40,642 bases of DNA from Candidatus Bathyarchaeota archaeon. GTDB lineage: Archaea > Thermoproteota > Bathyarchaeia > 40CM-2-53-6 > RBG-13-38-9. This document shows positions 1 through 40,642 of the stretch, one piece after another (the stretch's first letter is position 1; the number at the start of each line of letters is the position of its first letter). The stretch spans positions 1 through 40,642 of the forward strand of contig SMYQ01000048.1 of assembly GCA_007050885.1 (NCBI GenBank), in the 5' to 3' direction. The notes under the pieces are model-generated. The model was not told where the DNA came from and made no database searches. It was given only the letters and a program-made list of their open reading frames with translations. The position numbers and the translations under genes were made by a program.

Positions 1-177
1 GGTGCAGCTGTAATGATGGTACTTCCAAATGATGTTAAACATTTACGTCTCGCAGAGAAGAAAGGACTGGGAAAATGTGAGCTGAATCAGATAGAGATAC
101 TTGGTGAACCTATAGAGAATGTGAAAAAGAAGTTTAGAAGATCCTTTTCATCCAAATTCCTACGCCACGTAGGTTAA
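1..177 (+). CDS. C-terminal end of a DUF362-like protein (partial)
   Basis: Frame 1 is open from the first base and ends at TAA 175-177, giving 58 residues of a protein whose start lies outside the window. The segment VMMVLPNDVKHLRLAEKKGL followed by LNQIEILGEPIENVKKKFRR resembles the C-terminal end of DUF362 (ferredoxin-linked, function unknown) proteins, where a helix with HIRLAAEKGLG precedes a short strand reading V.GEPIE. No iron-sulfur cysteines fall in the visible part. The assignment rests only on this tail, so it is tentative. The next gene begins 64 bases later on the same strand. Confidence 0.55.
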   Translation, partial: GAAVMMVLPNDVKHLRLAEKKGLGKCELNQIEILGEPIENVKKKFRRSFSSKFLRHVG

Positions 178-241
178 GAAAGCGCGCGCTACAGACCCTA
201 AATATTATCAAAAACAAAAAGATCAGGACGGTAGTTTTGTT

Positions 242-703
242 ATGTCAGAGAGTCAAATTGAGAAGATTTTTGGAGCCATGATTGAAGAAGAAGTCAGAAG
301 TCTAAATTACCATTTACCAAAAACAAGAAAGCCCCTAAAGATTCTACTTAAAGAGAAAACTCCGTCAGTTGAAACTCAAGATGGAAGATCTATATTAATG
401 AAGAAAGAAGAAATTGCGAAATTATCTGAAATTGTACCTTCACATCTTCAGGATAAAATTCAACTTCCTATTATCATACAAAGAAGATTTGACCTTGGAA
501 AATCCATCTATACAGTAATAGGAAACAGACTCGAAGAGTTCACTTTAAAAAAAGCTCTTGAACTAAATGATCACGATTTTACTGAATATGAGAAAGAGGA
601 ACCATTTCATATTTTCAAACCATACTTATCGGAATTAATTCGTATGTTTCACACTCTAATTGTAATAGGTTTTGGAAAGCCGGAATCTCTTTCCGAGCTA
701 TAA
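242..703 (+). CDS. UPF0216 / DUF61 family protein
   Basis: A 153-residue soluble protein matching the archaeal UPF0216 (DUF61) family: EEEVRSLNYHLPKTRKPLKI near the N-terminus, then the DGR..MKKEEI segment and LPIIIQRR, all in family order and at the usual length. Its function is unknown. The start is an ATG. The 3' end overlaps the convergent rnhB gene by six bases (698-703). No catalytic motif or membrane segment is visible. Family membership is fairly certain; nothing in the context suggests a substrate. Confidence 0.8.
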   Translation: MSESQIEKIFGAMIEEEVRSLNYHLPKTRKPLKILLKEKTPSVETQDGRSILMKKEEIAKLSEIVPSHLQDKIQLPIIIQRRFDLGKSIYTVIGNRLEEFTLKKALELNDHDFTEYEKEEPFHIFKPYLSELIRMFHTLIVIGFGKPESLSEL

Positions 704-1364
704 TTCAGACTCTAAATTCTTGAAAGTTTTCCAAGTTCTTCTTATAATTGGCAGATTACATCCATCAGTCATGATCCATTTCTTTACAAATGTTCTAGTC
801 TTTGGATCTGATGGATATCCGGAACCAAAATCACCGTAAGTCTCATGGAGATCTTCAATTACCTCATCTCTTTTCTGCTTGGCAATGATCGATGCTGCAG
901 AGACGATAGGGTATTTTTGATCTGCTTTATGTTCGGAAATGATTTTCATTGGTAGACTTAGCTTCTGAATTATTTGACATGCAAATCTTTCAGGACTTCT
1001 ATCTGGAGCATCAACATATGCTATATCAGGTTTTAGTCTATCTAGAATTTTCGCTACGAATTTCACTTCCAGTTGATTTAATCGTTTTAATGGTTTTCCC
1101 CTAAGAACAATTGAATCTATCTCTTGAGGCGTTATCTCGAATAGCACATGTTCTTTTGCAAGACTGATTATTTTTGGTGTTAGAATTTCACGTGATTTTC
1201 TTGTGTGAAGTTTTGAGTCTTTGATTCCTAGATTAGAAAGTCGAGAAACTTTAGTTTCATTAATAATTAATCCTGCAATTACTAGTGGACCTATAATTGG
1301 ACCTTTTGGGAAGCCAAATGTTTGACTTTCTCCCAGCCTCGTCCACGCCAGCGATGTAGACTAT
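698..1364 (-). CDS. rnhB: Ribonuclease HII, interrupted by a 25-nt BHB intron
   Basis: RNase HII cleaves RNA in RNA-DNA hybrids and removes misincorporated ribonucleotides. Exon 1 (1364-1330) encodes IVYIAGVDEAG and the first two bases of an Arg codon; exon 2 (1304-698) completes Arg and continues GPIIGPLVIAG. The join gives the canonical GVDEAGRGPIIGPLV. Other catalytic residues are the Asp in YVDAPD and in GYPSDPKT; the spliced protein has about 213 residues, normal for archaea. Without splicing the frame stops after about 28 codons, so the product would lack all the downstream acidic residues. The start is unusual: TAG lies just upstream and no ATG, GTG or TTG precedes the first beta-strand. 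AUA at 1364 sits 9 nt after GGAGG (1378-1374). GTG at 1346 is possible but would delete the strand holding the catalytic Asp. It lies downstream of the THEP1 gene on the same strand. Confidence 0.9.
1305..1329 (-). other. BHB intron inside rnhB mRNA (25 nt)
   Basis: Minus strand reads exon TGGG (1335-1332), bulge AGA (1331-1329), inner helix AAGTC (1328-1324), loop of 8, GGCTT (1315-1311), CCCA (1310-1307), bulge AAA (1306-1304), then exon GGT. TGGG pairs perfectly with CCCA and AAGTC pairs with GGCTT (one G-U). Cutting after the second base of each bulge, the archaeal tRNA endonuclease rule, removes exactly 25 nt and restores AGA GGT (Arg-Gly) of DEAGRG. The outer helix is weak. The geometry and the exact frame repair argue strongly against a random indel. 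Confidence 0.88.
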
Positions 1365-1430
1365 CTAAATTACCCTCCAATCAGCCCCATGATAAATCTC
1401 TTGAATTCAATATTACTAAAAATATTCGAT

Positions 1431-1985
1431 TCAATATTTCTTTTCAATTATTTTCAAAATTTCCTTCGATATTTTATCAATCTGAATATTCCGATTCTCA
1501 TATGTTATTTCAATGATCTTAGGAAGATCAGTAAGATCTAGGATTTTCATGAGATTATTGCATAATTTGAATTGGACTGTTCCTAAGAATGGTTTGCTTC
1601 CACGAATTGCCATAGCTACGGTCTTTCTAAAATGTACACTAGTAATTTCCATAGGTCCAGTTTCATCAACGACAACTAAATCGATTTCTGGCCGGTTCAA
1701 GCTGTTTGTTATTGCAGCAACTCCAACTTCATCTAGATCCTCGACATTGACTACATACTTTCCTATTTTACTACCTTTCTTTAAATTAGTGTGCGCAAGA
1801 ATTCCTTTCTTGCCAGTATGAATATCTAATATCTCAAATCCAAGGCGTTTTTGTTTATCTCTAATTTCTTTAGTCATCATACCTCCAACAATGTATCCTC
1901 TGTCTTTAACAATTTCAACAACATTTGAGATTAAAGTGGTCTTACCTATACCAGGCATGCCTGTAACCATTATTGCTTCATACAT
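1431..1985 (-). CDS. THEP1-type nucleoside-triphosphatase
   Basis: A 184-residue P-loop NTPase of the archaeal THEP1 family (NTPase hydrolysing nucleoside triphosphates in vitro; cellular role unclear). The Walker A motif is GMPGIGKTT near residues 9-17, followed by GGMMTKEIRD, family-typical GFEILDI and the Walker B strand LVVVDETGPME. I chose ATG 1985 because a GAGGT site lies 9 nt upstream; the in-frame ATG at 1994 directly abuts that site. The gene precedes rnhB on the same strand with a gap of about 65 bases and is divergent from trm1. Confidence 0.85.
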   Translation of the reverse strand: MYEAIMVTGMPGIGKTTLISNVVEIVKDRGYIVGGMMTKEIRDKQKRLGFEILDIHTGKKGILAHTNLKKGSKIGKYVVNVEDLDEVGVAAITNSLNRPEIDLVVVDETGPMEITSVHFRKTVAMAIRGSKPFLGTVQFKLCNNLMKILDLTDLPKIIEITYENRNIQIDKISKEILKIIEKKY

Positions 1986-2082
1986 AATCGCCATACCTCA
2001 TTCTGTCACAGCATTTATCAAGACTTTTTGAAGTCAATATTGATACTAGAAAGTTTATGAGTCAGACCTGAGGTGTGCAGCC

Positions 2083-3252
2083 ATTCATTCCACATTACCC
2101 TTCAAGACTAAGAGTGTTATTGAGGGGTCAATTAAATTAGTTCTGCCTACAGAGTCTGATCAAAAACCTGCGGATCCAAATGTTTTCTACAATCCCCGAA
2201 TGAGCCTGAATCGTGACATTTCAGTATTGGCTGCTCAGTGCTTTCAATCCCATCTTCAAAGATCAATTAGAATTGCTGATCCTCTAACTGGATCTGGAAT
2301 TCGAGGTCTGAGATACGCAGCTGAAGTAGACTCGAATTCTGTGCTATTAAATGATATAGAACCCGATGCTGTTTTGTTTGCTCTCCATAATATGTTGAAT
2401 AACAATCTTCAGGATAAGACTGATATTCAATGCATGGATGCGAATATCTTCCTGAATTTACATTCTATACCTGGTAAGAGACTAGATTTGATAGACCTTG
2501 ATCCTTATGGATCACCTGTAACATACATAGATTCAGCTTTAAGAGCCTTGATTAATGGAGGTTTTTTAGCCATAACGGCAACTGATATGGCTGTTCTATG
2601 TGGAGCCAAGCCTCGTTCTTGCTTGAGAAAATATGGGGGAAAACCCCTCAGAAGTGAGTATTCACGAGAAGTTGCTTTAAGACTTCTTTTCGGTTCTGTT
2701 GTGACATCAGCTTGTAAACAAGACATGACAGTTAACGCAAAGTTTTCCCATAGCACAGATCATTATATTCGCCTCTTCGTAAATGTAAATCGTTCAGCCA
2801 TAGAAGCAAATAATACACTCGCCGAAATGGGGTATATTTTACATTGCTTTCATTGTCTTAATAGAATGATTTTAAAAGATCCTGCTAAACGTGGAAGATG
2901 TTCCATATGTGACAGTTCCACTGCTCTGGCTGGCCCATTGTATTTGGGCAGATTGACCGACCCAGAATTCTGTCTTAACATGATAGCCTCAGCTAATAGT
3001 TTAAACAAGAAGTCTAATCGATTATCGAAAATTCTTTCTCTTATTAAAGATGAAGTTGAAGCTCCGCCAACATACTATACTGTTGATTCAATTTGTCATC
3101 GACTCCATAAAGCACCTCCCAGTCCGAATCGGGTAATTGAAGATCTAAAATCTCAGGATTATTATGCAACAAATACTCACTTTGACGGTGGAGGCTTTAA
3201 GACAAATGCTACTATCAAAGACATCATATCTGTAATGAATAAACTTAATTGA
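2083..3252 (+). CDS. trm1: tRNA (guanine-26 N2)-dimethyltransferase Trm1
   Basis: Trm1 makes N2,N2-dimethylguanosine at position 26 of tRNA using SAM. The ORF shows VFYNPRMSLNRDIS, the SAM loop DPLTGSGIRGLRYAAEV, the catalytic-type LIDLDPYGSP and a C-terminal zinc ribbon (CFHC...CSIC). An ATG occurs only at 2200, but the conserved N-terminal strand VIEGSIKLVLP and VFYNPRM lie upstream in the same open frame, so the true start is earlier. No ATG, GTG or TTG exists there. AUU at 2083 stands 7 nt after GAGGTG (2070-2075) and gives 389 residues. The gene overlaps the convergent rlmE by eight bases. Function is certain; the start codon is inference. Confidence 0.9.
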   Translation: MHSTLPFKTKSVIEGSIKLVLPTESDQKPADPNVFYNPRMSLNRDISVLAAQCFQSHLQRSIRIADPLTGSGIRGLRYAAEVDSNSVLLNDIEPDAVLFALHNMLNNNLQDKTDIQCMDANIFLNLHSIPGKRLDLIDLDPYGSPVTYIDSALRALINGGFLAITATDMAVLCGAKPRSCLRKYGGKPLRSEYSREVALRLLFGSVVTSACKQDMTVNAKFSHSTDHYIRLFVNVNRSAIEANNTLAEMGYILHCFHCLNRMILKDPAKRGRCSICDSSTALAGPLYLGRLTDPEFCLNMIASANSLNKKSNRLSKILSLIKDEVEAPPTYYTVDSICHRLHKAPPSPNRVIEDLKSQDYYATNTHFDGGGFKTNATIKDIISVMNKLN

Positions 3253-3877
3253 GTTCAACTTTTTTCCTTTTAAAACCTAGACCTAAAACATATAATTCTG
3301 AACTGGTGGCTCTAGATGCCTTCGGTTTGATAATCCTTGTCTGTCGAAAATTTTTCTTAAATTCTTTAATAAAAGGTTTTAATTCCTTTCCTTGGAAGAC
3401 CTTAATTAGTAAATTCCCATCGGGTTTTAAAAATTTCTTAGTTATTTGCAGCGATCTTTTCGCTAAATGAATTTGTCGGAAGTGATCTAGCTCCCAGGTA
3501 CCTGAGACGTCAGGTGCTATATCTGAGACAATTACATCAACATTTACTGGCAATTTCTTCATCAGATATTCGATAGCTGAAGTTGAAGTTATATCTAACT
3601 CAATAAAATCAGTTAGTGGACTATCTAAAGGTTCAATAGGTTGGATATCGATTGCAAATACATATCCTTGATTTCCAACAGTCTCAATTAATACTTGGGT
3701 CCAGCCTCCAGGGGCAGCACCCAGATCAACTACCTGATCTCTTTTTCTGACGAACCTATAGCTTTTGATTATCTGAGAGAGCTTGAAAGCCGCCCGGCTA
3801 CGGTACCCTCTCTCTTTTGCAAGCTTGAAATAATGATCTTTGCGTCTTTGCTCGATCCACGAAGAACTTTTTCTCAA
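3245..3877 (-). CDS. rlmE: 23S rRNA 2'-O-methyltransferase RlmE/FtsJ
   Basis: A 210-residue RrmJ/FtsJ methyltransferase that methylates the 2'-hydroxyl of a U in the 23S rRNA A-loop. RSRAAFKLSQI carries the first catalytic Lys, VDLGAAPGGWTQ is the SAM-binding motif I, VSDIAPDVSGTWELDH holds the catalytic Asp, and LLIKVF supplies the second Lys; the final Glu is in SSELYVLG. The start is TTG at 3877 with no ribosome binding site; a TATA-like CTTTATACGC lies at 3900-3891, so the message is probably leaderless. It converges on trm1. Confidence 0.92.
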   Translation of the reverse strand: MRKSSSWIEQRRKDHYFKLAKERGYRSRAAFKLSQIIKSYRFVRKRDQVVDLGAAPGGWTQVLIETVGNQGYVFAIDIQPIEPLDSPLTDFIELDITSTSAIEYLMKKLPVNVDVIVSDIAPDVSGTWELDHFRQIHLAKRSLQITKKFLKPDGNLLIKVFQGKELKPFIKEFKKNFRQTRIIKPKASRATSSELYVLGLGFKRKKVELN

Positions 3878-4098
3878 TGTTCAAACTTATGCGTATAAAG
3901 GACATTTCTTTTAATATTGTCGCATTTCATAAAACCAATTTTTATCATATTAATAAATTCTCTTTTCGTGCTGTTTATAGATTAGAATAACCACTCCAGC
4001 ATGTAAGAGAACCAGAATCATACGAAGAATGCACATTAAAAATAATCGAAATTAAATATGCCCTATTTCCCCAGCACCCTAAACTATTTAGGCAATTT

Positions 4099-4461
4099 CT
4101 ATTCAGAGTTGTTTATCGCCAGATTCTTAAGCCAAAAAGTTAGTTTATTACACTTATTGGGAGAGACTGTTCCAGCCTCACTACATCTATTCTCAAAATC
4201 ACAGAAGGAACATGGAATTGCGATTATCGTTTCGACCTTGGGAATTCGCCTCTTAGCTGAAACCCTATATGTCCATCTGCCATCAAAAAGCTCTTTCTTA
4301 CGCTGAATTAGTTTCTTTCTCTCAAGCCTCAGAATTGCTCTTGAGCCTTCACGACTATCAGCCGTAATAGTTTTCCAGAGCTCTGACTGAATTACTCCGC
4401 CTTCACCAGCGTTCATAACTATGTTAAGAACGTCCTGTTCTGTTGTCCCTCGTCTCGCCAA
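4099..4461 (-). CDS. TFE-beta / Rpc34-type winged-helix Fe-S factor
   Basis: A 120-residue protein with an N-terminal winged helix (LNIVMNAGEGGVIQSELWK through RAILRLERKKLIQRKK) followed by a cysteine cluster CSFC-(5)-C-(10)-C ending SPNKCNKLTFWL. This arrangement matches the archaeal orthologues of RNA polymerase III subunit Rpc34, called TFE-beta in Crenarchaeota, whose four cysteines bind a 4Fe-4S cluster. The factor acts with TFE-alpha in promoter opening. It is short but contains both expected parts. About 130 bases separate it from cysS upstream. A generic helix-turn-helix regulator is the alternative, but the C-terminal cysteine pattern favours TFE-beta. Confidence 0.75.
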   Translation of the reverse strand: MARRGTTEQDVLNIVMNAGEGGVIQSELWKTITADSREGSRAILRLERKKLIQRKKELFDGRWTYRVSAKRRIPKVETIIAIPCSFCDFENRCSEAGTVSPNKCNKLTFWLKNLAINNSE

Positions 4462-4593
4462 AAAATCACCGTTGGTGGATCAATAATTATGTGTCAAGAC
4501 TATTAAATGTTAAAAAGTCAGCAGAATGACTTTGTTGAATTTCTTATACTAAACATTAAGAAAAGACTGATCTGCGACATTTAGATGCATATG

Positions 4594-6009
4594 TTACTTA
4601 ACTCGTTGCCATTTTGTTCCTTCTGGCGAATCTTCGATAGATATATTCATAGAACTTAGTTTTTCTCTTATTCTATCTGCAGCCTTCCAATCATTTCTCT
4701 TTCTCGCTTCATCTCTTAGTTCAATAATCAGCTCTACACAGTCTTCGAGCGCTTTGGGTTCAGAAGTAGCAACACGTTCAAGATTAACCCCGAAAACAGT
4801 ACAGAAATCATCAAGAATTTGGATACTTTCAGAAATAACCCTGACATTAGGATCTTCTTTGACATATGTTTCTAATTTTTTAGAAAAAGATATCATGACA
4901 GATAGTGCAACCGGTGTGTTGAAATCATCATCCATTGCTTCCATAAACTTATTCTTGTGACTCCGGATATCATCTAAGTAATTCGAGTCTTTATTTTTCC
5001 CGTTCGATCTCTTTATGTCAAGCGCATTTTTTGCCATATTATATGCATTTGATATTGTTCGAAAATTTCCTCTAGCGTTTTCTAGATTCTTCTCATTGTA
5101 ATCAATAGGGCTTCGATAATGGCTTGAAGCAAAGAATATTCGTAAAACATTGAAGTCATATTTTTGCAAGATCTCTTTTATTGTTACAAAGTTGCCAAGA
5201 GATTTAGACATCTTATGTCCTCTTACATTAACCAAACCAGTATGGATCCAATATTTGACTAGAGGTTTTTTCCCAGTAACGGCCTCGGCTTGTGCGATTT
5301 CTGCTTCATGATGAGGAAAAACTAGCTCAAGAGCCCCTCCGTGAATGTCATATTGTGGTCCAAAGTAGGTTTCGGTTATAGCTGTATCCTCAATATGCCA
5401 TCCAGGTCTTCCCCATCCCCAGGGACTATTCCAACCTAGCTCATCTTTGTTTCGACTCTTCCATAATGAAAAATCACTGGGATCTTTCTTTCTTGGGTCG
5501 GGTTCGATTCTATGTTTTTGAAGTTCTTCAGGTTTCTGTCCAGATAATCTACCATAATCTGGAAACTCTGCAATTGTAAAATAGATATCTCCGTTTACTC
5601 GATAGGCATAACCTTTCTCTAGAAGTCTTTGTATCTGATCAATCATTTCCGGAATATGTTCTGACGCTTTTGCAAAAAGATTTGTAGATAACATATTTAG
5701 TGAGGACATATCATCTAGAAATTCTTTGTTGAAATTTTTCGAAAGCTCCAATGGATTTATTTTTCTCTGTTTTGCTCTTTCGATTATTTTATCGTCGACA
5801 TCAGTTATGTTCATCAGGTAAAAAAGGCTAAATCCCTTATATCTCAAGTATCTTGCGATCACATCATATGCAAGATATGTTCTTGCATGTCCAATATGGG
5901 CATGATCATAGACTGTCGGACCGCACACAAACATATTTACTCTATTTTCATGAATGGGTTTGAATTCTTCCTCTGTCCCACTCATCGTATTCATTACTCG
6001 AAATACCAT
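4594..6009 (-). CDS. cysS: Cysteinyl-tRNA synthetase
   Basis: A 471-residue class I aminoacyl-tRNA synthetase that charges tRNA-Cys. It shows FVCGPTVYDHAHIGHARTYL with the HIGH motif and first zinc Cys, KMSKSLGN as the KMSKS loop, PHHEAEIAQ with zinc-binding histidines, and a C-terminal DALR-type helical domain. At the second zinc ligand, where bacterial enzymes have GWHIECSAM, this protein has GWHIEDTAI, so Asp replaces Cys; I believe this occurs in other archaeal members. Length is normal. The start ATG has no clear ribosome binding site and may be leaderless. Confidence 0.95.
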   Translation of the reverse strand: MVFRVMNTMSGTEEEFKPIHENRVNMFVCGPTVYDHAHIGHARTYLAYDVIARYLRYKGFSLFYLMNITDVDDKIIERAKQRKINPLELSKNFNKEFLDDMSSLNMLSTNLFAKASEHIPEMIDQIQRLLEKGYAYRVNGDIYFTIAEFPDYGRLSGQKPEELQKHRIEPDPRKKDPSDFSLWKSRNKDELGWNSPWGWGRPGWHIEDTAITETYFGPQYDIHGGALELVFPHHEAEIAQAEAVTGKKPLVKYWIHTGLVNVRGHKMSKSLGNFVTIKEILQKYDFNVLRIFFASSHYRSPIDYNEKNLENARGNFRTISNAYNMAKNALDIKRSNGKNKDSNYLDDIRSHKNKFMEAMDDDFNTPVALSVMISFSKKLETYVKEDPNVRVISESIQILDDFCTVFGVNLERVATSEPKALEDCVELIIELRDEARKRNDWKAADRIREKLSSMNISIEDSPEGTKWQRVK

Positions 6010-6049
6010 TCTATTATGACGCCTGCCGATACTGTATTAATTCAAAGGC

Positions 6050-6541
6050 TTAAAGTTTGTATCCGAGTTTCCTTAAAAGCGATTTTCTTTCCGCAACTTC
6101 CTTCTCAGTTTCAATACCTTTAGGAGGACTTCCATCAATTACTCCCATAATTCCTCTACCCAAATTACTCTCAGCCAATATCACTTCAACTGGATTTGCA
6201 GTTGCACAATAGATGTTACATACTTCTGGAACATTTTTTATTGAATTTAGGATATTTATGGGGTAGAGATTTCTTAGCATAACAATGAATGTATGACCTG
6301 CTGAAATATTCAACATATTTTTGACTGCCAAATCAATAAGCTCAGGATCATTACCAGATCTTCTTATCAAGCATGGACCCGAAGATTCACAGAATGCGAT
6401 TCCAAATTTTGCGCCAGGAACTCCTCCCGATATGGCTTCATGGAGATCCTCAATAGTTTTGATGAAATGGCATTGTCCTAAAATAATATTCACGCCTTCT
6501 GGCCTTTCTATTTTCGTAGTGTTCCATTTAACTTCTGACAT
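6050..6541 (-). CDS. Adenosine-specific kinase (DUF355)
   Basis: A 163-residue member of COG1839, annotated as adenosine-specific kinase from structural work on archaeal homologues. Family segments visible are NIILGQCHFIKTIEDLHEA, GVPGAKFGIAFCESSGPCLI, AGHTFIVML and the C-terminal GVIDGSPPKGIE. The ATG has a good AGGAG site six bases upstream. It lies between tfb and cysS on the same strand. The physiological role of the family is not settled. Confidence 0.85.
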   Translation of the reverse strand: MSEVKWNTTKIERPEGVNIILGQCHFIKTIEDLHEAISGGVPGAKFGIAFCESSGPCLIRRSGNDPELIDLAVKNMLNISAGHTFIVMLRNLYPINILNSIKNVPEVCNIYCATANPVEVILAESNLGRGIMGVIDGSPPKGIETEKEVAERKSLLRKLGYKL

Positions 6542-6643
6542 GTTGATCTCCTAACAATGGGCATAAAATATATTTTAAAAAAAATGGATGATGATTAAAA
6601 GAAGTCGATAAGTATAGGGCTCTTCAAAATCTGATCGACTATT

Positions 6644-7600
6644 CTAAATTGGAACCTCTATTACGAGACGTTCTAGAAGTTCTTTGTACCTGTTTCGTAT
6701 TGTGACTTCAGTAACATTGGCAATCTCAGCTATCTCTCTTTGAGTTTTTCTTTCATTCGTAAGTACTGTCGCCACATAAGTTGCCGCGGCAGCGATTCCA
6801 GTTGGACCTCTACCACTTGTCAACTTGATCTTCTTTGCAGTCTCAAGAATCTTTATCGCTATTGCTTCAGCCCGACCCGATATAATTAGTTTGTTTGAGA
6901 ATCGCGCAGCATAGTGTCTACTTGTGGAGGGCGGAACAAAGGTTCCCAGTTCTCTAACCATGAATCTATAACTTCTTCCAACATCTTTTTTGTTGAGGCC
7001 TGCGGCTTCAGCGATTTCTTCAAGGGTTCTAGCTATTCCACATTGACGACACGACATATAGATGGCGGCGGCAGTAACATTATGGATGGACCTCCCTCTT
7101 ATCAATCGTTTCTTTATGGCTTTTCTGTAGATGACTGAAGCAGTTTCGAGAATGTTCTTGGGAAGATTGAGACTTGAGGATAGTTTACTTAGATCTGAAA
7201 GAGCAACTGCGAGATTTCTCTCAGTAGCATCTGAGACTCTAACTCTTCTCTGCCATTTCCTTAAGGTGTAGAGTTCAACTCTCTGTGAAGAGGATAATTT
7301 CTTGCCTGAGGTCCCTCTATTTTGCCAGTCAATTGTCGTTGAGAGACCTTTATCATGGATTGTGAATGTCATAGGAGCGCCTACTCTCGCTCTTCGAGTT
7401 CTTTGCTCATCATCAAATGCTCGCCACTCAGGGGTCGTGTCAGCAATTTTTTCTGTGACGACACAGCCACAACCCATGCAGACTAACTCGGCAGCCTCAT
7501 AATCTCTCATGAGTTTAGCTTTACCACATTCAGGACAAGTGCGAACCTTTTGGCTAGTTTCTTCGACTTCACTTGATGTCGGATTATTTTCCTTGGACAC
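6644..7600 (-). CDS. tfb: Transcription initiation factor TFB
   Basis: TFB, the archaeal TFIIB, bridges TBP-bound promoters and RNA polymerase. The 318-residue protein has an N-terminal zinc ribbon CPEC...CMGC (about residues 18-44), the B-reader/linker stretch WRAFDDEQRTRRARVGAP, then two cyclin-fold repeats (about 115-210 and 215-310) ending with a helix-turn-helix for BRE contact (EIAEIANVTEVTIRNRY). Start is GTG at 7600 after GGTG. It follows gar1 by ten bases, the conserved archaeal gar1-tfb pairing, so the two are probably co-transcribed. Confidence 0.97.
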   Translation of the reverse strand: MSKENNPTSSEVEETSQKVRTCPECGKAKLMRDYEAAELVCMGCGCVVTEKIADTTPEWRAFDDEQRTRRARVGAPMTFTIHDKGLSTTIDWQNRGTSGKKLSSSQRVELYTLRKWQRRVRVSDATERNLAVALSDLSKLSSSLNLPKNILETASVIYRKAIKKRLIRGRSIHNVTAAAIYMSCRQCGIARTLEEIAEAAGLNKKDVGRSYRFMVRELGTFVPPSTSRHYAARFSNKLIISGRAEAIAIKILETAKKIKLTSGRGPTGIAAAATYVATVLTNERKTQREIAEIANVTEVTIRNRYKELLERLVIEVPI

Positions 7601-7609
7601 GTGACACCA

Positions 7610-7810
7610 CTATTCTGAGTATACTACTTTTCCAACAAGCGATAATGGGTCGGATACCTTTGGAGTTATCGATATATAGGGGCTATTAACTGGCCCGAAA
7701 ATGTCTTGTATCTTCCCAACCTCTCTAAGCTTGCTATTAAATACTCTTTCTCCAAGTCTCAAATTAATGTCCGAATTAAGTCTCAAAATTAATTTTCCAT
7801 TCTTCGACAT
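7610..7810 (-). CDS. gar1: H/ACA RNP protein Gar1
   Basis: A 66-residue Gar1-type beta-barrel protein of the H/ACA pseudouridylation complex. Recognisable features are GERVFNSKLREVGKIQDIFG, then PYISI and the closing LVGKVVY. I list ATG 7810. A strong AGGAGG lies 18 nt upstream of it, which is too far. At 9 nt from that site stands an in-frame AUC (7819), and the in-frame TTG at 7837 overlaps the site, so the true start is uncertain. It is paired with tfb. Confidence 0.85.
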   Translation of the reverse strand: MSKNGKLILRLNSDINLRLGERVFNSKLREVGKIQDIFGPVNSPYISITPKVSDPLSLVGKVVYSE

Positions 7811-7899
7811 ATGTAAGATGTTATTAAGCCTCCTCAAAAATCCACACTTTTTACATTAACAAGAAATCGATTGGCAGTTGAAACTATATTAACGTAGCG

Positions 7900-7930
7900 T
7901 TACTTTACAAGTTAAAAAAAACTAAAGTAA
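7900..7930. repeat. Inverted repeat with poly-T, possible moeA terminator
   Basis: TTACTTTA at 7900-7907 is the exact reverse complement of TAAAGTAA at 7923-7930, separated by 15 bases holding a run of A (T on the minus strand). It lies about 100 bases downstream of the moeA stop and upstream of gar1. A terminator for the moeA message or an operator for gar1-tfb are both possible. The rest of this 220-base gap is AT-rich with no further signal that I can support. Confidence 0.35.
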
Positions 7931-8031
7931 ATTCAAAATATTTTCACAGAAAAGAATTACCCTCACTTGTTACAATTTTTATTGAATCTAAATGCGTTAA
8001 TCCATTTCGACAGCTCGTCAACCATCAAACA

Positions 8032-10023
8032 TTATGTTAAGCCAATCAAATTTCCTGTTTCCATATCAACCGAAAGGCCAGGGGCAAGATCTTTCAATTG
8101 AGATCCAAACTCTTTAGATTTTAAAATTTCAAGAAATATTTGAATTGATTCTTTATTGATTCTAGTATTATTTATGGCGAAATCAAATCTTTCGAATGAA
8201 TGACTGACGAAATCTAGTCCATTTTGTTCCGCAACAGTTCTAATACCAAATCCAACATCAACTTTTCCTTGTGACACTGCTGATGCCACAGCTGTGTGAG
8301 ACTTTGCCTCTAAATCGTAACCATTTATTTTTTTTACGAGTTCATGTAATGACATATTTTTATTCTGCGCAACATGTCCAAGAGACATATCAATTAAAAT
8401 CCTAGTTCCTGAACCCCGATTACGATTGATGAAATGTATTTCAGAATTCAATAGATCTGAAAAATCATTAACTTTATTTGCACTATTCTTTCTTGTCATG
8501 AATCCTTGTTCTCTAACGTAACCTCTTACCAAAATAATTCTATTTTCTAAATCTAATTTTTTTATAAACGGTTTATTATAATCACCTGAGTTTTCATCGA
8601 GCAGATGTATTCCCGCGAGATCTGCTTCACCTCTTTTTAAAGCTTGAAGACCTCCCAAAGATCCAACATTTATGATCTTTCCCATGACTGGTTTTGTTTT
8701 TTCTGACATAACTTTAAGAAGGATATCTATTCCGATACAATGACTTCCGACAATAAGAATATCTGAAGGCCTAATGTTTTGGTTGAAAAGATGAACTTGG
8801 ACGGTTTCACCCTCCGGTAAGACATCTCTATCGGATGAAACCCTTACGAACCCATCAGCAAGTGCTAAAGAGGTTATCGCACCCGAACCTGCCAAGGTAG
8901 GATAAGCAAGATAATTTCCAGACTCTTCCTTAACAATATGGACAGGAAGCAATTCTTGTTTCCCTCTCACAGATATTGTTTTGAACGCAAGCCTTGCATC
9001 CATTGAAGGCATATGAATGTCAAAACTTATGCCACCCAATCTTCTTATCGTCGGTTTGACAAGTTCATAAAAAACCATTAAAGCTGATGTAGGATTCCCC
9101 GGTAACGCAAACAGTGGTTTTCCAGCTACGATAGCTACTAGCGCAGGTTTACCTGGTTTAACTGCCAAGCCATTTGCAATTATCTGAGAACCTTTTATTG
9201 AAGATATTATCTTGGGAATGAGATCACGACTACCAGCAGATGTACTTCCAGAAGTTAAAACTAGGTCAGCTGACTCAACTGCTCTTTTCAGAATATTTCT
9301 TATCTCATCTTCATCATCAGGTACGATACCAAGTATGATTGGAGTTCCACCAGATTCATAGACCGCAGCAGCTATGGAGTAAGCATTTATATCAAAAATT
9401 TTCATTCTACTTAATTCCGAACCGGGTGGAATCAACTCATTTCCTGTAGACAATATAGCGACTTTGGGAGAACCAATTACGATAACATTTTTTCTGCCAA
9501 TAGCAGCCATAATTGCTATTTCTCTCGATGTCATAATTTGACTTCTTCTCAGAACAACTTCGCCAGCCATAATATCCGAACCCGCTGCCATAACATTCTC
9601 ACCTGGCGTTACAGATCGAGAAATCTCCACTTCATTATCTGAGGTTCTGGTGAACTCCACCATTACAACTGCATTGGCACCTATCGGTATCGGAGCTCCT
9701 GTAGAAATTTCTGAAGTTTCTCCTTCATTCAGTGTTATAGTTGGAACTATTCCTGGTTCTGACTTACCAACTAATTTTAAAATTCTAGTTTTAACTTCAG
9801 TAGCACCAAAAGTATCTTGAGCCTTGACAGCATAGCCATCCATGGTCGATCTATCGAATCCAGGCACATCTATTCTTGAAGTTACGTCCTCTGCTAGAAC
9901 CTTTCCTAAAGAATTAGTCAATTCGGCTTCATGTGTAGAACAAGTCATTGAAATAGCAGTATCAATTCTTGATTTGACTTCTTCTATTGTTAAAAGTGGT
10001 CTGAAAATTCTTCGTTCGATCAA
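8032..10023 (-). CDS. moeA: Molybdopterin biosynthesis protein MoeA with C-terminal binding-protein domain
   Basis: MoeA inserts molybdate or tungstate into molybdopterin. Residues 1 to about 400 are a complete MoeA: DRSTMDGYAVKAQD, the GAPIPIGANAVVMVE segment, LSTGNELI, TSGSTSAGSRDLIP and LPGNPTSALM. Residues from about 410 to 663 form a second domain resembling periplasmic-binding-protein-like modules (ILIVGSHCIGIDILLKVM, HFINRNRGSGTRILID, GFGIRTVAEQNGLDFV) often fused to MoeA in archaea and thought to bind a ligand such as oxyanion, which is inference. Start TTG at 10023 with a GGATGTG-like site 8 nt upstream. No other molybdenum gene is in the window except a MoaD-like protein near 34 kb. 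Confidence 0.93.
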   Translation of the reverse strand: MIERRIFRPLLTIEEVKSRIDTAISMTCSTHEAELTNSLGKVLAEDVTSRIDVPGFDRSTMDGYAVKAQDTFGATEVKTRILKLVGKSEPGIVPTITLNEGETSEISTGAPIPIGANAVVMVEFTRTSDNEVEISRSVTPGENVMAAGSDIMAGEVVLRRSQIMTSREIAIMAAIGRKNVIVIGSPKVAILSTGNELIPPGSELSRMKIFDINAYSIAAAVYESGGTPIILGIVPDDEDEIRNILKRAVESADLVLTSGSTSAGSRDLIPKIISSIKGSQIIANGLAVKPGKPALVAIVAGKPLFALPGNPTSALMVFYELVKPTIRRLGGISFDIHMPSMDARLAFKTISVRGKQELLPVHIVKEESGNYLAYPTLAGSGAITSLALADGFVRVSSDRDVLPEGETVQVHLFNQNIRPSDILIVGSHCIGIDILLKVMSEKTKPVMGKIINVGSLGGLQALKRGEADLAGIHLLDENSGDYNKPFIKKLDLENRIILVRGYVREQGFMTRKNSANKVNDFSDLLNSEIHFINRNRGSGTRILIDMSLGHVAQNKNMSLHELVKKINGYDLEAKSHTAVASAVSQGKVDVGFGIRTVAEQNGLDFVSHSFERFDFAINNTRINKESIQIFLEILKSKEFGSQLKDLAPGLSVDMETGNLIGLT

Positions 10024-10096
10024 TCATGATTCACATCCACGATTCAGTATGCAATTTGCTGAGTTCAAAATCTGTGAATCATAGCAGAAGTATTAA

Positions 10097-10393
10097 CTAT
10101 TTTATTATCGCTCTATTTTTCTTAATCTGTTCTGCCAATTTTAGCAGTAGATTTCTTTTACTGATTCCTTGTTTTTCAACAACCAGATTTCCTGTATTTT
10201 CCCACCATGAGTCTGATCTTGCTGACTCTTTAATAATTTCAAATTTCAATCCTAATTGTTCTGCCGCCATTGAAATCTCATTCAACTTCGGCGACTTTAT
10301 ACAATATTCTTTACTTATTTTCCTACCATGGGCTGCCGTCTTTAAAGAATTCATGTTTGCAGGCCAGATTACAGCCTTTCCTGGCTGTTTCAT
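10097..10393 (-). CDS. srp19: Signal recognition particle protein SRP19
   Basis: SRP19 binds 7S RNA and helps SRP54 assemble. The 98-residue protein has VIWPANMNSLKTAAHGRKI near the N-terminus, then the family pattern of SPKLNEISMAAEQLGLKFEI, a W-containing PRSWW-like segment (SDSWWENTG) and a basic tail with KRNLLLKLAEQIKK. It starts 15 bases after the rps8e stop, so the two are probably one transcript, a common archaeal neighbour pair. Confidence 0.93.
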   Translation of the reverse strand: MKQPGKAVIWPANMNSLKTAAHGRKISKEYCIKSPKLNEISMAAEQLGLKFEIIKESARSDSWWENTGNLVVEKQGISKRNLLLKLAEQIKKNRAIIK

Positions 10394-10408
10394 AAAACTT
10401 CCGGCAGC

Positions 10409-10807
10409 CTATCTTGTTTTAATCAAAATTGCATTAACAACGCCGTCTTGTCCTGGTCTCGAGGTTACGTGAGCTTCACCCAAAGGAGTAGCAATTATAG
10501 CGCCTTTCGTGATTATACCTCTCCTTTCATAGTCAACATTTGAGGGGTTTCTAACTACATTTGTTATCTCAACTTTCTTCGTTACATTAGTCGATGGATC
10601 AGTGACATTGGCAATATTGCAGGACAGGAGTCGAAGCTTCATATTTCCTCCACGGACGATAGATCTTTTCCTTTTTGTCGCTCCAACAGCTGTTTGTGCA
10701 GCTGTACCACCTATCTCATAGCTTCGTTTTCTTCGGTGGGCTCGTCTTTTTCCACCAGTTTTTTTCCGCTTTTTCTGACCACCATGCCACTGAGGCATCT
10801 TACTCAT
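10409..10807 (-). CDS. rps8e: 30S ribosomal protein S8e
   Basis: A 132-residue basic small-subunit protein. The N-terminus MSKMPQWHGGQKKRKKTGGK with RRAHRRKRSYEIGG is diagnostic, followed by RGGNMKLRLLSCNIANVTDP and the C-terminal ITKGAIIATPLGEAHVTSRP. Length matches archaeal S8e. It precedes srp19 on the same strand. Confidence 0.97.
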   Translation of the reverse strand: MSKMPQWHGGQKKRKKTGGKRRAHRRKRSYEIGGTAAQTAVGATKRKRSIVRGGNMKLRLLSCNIANVTDPSTNVTKKVEITNVVRNPSNVDYERRGIITKGAIIATPLGEAHVTSRPGQDGVVNAILIKTR

Positions 10808-10894
10808 ACACCTTTAGATTTTTAGATTCTCCACATTCCTGCGTCATATAAGCGTTTTGTAATGGCGTCGATTCTTACTCATGCTCATTGGAAT

Positions 10895-11503
10895 TTAGCT
10901 TTTAATGATTGGTTTTAAATCTGAAGGTTTTACCGATAATTTCTTATCTTTGGATTTTTGTTGTTCAAACATTTTTTGGAGTTGTTGCTTCATGGTACGA
11001 GAATCACTGCTAAGACTGAAATAATCAGAAAATACAGGTGTGGTCTTTAGTATTTTTGTTCTACCTAGTTTTTCTTCGGAAATTAAACCTCTTTCTCTGA
11101 GAATCTTGATATGAGCATAGGCCAAATTGCCTCTAACTTTCACTACATAGGCTTGTGTTACAGGTTGTTTGATAGCTATGAATGATAAGGTCTTTAGAGG
11201 GCCTCTCGTTAAGAGTTTTTTAGTTACTAACTTCATTACTCCTTGAACAAGGTCAGGTCGTAATTGCATCACATATCTGCCATCGTGTAGTCGTAGTAAT
11301 TCTAAACCTCCATTTACTTCTTTGTATCGTGTTATTAAAATTTCAGCCAGGGACTTGACGGTCTCTTTGGATTTTTCATTGATAAGGGAAGAAAGTGTAT
11401 CGACATCTAGTGGTCTTCCGGCCGCATACAAAGCTGCCTCAATAAGATCCATTTTACGCTTATCTTTAGCTTTTAGGATATTGTGTTGTTGCTGTGTCTT
11501 CAC
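10895..11503 (-). CDS. scpB: Segregation and condensation protein ScpB
   Basis: ScpB is the tandem winged-helix subunit of the SMC-ScpAB condensin. The 202-residue protein shows the ScpB opening DLIEAALYAAGRPLDVDTLS, the NGGLELLRLHDGRYVMQL wing and the second winged helix LKTLSFIAIKQPVTQAYVV through ILRERGLISEEKLGRTKIL. It overlaps scpA by 38 bases, which implies translational coupling. The C-terminal tail is lysine rich and likely disordered. Confidence 0.9.
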   Translation of the reverse strand: MKTQQQHNILKAKDKRKMDLIEAALYAAGRPLDVDTLSSLINEKSKETVKSLAEILITRYKEVNGGLELLRLHDGRYVMQLRPDLVQGVMKLVTKKLLTRGPLKTLSFIAIKQPVTQAYVVKVRGNLAYAHIKILRERGLISEEKLGRTKILKTTPVFSDYFSLSSDSRTMKQQLQKMFEQQKSKDKKLSVKPSDLKPIIKS

Positions 11504-12158
11504 GAGGACTTTTCACCTTAATCATTATGTCAGTGGAATCTGGATTCTGAAACAGTTCAACCTTCCCCCTACTTGCTAGAAACAGTATCAATATGAAAGT
11601 CCTTACAATTTCCAGTATATCCATTTTAATAGTCAGGTTTGTGAAAGAGATTTGTTTTAGATTTCTGAATTCATGGCTAAGTTTATGATATAATGTCTCA
11701 AGATGGTCTTGAACATTGGTAATAAAGTCGTCAAGTTCCTCAACCAAGGGGACAGGTTTGAGATCTGAAGTTTTATGTGAGAGTAATTGAACTTCGCTTT
11801 TGATGACTTCTTCAATAGATTGCAGCACTTCAGATAGTGGAGTTGCTGTGTATTCAAATCTTAACGGTAGCGGAAGCGGAGGTGGAACATCTTCATGAAG
11901 CCTTTGTGGTGGAGGTCGTGGTGGATCCTCCATTTTAAGAACTAATTCTGATTTCATCCTATGAATTATCGATGAACTTAAAAGTGCTGTTCCGGATGCT
12001 GAGAAATCTATATGACCCTTATCTTTCATTTCGGTGAGAAAGGCGTTTAGTAAATTTGTTATGTTCACATCCCAAGGTTTAACCCTATGTAGCCTTAAAA
12101 GATCAAATAAGATGAGATATGGATGCCTCATCCAGAAGGGTTTTTTAGTTTCCGACAT
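11466..12158 (-). CDS. scpA: Segregation and condensation protein ScpA (kleisin)
   Basis: The kleisin subunit that bridges SMC heads. The 230-residue protein begins with HPYLILFDLLRLHRVKPWDV, the kleisin N-terminal helical bundle, has a variable proline-rich linker (DPPRPPPQRLHEDVPPPLPL), and ends with a winged helix typical of ScpA (LEIVRTFILILFLASRGKVELFQ). It overlaps smc by 14 bases and scpB by 38, so smc-scpA-scpB is a tightly coupled operon. Confidence 0.92.
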   Translation of the reverse strand: MSETKKPFWMRHPYLILFDLLRLHRVKPWDVNITNLLNAFLTEMKDKGHIDFSASGTALLSSSIIHRMKSELVLKMEDPPRPPPQRLHEDVPPPLPLPLRFEYTATPLSEVLQSIEEVIKSEVQLLSHKTSDLKPVPLVEELDDFITNVQDHLETLYHKLSHEFRNLKQISFTNLTIKMDILEIVRTFILILFLASRGKVELFQNPDSTDIMIKVKSPREDTATTQYPKS

Positions 12159-15100
12159 TACTTTTGACCTCCGGTTTTGGGAGCGATATTACTTGAGAGA
12201 ATCCTCCTTGGATAAATATCCCAAATACACCATCAGCTTTTGAAATTGTTGTGTCCTTTAAAGATACAACTATAAATTGTGAATCTTTAGAGCGTTCCTT
12301 AAGTAAATCTGCTAACCTCTGTGAGTTAATCATGTCTAAATGTGCATCTATCTCATCGAACACGTAAAAAGGCATCGGATGAATTCCTTGTAAGGCTAAT
12401 AGAAAGCATACAGTTGAAACTGATTTCTCGCCACCACTTGCACTTCCTATAGAAAGCTCTGCTTTTCCAGGAAATGCCAAATTCATGTCTAAACCTCCAC
12501 TAAAGATGTTTTCTGGATTCTCTAGGACAAGTCCTCCCTTTCCACCGTCAGTGATTTTTGAGAATATTTCGTTAAAGTTGCGGTTCAGCCTTTCAAAAAC
12601 GTCCATGAAGGTTTCACGTTTCTTTTGTTCTAGCTCATTCATAAATTTCAGAATTGATCTTTTCTCTTCCTCAATTTCATTTATACGTATAGATAATTGC
12701 TTGTAGTTATTCTTCTGCTCTTCGTATTGTGATACCGCAAGCTCGTTTGTAGCTCCAATTTTCTCTAATTCATTTTTTAGTAAGTTAAGATTTTGTTCAA
12801 TTTGTTTAATATCATTTTGGGAGACATTAGATTGTTCCTGAAATCCTTTTCTTGTCAATTCCTCCAGTAAATACTTCTTTTCAAGTTCTTTTTTGTTAAG
12901 TTCAAGGTTCAATCTATTTATTTCTGAGTTTATTGGGATCTTTTCCTTTTCGATCCTATGAATGAATTCATCTAATTCTTCGATTTTTCTCTCATTATTT
13001 GCAGCGTCTAGTCTAAGCGATTTTAGCGATTCCGCCAATTCTTGCCTTTCTTTTGTTGCATCAGTCAATCTGGCGGTCCATTCTTTTTGTTCGTTTTCAG
13101 CTGTTTGTATTTTATAATTAATTTCTTCCTCGCTTTTTTGGGAATATTCCAATTGATTCTCTATTCGTTCCATTGTTTGTGTCCTAGATTGGATCAACAT
13201 GTTGATACTTGCAATTTTTGAATTAACTGAGGTTTTCTTTCCTTTAAGGTCACTAAGTTCTTCGATTAGTTCAGAATATTGTTTTTCATTATTGTTCAAT
13301 TCATTTGATCTTATGGTGTTTTTTAATGAAACACGTTCAGTTTCTATTTTTTTAATAGCATACTCAATTTCTAATTTTTTCTTAACAACAGATTCTAAAT
13401 ATTTTTCTGCGTTTTGAATTTGCTCAGTTAAAGCTTGAAGACTATCATTTATTTTCAATAATTCTTTTTCATTTATATCCATTTTTTCCTGAATGGATTT
13501 GAAGTTGACATCTGAATCTTCTAAAGATTTTTCTAGAACTATTTTTTCATCTTTTAAACGGACGATTACTGTATTTATTGTGTCCAGTTCATCTTTATCT
13601 TTTTCAATCAATTTAGATAGTGAGGTTATCGCATTTTTAAAATCGTTTAGAGATCTTGATCTAGGCGCTATTGAGCCTACATCAATCGGCTCTCTAAAAT
13701 GGCCTCCTTCTAACACACCACCTGCTTCATAGAGATCCCCATTTAAGACAACACTTCTAAAACCTTCCAGAGCTGAATTATATGCAGCTCTCTGACTTTC
13801 AGCTAGAATAGTATCGCCTAAAACATAATTGGCAGCTGGCCCAACTAACGAATCATATTTGATGCAATCTATTACTCTTCCTAACACACCCTCAATATCC
13901 GGAATTTCTTTTATTGGTTGAGTATTGGCTACTAAATCCAAAGGTATTATTTTAATTCGACTAAGTTTATGCTTTTTTAATTGTTCAACACAAGTAAAAG
14001 CCGTTGCAATATCTCGAACAATAATAGATTCTGACCAATCACCACATGCAGCAAGAACAGCTTTTTCAAATCTTTCATCAGGCTTAATTAGATCTCTAAA
14101 GCGACCGATTACGTTTGTTAGGTATCCTGAATTTTGTAGCTCTAAGAGTTCGTCTATCGCCATCATATCCGGAGCTAGAATATCCGCCATGTTTCTTTTT
14201 GTATTAAATTCAACCATTGATTCATTAGCCATAGTCGCAATCTTTTCAGCATCATTTAGCTGTTCTTGTTGCAGGTAAAATAGATCTGTATGATTTTTCA
14301 TCTCTTCATTGATCTGAATCAATCTTACTTTGTTTTGCTTAGTATATAATTGAGTCTCGTCATTCTTTTTTAAAAGATCATCAATTGATTCTTTTAAAAC
14401 ACTCTTTCGATTATTAATATCCTTCAACTTTTCACGAAGGATTTCTATTTTTGCTGATTCAACATTTGATTGAGAATTCAGCCCCACATATTCCTCTCTA
14501 GCCATTTCATGATCGATTTCTAACTTATCTAAACTCTCGGATTTTTCTATTACAGATGATTTAATATCATTTATTCTACCAGATAATTCATTTACTAATT
14601 TCTGTTTATTTTCTAATAAGGTCTCTATTTCCAAATTTTCTTTAGAAATTTTGGAAACATCTTCTTTTAAAGAATTTATTTCATCCTGCTGTTGTTTACT
14701 ATCTTCTTCAAGATTTTGTCTCTGACGTTGGAGAATACTTAAATTAGATTTGTTAGTATCTATCTCTGCCTTTAATCTACTTATTTCTGAATTTATTTCA
14801 CTAAGTTGTTCTTCAAGTTCTTCTAGCTTGCGCCCTCCTTTATCCATTAATCTGTCTCTCATCGTTTTTAGTTCATTTTCCACACTTGATTTAGAGTTTG
14901 AGACAGTTTCTAATTCATTCACAAGTTTATTCAATTGCGATTCTTTAGATTGATTTTCATTCTTGATATTTTCAATTTCTTTTTTAATATCAAAAATCTT
15001 GTTTGATATTATCTGAGATTCAAGTCTTGCAATTTCTTTTATTAAATTTGAATGTCTTAAGAAGTCATTTCTCTCTTTCTCAAGTGATTCAACTCGAAGC

Positions 15101-15696
15101 CGTACTTCGTCCACTCTCGCTGAAGCGATTCTTATATTTGTGTCCGCTCGATTGAGTTGAACTTGAGCTTCTGTCTTTCTTGTGTCATATATTCCTAATC
15201 CAACTAGATCTTCAACTATCTTACGCCTTTCTTCAGATGTGACTTCAGCTAGTCTAGTTATAGCATGTTGTGGAACAATATTATAGCCACCTACATTGAT
15301 ATCGGCCGATGAAAGAAGTTCTGTGAGTTGTTTACGTGAGGATCTTCTACTATTTATCCTATAGATTCCTTCTCCACCCTTATGGAATTCACGTGATATA
15401 GTGACTGAGCTTGAATCGATTGGCAAACGCCTATCGCTATTATCAAATTGGACTGCAACGTATACCGACTTTGGAGGATTCGCCACATTTGTTTTTGAGA
15501 TTAGATCAGAAATTGACCCCCCTCTCAATTCTTTTGGACTAAGTTCTCCTAATGCAAATCGTAAGGAATCAAGAATATTCGACTTTCCCGAACCATTAGG
15601 TCCAGTGATTACTGTTAGTCCCTGATTAAGCCTAACTGTTGCTTTTCTTCCGAAGGTTTTGAACCCTCTGAGATCGATCCTTTTGATGTATACCAT
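12145..15696 (-). CDS. smc: Chromosome segregation protein SMC
   Basis: A full-length 1183-residue SMC ATPase that organises the chromosome. The N-terminal head begins MVYIKRIDLRGFKTFGRK with Walker A GPNGSGKSN (about residues 33-41). Two long coiled coils rich in E, K and L flank the hinge (about residues 510-650, LTNVIGRFRDLIKPDERFEK). The C-terminal head has signature SASGGEKS and Walker B PFYVFDEIDAHLD. Length is normal for the family. First gene of the operon with scpA and scpB. Confidence 0.98.
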   Translation of the reverse strand: MVYIKRIDLRGFKTFGRKATVRLNQGLTVITGPNGSGKSNILDSLRFALGELSPKELRGGSISDLISKTNVANPPKSVYVAVQFDNSDRRLPIDSSSVTISREFHKGGEGIYRINSRRSSRKQLTELLSSADINVGGYNIVPQHAITRLAEVTSEERRKIVEDLVGLGIYDTRKTEAQVQLNRADTNIRIASARVDEVRLRVESLEKERNDFLRHSNLIKEIARLESQIISNKIFDIKKEIENIKNENQSKESQLNKLVNELETVSNSKSSVENELKTMRDRLMDKGGRKLEELEEQLSEINSEISRLKAEIDTNKSNLSILQRQRQNLEEDSKQQQDEINSLKEDVSKISKENLEIETLLENKQKLVNELSGRINDIKSSVIEKSESLDKLEIDHEMAREEYVGLNSQSNVESAKIEILREKLKDINNRKSVLKESIDDLLKKNDETQLYTKQNKVRLIQINEEMKNHTDLFYLQQEQLNDAEKIATMANESMVEFNTKRNMADILAPDMMAIDELLELQNSGYLTNVIGRFRDLIKPDERFEKAVLAACGDWSESIIVRDIATAFTCVEQLKKHKLSRIKIIPLDLVANTQPIKEIPDIEGVLGRVIDCIKYDSLVGPAANYVLGDTILAESQRAAYNSALEGFRSVVLNGDLYEAGGVLEGGHFREPIDVGSIAPRSRSLNDFKNAITSLSKLIEKDKDELDTINTVIVRLKDEKIVLEKSLEDSDVNFKSIQEKMDINEKELLKINDSLQALTEQIQNAEKYLESVVKKKLEIEYAIKKIETERVSLKNTIRSNELNNNEKQYSELIEELSDLKGKKTSVNSKIASINMLIQSRTQTMERIENQLEYSQKSEEEINYKIQTAENEQKEWTARLTDATKERQELAESLKSLRLDAANNERKIEELDEFIHRIEKEKIPINSEINRLNLELNKKELEKKYLLEELTRKGFQEQSNVSQNDIKQIEQNLNLLKNELEKIGATNELAVSQYEEQKNNYKQLSIRINEIEEEKRSILKFMNELEQKKRETFMDVFERLNRNFNEIFSKITDGGKGGLVLENPENIFSGGLDMNLAFPGKAELSIGSASGGEKSVSTVCFLLALQGIHPMPFYVFDEIDAHLDMINSQRLADLLKERSKDSQFIVVSLKDTTISKADGVFGIFIQGGFSQVISLPKPEVKSNVGN

Positions 15697-15787
15697 GATC
15701 CTACATCATTCCTTACAGGGGTTAGACTTAATTTCTTCGGAAGTCTGCTCTCTTTTGTTTTCTATAACTCCTCTATTGAAATTTACT

Positions 15788-16570
15788 TTATTTACCGAAT
15801 CGTCTTACTCTTTTTTGATAAGTCCTAATAGCACGTAGAAGGTCTATTTTCCTGAATTCAGGCCAAGAAACATCAATAAAACATAATTCACTATACGCAG
15901 ATTGCCATAATAGAAATCCACTTAGTCGTTCCTCACCTGATGTTCGAATCATCAAATCTGGATAAGGATTCGGTAGATGAGCAGTGTAGAGGTATTTAGT
16001 GAAAGATTTTTCATTTATCTCGTCTATCCTGATTCGATTTTCTTGAGCCTCTTTGGCTATTCTCTGAGCAGCATCAATTATTTCTGCCCTACCACCATAT
16101 GCGATAGCCAAATTTAGATAGTGTCCATCATATTTCTCTGTCATACCCTCGATTTTCTCTAATACTTTCTTTAGGCTCTGTGGAAGATAGTCCAGCCTAC
16201 CTATTGCTTTTATTCTCACTTTTTTATTGTGTATTCTTGGATCAGAACCAAGTTTAGTTGCATACCTTTCAATTAATGATAAAATACCTTCAACCTCATT
16301 CATTGACCTTTGAAAATTTTCTGCAGAGAAAATAAAAACTGTAACTGTCTTCACATTAAGTCCTAAACACCAATCAAGAAAATTTTCTCCCACAATCGCA
16401 CCTAATTTATGACCCTCATTATTTTTCAAATTTCTTTCATGGGCCCATCTTCGATTTCCATCTAATATTATTCCGAGATGTCTTGGCATTTTGGTTTTTC
16501 TTACTTGCTCGATTAACCACTTCTCATATATCCTGTATACACCTGTTGCTTTGAGCAATCCTGAAAGCAT
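15788..16570 (-). CDS. uppS: Cis-prenyl diphosphate synthase (UppS family)
   Basis: A 260-residue cis-prenyltransferase making long-chain polyprenyl diphosphate, the lipid carrier precursor for N-glycosylation and surface polymers. HLGIILDGNRRWAHERN contains the catalytic Asp and conserved Asn-Arg-Arg; further motifs are TVFIFSAENFQRS, LNLAIAYGGRAEIIDA and the C-terminal PYPDLMIRTSGEERLSGF with LCFIDVSWPEF. All active-site positions are present. It precedes smc in the same direction with a 91-base gap. Confidence 0.95.
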   Translation of the reverse strand: MLSGLLKATGVYRIYEKWLIEQVRKTKMPRHLGIILDGNRRWAHERNLKNNEGHKLGAIVGENFLDWCLGLNVKTVTVFIFSAENFQRSMNEVEGILSLIERYATKLGSDPRIHNKKVRIKAIGRLDYLPQSLKKVLEKIEGMTEKYDGHYLNLAIAYGGRAEIIDAAQRIAKEAQENRIRIDEINEKSFTKYLYTAHLPNPYPDLMIRTSGEERLSGFLLWQSAYSELCFIDVSWPEFRKIDLLRAIRTYQKRVRRFGK

Positions 16571-16636
16571 AAGCCGTTCTCCAAATTTGCTTATCCAATA
16601 TCTATACTAAAATTCAATGAAATAAGGCACAATATT

Positions 16637-16655
16637 CAATTATTTTGAATAATTG
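16637..16655. repeat. Short hairpin, possible terminator
   Basis: CAATTATT (16637-16644) and its perfect complement AATAATTG (16648-16655) enclose a 3-base loop in the 140-base gap between the coiled-coil gene and uppS. It may end the upstream message, but archaeal termination usually relies on T-runs, so the role is uncertain. Confidence 0.3.
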
Positions 16656-16710
16656 ACTTAAATCTTCTCCAAATCTGAGCTAATTGAGAACCATTTCTAT
16701 TCTAGGTATT

Positions 16711-17583
16711 TCAGATTTTTTTGTGCTCCATTAAAGCTTTGAATTCCTCAAGTGATATTTTTCGACCCTTACCGAGTTTTGTTGATCCTGATTCAAGTAA
16801 TTTTGCAGTAAACTCATTAGCTTTCTTTTGACGTTCAGCCTCCTCGTCACCATAGAACTCTTTTCGAAGTTTCTTCATCTCTATGGTATTAGCTATTAGT
16901 TCCTGTTCTGCCAGTTCAGCCTGCGTTTTCGCCTGTAGATATTTTTGATGCGCTTCATCTGCTTTCGATTTTGTTTCTTTTAGTTTAGCCACCGATTGCA
17001 TCATTTCTTCATGTAATCTCTGGCTACTCTCTGCGCCTTCTAAAAGTTGCTTATGAATTGATTGCGCATTCTTCCTGATGGAAGTTATTTCTTTTTTTTC
17101 TCCTGTGACCGCGTCTTGAATTCCCTTAACTTGTTCGAGTTTGGATAGTTGTTCCTCTAATCCCTTCACTTGAATTAGCATCCTATTCTCTTCTTTTATA
17201 TCAATTGAAGATGTCTGGATCTTCCATTCAATTTCTTCGAGAGCCTTTTTTGTTTTATCGAGATTTCCTCTCACTTCTGGTCGAATTTCCTTAAGATCTG
17301 TTATGAGTGCATTAGCTTTCTTCTGTTTCTCAGAAATCTGCTCTCGCAATTTATCTCTAGAATTCTTAAGATTCTTGACTTCGTCATTGATAGCATCTCT
17401 TTGACTTTTTATTGCTCTAATCTTTTCACCTAATTCCTTTAGTTCTGAATTCAATAGGTTGCGTTTACCAATCCATGTCTTACATTCATTACGAAAACGA
17501 ATGTGTTTTTCCTTTTGATCTTCAATTTTTTTAGCAATATCATCGATTGCTTTATGTTTGGACTCAGATGTAGTTTCGACCAG
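16711..17583 (-). CDS. Coiled-coil protein, COG1340-like
   Basis: A long coiled-coil protein with repeated KRDxLNxxVxxLKxxRDxLRE-like heptads, resembling the archaeal COG1340 family of unknown function (about 290 residues). The first standard start is TTG 17454, but family-like coiled coil (DDIAKKIEDQKEKHIRFRNE) is open upstream as far as TAA 17604-17602, with no ATG, GTG or TTG. CUG at 17583 lies 8 nt after AAAGGGTG and gives 290 residues. The C-terminus LGKGRKISLEEFKALMEHKK resembles the conserved end of this family. Function is unknown; the start is inference. Confidence 0.75.
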   Translation of the reverse strand: MVETTSESKHKAIDDIAKKIEDQKEKHIRFRNECKTWIGKRNLLNSELKELGEKIRAIKSQRDAINDEVKNLKNSRDKLREQISEKQKKANALITDLKEIRPEVRGNLDKTKKALEEIEWKIQTSSIDIKEENRMLIQVKGLEEQLSKLEQVKGIQDAVTGEKKEITSIRKNAQSIHKQLLEGAESSQRLHEEMMQSVAKLKETKSKADEAHQKYLQAKTQAELAEQELIANTIEMKKLRKEFYGDEEAERQKKANEFTAKLLESGSTKLGKGRKISLEEFKALMEHKKI

Positions 17584-17701
17584 CTTCGTTACACCCTTTG
17601 ATTACATGTCTTCATTAGATAGCACACATTATCTTACGTTGATAACAACAAATTTTTTTTTAATTATATGAGAAAAGATGGTCATCCTTGATATCGCTCA
17701 A

Positions 17702-17860
17702 CTATATACTTACTGGTTTTTCAGTAGACGAATATCCACATTTTTCACATACATATTTGAACATGTAACTGTAGTCTCTAATTGAAGCTTTCTTCGATAG
17801 AATCGCCCCACATTTTGGACATTTCTCTATATTTTCTTCTTTCACTTGTATAGCCTTCAT
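17702..17860 (-). CDS. Small zinc-ribbon protein
   Basis: A 52-residue ORF from ATG 17860 to TAG 17702 with two CxxC knuckles, CPKCG at residues 14-18 and CEKCG near residues 39-43, the spacing of a zinc ribbon. It is basic and soluble. It sits between the RNase HI gene and the coiled-coil gene on the same strand. Function unknown; zinc ribbons of this size are common in archaea and may bind nucleic acid or protein. Confidence 0.7.
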   Translation of the reverse strand: MKAIQVKEENIEKCPKCGAILSKKASIRDYSYMFKYVCEKCGYSSTEKPVSI

Positions 17861-17943
17861 CACTAAGTTCTTTTCAGTATTTGTTTAGATATTTACCTAT
17901 CTTAAGGAGATTATTTCCAAAATGGAGGTAAAGAAATTTATGT

Positions 17944-18294
17944 TTACCAATCTTTGGCAAGTTTATCCAACACCTTTCCGGCGAAATTTTCTTCACGTGG
18001 GATCCATTTGAATGTAATGTCTCTATCACGAGATAGAGCCCTAACTTTTGAAGCCAATTTTCTTAGCTCAGAGTTTCTTATTTTATATTCTCTGTCTAAT
18101 TGTTTTACTGCCAGAAGACTGTCTGAGTATATTGTCATCTCTACGTGTTTTAGCTCTTGGAGAGCAGCTATTATTGCTTTGTATTCGGCCTGATTGTTCG
18201 TCAACAGCTCTTCTCTGAATATTTTGGGTTTTTTCCCAAGAATGAGATAGCAATACCTTCCATTCTTCCCTGAACCGTCAACATAAACATCCAA
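17944..18294 (-). CDS. rnhA: Ribonuclease HI-type protein
   Basis: A compact 116-residue RNase H1 fold that degrades the RNA of RNA-DNA hybrids. Catalytic carboxylates are visible as YVDGSG (Asp), NNQAEYKAI (Glu), SDSLLAVKQL (Asp) and the last Asp in AGKVLDKLAKDW. It lacks the basic protrusion of the E. coli enzyme, like other archaeal RNases HI. The window also carries rnhB, so the organism has both RNase H types, which may make the intron in rnhB tolerable (inference). Confidence 0.88.
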   Translation of the reverse strand: MDVYVDGSGKNGRYCYLILGKKPKIFREELLTNNQAEYKAIIAALQELKHVEMTIYSDSLLAVKQLDREYKIRNSELRKLASKVRALSRDRDITFKWIPREENFAGKVLDKLAKDW

Positions 18295-18331
18295 GCTTCA
18301 CACAACAGAATTCGGAGAGTATGTAGATGAG

Positions 18332-19045
18332 CTAAGGCTTATCAATTAAGATTCGTGCATCTACTACACTAGCACCTTTCTCATATGCCATTATCGGATT
18401 TAGATCCATTTGATTTATCATAGGCAGATCCATTAAAAGTCGACTCGCAGCCAATAAGATGTCAACAATAGCCCCCTCATCCACTGGAGGCTGGCCTCGA
18501 TATCCCTGAAGAATTGGGTAAGCCTTGATTTCCTTTATCATTGATTTGGCATCTGATTCGTCAATGGGCGCAATTCTAAAAGTCACGTCTTTTAATATCT
18601 CTACGAACACGCCGCCCAGACCGAACATCAAGGTCTGTCCAAATTGTGGATCTTTCAATCCACCTATAATTATCTCAGTTCCCTTCGGAGCCATTTTCTG
18701 AACTAAAATACCTTGTATTTTAGCATCGGCCTTGTAACGTTTCGAGCTATCAATGATCTGATTATACGCTTTTTCAACATCATTAGCACTATTCAACCCT
18801 ATGACGACTCCACCCGCATCCGTCTTATGCAAAATATCTTGTGATACAATCTTTAAGACAATTGGATATCCAAAACTCTCTGATATTTTGACAGCTTCTT
18901 CCGCATTTGTTGCTACCGAAAAATCAGGGGTGGATATTCCATATTCCTTGCATATAGTTTTAGCTTCAGGTTCGATAAGGGCTAATCTGTTTTCATTTAG
19001 AGCATTTTTAATAATTGTCTCTGACTCTTTTCCCATCAGTTGCAC
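18332..19045 (-). CDS. ADP-forming acyl-CoA synthetase, beta (ATP-grasp) subunit
   Basis: A 237-residue ATP-grasp protein matching the beta subunit of archaeal ADP-forming acetate-CoA ligase, which makes ATP from acyl-CoA, ADP and phosphate. Motifs include EYGISTPDFSVATNAEEA, FGYPIVLKIVSQDILHKTDAGGV, QKMAPKGTEIIIGG, LMFGLGGVFVEILKDV and MDLNPIMAYEKG. The alpha (CoA-binding) subunit is not in this window. Together with the liv transporter at the right end this fits amino-acid or peptide fermentation (inference). The 184-base gap behind it shows no gene. Confidence 0.88.
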   Translation of the reverse strand: MQLMGKESETIIKNALNENRLALIEPEAKTICKEYGISTPDFSVATNAEEAVKISESFGYPIVLKIVSQDILHKTDAGGVVIGLNSANDVEKAYNQIIDSSKRYKADAKIQGILVQKMAPKGTEIIIGGLKDPQFGQTLMFGLGGVFVEILKDVTFRIAPIDESDAKSMIKEIKAYPILQGYRGQPPVDEGAIVDILLAASRLLMDLPMINQMDLNPIMAYEKGASVVDARILIDKP

Positions 19046-19229
19046 CTACCTTCAATACAAGATGATACCATAGCTAGTTCAATTCTTATTATGTTATATG
19101 TCTTATCCGTGATCATAATCATATGATTTTCCAATATACAGCGTTTTTCGAACTACTCTTCGATTTCAACACTTAAGCGTTTCTCCATATTGTGATAAGA
19201 TAAAAGTTGATCGGAAGAAAGAGTCGCAA

Positions 19230-19991
19230 TCATGGTCTAGGTTCTTCTCCCGCCATTAATATTCTTGTGAGATAACCATGTAGCTCTATGAATCCCATTT
19301 CTTTCTTTGATGCTGTCGGTATGAGATCGAAATTCATACCTGTTTTTGAAATAGCTTCCGATAGATCTCTACCAATGATTCCAGCAGTTCTGTTCTGCAA
19401 AGTATCGAGTGCTTCAATCAATTTTGATTGATCGTCAGACCAATCAAGAGTCTCTTGAAGTTTATCTTCTTTCATTAGATCTTGCTTCGTCAAAACATGA
19501 ATTTGTGGTTGAAGAAGTCTCGAATGAATCGCTGCTGCAAGAAATGTGTTTGAGATATAATTTAGTGGATTGGATGAAAACAGTCCATCAAATAAATAAA
19601 CAACGGCCTTGGGGCAATTGGCAATACCATCCACTATAAAGGGTCCACAATTTCTAAGCGCAAATAATTCAATTTGTCCTGGAGTATCAATAAGCACTAT
19701 ATCTGGTTCAAGATCTTCTAATTCATCCCTAATAGTTTCTATACTATCACCAATAAGATCTGCAGCAACAATAAGAGCACCATTTGGACCAAGTTGATAT
19801 TTCTCCATTATATCTTCCAAACTAATTTGTGTCCTGATATCAATGTCTGGATTATATGGAAGATTAATGACCCCTGGATCCAGATTTACTGCAATTGCAT
19901 TTTGTTCATTAAGCTTTAGCCATTCTTTGAAATTTCCAACTAATGAGGATTTTCCAGATCCTGCCATACCCACAACAAAAATTATATTCAC
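19230..19991 (-). CDS. GPN-loop GTPase
   Basis: A 253-residue GPN-loop GTPase related to eukaryotic Gpa1/Npa3 (XAB1), which assist RNA polymerase assembly; the archaeal role is not established. VGMAGSGKSSLVGNF is the P-loop, LGPNGALIVAAD carries the defining Gly-Pro-Asn, LIDTPGQIELFALR is G3 and LTKQDLMK is G4. Length is usual. It follows the CinA-like gene with a 39-base gap. Confidence 0.94.
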   Translation of the reverse strand: MNIIFVVGMAGSGKSSLVGNFKEWLKLNEQNAIAVNLDPGVINLPYNPDIDIRTQISLEDIMEKYQLGPNGALIVAADLIGDSIETIRDELEDLEPDIVLIDTPGQIELFALRNCGPFIVDGIANCPKAVVYLFDGLFSSNPLNYISNTFLAAAIHSRLLQPQIHVLTKQDLMKEDKLQETLDWSDDQSKLIEALDTLQNRTAGIIGRDLSEAISKTGMNFDLIPTASKKEMGFIELHGYLTRILMAGEEPRP

Positions 19992-20030
19992 TAGAATTGA
20001 CCTTCGTTTACTGTTAGGGGAAAGGTTTCT

Positions 20031-20858
20031 CTATTTGATGATATCTCTGTTTAGATTCATCCACTCAATTTTGTGTTTACTTAGAAGTCTAGTCATCAAT
20101 ATCAATGCTTGCATTATTCGATTCTCACTTGTTTTTTGTTTTTTTGATTTGGTAGTAAAATGAAGTTCTAAAAAAGCCTCCTTGTTCCCTTCTCCCGTCT
20201 GCGCATGTGATTTAATATATAATTGATTGATTTCTTCTAATACCTCATCGATTAATGGTGCGATTTGAGATTCAAGTAGGCCGTTTATTCTGAAACTTGT
20301 TTCATAGAAATAACTGGTGGCACTTTTTTTCCTTATTAGACTAGTTATATTATCATTAAAAATTCTTTTAAGTTCTGTTGGGACACCAGGAAGAATTAGA
20401 AAGTCTACATTGTTATTAGTTAACATCACAGCAGGAGCTGTACCAACTGGGTTTTGAATAGCTTTGGCACCCTTCGGGAGCATAGCCATTTTCAACCTTG
20501 GTTGTGTGAGTTCATATCTCCTACTTTTGAATACTTTTGAATATCTTGACCTTACAAGTTTCAGTGCAGCCTCATCTAATCTTAGTTTCCTATCGAAAGC
20601 TTTGGCGAATCCTTGAAGGGTTTTATCATCAAATGTTGGTCCTAACCCTCCCGTTGTTATTACTAGATTCGGTTTTCTTCTAACAATTTCTTTAAGGGTT
20701 AATGCAATAGTTTTGACGTCATCTTCGATAATGGTGACTCTTCTTACTTCACCACCTAACTTGGTTATCTTTTCTGATAACCATTGCGCATTTGTATTGA
20801 GTGTCTTGCCTATCAGCAATTCATTACCTATACACAGTAATTCGATTTTGTAAATCAA
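20031..20858 (-). CDS. CinA N-terminal (MoaB-like) domain protein, copy 1
   Basis: A 275-residue protein with the MoaB/CinA N-terminal domain (COG1058): IELLCIGNELLIGKTLNTNA, then TTGGLGPTFDDKTLQG and NPVGTAPAVML, LPGVPTELKRIF. The deamidase C-terminal domain of bacterial CinA is absent, as usual in archaea. In related proteins the family is linked to ADP-ribose pyrophosphatase or nucleotide repair activity. Start is TTG 20858. A paralogue lies at 24063-24857 on the other strand. Confidence 0.88.
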   Translation of the reverse strand: MIYKIELLCIGNELLIGKTLNTNAQWLSEKITKLGGEVRRVTIIEDDVKTIALTLKEIVRRKPNLVITTGGLGPTFDDKTLQGFAKAFDRKLRLDEAALKLVRSRYSKVFKSRRYELTQPRLKMAMLPKGAKAIQNPVGTAPAVMLTNNNVDFLILPGVPTELKRIFNDNITSLIRKKSATSYFYETSFRINGLLESQIAPLIDEVLEEINQLYIKSHAQTGEGNKEAFLELHFTTKSKKQKTSENRIMQALILMTRLLSKHKIEWMNLNRDIIK

Positions 20859-20878
20859 TTAGAATAAAGTCCTAAGAC

Positions 20879-21088
20879 TCAATCTTTCTTTGATAGCCAC
20901 CACTTCAGGTATTCGTTTTGTCTCTTTTTCCTCTGATCAAACGACTTATCTTGTCTATCTAAAATTTCTTCTTTTGCTTCCATAAGTTGTTGTGGTGTAA
21001 AAGTTAATCCACAACTCTTACAAATATTATGCTTGAGTACTGGATCGTAAGTTAGCTCTCCACCACATTCTGGACAAAACCGCGCCAT
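20879..21088 (-). CDS. Small zinc-ribbon protein
   Basis: A 69-residue protein with an N-terminal zinc ribbon, CPECGG near residue 5 and CKSCGL near residue 22, followed by a charged helical tail (KEEILDRQDKSFDQRKKRQN ending in YLKWWL). It is the first half of a two-gene run with the CinA-like gene, 20 bases away. Function unknown. The small size and position between ABCE1 and CinA give no clear role. Confidence 0.8.
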   Translation of the reverse strand: MARFCPECGGELTYDPVLKHNICKSCGLTFTPQQLMEAKEEILDRQDKSFDQRKKRQNEYLKWWLSKKD

Positions 21089-21160
21089 TCTGCAACAACT
21101 CTTAATACTGTGACAGAACTACAGTTGGCAGTTCATACTATAAGAGTTTATATTCGTTTC

Positions 21161-22969
21161 TCAATCTCTTGAAGTAGAAGGCACATAGTAATATTCCCCT
21201 ATATCTTTCTGTGAACGGTCAAGTTTACTATCTAATTTATTGACTCTTGGTCGACCTGAATCTGGATCTCTTCTGAAGGTTATACTCATAGATGAAAGAA
21301 ACGAGTTCATTCCATCCCTCAGAGATATTGGTTTATGTGCTAAACCAGATACTCCAGGATCTCCATCAAATATCATCAATCGATCGGAGATGAAATCTTG
21401 AGCAACAATATCATGTTCAACAACGAAAACAAAAGCAGCTCGTTCTTCTGCAATTCTACGCATAAGCTTAGCAACAACCAATCTTTCTTCAACATCTAAA
21501 TATGCACTTGGTTCATCCAGAAGATAGATTTGAGCACTTCTAGAAAGACAAGCTGTTATTGCAATTCTCTGAAGTTCTCCACCACTCAAGTCTCGAAGAT
21601 TTCTATCTAAAAGCTTATGAAGCCCTAGCGGTCTTACGAATTCAGTCTCAAACTTATCTGTTCCGTAAGTCGAACTTGCCAAACTAGAAAATAATGACCT
21701 GACTTCTCCAGAATATTCAGTAGAGATATATTGAGGTTTATAACTAAAGTCAAAACCTTTGAGAGGACTTTCTTCTTTATCAGAATCATTTGTCCCAGCT
21801 AAAAATTTGATGAATGTTGTTTTACCGATACCATTTGGGCCTAATATGCCAACAACTTCACCTTGAGAAATCTCACCACTATTTATTTTCAGTTCAAAGT
21901 CTCCTCTTCTCAAAAGTTTATCTTTCCAACCAATCTTGGAGGTTCTTCCAATTTTTGATTCTCTTGCAGGTTTAAAATGAAATTTAATTGGCTCAGACCT
22001 GAACCTCATATTTTCATCAGAAATGAAACCTTCAAGATACGTATTTATCCCCGTGCCAAGACCATGCACACGTGAGACTATGCCATAAGCTCCTGGTTCA
22101 CCATATATTAAGCAAATTTGATCTGAAAGATAGTCGAGCATAGCTAAATCATGTTCTGCTACTATCACCATTGCATCTTCTTTCGCAAGTTGTCTAATTG
22201 TCCTTGAGGCCCTTATTCTCTGACTGACATCTAAATGACTTGAGGGCTCATCGAATATGTATACATCTGCGATATGAGATGCTGTAGCGGCTATTGCTAC
22301 TCTTTGCAGCTCTCCACCGCTAAGGACTCCGATTTGTCTATCTAAGATTTCATTCAACTGCAAAGAGTCTATAAGATCTTTAAGCTTATTTTTTTCATCA
22401 GCTGCTGTTAAAAGATCTATAACTTTGCCTTCGGCAACCTTGGGTATTTTGTCAACATATTGTGGTTTATAAGAAATCTTGAGTTTATTTTTTGAAAGTT
22501 TCTCGAAATAAGTTTGGAGAGTCGATCCCCTATAATGTCTGATTATCTCTGACCATTCTGGAGGATTATTGAAATTTCCCATGTTGGGCTTAAGCTCTCC
22601 TGCCAGGACTTGAAGGGCAGTAGTCTTTCCGGTACCATTTCTTCCGAGAAGACCTGTAACAATTCCTAGCTGAGGTGTGGGTAAACGATATAACTTAAAC
22701 AAATTTTGTCCAAAACGATGACTGGACTCTCCTTCCAATTCCTCTGGTAGATTAACAATATTAATTGCCTCAAAAGGGCACTTTTTTACACAGATTCCGC
22801 ATCCCGTACAGAGAGCCTCTGTAATAACAGGTTTTTCTTCAGACTCAGAAATTTTTATTGTTTCAACTCTAGTTCTGACTTTTGGACAGAATTTTACGCA
22901 CAGTATCCCGCAATCCTTCGGGCGACACAGTTCTTTATCTAATATTGCTACTCTTCCCATAGAATTCAT
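21161..22969 (-). CDS. abce1: Ribosome recycling factor ABCE1 (Rli1)
   Basis: ABCE1 splits the ribosome after termination. The 602-residue protein has two N-terminal 4Fe-4S clusters (CRPKDCGILCVKFCPK and CTGCGICVKKCPFEA), two ATPase cassettes with Walker A GRNGTGKTT and GPNGIGKTT, signatures LSGGELQRVAIA and LSGGELQRIAIT, and Walker B YIFDEPSSHLD and YLLDEPSAYLD. All active residues are intact. ATG 22960, three codons in, fits family N-termini better than ATG 22969. A 32-residue acidic ORF lies 53 bases upstream on the same strand. Confidence 0.98.
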   Translation of the reverse strand: MNSMGRVAILDKELCRPKDCGILCVKFCPKVRTRVETIKISESEEKPVITEALCTGCGICVKKCPFEAINIVNLPEELEGESSHRFGQNLFKLYRLPTPQLGIVTGLLGRNGTGKTTALQVLAGELKPNMGNFNNPPEWSEIIRHYRGSTLQTYFEKLSKNKLKISYKPQYVDKIPKVAEGKVIDLLTAADEKNKLKDLIDSLQLNEILDRQIGVLSGGELQRVAIAATASHIADVYIFDEPSSHLDVSQRIRASRTIRQLAKEDAMVIVAEHDLAMLDYLSDQICLIYGEPGAYGIVSRVHGLGTGINTYLEGFISDENMRFRSEPIKFHFKPARESKIGRTSKIGWKDKLLRRGDFELKINSGEISQGEVVGILGPNGIGKTTFIKFLAGTNDSDKEESPLKGFDFSYKPQYISTEYSGEVRSLFSSLASSTYGTDKFETEFVRPLGLHKLLDRNLRDLSGGELQRIAITACLSRSAQIYLLDEPSAYLDVEERLVVAKLMRRIAEERAAFVFVVEHDIVAQDFISDRLMIFDGDPGVSGLAHKPISLRDGMNSFLSSMSITFRRDPDSGRPRVNKLDSKLDRSQKDIGEYYYVPSTSRD

Positions 22970-23022
22970 CCAGTAAAATAAAAATCATTTAAGAGTGAAG
23001 ATGTTGGTCTATTCGTGGGATA

Positions 23023-23121
23023 TTACCATTCCTCTTCTTCCCAGCTCTCTTCTTCTCCCCACTCTTCTTTCTCGCTCTTATCCTCCTCTTCATCATCCCA
23101 CTCGATTCTCTTTCCTAGCAA
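23023..23121 (-). CDS. Acidic Trp/Glu micropeptide
   Basis: A 32-residue ORF from TTG 23121 to TAA 23023. A GAGGAG site stands 8 nt upstream of the TTG, as good as those of large genes here. After a short basic start (LLGKRIEW) it is almost all Glu and Asp, punctuated by Trp in a repeating WxEEExWEEEEW pattern, and it ends in Trp. It lies directly upstream of abce1 in the same direction. I do not recognise it. The bias could be a chance reading of a purine-rich stretch, but the site and clean stop argue for a gene. Confidence 0.5.
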   Translation of the reverse strand: MLGKRIEWDDEEEDKSEKEEWGEEESWEEEEW

Positions 23122-23246
23122 ATGTGAGACTCCTCAGTCTGAAGAATATTTTGCGTACATTAAATGATTTTTAAGGTTTATGGTCAAAATGTTTTTCTTT
23201 AAAATAAATCTGCAGAAACAATAAAAGGACATTAAGTTGATGGAGC

Positions 23247-23975
23247 TTAACCATTCAATAAGTTTTCAATCTTAAGTAATTCGTTGAGGTTCATGATAGA
23301 TAAGTTAGGTTTATGCGAAATATTTGACAATTCTAAGCCTCTCTGACCGATTAGGCAACTCTTCATGTTAACCAGATTTGACCCAACAATATCATGTTTG
23401 ATAGAATCACCTATGAAAAGAGCTTCTTCAGGTCTAATTAACATCTCCCTAATGATATGGAAAAAGATCCCAGGATATGGTTTCCTTACACCTATTTCTG
23501 AAGATGTAATAACGTAGTCAAAAAACCTGTTTAATTTCAGTCTCACTAGTACCCTGTCTGGAACTTGTTCAGAAGATGTGTTGGTAATTATGCCAAGACT
23601 ATATTGAGAGGATAGTGTTTCAAGAATTTCAATAGTTTTCGGTTGAAGGATCGCTGATTCGACTCGAGCATCCACAATTGCTTTTTCAGCTTTAGATAGC
23701 AATTTAAAATCTAAATTTTCACCACAAGTATCATAAAGTAACTCAGACAGCCAGACAGCCATCGGTATTTCAATCATGAAATTTTCGCGATATTCATTTA
23801 ATCTCCTGTAGTGGCTCCAATATTTTTCTAAAAAAGATTCTTGATCTACACCAAAGCCTTTTGAATTCATATAGTCGACAATATCTTTCACTGCAGCTTC
23901 ATCTGCAATATGGTCATCCACATTCCTATGGACTAGAGTTCCTCCTAAATCAAAAAGAAGTGCTTTGATAGTCAA
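23247..23975 (-). CDS. HAD-superfamily hydrolase
   Basis: A 242-residue haloacid dehalogenase-type phosphatase. Motif I is LLFDLGGTLVHR with the nucleophilic Asp and Gly at the +2 position, motif II is IITNTSSEQ, motif III Lys is in IGVRKPYPGIF and motif IV is ALFIGDSIKHDIVGS. A helical cap domain lies between motifs I and II (about residues 20-95). Substrate unknown; the pattern fits sugar-phosphate or nucleotide phosphatases. It is divergent from the CinA-like gene at 24063. Confidence 0.9.
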   Translation of the reverse strand: MTIKALLFDLGGTLVHRNVDDHIADEAAVKDIVDYMNSKGFGVDQESFLEKYWSHYRRLNEYRENFMIEIPMAVWLSELLYDTCGENLDFKLLSKAEKAIVDARVESAILQPKTIEILETLSSQYSLGIITNTSSEQVPDRVLVRLKLNRFFDYVITSSEIGVRKPYPGIFFHIIREMLIRPEEALFIGDSIKHDIVGSNLVNMKSCLIGQRGLELSNISHKPNLSIMNLNELLKIENLLNG

Positions 23976-24062
23976 TTCTAAACGACTCCATTATCCGTAT
24001 CTAGACGTCATGCATAGTAAGTAATACGATATTACCATCACAAGAAAAAGTATCTAGGAGTT

Positions 24063-24857
24063 GTGGCTGCCTTCAATATTGAGATCTTAGCAATAGGAAA
24101 TGAGCTTTGTTATGGAAAAGTTGCAGATTCTAATTCCTTTTGGCTAGCCGACCAATTAACTCAAGCAGGAGGTCTGGTTACAAAAATAACTTGCATCAGA
24201 GATTCTGAACAACAAATTTGCCAGGTTCTAAAAGAAATTATAGAACGCGAGGTTGATTTCTTAATAATAACTGGAGGGTTAGGACCAACAAATGATGATA
24301 AAACGTTAGACTCAATTTCAAAACTAACAAAACTTGAAACAATCCCAGATGAGAACGCATTAGAGAAAATATCCAAACGTAAGAACATTCCTAAATCTGA
24401 ATTACCAAAAAATTATGTTAAAATGGCACGGAAACTATCAGGAGCAGAGACTATAGACAATCCAGTAGGAATTTGTCCTACAATTATTGTTCAATTACAG
24501 AAGACGACACTTATAGCGATGCCTGGACCACCAAATGAAGTTAAAGCAACATTCAAAAATCATATCTTAAAGATCATTGAAAATTCTAGCGGTCGCAGAA
24601 GTCAATCAACTAGAGTAATTGTCAGAATGGTTGAGTCGGAAATTGCTCCAATTATTGAAGATATAGAGAAAAATATCGATAACGTATATCTAAAACCCCT
24701 TGTTAGCGAATATGATCAAGAAAAGGGCATCCCTATCGAAATTATCTCATTTGAAAAAAATGACATGGAATGTTGGAAGCTAATTGAGAAAACCAAAATA
24801 TTATTGCATGAGGCCGTCGAACAAAAAGGACGCAAACTAAATACATCAAATAAATAA
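24063..24857 (+). CDS. CinA N-terminal (MoaB-like) domain protein, copy 2
   Basis: A 264-residue paralogue of the protein at 20031-20858: IEILAIGNELCYGKVADSNS, TGGLGPTNDDKTLDS, DNPVGICPTIIV and AMPGPPNEVKATF. It shares the single-domain archaeal architecture. The start is probably GTG 24063; an AGGAG site lies two bases before it, too close, so leaderless initiation or a slightly later start is possible. It is followed by cgi121 with a 30-base gap on the same strand. Confidence 0.87.
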   Translation: MAAFNIEILAIGNELCYGKVADSNSFWLADQLTQAGGLVTKITCIRDSEQQICQVLKEIIEREVDFLIITGGLGPTNDDKTLDSISKLTKLETIPDENALEKISKRKNIPKSELPKNYVKMARKLSGAETIDNPVGICPTIIVQLQKTTLIAMPGPPNEVKATFKNHILKIIENSSGRRSQSTRVIVRMVESEIAPIIEDIEKNIDNVYLKPLVSEYDQEKGIPIEIISFEKNDMECWKLIEKTKILLHEAVEQKGRKLNTSNK

Positions 24858-24887
24858 TAGGAAAGTTATCATTGAAGAGTTAGCGAA

Positions 24888-25454
24888 ATGATAAAGTCTC
24901 TGGAAGAATACGATCAAATAATTTTGATAGAGGGATTATTCTCTAAAAAAAATATCGAATATGATGAATTAATGCATACATTAGAAAGAGAATTATCAGA
25001 TATAGTAATACAACTGCTAGATGGCTATCGAGTTCTTGGCCGAGATCATATTTTATTTGCAGTTCTTAATGCATTAAAAGGAAAAAAGAATAACAAAATG
25101 ATTTCTGACGATCTTCCTATGGAGATTCTTGTTTATGCATCAGCCCAACGCCAGATAAACAAGAGTATTGAGATATCAGGAGTGAGGAAGACCTCTCGTC
25201 GAATTGTGCTAGTAGCTCTATCAAAGAGTGAAAAGAAATTAAATAATCTGTTAGAAGCGATATCAAAAATTCAAGATTTATCCATTGATAATTCATTATT
25301 TAACTTGTGGAACCAAGAAATGGCGAAAACAATAAAATCCATATTCAAAATATCAAATTCTGAATTTGAATCATTCAAACGTACAGACTATTCTGACAAA
25401 AAAATATTCGAAGAACTTATCATCGAGAAGATGGCTCTTCTCTCACTCTCTTAA
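24888..25454 (+). CDS. cgi121: KEOPS complex subunit Cgi121
   Basis: Cgi121 binds tRNA for the KEOPS complex, which makes t6A at position 37. The 188-residue protein has the family core HILFAVLNALKGKKNNKMIS and EILVYASAQRQINKSIEISG, matching archaeal and human TPRKB sequences (YASGQRQI). The other KEOPS genes are not here. It overlaps the convergent THUMP gene by 35 bases. A37 in the CAU and Asn tRNAs of this window would be substrates in principle (both read ANN codons). Confidence 0.85.
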   Translation: MIKSLEEYDQIILIEGLFSKKNIEYDELMHTLERELSDIVIQLLDGYRVLGRDHILFAVLNALKGKKNNKMISDDLPMEILVYASAQRQINKSIEISGVRKTSRRIVLVALSKSEKKLNNLLEAISKIQDLSIDNSLFNLWNQEMAKTIKSIFKISNSEFESFKRTDYSDKKIFEELIIEKMALLSLS

Positions 25455-25977
25455 TATTCTCCTTTTCTTTTTCAATAGATAAATAAGAATCTTGTTTGAT
25501 TAATGAAACGCCGGCTATAGATGAGAGAATGTCTACTAACAGTATCTTAGATGGATTTTTCAGATCTACCTTTCTAGGTATTTCAGATGCTACAGCCTCG
25601 ATAATGTCTTTTGACTTGAGATCACTATGCCTTTTTCTTACTGTAACACGATAAGATTCATCGGATTTTATTTTAGGAGCCATTTTACGCGCAATCGTTT
25701 TTATTTTAATTATATCTGCTTGGACAGTCTTTTCGATAGGGGTAATTCTTAGAGCATACCGAATCTCCCATGGCCTATTTCCCAAGATTTCACGGAAACC
25801 GGAAATAGCATTAAGAGGTTTAATTGTAGTGTATGCCACTATCAAACCAACTGCAGGAGTAACATCAACTTCAGGATTCTTGTCGCCCAATTCATTAAGA
25901 AGATACCATATCTCTTTGCAGGTTCTACGCTCGTTACCTCGTGATGTCGATATCAACAGATTGTATTTTTGAAGCAT
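25420..25977 (-). CDS. THUMP-domain protein (Tan1-like)
   Basis: A 185-residue protein with a THUMP RNA-binding domain (TPIEKTVQADIIKIKTIARK, SYRVTVRKRHSDLKSKDIIE, NPSKILLVDILSSIAGVSLI), resembling archaeal Tan1-like proteins that assist tRNA acetylation or other modification. The N-terminus (LLISTSRGNERRTCKEIWYL) is the family-typical ferredoxin-like part. No catalytic methyltransferase or sulfurtransferase domain is attached, so it probably works as an adaptor (inference). It overlaps cgi121 convergently. Confidence 0.8.
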   Translation of the reverse strand: MLQKYNLLISTSRGNERRTCKEIWYLLNELGDKNPEVDVTPAVGLIVAYTTIKPLNAISGFREILGNRPWEIRYALRITPIEKTVQADIIKIKTIARKMAPKIKSDESYRVTVRKRHSDLKSKDIIEAVASEIPRKVDLKNPSKILLVDILSSIAGVSLIKQDSYLSIEKEKENIKRVREEPSSR

Positions 25978-26048
25978 CAGTATAACCTCAAGGATTGAAG
26001 AAAATTTTCAGATATCCAATTACCATCTCAATATATAGCTCCAGACAG

Positions 26049-26912
26049 TCATGGTAATGTAATATGATTCGCAAGATAAACCGAACTAAACATCATTATT
26101 AATCCAATCAATATTGCCAATGGTAAACCTGGAAAGAAATCTCTCTTTTCAAGCATTCGCATTCCCCAATAAGCTCCAAGCAAAACTCCTATTGATGATA
26201 CAACATATATGGATATTCCAAAATTTTTGAGAGCCATGGATACCAGCATAGAATAGAAGACCACATCTCCCATTCCAATTGTAACATCTTCAAATGTAAA
26301 AGCCGCACCAGTGAATTCACTAAGATGAATATTTTCTGATAATTTTCCAATCGGTCCTTTGTATACTGAAAGAATATCATATATCACCAAGGCCAGCAAT
26401 AGCATAGTAGCTGACAGCAAGGGTATGGAAAACGCCAAGAAAGTTCCTATAAGCGAACCTATCGCCCCTATGGTCAAAACTTGAATAGTCCCTTTTCTTC
26501 GATAAACTGTGAACCAAACCAATATTGTTAGACTTATCGATATTATAAATGAGAAAGCATCAACGAACAACTCTGCATGTGAAAATTGAACAATTTTTGA
26601 GATGTACCAGTTTGTTAAGAGAAAGGTGGATAGAATTAATGAAAACCTCAGAGCATATTTGAGAATTGAGAGCCGTCCACGTTTTACGATCAAGTAGATT
26701 ATAGTAGCAATGATAAATAACGCAATAACGAAAAAAAGAGAATTCAGCGATGCACCAACGGTAGTCTCTGGAAAAACGGTTAGTCGTTCATAGGCACTAT
26801 CTGTTTGAACAAGGAAATATGATAGAATTCCTGCAAGAGATACAACCCAGAGTTGAGGTTTCAGATTTCCTAATCTAATATCAGCTCTATCTACATTAGT
26901 CAAATCTATCAT
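26049..26912 (-). CDS. Presenilin-type intramembrane aspartyl protease (PSH)
   Basis: A 287-residue polytopic membrane protein with about eight or nine hydrophobic segments. The catalytic YD is in ALVIYDILSVYKG and the GxGD motif is in TIGMGDVVFYSML, followed by an LPLAI segment matching the PAL region. These are the marks of archaeal presenilin/signal peptide peptidase homologues, which cleave substrates within the membrane. A loop rich in charged residues separates the two Asp. It stands alone with a clear gap either side; the target is unknown. Confidence 0.88.
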   Translation of the reverse strand: MIDLTNVDRADIRLGNLKPQLWVVSLAGILSYFLVQTDSAYERLTVFPETTVGASLNSLFFVIALFIIATIIYLIVKRGRLSILKYALRFSLILSTFLLTNWYISKIVQFSHAELFVDAFSFIISISLTILVWFTVYRRKGTIQVLTIGAIGSLIGTFLAFSIPLLSATMLLLALVIYDILSVYKGPIGKLSENIHLSEFTGAAFTFEDVTIGMGDVVFYSMLVSMALKNFGISIYVVSSIGVLLGAYWGMRMLEKRDFFPGLPLAILIGLIMMFSSVYLANHITLP

Positions 26913-27041
26913 ACCTTTTTTTTTTGAACTTATGATGATCAGAAATATCTTCTTCGGTTCATATGGATTCCAAATAAGTCATCATTAGGATTAACATTAG
27001 CTTGAAAAAGTTATTCAGAAAATGATTTTTTCATTATGAGA

Positions 27042-28298
27042 TCATATCGCAAATTTTTCTCCAGGTTTAGGTGCATGAGCTTCCAGACCAAGTTCTTTAC
27101 TCGCCCAGCTTGCAAGCTTGACACAATTCACTTCTTCTCCGTGGATGGTGAAGACCTTCGTCTTACTATCAAATTTTGAAAGAATTTCTCGAGTGTTACT
27201 ACTTCCACCATGAGATGTGAAATCAAATTTCTGAACGTCAGCTTCAACTTTTCTGGATCTGCCTTGAATCATGAACTTCTTTTTTTCTAAAAGTATACTA
27301 CCTGGAGTTCCGGGTATTTGGAAACTTACTAAGAAAACTCCATTATTTTTTCTCTTAACTACTTCTTGCATGTAAAAAATCGCAGCTCCACCTTTAAGCA
27401 TACCAGCAGGCGAGATAATTACACAGGGAGTCTTGACAGCTCTTCTTCTATCATTCCATGAATTGATCCATCTGGTTTTCTTCACAGCTTTTTCAAAGAG
27501 ATCACTATCTTTCAATGATTTTGGATAATTCCCTAAGATCTCAGTGGCCGATAATGCCATACCATCCATAAATACTGGATATTTAAAATTGTGAGCTGCT
27601 AGAACGGTCGCAATCTCTTGGGATCTTCCTACTCCAAATGCGGGAACCAATACAGTTCCATCGTTTTCTATGATCTCAGTCGTGCTGGAGACAAATTCTT
27701 TTTCTACATCAATCCGTCTAGGATGATCTTCCATTGCATAAGTTGACTCAGTAATTATAGCGTCTAAATTACCATAATCAAGATCAGCTGATCCAAGTGT
27801 TCTAGTTTCATTTGGATTAAAGTCACCAGTATATAGAATCCGTTTACCATCTCCCTCGATCAGAATCTGAGAACTACCAGGGATATGCCCTGCATTCAAG
27901 AAACTAACTTTGATTCTTTTAAAATCAAATTCGTTTCTATAGTTCACAGGGATGCAATTATCCATCATTGCTTCAAGATCAACATATTCATATGGAAGAA
28001 AATAACCGCTGATTTTTATAAAGTCCTTAATCAATAGTTTAGTGAATTCGAATGTTGGTTCTACTCCATATAAAGGAAGGCGTTTACTCAAATAGAATAG
28101 CGGGAGAAGTCCACTATGGTCCAGATGTGCATGAGAGAGAAAAATCCCATCTAAATCTTTGGGAGATATGTGGACTGGAAATCTGACTGAATGGTTCATC
28201 ATTACGCCATAATCTAAAAGGCAACAATTTTCGCCAGCTTCAACTATAACAGCTGATCTACCGACTTCTCTGCATGCTCCTAGAAATTGAATATTCAA
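27042..28298 (-). CDS. Beta-CASP RNase, aCPSF2-like
   Basis: A 418-residue metallo-beta-lactamase/beta-CASP nuclease for RNA processing. FLSHAHLDHSG is the HxHxDH zinc motif, NAGHIPGSSQILIEG and ILYTGDFN follow, PAFGVGRSQE marks the beta-CASP insert, and the C-terminal HGEEVN carries a further His. No N-terminal KH domains are present, so this is the aCPSF2/RNase J-like class and not aCPSF1. Divergent from the PAC2 gene. Confidence 0.9.
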   Translation of the reverse strand: MNIQFLGACREVGRSAVIVEAGENCCLLDYGVMMNHSVRFPVHISPKDLDGIFLSHAHLDHSGLLPLFYLSKRLPLYGVEPTFEFTKLLIKDFIKISGYFLPYEYVDLEAMMDNCIPVNYRNEFDFKRIKVSFLNAGHIPGSSQILIEGDGKRILYTGDFNPNETRTLGSADLDYGNLDAIITESTYAMEDHPRRIDVEKEFVSSTTEIIENDGTVLVPAFGVGRSQEIATVLAAHNFKYPVFMDGMALSATEILGNYPKSLKDSDLFEKAVKKTRWINSWNDRRRAVKTPCVIISPAGMLKGGAAIFYMQEVVKRKNNGVFLVSFQIPGTPGSILLEKKKFMIQGRSRKVEADVQKFDFTSHGGSSNTREILSKFDSKTKVFTIHGEEVNCVKLASWASKELGLEAHAPKPGEKFAI

Positions 28299-28449
28299 TC
28301 CTTACACTTTCAATTTTTTTGGTTCATCACTATTAGAAGTTACACTTAAACAACTCGTAGAAATGGGCACTTATACTCGGCAATAACATGTTTAGAAATA
28401 TTTTAATGATAGGTTTACCTTTTTGGGTCGCAAATTATCGGTTTTAAAG

Positions 28450-29151
28450 ATGACAGTTCGCATAAAAGTCAATGATGAAAATTTCAAAGGTAAGACATTC
28501 ATCACCGGCTTCCACGGAATTGGAGAGACAGGCTATATTGCTACCTCATTTCTAGTTCACGCATTACATGCTGAAAGAATAGGATTTATAGAGGTTGAAA
28601 AACCTCCCCCTTTCATTAATTCTACTCATGATGGTATTGTTACACCTTTCGAGCTCTATAAAAAAAATAAAATGATCATTGCTAAATTAGAATTCTCACC
28701 ACATAAGAGTGAAGAATCTGAATTCCTCAAAACATTAGCCTCATGGGTTGCCAAAGAGAAATTCAAAGACGCTGTCATGATAGGCGGCTTAGATTCTAAC
28801 TATAAAAGTGAGAAATCAAATCTCAGAATTGTAACTACTAAGACATATCCTTCAAAAAACAAATCTCTGAATTCACTTCGACTTGAAGAAGAACTCTTCG
28901 TATATGGCCCATTGGCCATAATGCTTAGTGAATTTGAAATACATAACTTTCCAGCTTTAGCTCTTCTTCCGTATGCATCATCAACAAGACCTGACCCCGC
29001 TGCTGCTGCAGTTGCAATAAGAACAATCTGTAAAACATATAGCATGAAAGTTAATGTCTCAGATTTAGAAAAAGACGCAAAGGATATTGAAACTGAGATC
29101 GAGCATAGAATGAAACAGACACATAAATCACTTCAAGGCATGTTCGTATGA
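28450..29151 (+). CDS. PAC2-family protein (proteasome assembly chaperone-like)
   Basis: A 233-residue PAC2-domain protein. The archaeal family opens with a strand and the glycine turn seen here as FITGFHGIGETGYIATSFLV, contains VMIGGL after an amphipathic region, and ends with a helical pair rich in charge (DLEKDAKDIETEIEHRMKQT). Eukaryotic PAC2 helps proteasome assembly; the archaeal role is not settled. I chose ATG 28450 on homology, although TTG 28423 in frame is possible. A TATA-like AAATATTTTA lies near 28392-28402. Confidence 0.85.
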   Translation: MTVRIKVNDENFKGKTFITGFHGIGETGYIATSFLVHALHAERIGFIEVEKPPPFINSTHDGIVTPFELYKKNKMIIAKLEFSPHKSEESEFLKTLASWVAKEKFKDAVMIGGLDSNYKSEKSNLRIVTTKTYPSKNKSLNSLRLEEELFVYGPLAIMLSEFEIHNFPALALLPYASSTRPDPAAAAVAIRTICKTYSMKVNVSDLEKDAKDIETEIEHRMKQTHKSLQGMFV

Positions 29152-29177
29152 TGTTTTTATACAACACTTGCTTAAGA

Positions 29178-30824
29178 TTACTGTTCACATTTAATTTTGC
29201 AAGAGTTTAATGTCGATTTCAGTTTCAGCATTGCCTTCTTACTCCACATATCATCTCCATAATAGGAGATGCACATCCTACTTTTTGCTCGTAGACACTG
29301 TTTTCGAAGTTTGTTGACCATTTCTCTTGACCAAACCTGAACTGTGCCATGTAAAACGACCGTTTTGCAATTTGTTTTTTTCATATACTGCATTAATGAT
29401 TCTTCTGCATCCAATCTAACAAGCAAATTATCGGTATTGGTAGTCTCTGTTTGTGTGATTGGATATACATCGCTTAACTCTATTGGGATTGGCCCATAAG
29501 GCATATCAAAGAAGCAAATATGCACGTCTTTCCGTTCTTTAATTATGTCTTTTATTTTCTTTAGATTTTTATCCATTTCATAGGGTTTGGTGAAAGGAGG
29601 CGGCATAAGTATTATAATTCTAAATTTAGCTGGTAGAGAAAAATTTTCTATCAAACGTTTTCTAAATCGATAAATTTCAGGTCTAAGGTAGTCTAAGTGA
29701 TCGAAGAAAAAGATGCCTTTCTTCTTGGAGATAGGTGAATTGCTTTCTAAAAGGCTACGATATTTTCTCAGTTCATAGATCGATTCAAAGAGTCTAGGAT
29801 GGGCTCTTGCCCTTTGCATAACTAGTTCCCAAAGTCTTCCTTCATGTATACTCTGCTTGATCTTTCGCAACTCTTCTAAACAGATATTGAGATTATGAAT
29901 CGCTAGAGCTCTAACTCTTTTTTCTTTAGGAAAATCTCGGATATCCCTCACATCTAATTTACTACATATACTACACGAGCAAGGTAGATACTCGAGATCT
30001 TCAAACCTGATTGTTCCATTCGGAGTCAGATATCTATCATTTCTAGCGAATATCGCGTAAGAAGCAGAATCAAAAAGATCACATCCTAGAGAAACAGCAA
30101 GTGCAAACATAGAAGGGTGACCTCCTCCAAAGAGATGAAGGGGTGTGCTCGGCTTTATCCATGTTTTACATGTTAAAATCATATTAACTAGTTGACGATA
30201 CATGTATTGTTCCATAATTTGTGTCGGACTTCCCAATGCTAGAATTGGGAAATTTTTTTTATCCATATGTTTCGAAGATTCTGTGACCAAGTCTAAACTT
30301 AGACCGCCTTGTATTGGTCCAACCCATAGAATATCATGCTCTAGAATACTTTCCATAGCTTGATCAGCTCTTTGTAAAGTCAATTTCACCGTCTTCGCTG
30401 CATATTCTCGGTCATTAGTTAGCCCTGTTGGCACATCTAGAATGACTGCTATGTCGGAATGTATTTGTTCTTGAAATCTTATAATTTCGGTCTGTGTCGT
30501 TTCTATTCCGCCATAAATTAATATCTGATAAGCTCCACTATCAGTTGCGACTATTCCTTTGAAATCTAGAAGTTCGTGAATTTTTTTTCCTGGGTTGGGA
30601 CCGAAAGCTTTCCTTGATAAGAAAGCATTTGTCATTATTGCTTGAAATCCAATTTCTCGAATTTCTTTGGGCAATACTATGTGGTGTATTGGATGAACAA
30701 CGGGAAATAGATAAGGAGTCTCCAAAATACCGTTCTTAGTATGAAGTTTTCCTACTCTGCCAAGAAGATCTTTTTCTCTTATTTCAAACACACGATCTTT
30801 TTTGAAAAGCGATTCATGTCTCAT
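29178..30824 (-). CDS. tgtA: Archaeosine tRNA-guanine transglycosylase with DUF5591-like domain
   Basis: ArcTGT swaps guanine-15 of tRNA for preQ0 on the way to archaeosine. The 548-residue protein has the TGT barrel in residues 1 to about 350: TDSGAYQILIYG, ILDVPTGLTNDREYA, LFGGGHPSMFALAVSLGCDL, LFDSASYAIFARN with the nucleophile Asp, and the zinc site CSCSIC. Residues from about 380 resemble the DUF5591 domain seen in ArcS and the TGT C-terminus (DYLRPEIYRFRKRLIENFSL, RIIILMPPPFTKPY). No PUA domain is present at the end. All three tRNAs in this window carry G15. Confidence 0.92.
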   Translation of the reverse strand: MRHESLFKKDRVFEIREKDLLGRVGKLHTKNGILETPYLFPVVHPIHHIVLPKEIREIGFQAIMTNAFLSRKAFGPNPGKKIHELLDFKGIVATDSGAYQILIYGGIETTQTEIIRFQEQIHSDIAVILDVPTGLTNDREYAAKTVKLTLQRADQAMESILEHDILWVGPIQGGLSLDLVTESSKHMDKKNFPILALGSPTQIMEQYMYRQLVNMILTCKTWIKPSTPLHLFGGGHPSMFALAVSLGCDLFDSASYAIFARNDRYLTPNGTIRFEDLEYLPCSCSICSKLDVRDIRDFPKEKRVRALAIHNLNICLEELRKIKQSIHEGRLWELVMQRARAHPRLFESIYELRKYRSLLESNSPISKKKGIFFFDHLDYLRPEIYRFRKRLIENFSLPAKFRIIILMPPPFTKPYEMDKNLKKIKDIIKERKDVHICFFDMPYGPIPIELSDVYPITQTETTNTDNLLVRLDAEESLMQYMKKTNCKTVVLHGTVQVWSREMVNKLRKQCLRAKSRMCISYYGDDMWSKKAMLKLKSTLNSCKIKCEQ

Positions 30825-30906
30825 CTTTCGGGCCTACTATGACATGTTTGTGAAGTTCTATTGAACCTATTTGATTTAAATAAAATCAATCAGATTTGAA
30901 AAAGGG

Positions 30907-31001
30907 TTAAAAATTTAATGATATTAAAAAATTGTAACCGTTAAATTTTTAATGTTAATTTCTGAATATGAATCTCAATTCCCGATTATGATATTAAAAA
31001 A
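30907..31001. repeat. AT-rich inverted and direct repeats upstream of tgtA
   Basis: TTAAAAATTTAA (30907-30918) is the exact reverse complement of TTAAATTTTTAA (30941-30952), and ATGATATTAAAAAA occurs at 30918-30931 and again at 30988-31001. This 229-base gene-free gap separates lsm from tgtA. It could hold the tgtA promoter or termination sites for lsm. The low complexity makes chance repeats possible. Confidence 0.4.
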
Positions 31002-31053
31002 ATGAAAACATCAATTTATATTTCGTGTACAGGTAAAAAAATTAGGTAGTAAT

Positions 31054-31485
31054 TTAATTAGACTTTTCTCTCTCACGATTGAATTCTTCATATACCTTCT
31101 GAACGCGCTCTGCTGCAGGCCCTCTTCCTTCGATTAATCCTTTCTCTGTGACACGTATTTTATCCATTACAACTATTACTCCCGCTTCATCAATAACTTT
31201 CACCATTTTTGGGAAAACTCTCTCAAGCCTTGTGGCAAAACCACGGAGATCAAAAGGCATTTCGATTCCGAAGATTTCAATCACTGTCCGCCCATTTATA
31301 AACAGCCTACCAATTTCTTTCCCTGATTCATCTTTCGCATTGGCTAAACATATATTGAGAGTTTCGGTATCTATACCCTGTAAAGTACCCGTATACGTCT
31401 TTTCTAGCGTTGTATGAACAGTGACTGGTTTTTGGATAAATAGAGAAAGTTCTTCTCTAAATCTTCTTTCTGCAACCGATGACAT
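31054..31485 (-). CDS. Lsm/Sm-like RNA-binding protein with C-terminal extension
   Basis: A 143-residue Sm-like protein. The Sm1 motif appears as KPVTVHTTLEKTYTGTLQGID with LNICLANA, and the Sm2 motif as RLFINGRTVIEI. An extension of about 65 residues follows (RGFATRLERVFPKMVKVIDE ... IRVTEKGLIEG), as in the SmAP3-type proteins of Crenarchaeota. Sm-like rings bind U-rich RNA and associate with tRNA and RNase P in archaea. It is followed by the AT-rich gap before tgtA. Confidence 0.88.
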   Translation of the reverse strand: MSSVAERRFREELSLFIQKPVTVHTTLEKTYTGTLQGIDTETLNICLANAKDESGKEIGRLFINGRTVIEIFGIEMPFDLRGFATRLERVFPKMVKVIDEAGVIVVMDKIRVTEKGLIEGRGPAAERVQKVYEEFNREREKSN

Positions 31486-31559
31486 ATGAGTACAACCGAC
31501 ATTTCAATACAGTTCTCTTCCTTTTATCACTTTACCATGAGATCAGGCAAACTCATAAT

Positions 31560-31778
31560 CTACTTTCGCCGAGATCTTTCTTGTTTGAGCTTCATTAGAA
31601 CCATTGATGCGTCACGTGGAGATTTTGAGATATGCAATATCTTAACTCTAGAGCTTTTAATCAGGATATTCCTTTCACAGAAAGCACATCGATGCGATTT
31701 AGTGCCTAAATAGACTAGTTGAAGATACTCACACTTTGGACATTGAATTATCGCACATCTTTTTTGTATAGGTTTCAA
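31560..31778 (-). CDS. Zinc-ribbon protein (DUF1922-like)
   Basis: A 72-residue protein with CPKCEYLQLVYLGTKSHRCAFC, two CxxC knuckles of a zinc ribbon, followed by strands VRILHISK and a basic helix SPRDASMVLMKLKQERSRRK. The order zinc ribbon, KT.KC, ILHxS, SPxxA resembles DUF1922. Function unknown. It lies between the AK6 and lsm genes on the same strand. Confidence 0.7.
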   Translation of the reverse strand: MKPIQKRCAIIQCPKCEYLQLVYLGTKSHRCAFCERNILIKSSRVKILHISKSPRDASMVLMKLKQERSRRK

Positions 31779-31823
31779 AGAAGATTTCCTTATATCTGAT
31801 TCTATGATAATAAGTTGAGGTAA

Positions 31824-32393
31824 TCATTTCTCTATATATTTCAGGATTTCTTGTAGACTTCCTTCTTTTTCCAGTTTTGAAATCCAGTCTATATGTTTAG
31901 ATTTATGCCGAATCTTACCCTCTAACATGCTTAAAATCATGGACGCCATGAAATTTGGCCTATCCTTTGAGTTATCTATCTCAAAAATTTTAGTTCGACC
32001 AAACAATTTTATTGCATCTTTTAAACAGGAATCCAGTATTTCTGTAGCAATATTCTCAGCTACCTTTCTTTTTGAATAGTTTTTTTCTTCTAGTCTATCC
32101 ATTATTTTTCTTGGATGACATCTTAGAACAAAGACGTGGTCCGGTTTGAATCCAGAGATTCTTGGTATAAAATGGCCTTCCAATATGATATGAGAATTAT
32201 TTTTAGCAATGATTTCTTTCAGTTTTCTGGATAGCTTTTTTTCGTCGATCGTATGAGTTTTGCTTTTTTCGTCATATTCTATTGTTGTTCCTCCATTAAG
32301 CGCGACTCTTCCACAGTCTATATGGATTCCTGGGAGTCTCTGGGCGACAATTTTTGAAATCGTAGATTTTCCTACACCTGGCGTACCAGTCAT
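31824..32393 (-). CDS. AK6/Fap7-type adenylate kinase-like NTPase
   Basis: A 189-residue P-loop NMP kinase of the AK6/Fap7 family, which in eukaryotes and archaea helps 18S/16S rRNA maturation through Rps14. TGTPGVGKSTIS is the P-loop, GHFIPRI follows, and a LID-like segment is KNYSKRKVAENIATE. ATG 32393 falls inside the first beta-strand; the residues KLIV just upstream in the open frame look native, so the true start is probably a little earlier. That frame runs back into tRNA-Glu, whose CCA end is 39 bases from the ATG. Candidate upstream starts (ATA 32399, ATT 32417 or 32426) are all non-standard. Confidence 0.85.
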   Translation of the reverse strand: MTGTPGVGKSTISKIVAQRLPGIHIDCGRVALNGGTTIEYDEKSKTHTIDEKKLSRKLKEIIAKNNSHIILEGHFIPRISGFKPDHVFVLRCHPRKIMDRLEEKNYSKRKVAENIATEILDSCLKDAIKLFGRTKIFEIDNSKDRPNFMASMILSMLEGKIRHKSKHIDWISKLEKEGSLQEILKYIEK

Positions 32394-32449
32394 TACTATT
32401 AATTTTCTTAATCTAATCCCCTCAATTGTTCTTGGTGCTCCGGGCGGGA

Positions 32450-32473
32450 TTTTCAGCAGTGTTAATAACCGCT
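32450..32473 (-). other. tRNA-Glu intron at 59/60 (T-loop), 24 nt
   Basis: BHB: exon helix GCGGG/CCCGC, central helix TTCA/TGAA perfect, bulges AAA and AAT, inner helix GCGGT/ACTGC with one G-U, loop TATTAAC. Cutting after the second base of each bulge leaves the T-loop TTCAAAT. A strong, textbook motif in an unusual place. Confidence 0.9.
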
Positions 32474-32511
32474 TTTGAACCCGCGTCGGCGGCTCGAGAG
32501 GCCGTCATACT

Positions 32512-32522
32512 TTCGGCTAGCT
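32512..32522 (-). other. tRNA-Glu intron in D-loop, 11 nt
   Basis: Removing 11 nt between GGTCA (ending 32523) and AGTAT restores the D-loop length. Central helix CGGT/GCCG (one G-U) with 3' bulge AAA; the 5' site lies in the loop, so this is a relaxed bulge-helix-loop form. The length excess is certain; exact ends are less so. Confidence 0.7.
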
Positions 32523-32633
32523 TGACCGGACTATACTACCGGAGCACAGCAATTAACAATGGCGAGTCTTAGAAAATATTTGCGTCAAGGATAATTTGCT
32601 TAGTTTTCACCTAGTGGGATCTACCTAACTAGT

Positions 32634-32855
32634 TTAGCTTTGGTGAAATCTTTTTGCTGCGAGCTTAATATCCTCGCCTCTTACTGTTCTTCTCCGTGCA
32701 TGAGTAGCGAAATCAATTGCATCTTTGCTTACTTGTATGGCAATGTTTTCTAAAATTTCTCTCAATGCTTCTACGGCTCCATCACCAACTCTTGCTGCGC
32801 CAGCTTTTTCTATGAGCCTATGTATGGCGGCTGTAGAAAGTTCACTTTCTGTCAA
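32634..32855 (-). CDS. Archaeal histone
   Basis: A 73-residue single histone fold with the usual pattern STAAIHRLIEKAGAARVGDG, AVEALREILENIAIQVSKDA and the C-terminal RRRTVRGEDIKLAAKRF. It wraps DNA as dimers or longer superhelices. No N-terminal tail is present. A near-palindromic TATA-like CTTAATATTTAAG at 32886-32898 can serve this gene and the divergent ORF/rps17e message. Alba is encoded about 0.6 kb away. Confidence 0.97.
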   Translation of the reverse strand: MTESELSTAAIHRLIEKAGAARVGDGAVEALREILENIAIQVSKDAIDFATHARRRTVRGEDIKLAAKRFHQS

Positions 32856-32885
32856 CAGAGTTCACTATTAATTTTCAAGAATTCG

Positions 32886-32898
32886 CTTAATATTTAAG
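32886..32898. promoter_or_regulatory. TATA-like palindrome between histone and S17e genes
   Basis: CTTAATATTTAAG lies 31 bases upstream of the histone start and about 56 bases upstream of ATG 32954. Being nearly symmetric it could bind TBP for both directions. Confidence 0.4.
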
Positions 32899-32953
32899 AA
32901 TTTTCTAAGAACCGACGTAGCTCTTCTGTGGACTTGAAATCTAGCGTTCAACT

Positions 32954-33073
32954 ATGACTAGAAAAACAGAAAACCCCGAAATTCTTAGAATTATAGAGGC
33001 CCTAAATGTTTTTAGCATTGATATGTGTTCTTATGCGAATATCGAATTGGACTGGATGGGAATAATTGGGTAA
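32954..33073 (+). CDS. 39-residue ORF overlapping rps17e
   Basis: ATG 32954 to TAA 33071-33073 encodes 39 residues beginning MTRKTENPEILRIIEALNVF and ending ELDWMGIIG. It overlaps the TTG start of rps17e by eight bases, a layout typical of translational coupling. No ribosome binding site is evident, so it would be leaderless or nearly so downstream of the TATA-like site. I do not recognise it. It could be a leader peptide or a small conserved protein, or chance. Confidence 0.35.
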   Translation: MTRKTENPEILRIIEALNVFSIDMCSYANIELDWMGIIG

Positions 33074-33326
33074 AGTTAGATCATACGTCATTAAGAAGAC
33101 TGCAGAAGAACTCATGCAGCTACACAACGATGAGATAGCAACAGACTTCGAGAAAAATAAACAAATAGTTGACCAATATCTTGACACAAGAACTAAACGA
33201 ATGCGAAACAAGATTGCTGGGTACTTGACAGGGCTTAAACGTGTTGAGGAACATCGGAAACAGCATATGATGGCCCCAGCCGCTGTAGCTCCTCCAGAAG
33301 AGGAAAAAGGCTCACGTGCCCGTTAA
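33066..33326 (+). CDS. rps17e: 30S ribosomal protein S17e
   Basis: An 86-residue S17e homologue: GKVRSYVIKKTAEELMQLHN, then TDFEKNKQIVDQYLDTRTKR and MRNKIAGYLTGLKRVEEHRK. The last 20 residues (APAAVAPPEEEKGSRAR) form an Ala/Pro/Glu tail beyond the usual archaeal length. Start TTG 33066 with a GGATGG site 6 nt upstream. The alba gene follows after an intergenic promoter. Confidence 0.93.
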   Translation: MGKVRSYVIKKTAEELMQLHNDEIATDFEKNKQIVDQYLDTRTKRMRNKIAGYLTGLKRVEEHRKQHMMAPAAVAPPEEEKGSRAR

Positions 33327-33350
33327 AGAGTATGCATATTTGTAAAAGTG

Positions 33351-33360
33351 TTTAAATATC
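33351..33360 (+). promoter_or_regulatory. TATA box for alba
   Basis: TTTAAATATC lies about 65 bases before the alba ATG and leaves room for a transcript start near 33383, just upstream of the AAGGAGG ribosome binding site at 33398-33404. Confidence 0.5.
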
Positions 33361-33415
33361 GATCACAAATCATAGGGTTTTTACCAAAAATTCAGTGAAG
33401 GAGGAACACAATAGA

Positions 33416-33700
33416 ATGTCAAAGGAACCTAATACAGTATTCATAGGAAGAAAACCAACTATGAACTATGTTTTGGCTGTAATTACTCTCTTTGGGAGCG
33501 GAGATACAAAGGAAATCACTCTCAAAGCTCGAGGGCAAGCCATTACAACCGCTGTCGATGTCGCAGAGATAACGCGACGAAGATTCATGGAGAAACTAAA
33601 AGTCGAGAAGGTAAATATAGGCACCGAAGAAATAACCATGCAAGAGGGCGGTACGAGATCAGTCTCGACAATGGAAATCATTCTCTCTAAAGGCAGTTAA
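33416..33700 (+). CDS. alba: Alba DNA/RNA-binding protein
   Basis: A 94-residue Alba protein: NTVFIGRKPTMNYVLAVITL with the conserved GRKP motif, then EITLKARGQAITTAVDVAEI and RRRFMEKLKVEKVNIGTEE. The Lys residue in GRKP is the acetylation site equivalent of Sulfolobus Alba. ATG 33416 follows AAGGAGG by 11 bases; an in-frame GTG at 33395 overlaps that site and is unlikely. Alba binds DNA and RNA, including tRNA and mRNA. Confidence 0.96.
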   Translation: MSKEPNTVFIGRKPTMNYVLAVITLFGSGDTKEITLKARGQAITTAVDVAEITRRRFMEKLKVEKVNIGTEEITMQEGGTRSVSTMEIILSKGS

Positions 33701-33757
33701 ACTACCGACTGCCCATGAATTCTTAAAACATAGTTCATAAAATACAACTGGAGATCA

Positions 33758-33898
33758 TCACAGAGCAAATAGGATAAAGCTCGCTAACCTCCAGAAAATT
33801 TCCCCATTTTTCTTTTCTAATTTCATGTAGAGAAATCTAATTAGCATGTGCTCCATAATTAAAACAAGTAATAGCACGTATATAACCGCATAATTCAT
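33758..33898 (-). CDS. Putative 46-residue membrane protein
   Basis: ORF from ATG 33898 to TGA 33758-33760. Two hydrophobic stretches, VIYVLLLVLIM near the start and ASFILFAL at the end, flank a basic middle with LEKKNGE, so it could be a small membrane-bound protein. No ribosome binding site, but a TATA-like CAATATAG about 25 bases upstream would suit a leaderless transcript. It is divergent from the MoaD-like gene. Unrecognised and possibly spurious. Confidence 0.35.
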   Translation of the reverse strand: MNYAVIYVLLLVLIMEHMLIRFLYMKLEKKNGEIFWRLASFILFAL

Positions 33899-33926
33899 TC
33901 AAGAAGTTACAAAGTAGGGCACTATA

Positions 33927-34214
33927 TTGAGTAAAATCAAGATAAAACTCCTGGGCACAATGAAATGGGCTGCAGGTAAAGAGCAACAAGAAATCGAAGC
34001 TTCCGAACCAATAAATGTTGGCGAATTATTGGAGAAGTTAACTGCAAATTCAAGTCGAATGAAATTGATCTTAAGTGAAAATATTATTGAAAATTCTAGG
34101 CCTAACATGATAATATTGATAAATGAAGTTGAAATAGGTCTTCTGAAAGGTCTTAACACAGATCTATTCGATGGGGATACCCTAACGCTGATACCAACTG
34201 CCCATGGAGGGTAG
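33927..34214 (+). CDS. MoaD/SAMP-like ubiquitin-fold protein ending in GG
   Basis: A 95-residue beta-grasp protein of the MoaD/ThiS/SAMP group. IKIKLLGTMKWAAGKEQQEI begins the fold, INEVEIGLLKGL and GDTLTLIP complete it and the protein ends HGG, the free diglycine needed for adenylation and thiocarboxylate formation. It could act as sulfur carrier in molybdopterin synthesis with the moeA pathway, in tRNA thiolation, or as a protein modifier; sequence alone cannot decide. Start TTG 33927. Confidence 0.85.
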   Translation: MSKIKIKLLGTMKWAAGKEQQEIEASEPINVGELLEKLTANSSRMKLILSENIIENSRPNMIILINEVEIGLLKGLNTDLFDGDTLTLIPTAHGG

Positions 34215-34223
34215 TCATTCTTA

Positions 34224-34418
34224 CTAGACTTCTACTACCTCACAAGCCAATCCTTTTATAATTTCTTCGGCTCTAGCCCCAAATACTTTCATTGTATAGA
34301 GCTTTTTTGGCGTCCTTAGTTTCAGTTTTACAGATTCACCTGACCTTCTCACACGACATTCGATAGCTGATTCTGACATTTTCATAAATGCGTCTTCATC
34401 AGTAATTTCTGTAGGCAT
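34224..34418 (-). CDS. rpl38e: Ribosomal protein L38e
   Basis: A 64-residue protein MPTEITDEDAFMKMSESAIE with KLKLRTPKKLYTMKV, matching L38e, a eukaryotic-type large subunit protein present only in some TACK archaea. Its convergent neighbour is the MoaD-like gene, ten bases away. The length and the central KxKxRT.K.LYT are diagnostic. A useful marker of lineage. Confidence 0.85.
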   Translation of the reverse strand: MPTEITDEDAFMKMSESAIECRVRRSGESVKLKLRTPKKLYTMKVFGARAEEIIKGLACEVVEV

Positions 34419-34537
34419 GAAGTTAACCTCAACAGGTCAGAATAAGCCATACATAACCAGAATATAAATTTAGATTTGTTTTTCAGGTATACTTAGTGAG
34501 AACTCTATCTCAGATAATTAAGAAAATGATGACTCAA

Positions 34538-35815
34538 CTATATCTGTGTCTTTTTGCTTTTAATGAAAAAAGCCATCCCAGTTGCAAAGATTAATGACAA
34601 TAAACAAACCATGAATCCGAGCTCATAAGATGCCGAAGAGTATATCCTTACTCCTTCCTCCATCCTCTCCAATCCAAATACATCAAGAATATAACCAATT
34701 AACAGTTGGTACAACGCACCTCCTACGAATGGCAAGGCATTTGCAGCACCTGTTGCCGTACCCATTATCTTCAAGGGGAAGAGTGATTTTATCATTGCAA
34801 CACTGATCGGAATTACGCCAAAGAAAAATCCTAAAAAGAAAAACAAGGCATGCACCCATGTACCAATTGGAACATATCTAAATAGTGTCAAGCATAACCA
34901 TGCGGAAACATAGAGAGTTAAACCAAATAGATAGACACTCTTCCTTGATACAGCTAATCTATCTGATACTATTCCCCAGAATAGTGCTCCAATAGAGAAA
35001 CCAATAGACATCATCATGACAACGATGCTTGCTTCAACTTTGGTCAGAGCAAATATTTGCATAACAAATTGTACACCCCATAGACCTTGCAAACTGATAA
35101 ATGACCCGAAAAAGAAAAGAGGAGGAAAAGCAACTAGCCAGAAGTCTCTTGTCTTAATTGACTGCAATACTCCTGAAAATACATTCCTGTCTTTCCGATC
35201 TTCATATGATGAAACCGAATTGAGTTCATTTAGATTATTTTCATTCGTCATAGGAGTATCTATAACAACAAGCCAAATGAGACCCGTAAGTGCAAAAGTT
35301 GCAATTGCTATTGAGAAGAAAGATAACCTCCACCCTAACCCTATGACCATTAAAGCAAGGGGGGCTGAAGCTAAAAGAGCTCCAACATTACCCATTGCAA
35401 CTAGAATTCCAATAAGACTCGCAAAACTCCGAGCATTGAACCAAGATGCTATAAGTTTCGCAGTACTAAGAAAAGCTACGGAAACGCCAAATCCTATTAT
35501 TAATCGACTGAAAGCCGCATAAGATAAGCTTGGAGAAAGAGAAAATATCAAAGTACCGATCGAAGTCACTAAACAGAATATTGTTAGAGTTTTTCTAGAT
35601 CCTAATTTATCGATCAATAAACCAGCAGGAATCTGCATTAAAGCATATGGATAAAAATAAAAAGATGAGAAAATTCCTAGAGACGTTGCACTTGCAGAGA
35701 ATTCTTTCATTAAATCTTCAACGATTACTGTAATCGAAACTCTATGAAAATAGCCTACAAAGTAAAGCATCGATGCTGTAAGAAAGATAATCCATCTACG
35801 CGATAACATCAACAC
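34538..35815 (-). CDS. MFS transporter
   Basis: A 425-residue major facilitator with about 12 hydrophobic segments. The N-terminal GLLIDKLGSRKT is the RxGRR-type loop between helices 2 and 3, repeated in weaker form as GIVSDRLAVSRKS in the second half. The central loop (about residues 185-220) is hydrophilic. The sequence resembles the sugar-phosphate/nitrate-type antiporter group, but the substrate cannot be named. Alone on its strand, with the CAU tRNA 80 bases upstream. Confidence 0.85.
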   Translation of the reverse strand: MLMLSRRWIIFLTASMLYFVGYFHRVSITVIVEDLMKEFSASATSLGIFSSFYFYPYALMQIPAGLLIDKLGSRKTLTIFCLVTSIGTLIFSLSPSLSYAAFSRLIIGFGVSVAFLSTAKLIASWFNARSFASLIGILVAMGNVGALLASAPLALMVIGLGWRLSFFSIAIATFALTGLIWLVVIDTPMTNENNLNELNSVSSYEDRKDRNVFSGVLQSIKTRDFWLVAFPPLFFFGSFISLQGLWGVQFVMQIFALTKVEASIVVMMMSIGFSIGALFWGIVSDRLAVSRKSVYLFGLTLYVSAWLCLTLFRYVPIGTWVHALFFFLGFFFGVIPISVAMIKSLFPLKIMGTATGAANALPFVGGALYQLLIGYILDVFGLERMEEGVRIYSSASYELGFMVCLLSLIFATGMAFFIKSKKTQI

Positions 35816-35933
35816 TTTCTATCTACCATCTAAGTTTGAGGATAAGCGACCAACAACTTACCGGAAACATACTTGTGATTACTCTTTTGTCATTTGGTGG
35901 GCCCGGTGGGATTTGAACCCATGACCATCAGGT

Positions 35934-35945
35934 CACTCAGATTCT
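35934..35945 (-). other. CAU-tRNA intron at 37/38, 12 nt
   Basis: Central helix CTCA/TGAG is perfect, bulges TAA and TGA; outer helix is CAGG/CCTG of the anticodon stem, available only after the 30/31 intron has been removed. The loop is GAATC, so the motif is compact. Confidence 0.85.
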
Positions 35946-35952
35946 TATGAGC

Positions 35953-35966
35953 TTCGACAAGATGTT
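35953..35966 (-). other. CAU-tRNA intron at 30/31, 14 nt
   Basis: Outer helix GAG/CTC, central helix CGGC/GTCG (one G-U), 3' bulge AAG; the 5' site lies in a 10-base loop (AGA plus ACATCTT), a bulge-helix-loop form. Removal joins GCAG to G31 and creates a stem pairing with CCTG. Confidence 0.82.
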
Positions 35967-35976
35967 CTGCCGCTCT

Positions 35977-36001
35977 TTCTGTGGAGCATCTTCTGATGCC
36001 A
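35977..36001 (-). other. CAU-tRNA intron in D-loop, 25 nt
   Basis: Contains a GCATC/GATGC hairpin with AGAA loop. Removing 25 nt between GGTC and AGAGC leaves an archaeal Ile-like D-loop. The central helix is imperfect (CTGG/ACAG with one mismatch; a shifted TCTG/CAGA register pairs fully but loses A21), so the ends could shift by a base. Confidence 0.72.
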
Positions 36002-36181
36002 GACCAGACTGAGCTACGGGCCCACAGGTTTATCCAAGAATCTTGAAAGATTATAAAACATTTCTTCTCTTTAAAGTGCTTAGAAGTTTAATTAAAAACG
36101 TATTCATTCAACAAACCAAATACCTTTAATATATCACCTAAATTTTGATGCTAGAAAGCCGCCGAAAATATGTGCCGCCGT

Positions 36182-36204
36182 TTACGAAGATATTCGTAGG
36201 CGTA
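36182..36204 (+). other. tRNA-Asn intron at 8/9, 23 nt
   Basis: Central helix CGCC/GGCG perfect, bulges GTT and TAA, inner helix TACGAA/TTCGTA perfect with GATA loop. Cutting after the second bulge base joins T8 to A9. The motif uses the acceptor strand itself as one half of the central helix. Confidence 0.9.
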
Positions 36205-36225
36205 AGCTCAGTGGTAGAGCAGCGG

Positions 36226-36254
36226 ACTCAACTTGATAGAAAGTTGAGGCTGAA
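36226..36254 (+). other. tRNA-Asn intron at 30/31, 29 nt
   Basis: Central helix CAGC/GCTG perfect, bulges GGA and AAG, inner helix CTCAACTT/AAGTTGAG perfect 8 bp. Excision joins GCGG to G31 and creates the anticodon stem GCGGG/CCCGT. Confidence 0.92.
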
Positions 36255-36261
36255 GCTGTTA

Positions 36262-36283
36262 AATTCTTTCTTAAAATGCGGCA
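36262..36283 (+). other. tRNA-Asn intron at 37/38, 22 nt
   Basis: Central helix CTGT/GCGG with two G-U pairs, bulges TAA and CAA, outer helix is the anticodon stem. The stem exists only after the 30/31 intron is gone, so this one must go second. The central helix is the weakest of the three in this tRNA. Confidence 0.82.
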
Positions 36284-36487
36284 ACCCGTTGGTCGAAGGT
36301 TCGAATCCTTCCGGCGGCGCCACAACCTTTCGGCACATATTTTTTTTGTTTACTGGATAGATCAATCCAAGGTAGAACACAGAATAAGATAACATGCTTA
36401 AATTTGCATCTTCTATCGTAAAATTTCTGGAGATAAATAATTTAAAAGGCAGATTGCAGGTTCTATAGCAACTATAAGGTGAATGTA

Positions 36488-37006
36488 ATGAGTGAAGAAG
36501 TTCGCTATGCAGCCGGAGAGGCACAATTAGGAAGAATAATAGTAGGTCGAATATTACCAGGAACTGACCTATACGAAGGAATAAGCAAGATCTGTGATGA
36601 CTACAAAATCGAAAATGGCGTCATATGCCAATGTATTGGAAGTCTACGACAAGCCGTATTCAAATTTCTTATTCCTAATGATAAACTGAAATTGGGATCT
36701 GGATACGGGGAACCATACAAACTTGCTGGACCAATCGAGTTCTGTGGCGGAATGGGAATCGTCACAAAAGGTGAAGATGGATCAAGAAAGATACATTTCC
36801 ACGGACTTTTCAACCAAACAACGGTTGAAGAGGGGAAGGCAAAACCAGATTATATGCTCGGCGGCGATTTTGGAGTAGAAAAAGGACAGAACCGAATACT
36901 TGCTACAATGGATCTAACGATCCTTGAGATCAAGGGTCTAAACATAGTCCGAAAATACGATGACGAAACAGAGATACCAACAAAACTCGACTTTGAACAG
37001 ATCTAA
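36488..37006 (+). CDS. PPC/DUF296-domain protein
   Basis: A 172-residue protein with a PPC (DUF296) fold: LYEGISKICDDYKIENGVIC, then IGSLRQAVFKF, LAGPIEFCGGMGIVTK and KIHFHGLF as the conserved His-containing strand. In plants the domain is joined to AT hooks; prokaryotic members are stand-alone trimers of unknown function with a possible metal site. ATG 36488 follows AAGGTG by 6 bases; GTG 36479 in frame is less likely. It faces the liv operon. Confidence 0.85.
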   Translation: MSEEVRYAAGEAQLGRIIVGRILPGTDLYEGISKICDDYKIENGVICQCIGSLRQAVFKFLIPNDKLKLGSGYGEPYKLAGPIEFCGGMGIVTKGEDGSRKIHFHGLFNQTTVEEGKAKPDYMLGGDFGVEKGQNRILATMDLTILEIKGLNIVRKYDDETEIPTKLDFEQI

Positions 37007-37008
37007 AA

Positions 37009-37031
37009 ATTTTCCCTTTTTTTTATTATTA
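37009..37031 (+). terminator. T-rich terminator after PPC gene
   Basis: A T-rich run with eight consecutive T (TTTTCCCTTTTTTTTATT) begins just after the PPC stop. On the minus strand a TTTTTTT run around 37050-37056 would end the liv operon, so this 80-base gap is likely a shared terminator zone. Confidence 0.5.
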
Positions 37032-37087
37032 TAGATACTGACTTTTATCAAAAAAATAGAAATAATATGTGGGACGTTTTTGATTTC

Positions 37088-37795
37088 TCAGATTCCCATG
37101 TAGGCCTTTCTAAGATTTTCGTCCTGTCTTAGTTCATCACTTTTGCCTTGCATTACGATTTTTCCATTTTCTAAGACATACGCCGTATGTGAAATTTCTA
37201 ATGCTTTTTCTACTGCTTGCTCTACAACAAGGATTGGCAGAGTGTCACCTATTTTAGCCAAAGTATCCATAACCATGGTTGTGAGAACAGGACTAAGTCC
37301 TGTTGATACTTCATCCAACATTAAGAGTTTAGGTCTTGCCATTAGTGCTCTGGCGATAGCCAGCATTTGTTGCTCTCCGCCGCTTAAGGTACCTGCCCTC
37401 TGCCCAGTACGCTCTTTAAGAACCGGAAACATCGCATAAACCTCTTCAAATGACTCACTCATTTTTTCTCTGGCGTTTGGCGCAAAAGCACCCATTATAA
37501 GATTCTCTTTCACTGACATGTCAAAGAAGATACGTCTGCCTTCAGGAACCAAGGATATTCCTTGATCGGTTCTCTTGTTTGCTTTGATCTTTGTTATACT
37601 CTTATTATCGAATATTATGTCTCCAGACCATAACTTTTGAAGACCTACAATGCAGCTAAGAAACGTTGATTTTCCAGCTCCATTGGCTCCAAGCAGTGTT
37701 GTGATCCCTTTATTTTCGACATTAAGTGAGACAGACCATAGTGCCTGAATCGGCCCATATCCTGTATTCAGATCTTTAACTTCAAGTAATGCCAT
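37088..37795 (-). CDS. livF: Branched-chain amino-acid ABC transporter ATPase LivF
   Basis: A 235-residue ABC ATPase. Walker A is GANGAGKST, then the Q-loop, SLVPEGRRIFFDMSVKENLI (typical LivF), signature LSGGEQQMLAIARALMARPK and Walker B LLMLDEVSTGLSP. It energises import with LivG. It is the last gene of a five-gene operon with the order binding protein, livH, livM, livG, livF, five bases after livG. Confidence 0.93.
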   Translation of the reverse strand: MALLEVKDLNTGYGPIQALWSVSLNVENKGITTLLGANGAGKSTFLSCIVGLQKLWSGDIIFDNKSITKIKANKRTDQGISLVPEGRRIFFDMSVKENLIMGAFAPNAREKMSESFEEVYAMFPVLKERTGQRAGTLSGGEQQMLAIARALMARPKLLMLDEVSTGLSPVLTTMVMDTLAKIGDTLPILVVEQAVEKALEISHTAYVLENGKIVMQGKSDELRQDENLRKAYMGI

Positions 37796-37800
37796 CTAAT

Positions 37801-38520
37801 TCACGCTCTTCTCCCTAGATAAGCAGTTAATACCTCTTCATTTTCTGAAACTTCTTTTGGAGAACCTTCAGCTAGTTTCTTGCCCTCACTCAATACTACA
37901 ATCCTTTCTGAAACGGCCATTATAGCCCTCATCACGTGTTCAACAAGAATTATTGTCAAATTATATTCGCTTCTGATCCCACTGATCATCTTTAAGGCTT
38001 CATCTACTTCTGTATGTGTTAGGCCTGCCATTGATTCGTCTAAAAGAAGCATTTCCGGACTTAGAGCCAGGGCACGGGCAATTTCAAGTCTCCTCTTTTC
38101 GGCTAAGTTTAGCATTTCTGCCAGATCATCCTCCCTTTCAATAAGTCTGGTTGTTTTCAGAATCTGGCGACACTGTTCTCTTCCCATTTTTCCACTGAAA
38201 AGTCCACTTACTAGAACATTATCAAGTACAGTCATTTCACCGAATGGTCGGACTATTTGGAAAGTTCTACCAATACCTTTTCGAGCGATCTTGTGTGGTG
38301 AGAGATTTGTAATATTTTCTCCTTTAAATTCAATAGTACCTTCAGTAGCTGGATAGAAACCTGATATAACGTTAAACAGGGTTGTCTTTCCTGAACCGTT
38401 GGGACCGATGAGACCTAATATCTCACCTTTCTTGACTTCAACATTTACTTTATTGAGCGCTCGGAGACCTCCAAATTTCTTTGTAACATTGTTAATAGTC
38501 ATTATATTTTCTTGACTCAA
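37801..38520 (-). CDS. livG: Branched-chain amino-acid ABC transporter ATPase LivG
   Basis: A 239-residue ABC ATPase with Walker A GPNGSGKTTLFN, the LivG-typical GIGRTFQIVRPFGEMTVLDN, Walker B LLLDESMAGLTHTE and H-loop ILVEHVM. The signature region is EKRRLEIARALALSPEM, which lacks the canonical LSGGQ glycines: where LivG proteins usually read LSYGQQRRLEIARAL, this protein has LNLAEKRRLEIARAL. That deviation may matter for activity. Adjacent to livM without a gap. Confidence 0.93.
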   Translation of the reverse strand: MSQENIMTINNVTKKFGGLRALNKVNVEVKKGEILGLIGPNGSGKTTLFNVISGFYPATEGTIEFKGENITNLSPHKIARKGIGRTFQIVRPFGEMTVLDNVLVSGLFSGKMGREQCRQILKTTRLIEREDDLAEMLNLAEKRRLEIARALALSPEMLLLDESMAGLTHTEVDEALKMISGIRSEYNLTIILVEHVMRAIMAVSERIVVLSEGKKLAEGSPKEVSENEEVLTAYLGRRA

Positions 38521-39495
38521 CTATTCAAGCACCCTTCCCTTCTTTTTCAGAAATCTATTCAGCAATCCGACTATTCCTCTTGGGAAGAATAGAACCAAGA
38601 TTATCAGAATTGTTCCGAATATTATGAGGTGGAAGTATGGGAAACTTATCAGCAAATGATCTTTTACCATCCAATATAATGTAGCCCCTATCATTGGACC
38701 TATAACTGTTCCAGTACCTCCTAAAACTATTGCAACGAACATATCGACAGATCTCCCTATGAAGAAGTATTCTGGGAATGAACAAGCAAACTGCAAAGTC
38801 ACTACTCCTCCTGCTAGGCCGGCAAAGAAAGCTCCAAGAGCATACGCCAATCGTTTGTATCTCGCAGTGTTGACTCCCATCATCTCTGCCACATCTTCAT
38901 CATCCTTTATAGCTCGCAATCCATAGCCTAGTCTTGTTTTCAAAACAATGTAGGAAGTTATCACCACTGCGAAAGCAATAATCAAAAGCTGGAGATATAA
39001 TGCTTTAATATCATAAGTTGGAACCAGTCCAAGAATATATATTCCTCTTCCTTCTCCTAATTCTTTCGTGTTACATATGGTCACACGCACAGCTTCATTT
39101 ATTCCTAATGTTGCTATCGCAAAGTAATCGCCTCTTAACTTCAAAATAGGATAGCCAATAACAAGAGCAAACGCTGCGGCAAAAATTCCTGCAAAAATAA
39201 TTAACATGAATGTGGGAAGAGCAAAACCCATTGATGCTAAACTTACTGCAACAACGGAAACTGTGTATGCACCCAATCCGTAAAAGACGACGTGCCCGAA
39301 ATTAGCATATCCTGATAAACCTGTGAAAAGATTGAGGCTATAAGCGAGAATCATTAGTTCAACCATTGCATGTAGATATCCTGTTGTAGCCGTATCAGCA
39401 GTAAGGCCGAGTATACCAATTACTGTAAGAAATCCGAGACTGATTGTCAGGCTATTTATTCCTGTAAGTCCTGTTCTTAATGCTTGAATTGCCAT
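38521..39495 (-). CDS. livM: Branched-chain amino-acid ABC transporter permease LivM
   Basis: A 324-residue membrane protein with about nine to ten hydrophobic segments. GYANFGHVVFYGLGAYT is the permease N-terminal signature, YPILKLRGDYFAIATLGINE is the LivM signature, and GLRAIKDDEDVAEMMGVNTAR is the EAA-type coupling loop. It pairs with LivH to form the membrane channel. Ends next to livG. Confidence 0.93.
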   Translation of the reverse strand: MAIQALRTGLTGINSLTISLGFLTVIGILGLTADTATTGYLHAMVELMILAYSLNLFTGLSGYANFGHVVFYGLGAYTVSVVAVSLASMGFALPTFMLIIFAGIFAAAFALVIGYPILKLRGDYFAIATLGINEAVRVTICNTKELGEGRGIYILGLVPTYDIKALYLQLLIIAFAVVITSYIVLKTRLGYGLRAIKDDEDVAEMMGVNTARYKRLAYALGAFFAGLAGGVVTLQFACSFPEYFFIGRSVDMFVAIVLGGTGTVIGPMIGATLYWMVKDHLLISFPYFHLIIFGTILIILVLFFPRGIVGLLNRFLKKKGRVLE

Positions 39496-39498
39496 GGC

Positions 39499-40362
39499 TT
39501 ATTCCTTCTTCCCCATCAAACCTTGAGGTCTAATTAGAAATGTGATAATCATTATCAGATATGCTACGGCAGGACTCATATTCAGAGTCCAGTAACTTCC
39601 TACAAAGCTATGCACTGTTCCAATGATCAGTCCTGCAAACAAGCAACCTATAGGATTTCCTAAAGTTCCAAGCACGACAACAACGAATGCCATCAAAGCG
39701 TATGGGAGTCCTCCAAACGGCTCGAAAGGATACACCATAGCAAGCAATGCTCCTGCTAAAAATGTTAAGGTAACCCCAAGAGAAAATCCAAGAGTATATA
39801 CTCTGTTGACATCGACTCCCATCAAAGTCGCAGCGATCTTATCTTGTATTACAGCCCGGATAGTCCTTCCAAAGGTGGTATATTTGAAAACAGCCAGAGT
39901 TATAATTGTCGCTACAATTGCCATTACTGAGACAAAGACTCTACTTGTACTTATTGAGATCAATCCCCAACTAACGGTGGGAAAGTCTACTGGTATTGAA
40001 CGTGGATTAGGGGACCAAAGATTCAACATAGAATTTTCAAGAATACTTGCCAGTCCAAATAATACCAGTAGAGTAGTAAGCAATGGTTTACCGATTAATC
40101 TGCGTACTAAGACTTGGTATACCAATATTCCAAAAAGAAAACCTACTCCAACGCTTACGATTATTCCTGGAATCGCACTATATGGCCAATAGGTGTAGGT
40201 CCAATAGGCCACATAGGCTCCTAGCATGATCATTGCCCCGGTGGCGAAATTTATTATTCGCATTACACCGAAGATTATTGTTAAACCCATTCCGGCTAAT
40301 CCGAATAGGAAACCTATGAAGAGGCCGTTAATGATCGTCTGTGCAAACAGCTCTAGTGACAT
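39499..40362 (-). CDS. livH: Branched-chain amino-acid ABC transporter permease LivH
   Basis: A 287-residue permease: GLFIGFLFGLAGMGLTIIFG with MRIINFATGAMIMLGAYVAY at the N-terminus, then GRTIRAVIQDKIAATLMGVD as the EAA-type loop and GGLPYALMAFVVVVLGTLGN followed by PIGCLFAGLIIG. All features match LivH. It begins 48 bases after the binding-protein stop and is three bases from livM. Confidence 0.93.
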   Translation of the reverse strand: MSLELFAQTIINGLFIGFLFGLAGMGLTIIFGVMRIINFATGAMIMLGAYVAYWTYTYWPYSAIPGIIVSVGVGFLFGILVYQVLVRRLIGKPLLTTLLVLFGLASILENSMLNLWSPNPRSIPVDFPTVSWGLISISTSRVFVSVMAIVATIITLAVFKYTTFGRTIRAVIQDKIAATLMGVDVNRVYTLGFSLGVTLTFLAGALLAMVYPFEPFGGLPYALMAFVVVVLGTLGNPIGCLFAGLIIGTVHSFVGSYWTLNMSPAVAYLIMIITFLIRPQGLMGKKE

Positions 40363-40410
40363 AGCTCACACCTGCATACTTTAAACTTAAAGAATCTTTT
40401 GGTGATATCC

Positions 40411-40642
40411 TTATCTTTCCGACCAATTCTTTAGAGGGTACCAGAGTTCTTGTGCACCGGCTTCCATAGGCCATACAACGGTTTTGTCGCCATTCTGCCA
40501 TTGAACAACACCCATTTTATGACCTGTCTGCCAACCTGTTACTGGATCAACTTTGTATTTTCCGAAGAATGTTGTCATCTCCATCTCGCCAGCAATCTTC
40601 CTTATTGATTCTGAGTTTAGCGGATCATCACTTAGTTCCATA
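40411..40642 (-). CDS. C-terminal end of a Liv-type substrate-binding protein (partial)
   Basis: About 77 codons of a protein that continues beyond the right edge. The tail DDPLNSESIRKIAGEMEMTT, KVDPVTGWQTGHKMGVVQWQ and WPMEAGAQELWYPL matches the C-terminal end of ABC amino-acid binding proteins of the LivJ/K type. In archaea it is lipid-anchored or tethered outside the membrane; the signal sequence lies outside this window. It is the first gene of the liv operon. Confidence 0.8.
   Translation of the reverse strand, partial: MELSDDPLNSESIRKIAGEMEMTTFFGKYKVDPVTGWQTGHKMGVVQWQNGDKTVVWPMEAGAQELWYPLKNWSER

Follow-up and report, generated by a model that had tools for sequence, protein, structure and literature searches.

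We analysed a stretch of 40,642 nucleotides from a Candidatus Bathyarchaeota archaeon (contig SMYQ01000048.1), referred to here as the window. On its minus strand, 25 nt at positions 1305-1329 interrupt rnhB, which encodes RNase HII, an enzyme for the removal of RNA from DNA. The interruption falls within the Arg codon of the DEAGRG motif and reads GAC GAG GCT GGG AG[AAAGTCAAACATTTGGCTTCCCAAA]A GGT CCA ATT ATA GGT, where the bracketed letters are positions 1329-1305. A first-pass annotation of this DNA had described a frame break of exactly 25 nt between DEAGR and GPIIGPLV, and had expected translation to end early if the message is left unspliced. Both points were borne out: the deletion of exactly 25 nt yields IVYIAGVDEAG-R-GPIIGPLV in one 213-aa RNase HII frame that ends at 698, and the unspliced exon-1 frame runs into a stop about 20 codons on. 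The features of the locus, all on the minus strand, are the following.

1373..1378, minus: Shine-Dalgarno-like GGAGGG, 8 nt before the ATA
1362-1364, minus: predicted near-cognate start ATA
1330..1364, minus: rnhB exon 1, ATA GTC TAC ATC GCT GGC GTG GAC GAG GCT GGG AG; codons vary mostly synonymously across 18 loci
1305..1329, minus: insert of 25 nt, a predicted bulge-helix-bulge (BHB) intron that splits the DEAGRG Arg codon after its second base; same-phase inserts in 17 other genomes
1332..1335, minus: central helix, 5' strand, TGGG
1329..1331, minus: 5' bulge AGA, predicted cut AG/A between 1330 and 1329; AGA in 18 of 18 loci
1322..1328, minus: inner helix, 5' strand, AAGTCAA
1311..1317, minus: inner helix, 3' strand, TTGGCTT
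1307..1310, minus: central helix, 3' strand, CCCA
1304..1306, minus: 3' bulge AAA, predicted cut AA/A between 1305 and 1304
698..1304, minus: rnhB exon 2 (A + GPIIGPLV... to the stop); profile matches; dN/dS 0.12-0.16 against the three nearest relatives

The spliced protein matches the ribonuclease HII profile TIGR00729 (1.8e-63, 214.3 bits against a cut-off of 123.3) and Pfam RNase_HII (1.5e-42), and it aligns to solved archaeal RNase HII structures, including 1io2 and 2dff. In the alignment, its residues D8, E9, D110 and D140 correspond to D7, E8, D105 and D135 of 1io2, which we take to be the catalytic set. D8 and E9, the Asp and Glu of DEAG, are encoded by exon 1, which carries two of the four residues that are catalytic in Thermococcus RNase HII. 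The host gene thus carries both marks of RNase HII, a family profile matched over the full length and the catalytic carboxylates. Because exon 1 holds the Asp and Glu of DEAG, translation of unspliced mRNA is expected to yield an inactive product. The window also contains an RNase HI-like gene (PF00075; 17944-18294, minus strand), and RNase HII may therefore not be the sole RNase H. Two other classes of intervening sequence were considered and rejected: a group I or group II intron, since the insert is just 25 nt and an Rfam scan of the window returned two tRNAs only, and an intein, since these 25 nt disrupt the frame. No known mRNA element was found in the window by Rfam.

The RNA fold proposed in the first-pass annotation was recovered at the junctions. 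The TGGG/CCCA central helix and the 3-nt bulges AGA and AAA were found as described, and cuts after the second base of each bulge remove the 25 nt and restore the DEAGRG frame. The inner helix had been given as AAGTC/GGCTT; these bases do pair, but the helix is longer, 7 bp of AAGTCAA/TTGGCTT. A BHB in a single sequence is weak evidence, because the motif is common by chance and is not the minimum-energy fold. Indeed, the two strands of the 40.6-kb window contain 201 and 273 strict 3-4-3 BHBs (introns of 19-31 nt, at least four inner pairs), a chance rate that makes a general BHB scan without protein context useless. The minimum-energy fold at the locus is shifted by one pair (TGGGA/TCCCA, bulges GAA and AAAA), with the strict BHB 1.4 kcal/mol above it, and the 76-nt region folds with z = -1.25, 24 of 200 shuffles folding at least as well. 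Fold energy was therefore not accepted as proof of an intron. The improbable event is a BHB at exactly the position that the reading frame requires: when the window insert was shuffled, a BHB with four central and three inner pairs arose at the frame-restoring place in 0.00175 of the sequences; over 15 loci, this frequency was 0.0008-0.013 per locus.

Comparison of rnhB among relatives, a check suggested in the first-pass annotation, is what settles the matter and shows that the insert recurs at the same codon phase, being present in some genomes and absent from others. Among the matches listed, 17 other genomes carry such an insert, 15 of the 256 genomes of the class and two of another class. 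The nearest named relatives, Candidatus Bathyarchaeota archaeon RBG_13_38_9 (L001 in G001) and isolate CSMAG_963 (L002 in G002), are 90% identical to the window over about 5 kb. These two assemblies, the window and G038 share the identical 25 nt, and 14 further genomes have other inserts at the rnhB site. By protein search, rnhB was found in 28 of the 38 genomes of the order and in 224 of the 256 of the class, several of the matches listed beginning exactly at the junction.

The insert was also sought with a covariance model (R1, 13 rows) that covers it together with the exon sequence on either side. Both R1 and the alignment A1 were built on 13 of the 15 insert-bearing loci then known, two near-identical ones being omitted, so that the inserts of G221, G330 and G421 are finds independent of the model. 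On the window, R1 has a sole significant match at 1284-1362 (85.8 bits, E 1.2e-22; next E 0.26). It matches 186 of the 256 genomes of the class: among the matches listed, 15 genomes have matches of 73-85 nt at 65-85 bits and bear the insert; the remaining listed matches, all 53-54 nt long and none above 43 bits, represent an uninterrupted site. In the phylum sample, 219 of 398 genomes match, with six insert carriers among the matches listed, four of them already known and two new (G330 and G421); class and phylum matches were ordered by E-value, and those unlisted are weaker than those listed. G330 and G421 belong to another class, in which 35 of 44 genomes match R1 and the insert occurs in these two only; their nearest named database proteins come from 'Nitrososphaerota archaeon'.

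The 18 inserts (the window and 17 genomes) comprise 13 distinct sequences, with lengths of 19, 20, 21, 23, 25, 26, 29, 30 or 31 nt. Length modulo 3 is 1, 2 and 0 in 7, 6 and 5 loci, respectively, and 8 of the 18 inserts contain a stop in the exon-1 frame. The position is invariant: all 18 inserts split the Arg codon after its second base, and the 5' bulge is AGA in every locus. The central helix forms all four pairs in 17 loci and three of four in G037, which has one mismatch; its forms are TGGG/CCCA, CGGG/CCCG, AGGG/CCCT, GGGG/CCCC, GGGG/CCCT and TGGT/GCCA. The inner helix has 3-10 pairs (just 3 in G035), and the contiguous outer helix is merely 1-2 bp in the 15 loci tested. The junctions therefore have the make-up of a cbf5-type BHB: two 3-nt bulges on opposite strands, with a 4-bp central helix. 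The predicted cuts join R to G in all 18 loci and leave the six-residue motif complete in 17, a Trp replacing the motif Gly in G037; the Pro after RG is replaced by Ser or Cys in G035, G222, G221 and G031. A purine follows the 3' cut in 18 of 18 loci, which is what an Arg codon of the form AG/R requires; the two bases preceding this cut vary.

Covariation was assessed in 13 aligned rows, for a structure that was picked from the BHB rule and is favoured by it. Standard pairs fill 94.0% of the pair cells, 20 cells show a two-sided change, and covariation scores 0.524. None of 500 shuffles reached any of these three values. The other two of the five measures, pairs with two-sided change (95 of 500 shuffles) and further pair types (58 of 500), are not exceptional. 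When the partners are slid by 1-3 columns, 42-63% of the cells pair. In short sequence windows around the 18 loci, the strict BHB is in every case less stable than the minimum-energy fold, the difference being 1.4 to 15 kcal/mol, and that fold keeps at least three central pairs in 10. Taken together, the recurrence at the same phase, the differing lengths and sequences, the shared BHB and the compensatory changes make a chance fold very unlikely and exclude an assembly error.

We consider it highly probable that the rnhB insert is an archaeal BHB pre-mRNA intron, which bears out the first-pass annotation in substance. The tRNA-splicing endonuclease EndA is predicted to act on both 3-nt bulges, cutting behind their second base, the ligase RtcB would likely seal the rnhB exons, and the production of active RNase HII would depend on the tRNA-splicing machinery.

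An alternative is that the interrupted gene is a pseudogene, or that it encodes a truncated protein starting after the insert, as databases annotate it. The 20 best database matches agree with this, since all are without D[DE][AS]GRG and either start after the insert or enter it in another frame (some are short and may be fragments), and so does the lack of a canonical start in 9 of the 18 loci. A point against splicing itself is the database protein P0127, from a relative of G330, which reads in frame through a stop-free insert. The substitution patterns point the other way. Exon 2 has a dN/dS of 0.09-0.31 in eight close pairs, and exon 1 is kept as a protein-coding sequence, given a pooled pS of 0.64 against a pN of 0.19 over 18 loci; judged by these values, both rnhB exons are under purifying selection. 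A truncated product would also be without the Asp and Glu of DEAG, and we regard this alternative as highly improbable. Ribosomes could instead skip the insert by translational bypassing or programmed frameshifting on an uncut mRNA, and the intact AGA (Arg) ahead of the insert in 18 of 18 loci would suit such a mechanism. A hop that re-pairs the same tRNA, as in phage T4 gene 60, needs matching take-off and landing triplets, whereas the triplet before the downstream Gly is AAA, AAG, TGA, ATG, ATA, ACG or ACA, and never AGA. The insert lengths cover all three phases, which no single frameshift fits, and neither process explains the covarying helices; we find either one extremely improbable. Finally, the nearest relatives are metagenome assemblies, which could raise the suspicion of an assembly or sequencing error, an outcome that the first-pass annotation had named as fatal to its reading. 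With the same 25 nt in four assemblies and different same-site inserts in 14 further genomes, the probability of such an error is vanishingly small, and the recurrence in 17 other genomes excludes it as a refutation.

The enzymes presumed to process the BHB intron are widespread in the genomes that carry it. EndA (PF01974) was found in 17 of the 17 insert-bearing genomes, with two matches in 13, and the RtcB ligase in 13 of the 17; it was not found in four, for which genome completeness is not given. In one genome (G034:C118:5610-8417), the RtcB frame is 996 aa long and its profile match shows an extended gap beyond position 50, probably an intein. Two tRNA genes of the window are each some 50 nt longer than usual, with the extra nucleotides in the anticodon arm, and are predicted to be other splicing substrates; both were found by Rfam and missed by ARAGORN.

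35898..36023, minus: over-long tRNA gene (Rfam tRNA, 34.8 bits, 126 nt)
36196..36319, plus: over-long tRNA gene (Rfam tRNA, 35.1 bits, 124 nt)

The cbf5 genes of the insert-bearing genomes are interrupted as well. At 12 of 14 loci (L134-L138, L140, L141 and L143-L147), a 17-21 nt insert lies in the catalytic Asp codon of GTLDP, and its junctions form a BHB whose central helix has 4 of 4 pairs in 11 loci and 3 of 4 in G035. We infer that this site is the same base as the crenarchaeal cbf5 intron site. The cbf5 genes of the two remaining loci, L139 (G421) and L142 (G330), also seem interrupted; they show overlapping cbf5 profile matches, 5-87 and 70-322, the first of which holds a TGA and a TAG. 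The 12 cbf5 inserts fall outside the two crenarchaeal orders for which PMC2738675 reports the intron.

Initiation is a further, unexpected peculiarity of the interrupted rnhB genes, on which the first-pass annotation did not remark. Exon 1 of the window has no in-frame ATG, GTG or TTG, and the ATA follows an upstream stop; translation is predicted to begin at this ATA, behind GGAGGG. An ATG, GTG or TTG start within 25 codons is missing from 9 of 18 insert-bearing loci versus 1 of 74 insert-less ones (Fisher p = 5e-7 per locus, or 7e-6 as 6 of 11 lineages), the 11 lineages being set by hand and certain genomes contributing several of the 74 loci. For G026, the canonical start in this count is a lone GTG, located two codons ahead of the conserved Gly. 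G031 and G037 each have an ATG behind GGAGG that is out of frame, so that a small indel may explain the missing start there. An upstream intron that would supply the rnhB start was sought at ten loci: none was found in the window, L022, L028 or L078, and the other six gave 1 to 5 candidates each, none of them common within the window clade. The 12 resolved cbf5 loci all have at least one upstream in-frame ATG, GTG or TTG. We read the start-less rnhB loci as initiating at near-cognate codons. One speculation is that weak initiation, 35 nt upstream of the splice site, may keep ribosomes from passing too early and leave the RNA time to fold and be cut, to the benefit of splicing. PMC4810243 states that ribosomes on nascent pre-mRNA can disturb splicing in prokaryotes. 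The expected start of the adjacent trm1 gene, encoding tRNA (guanine-N2) dimethyltransferase (2083-2085, plus strand), is also without ATG, GTG or TTG; an ATT is located there, 7 nt behind GAGGTG (2070-2075), and L001 has ATT and L002 ATC at this place.

To account for the insert on a tree of 75 RNase HII rows, 17 of them insert-bearing, 8 gains or losses are required, and well-supported branches force at least 5 of these; G037 and, for their length, three 427-aa rows (L043, L044 and L051) were left out, some genomes are in more than once, and long branches meet (the G025 group with L045, the G330 group with L129). The insert is clustered on this tree (0 of 500 shuffles as low). The 8 changes mean that it was repeatedly gained or lost, as reported for cbf5. 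Two of the rows left out, L043 and L044 (G028 and G027), encode RNase HII in a single frame that exceeds 400 aa and holds a sizeable insertion around query residue 172-177, probably an intein.

The BHB intron of crenarchaeal cbf5 pre-mRNA, for which Watanabe 2002 is cited, is among the closest known parallels. According to PMC4810243, archaea have pre-mRNA introns in no genes but the Cbf5 homologues of some crenarchaeons, and PMC7714728 lists cbf5 as the single further mRNA with a reported BHB intron. Yokobori 2009 (PMC2738675) gives the crenarchaeal cbf5 intron as 16-44 nt long and located in or beside the catalytic codon. The rnhB intron, at 19-31 nt, resembles it in being short, in its predicted cuts behind the second base of both 3-nt bulges, in its position in or beside a catalytic codon, and in a frame broken in many members and a patchy pattern of gain and loss. 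It differs in its host, rnhB, and in its lineages, which are Bathyarchaeia plus one other class; splicing of cbf5 is documented by cDNA, whereas that of rnhB is predicted from sequence. Most cbf5 motifs are described in the same paper as unconventional BHBs, whereas the rnhB motifs have a regular 3-4-3 core and a weak outer helix. With the introns of archaeal tRNA and rRNA, the over-long tRNA genes of the window among their likely hosts, the rnhB intron shares the BHB geometry and the presumed enzymes, but its host is protein-coding and offers no tRNA body for recognition. The BHB excised from the 5' UTR of the Haloferax HVO_1309 mRNA is, according to PMC7714728, an EndA substrate in an mRNA, as predicted for rnhB, but it lies outside the coding sequence, whereas the rnhB insert lies inside and disrupts the frame. 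Finally, the putative introns of the rudivirus SIRV1, cited in PMC2738675 beside further predictions, are also short inserts in archaeal protein-coding genes; they are 12 bp long and viral, their splicing is not demonstrated, and they may stay in the message.

Among the papers listed in searches of the open-licence PMC literature, no title or abstract opening names an intron in archaeal rnhB or RNase HII, and papers that did match concern, by title and abstract, group II introns; a prior mention in subscription papers or preprints is possible. This agrees with the first-pass annotation, which knew of no intron in rnhB. The insert is very likely a real EndA-spliced intron, novel in its host gene and lineage, the kind of intron being known. 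If the BHB intron is real, rnhB would be a second spliced gene besides cbf5, and archaeal mRNA splicing would not be a one-gene quirk. A gene conserved over many lineages would again be split in its catalytic motif, and the question of why introns occupy active-site codons would become directly testable. An EndA-gated mRNA-splicing circuit in these archaea, which would control Cbf5 and RNase HII at the least by introns in their catalytic codons and hold ribosomes back on rnhB by weak non-AUG starts until the intron has been removed, is a far more tentative proposition that we think somewhat unlikely; if true, RNase HII output would follow the tRNA-splicing capacity of the cell. Splicing of rnhB would also imply erroneous truncation of many RNase HII database entries from these lineages, and genes of this type would escape ordinary gene finders. 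Among the database proteins, P0003, an 86% identical relative, is filed at NCBI under [Eubacterium] cellulosolvens, a record that is probably mislabelled or contaminated.
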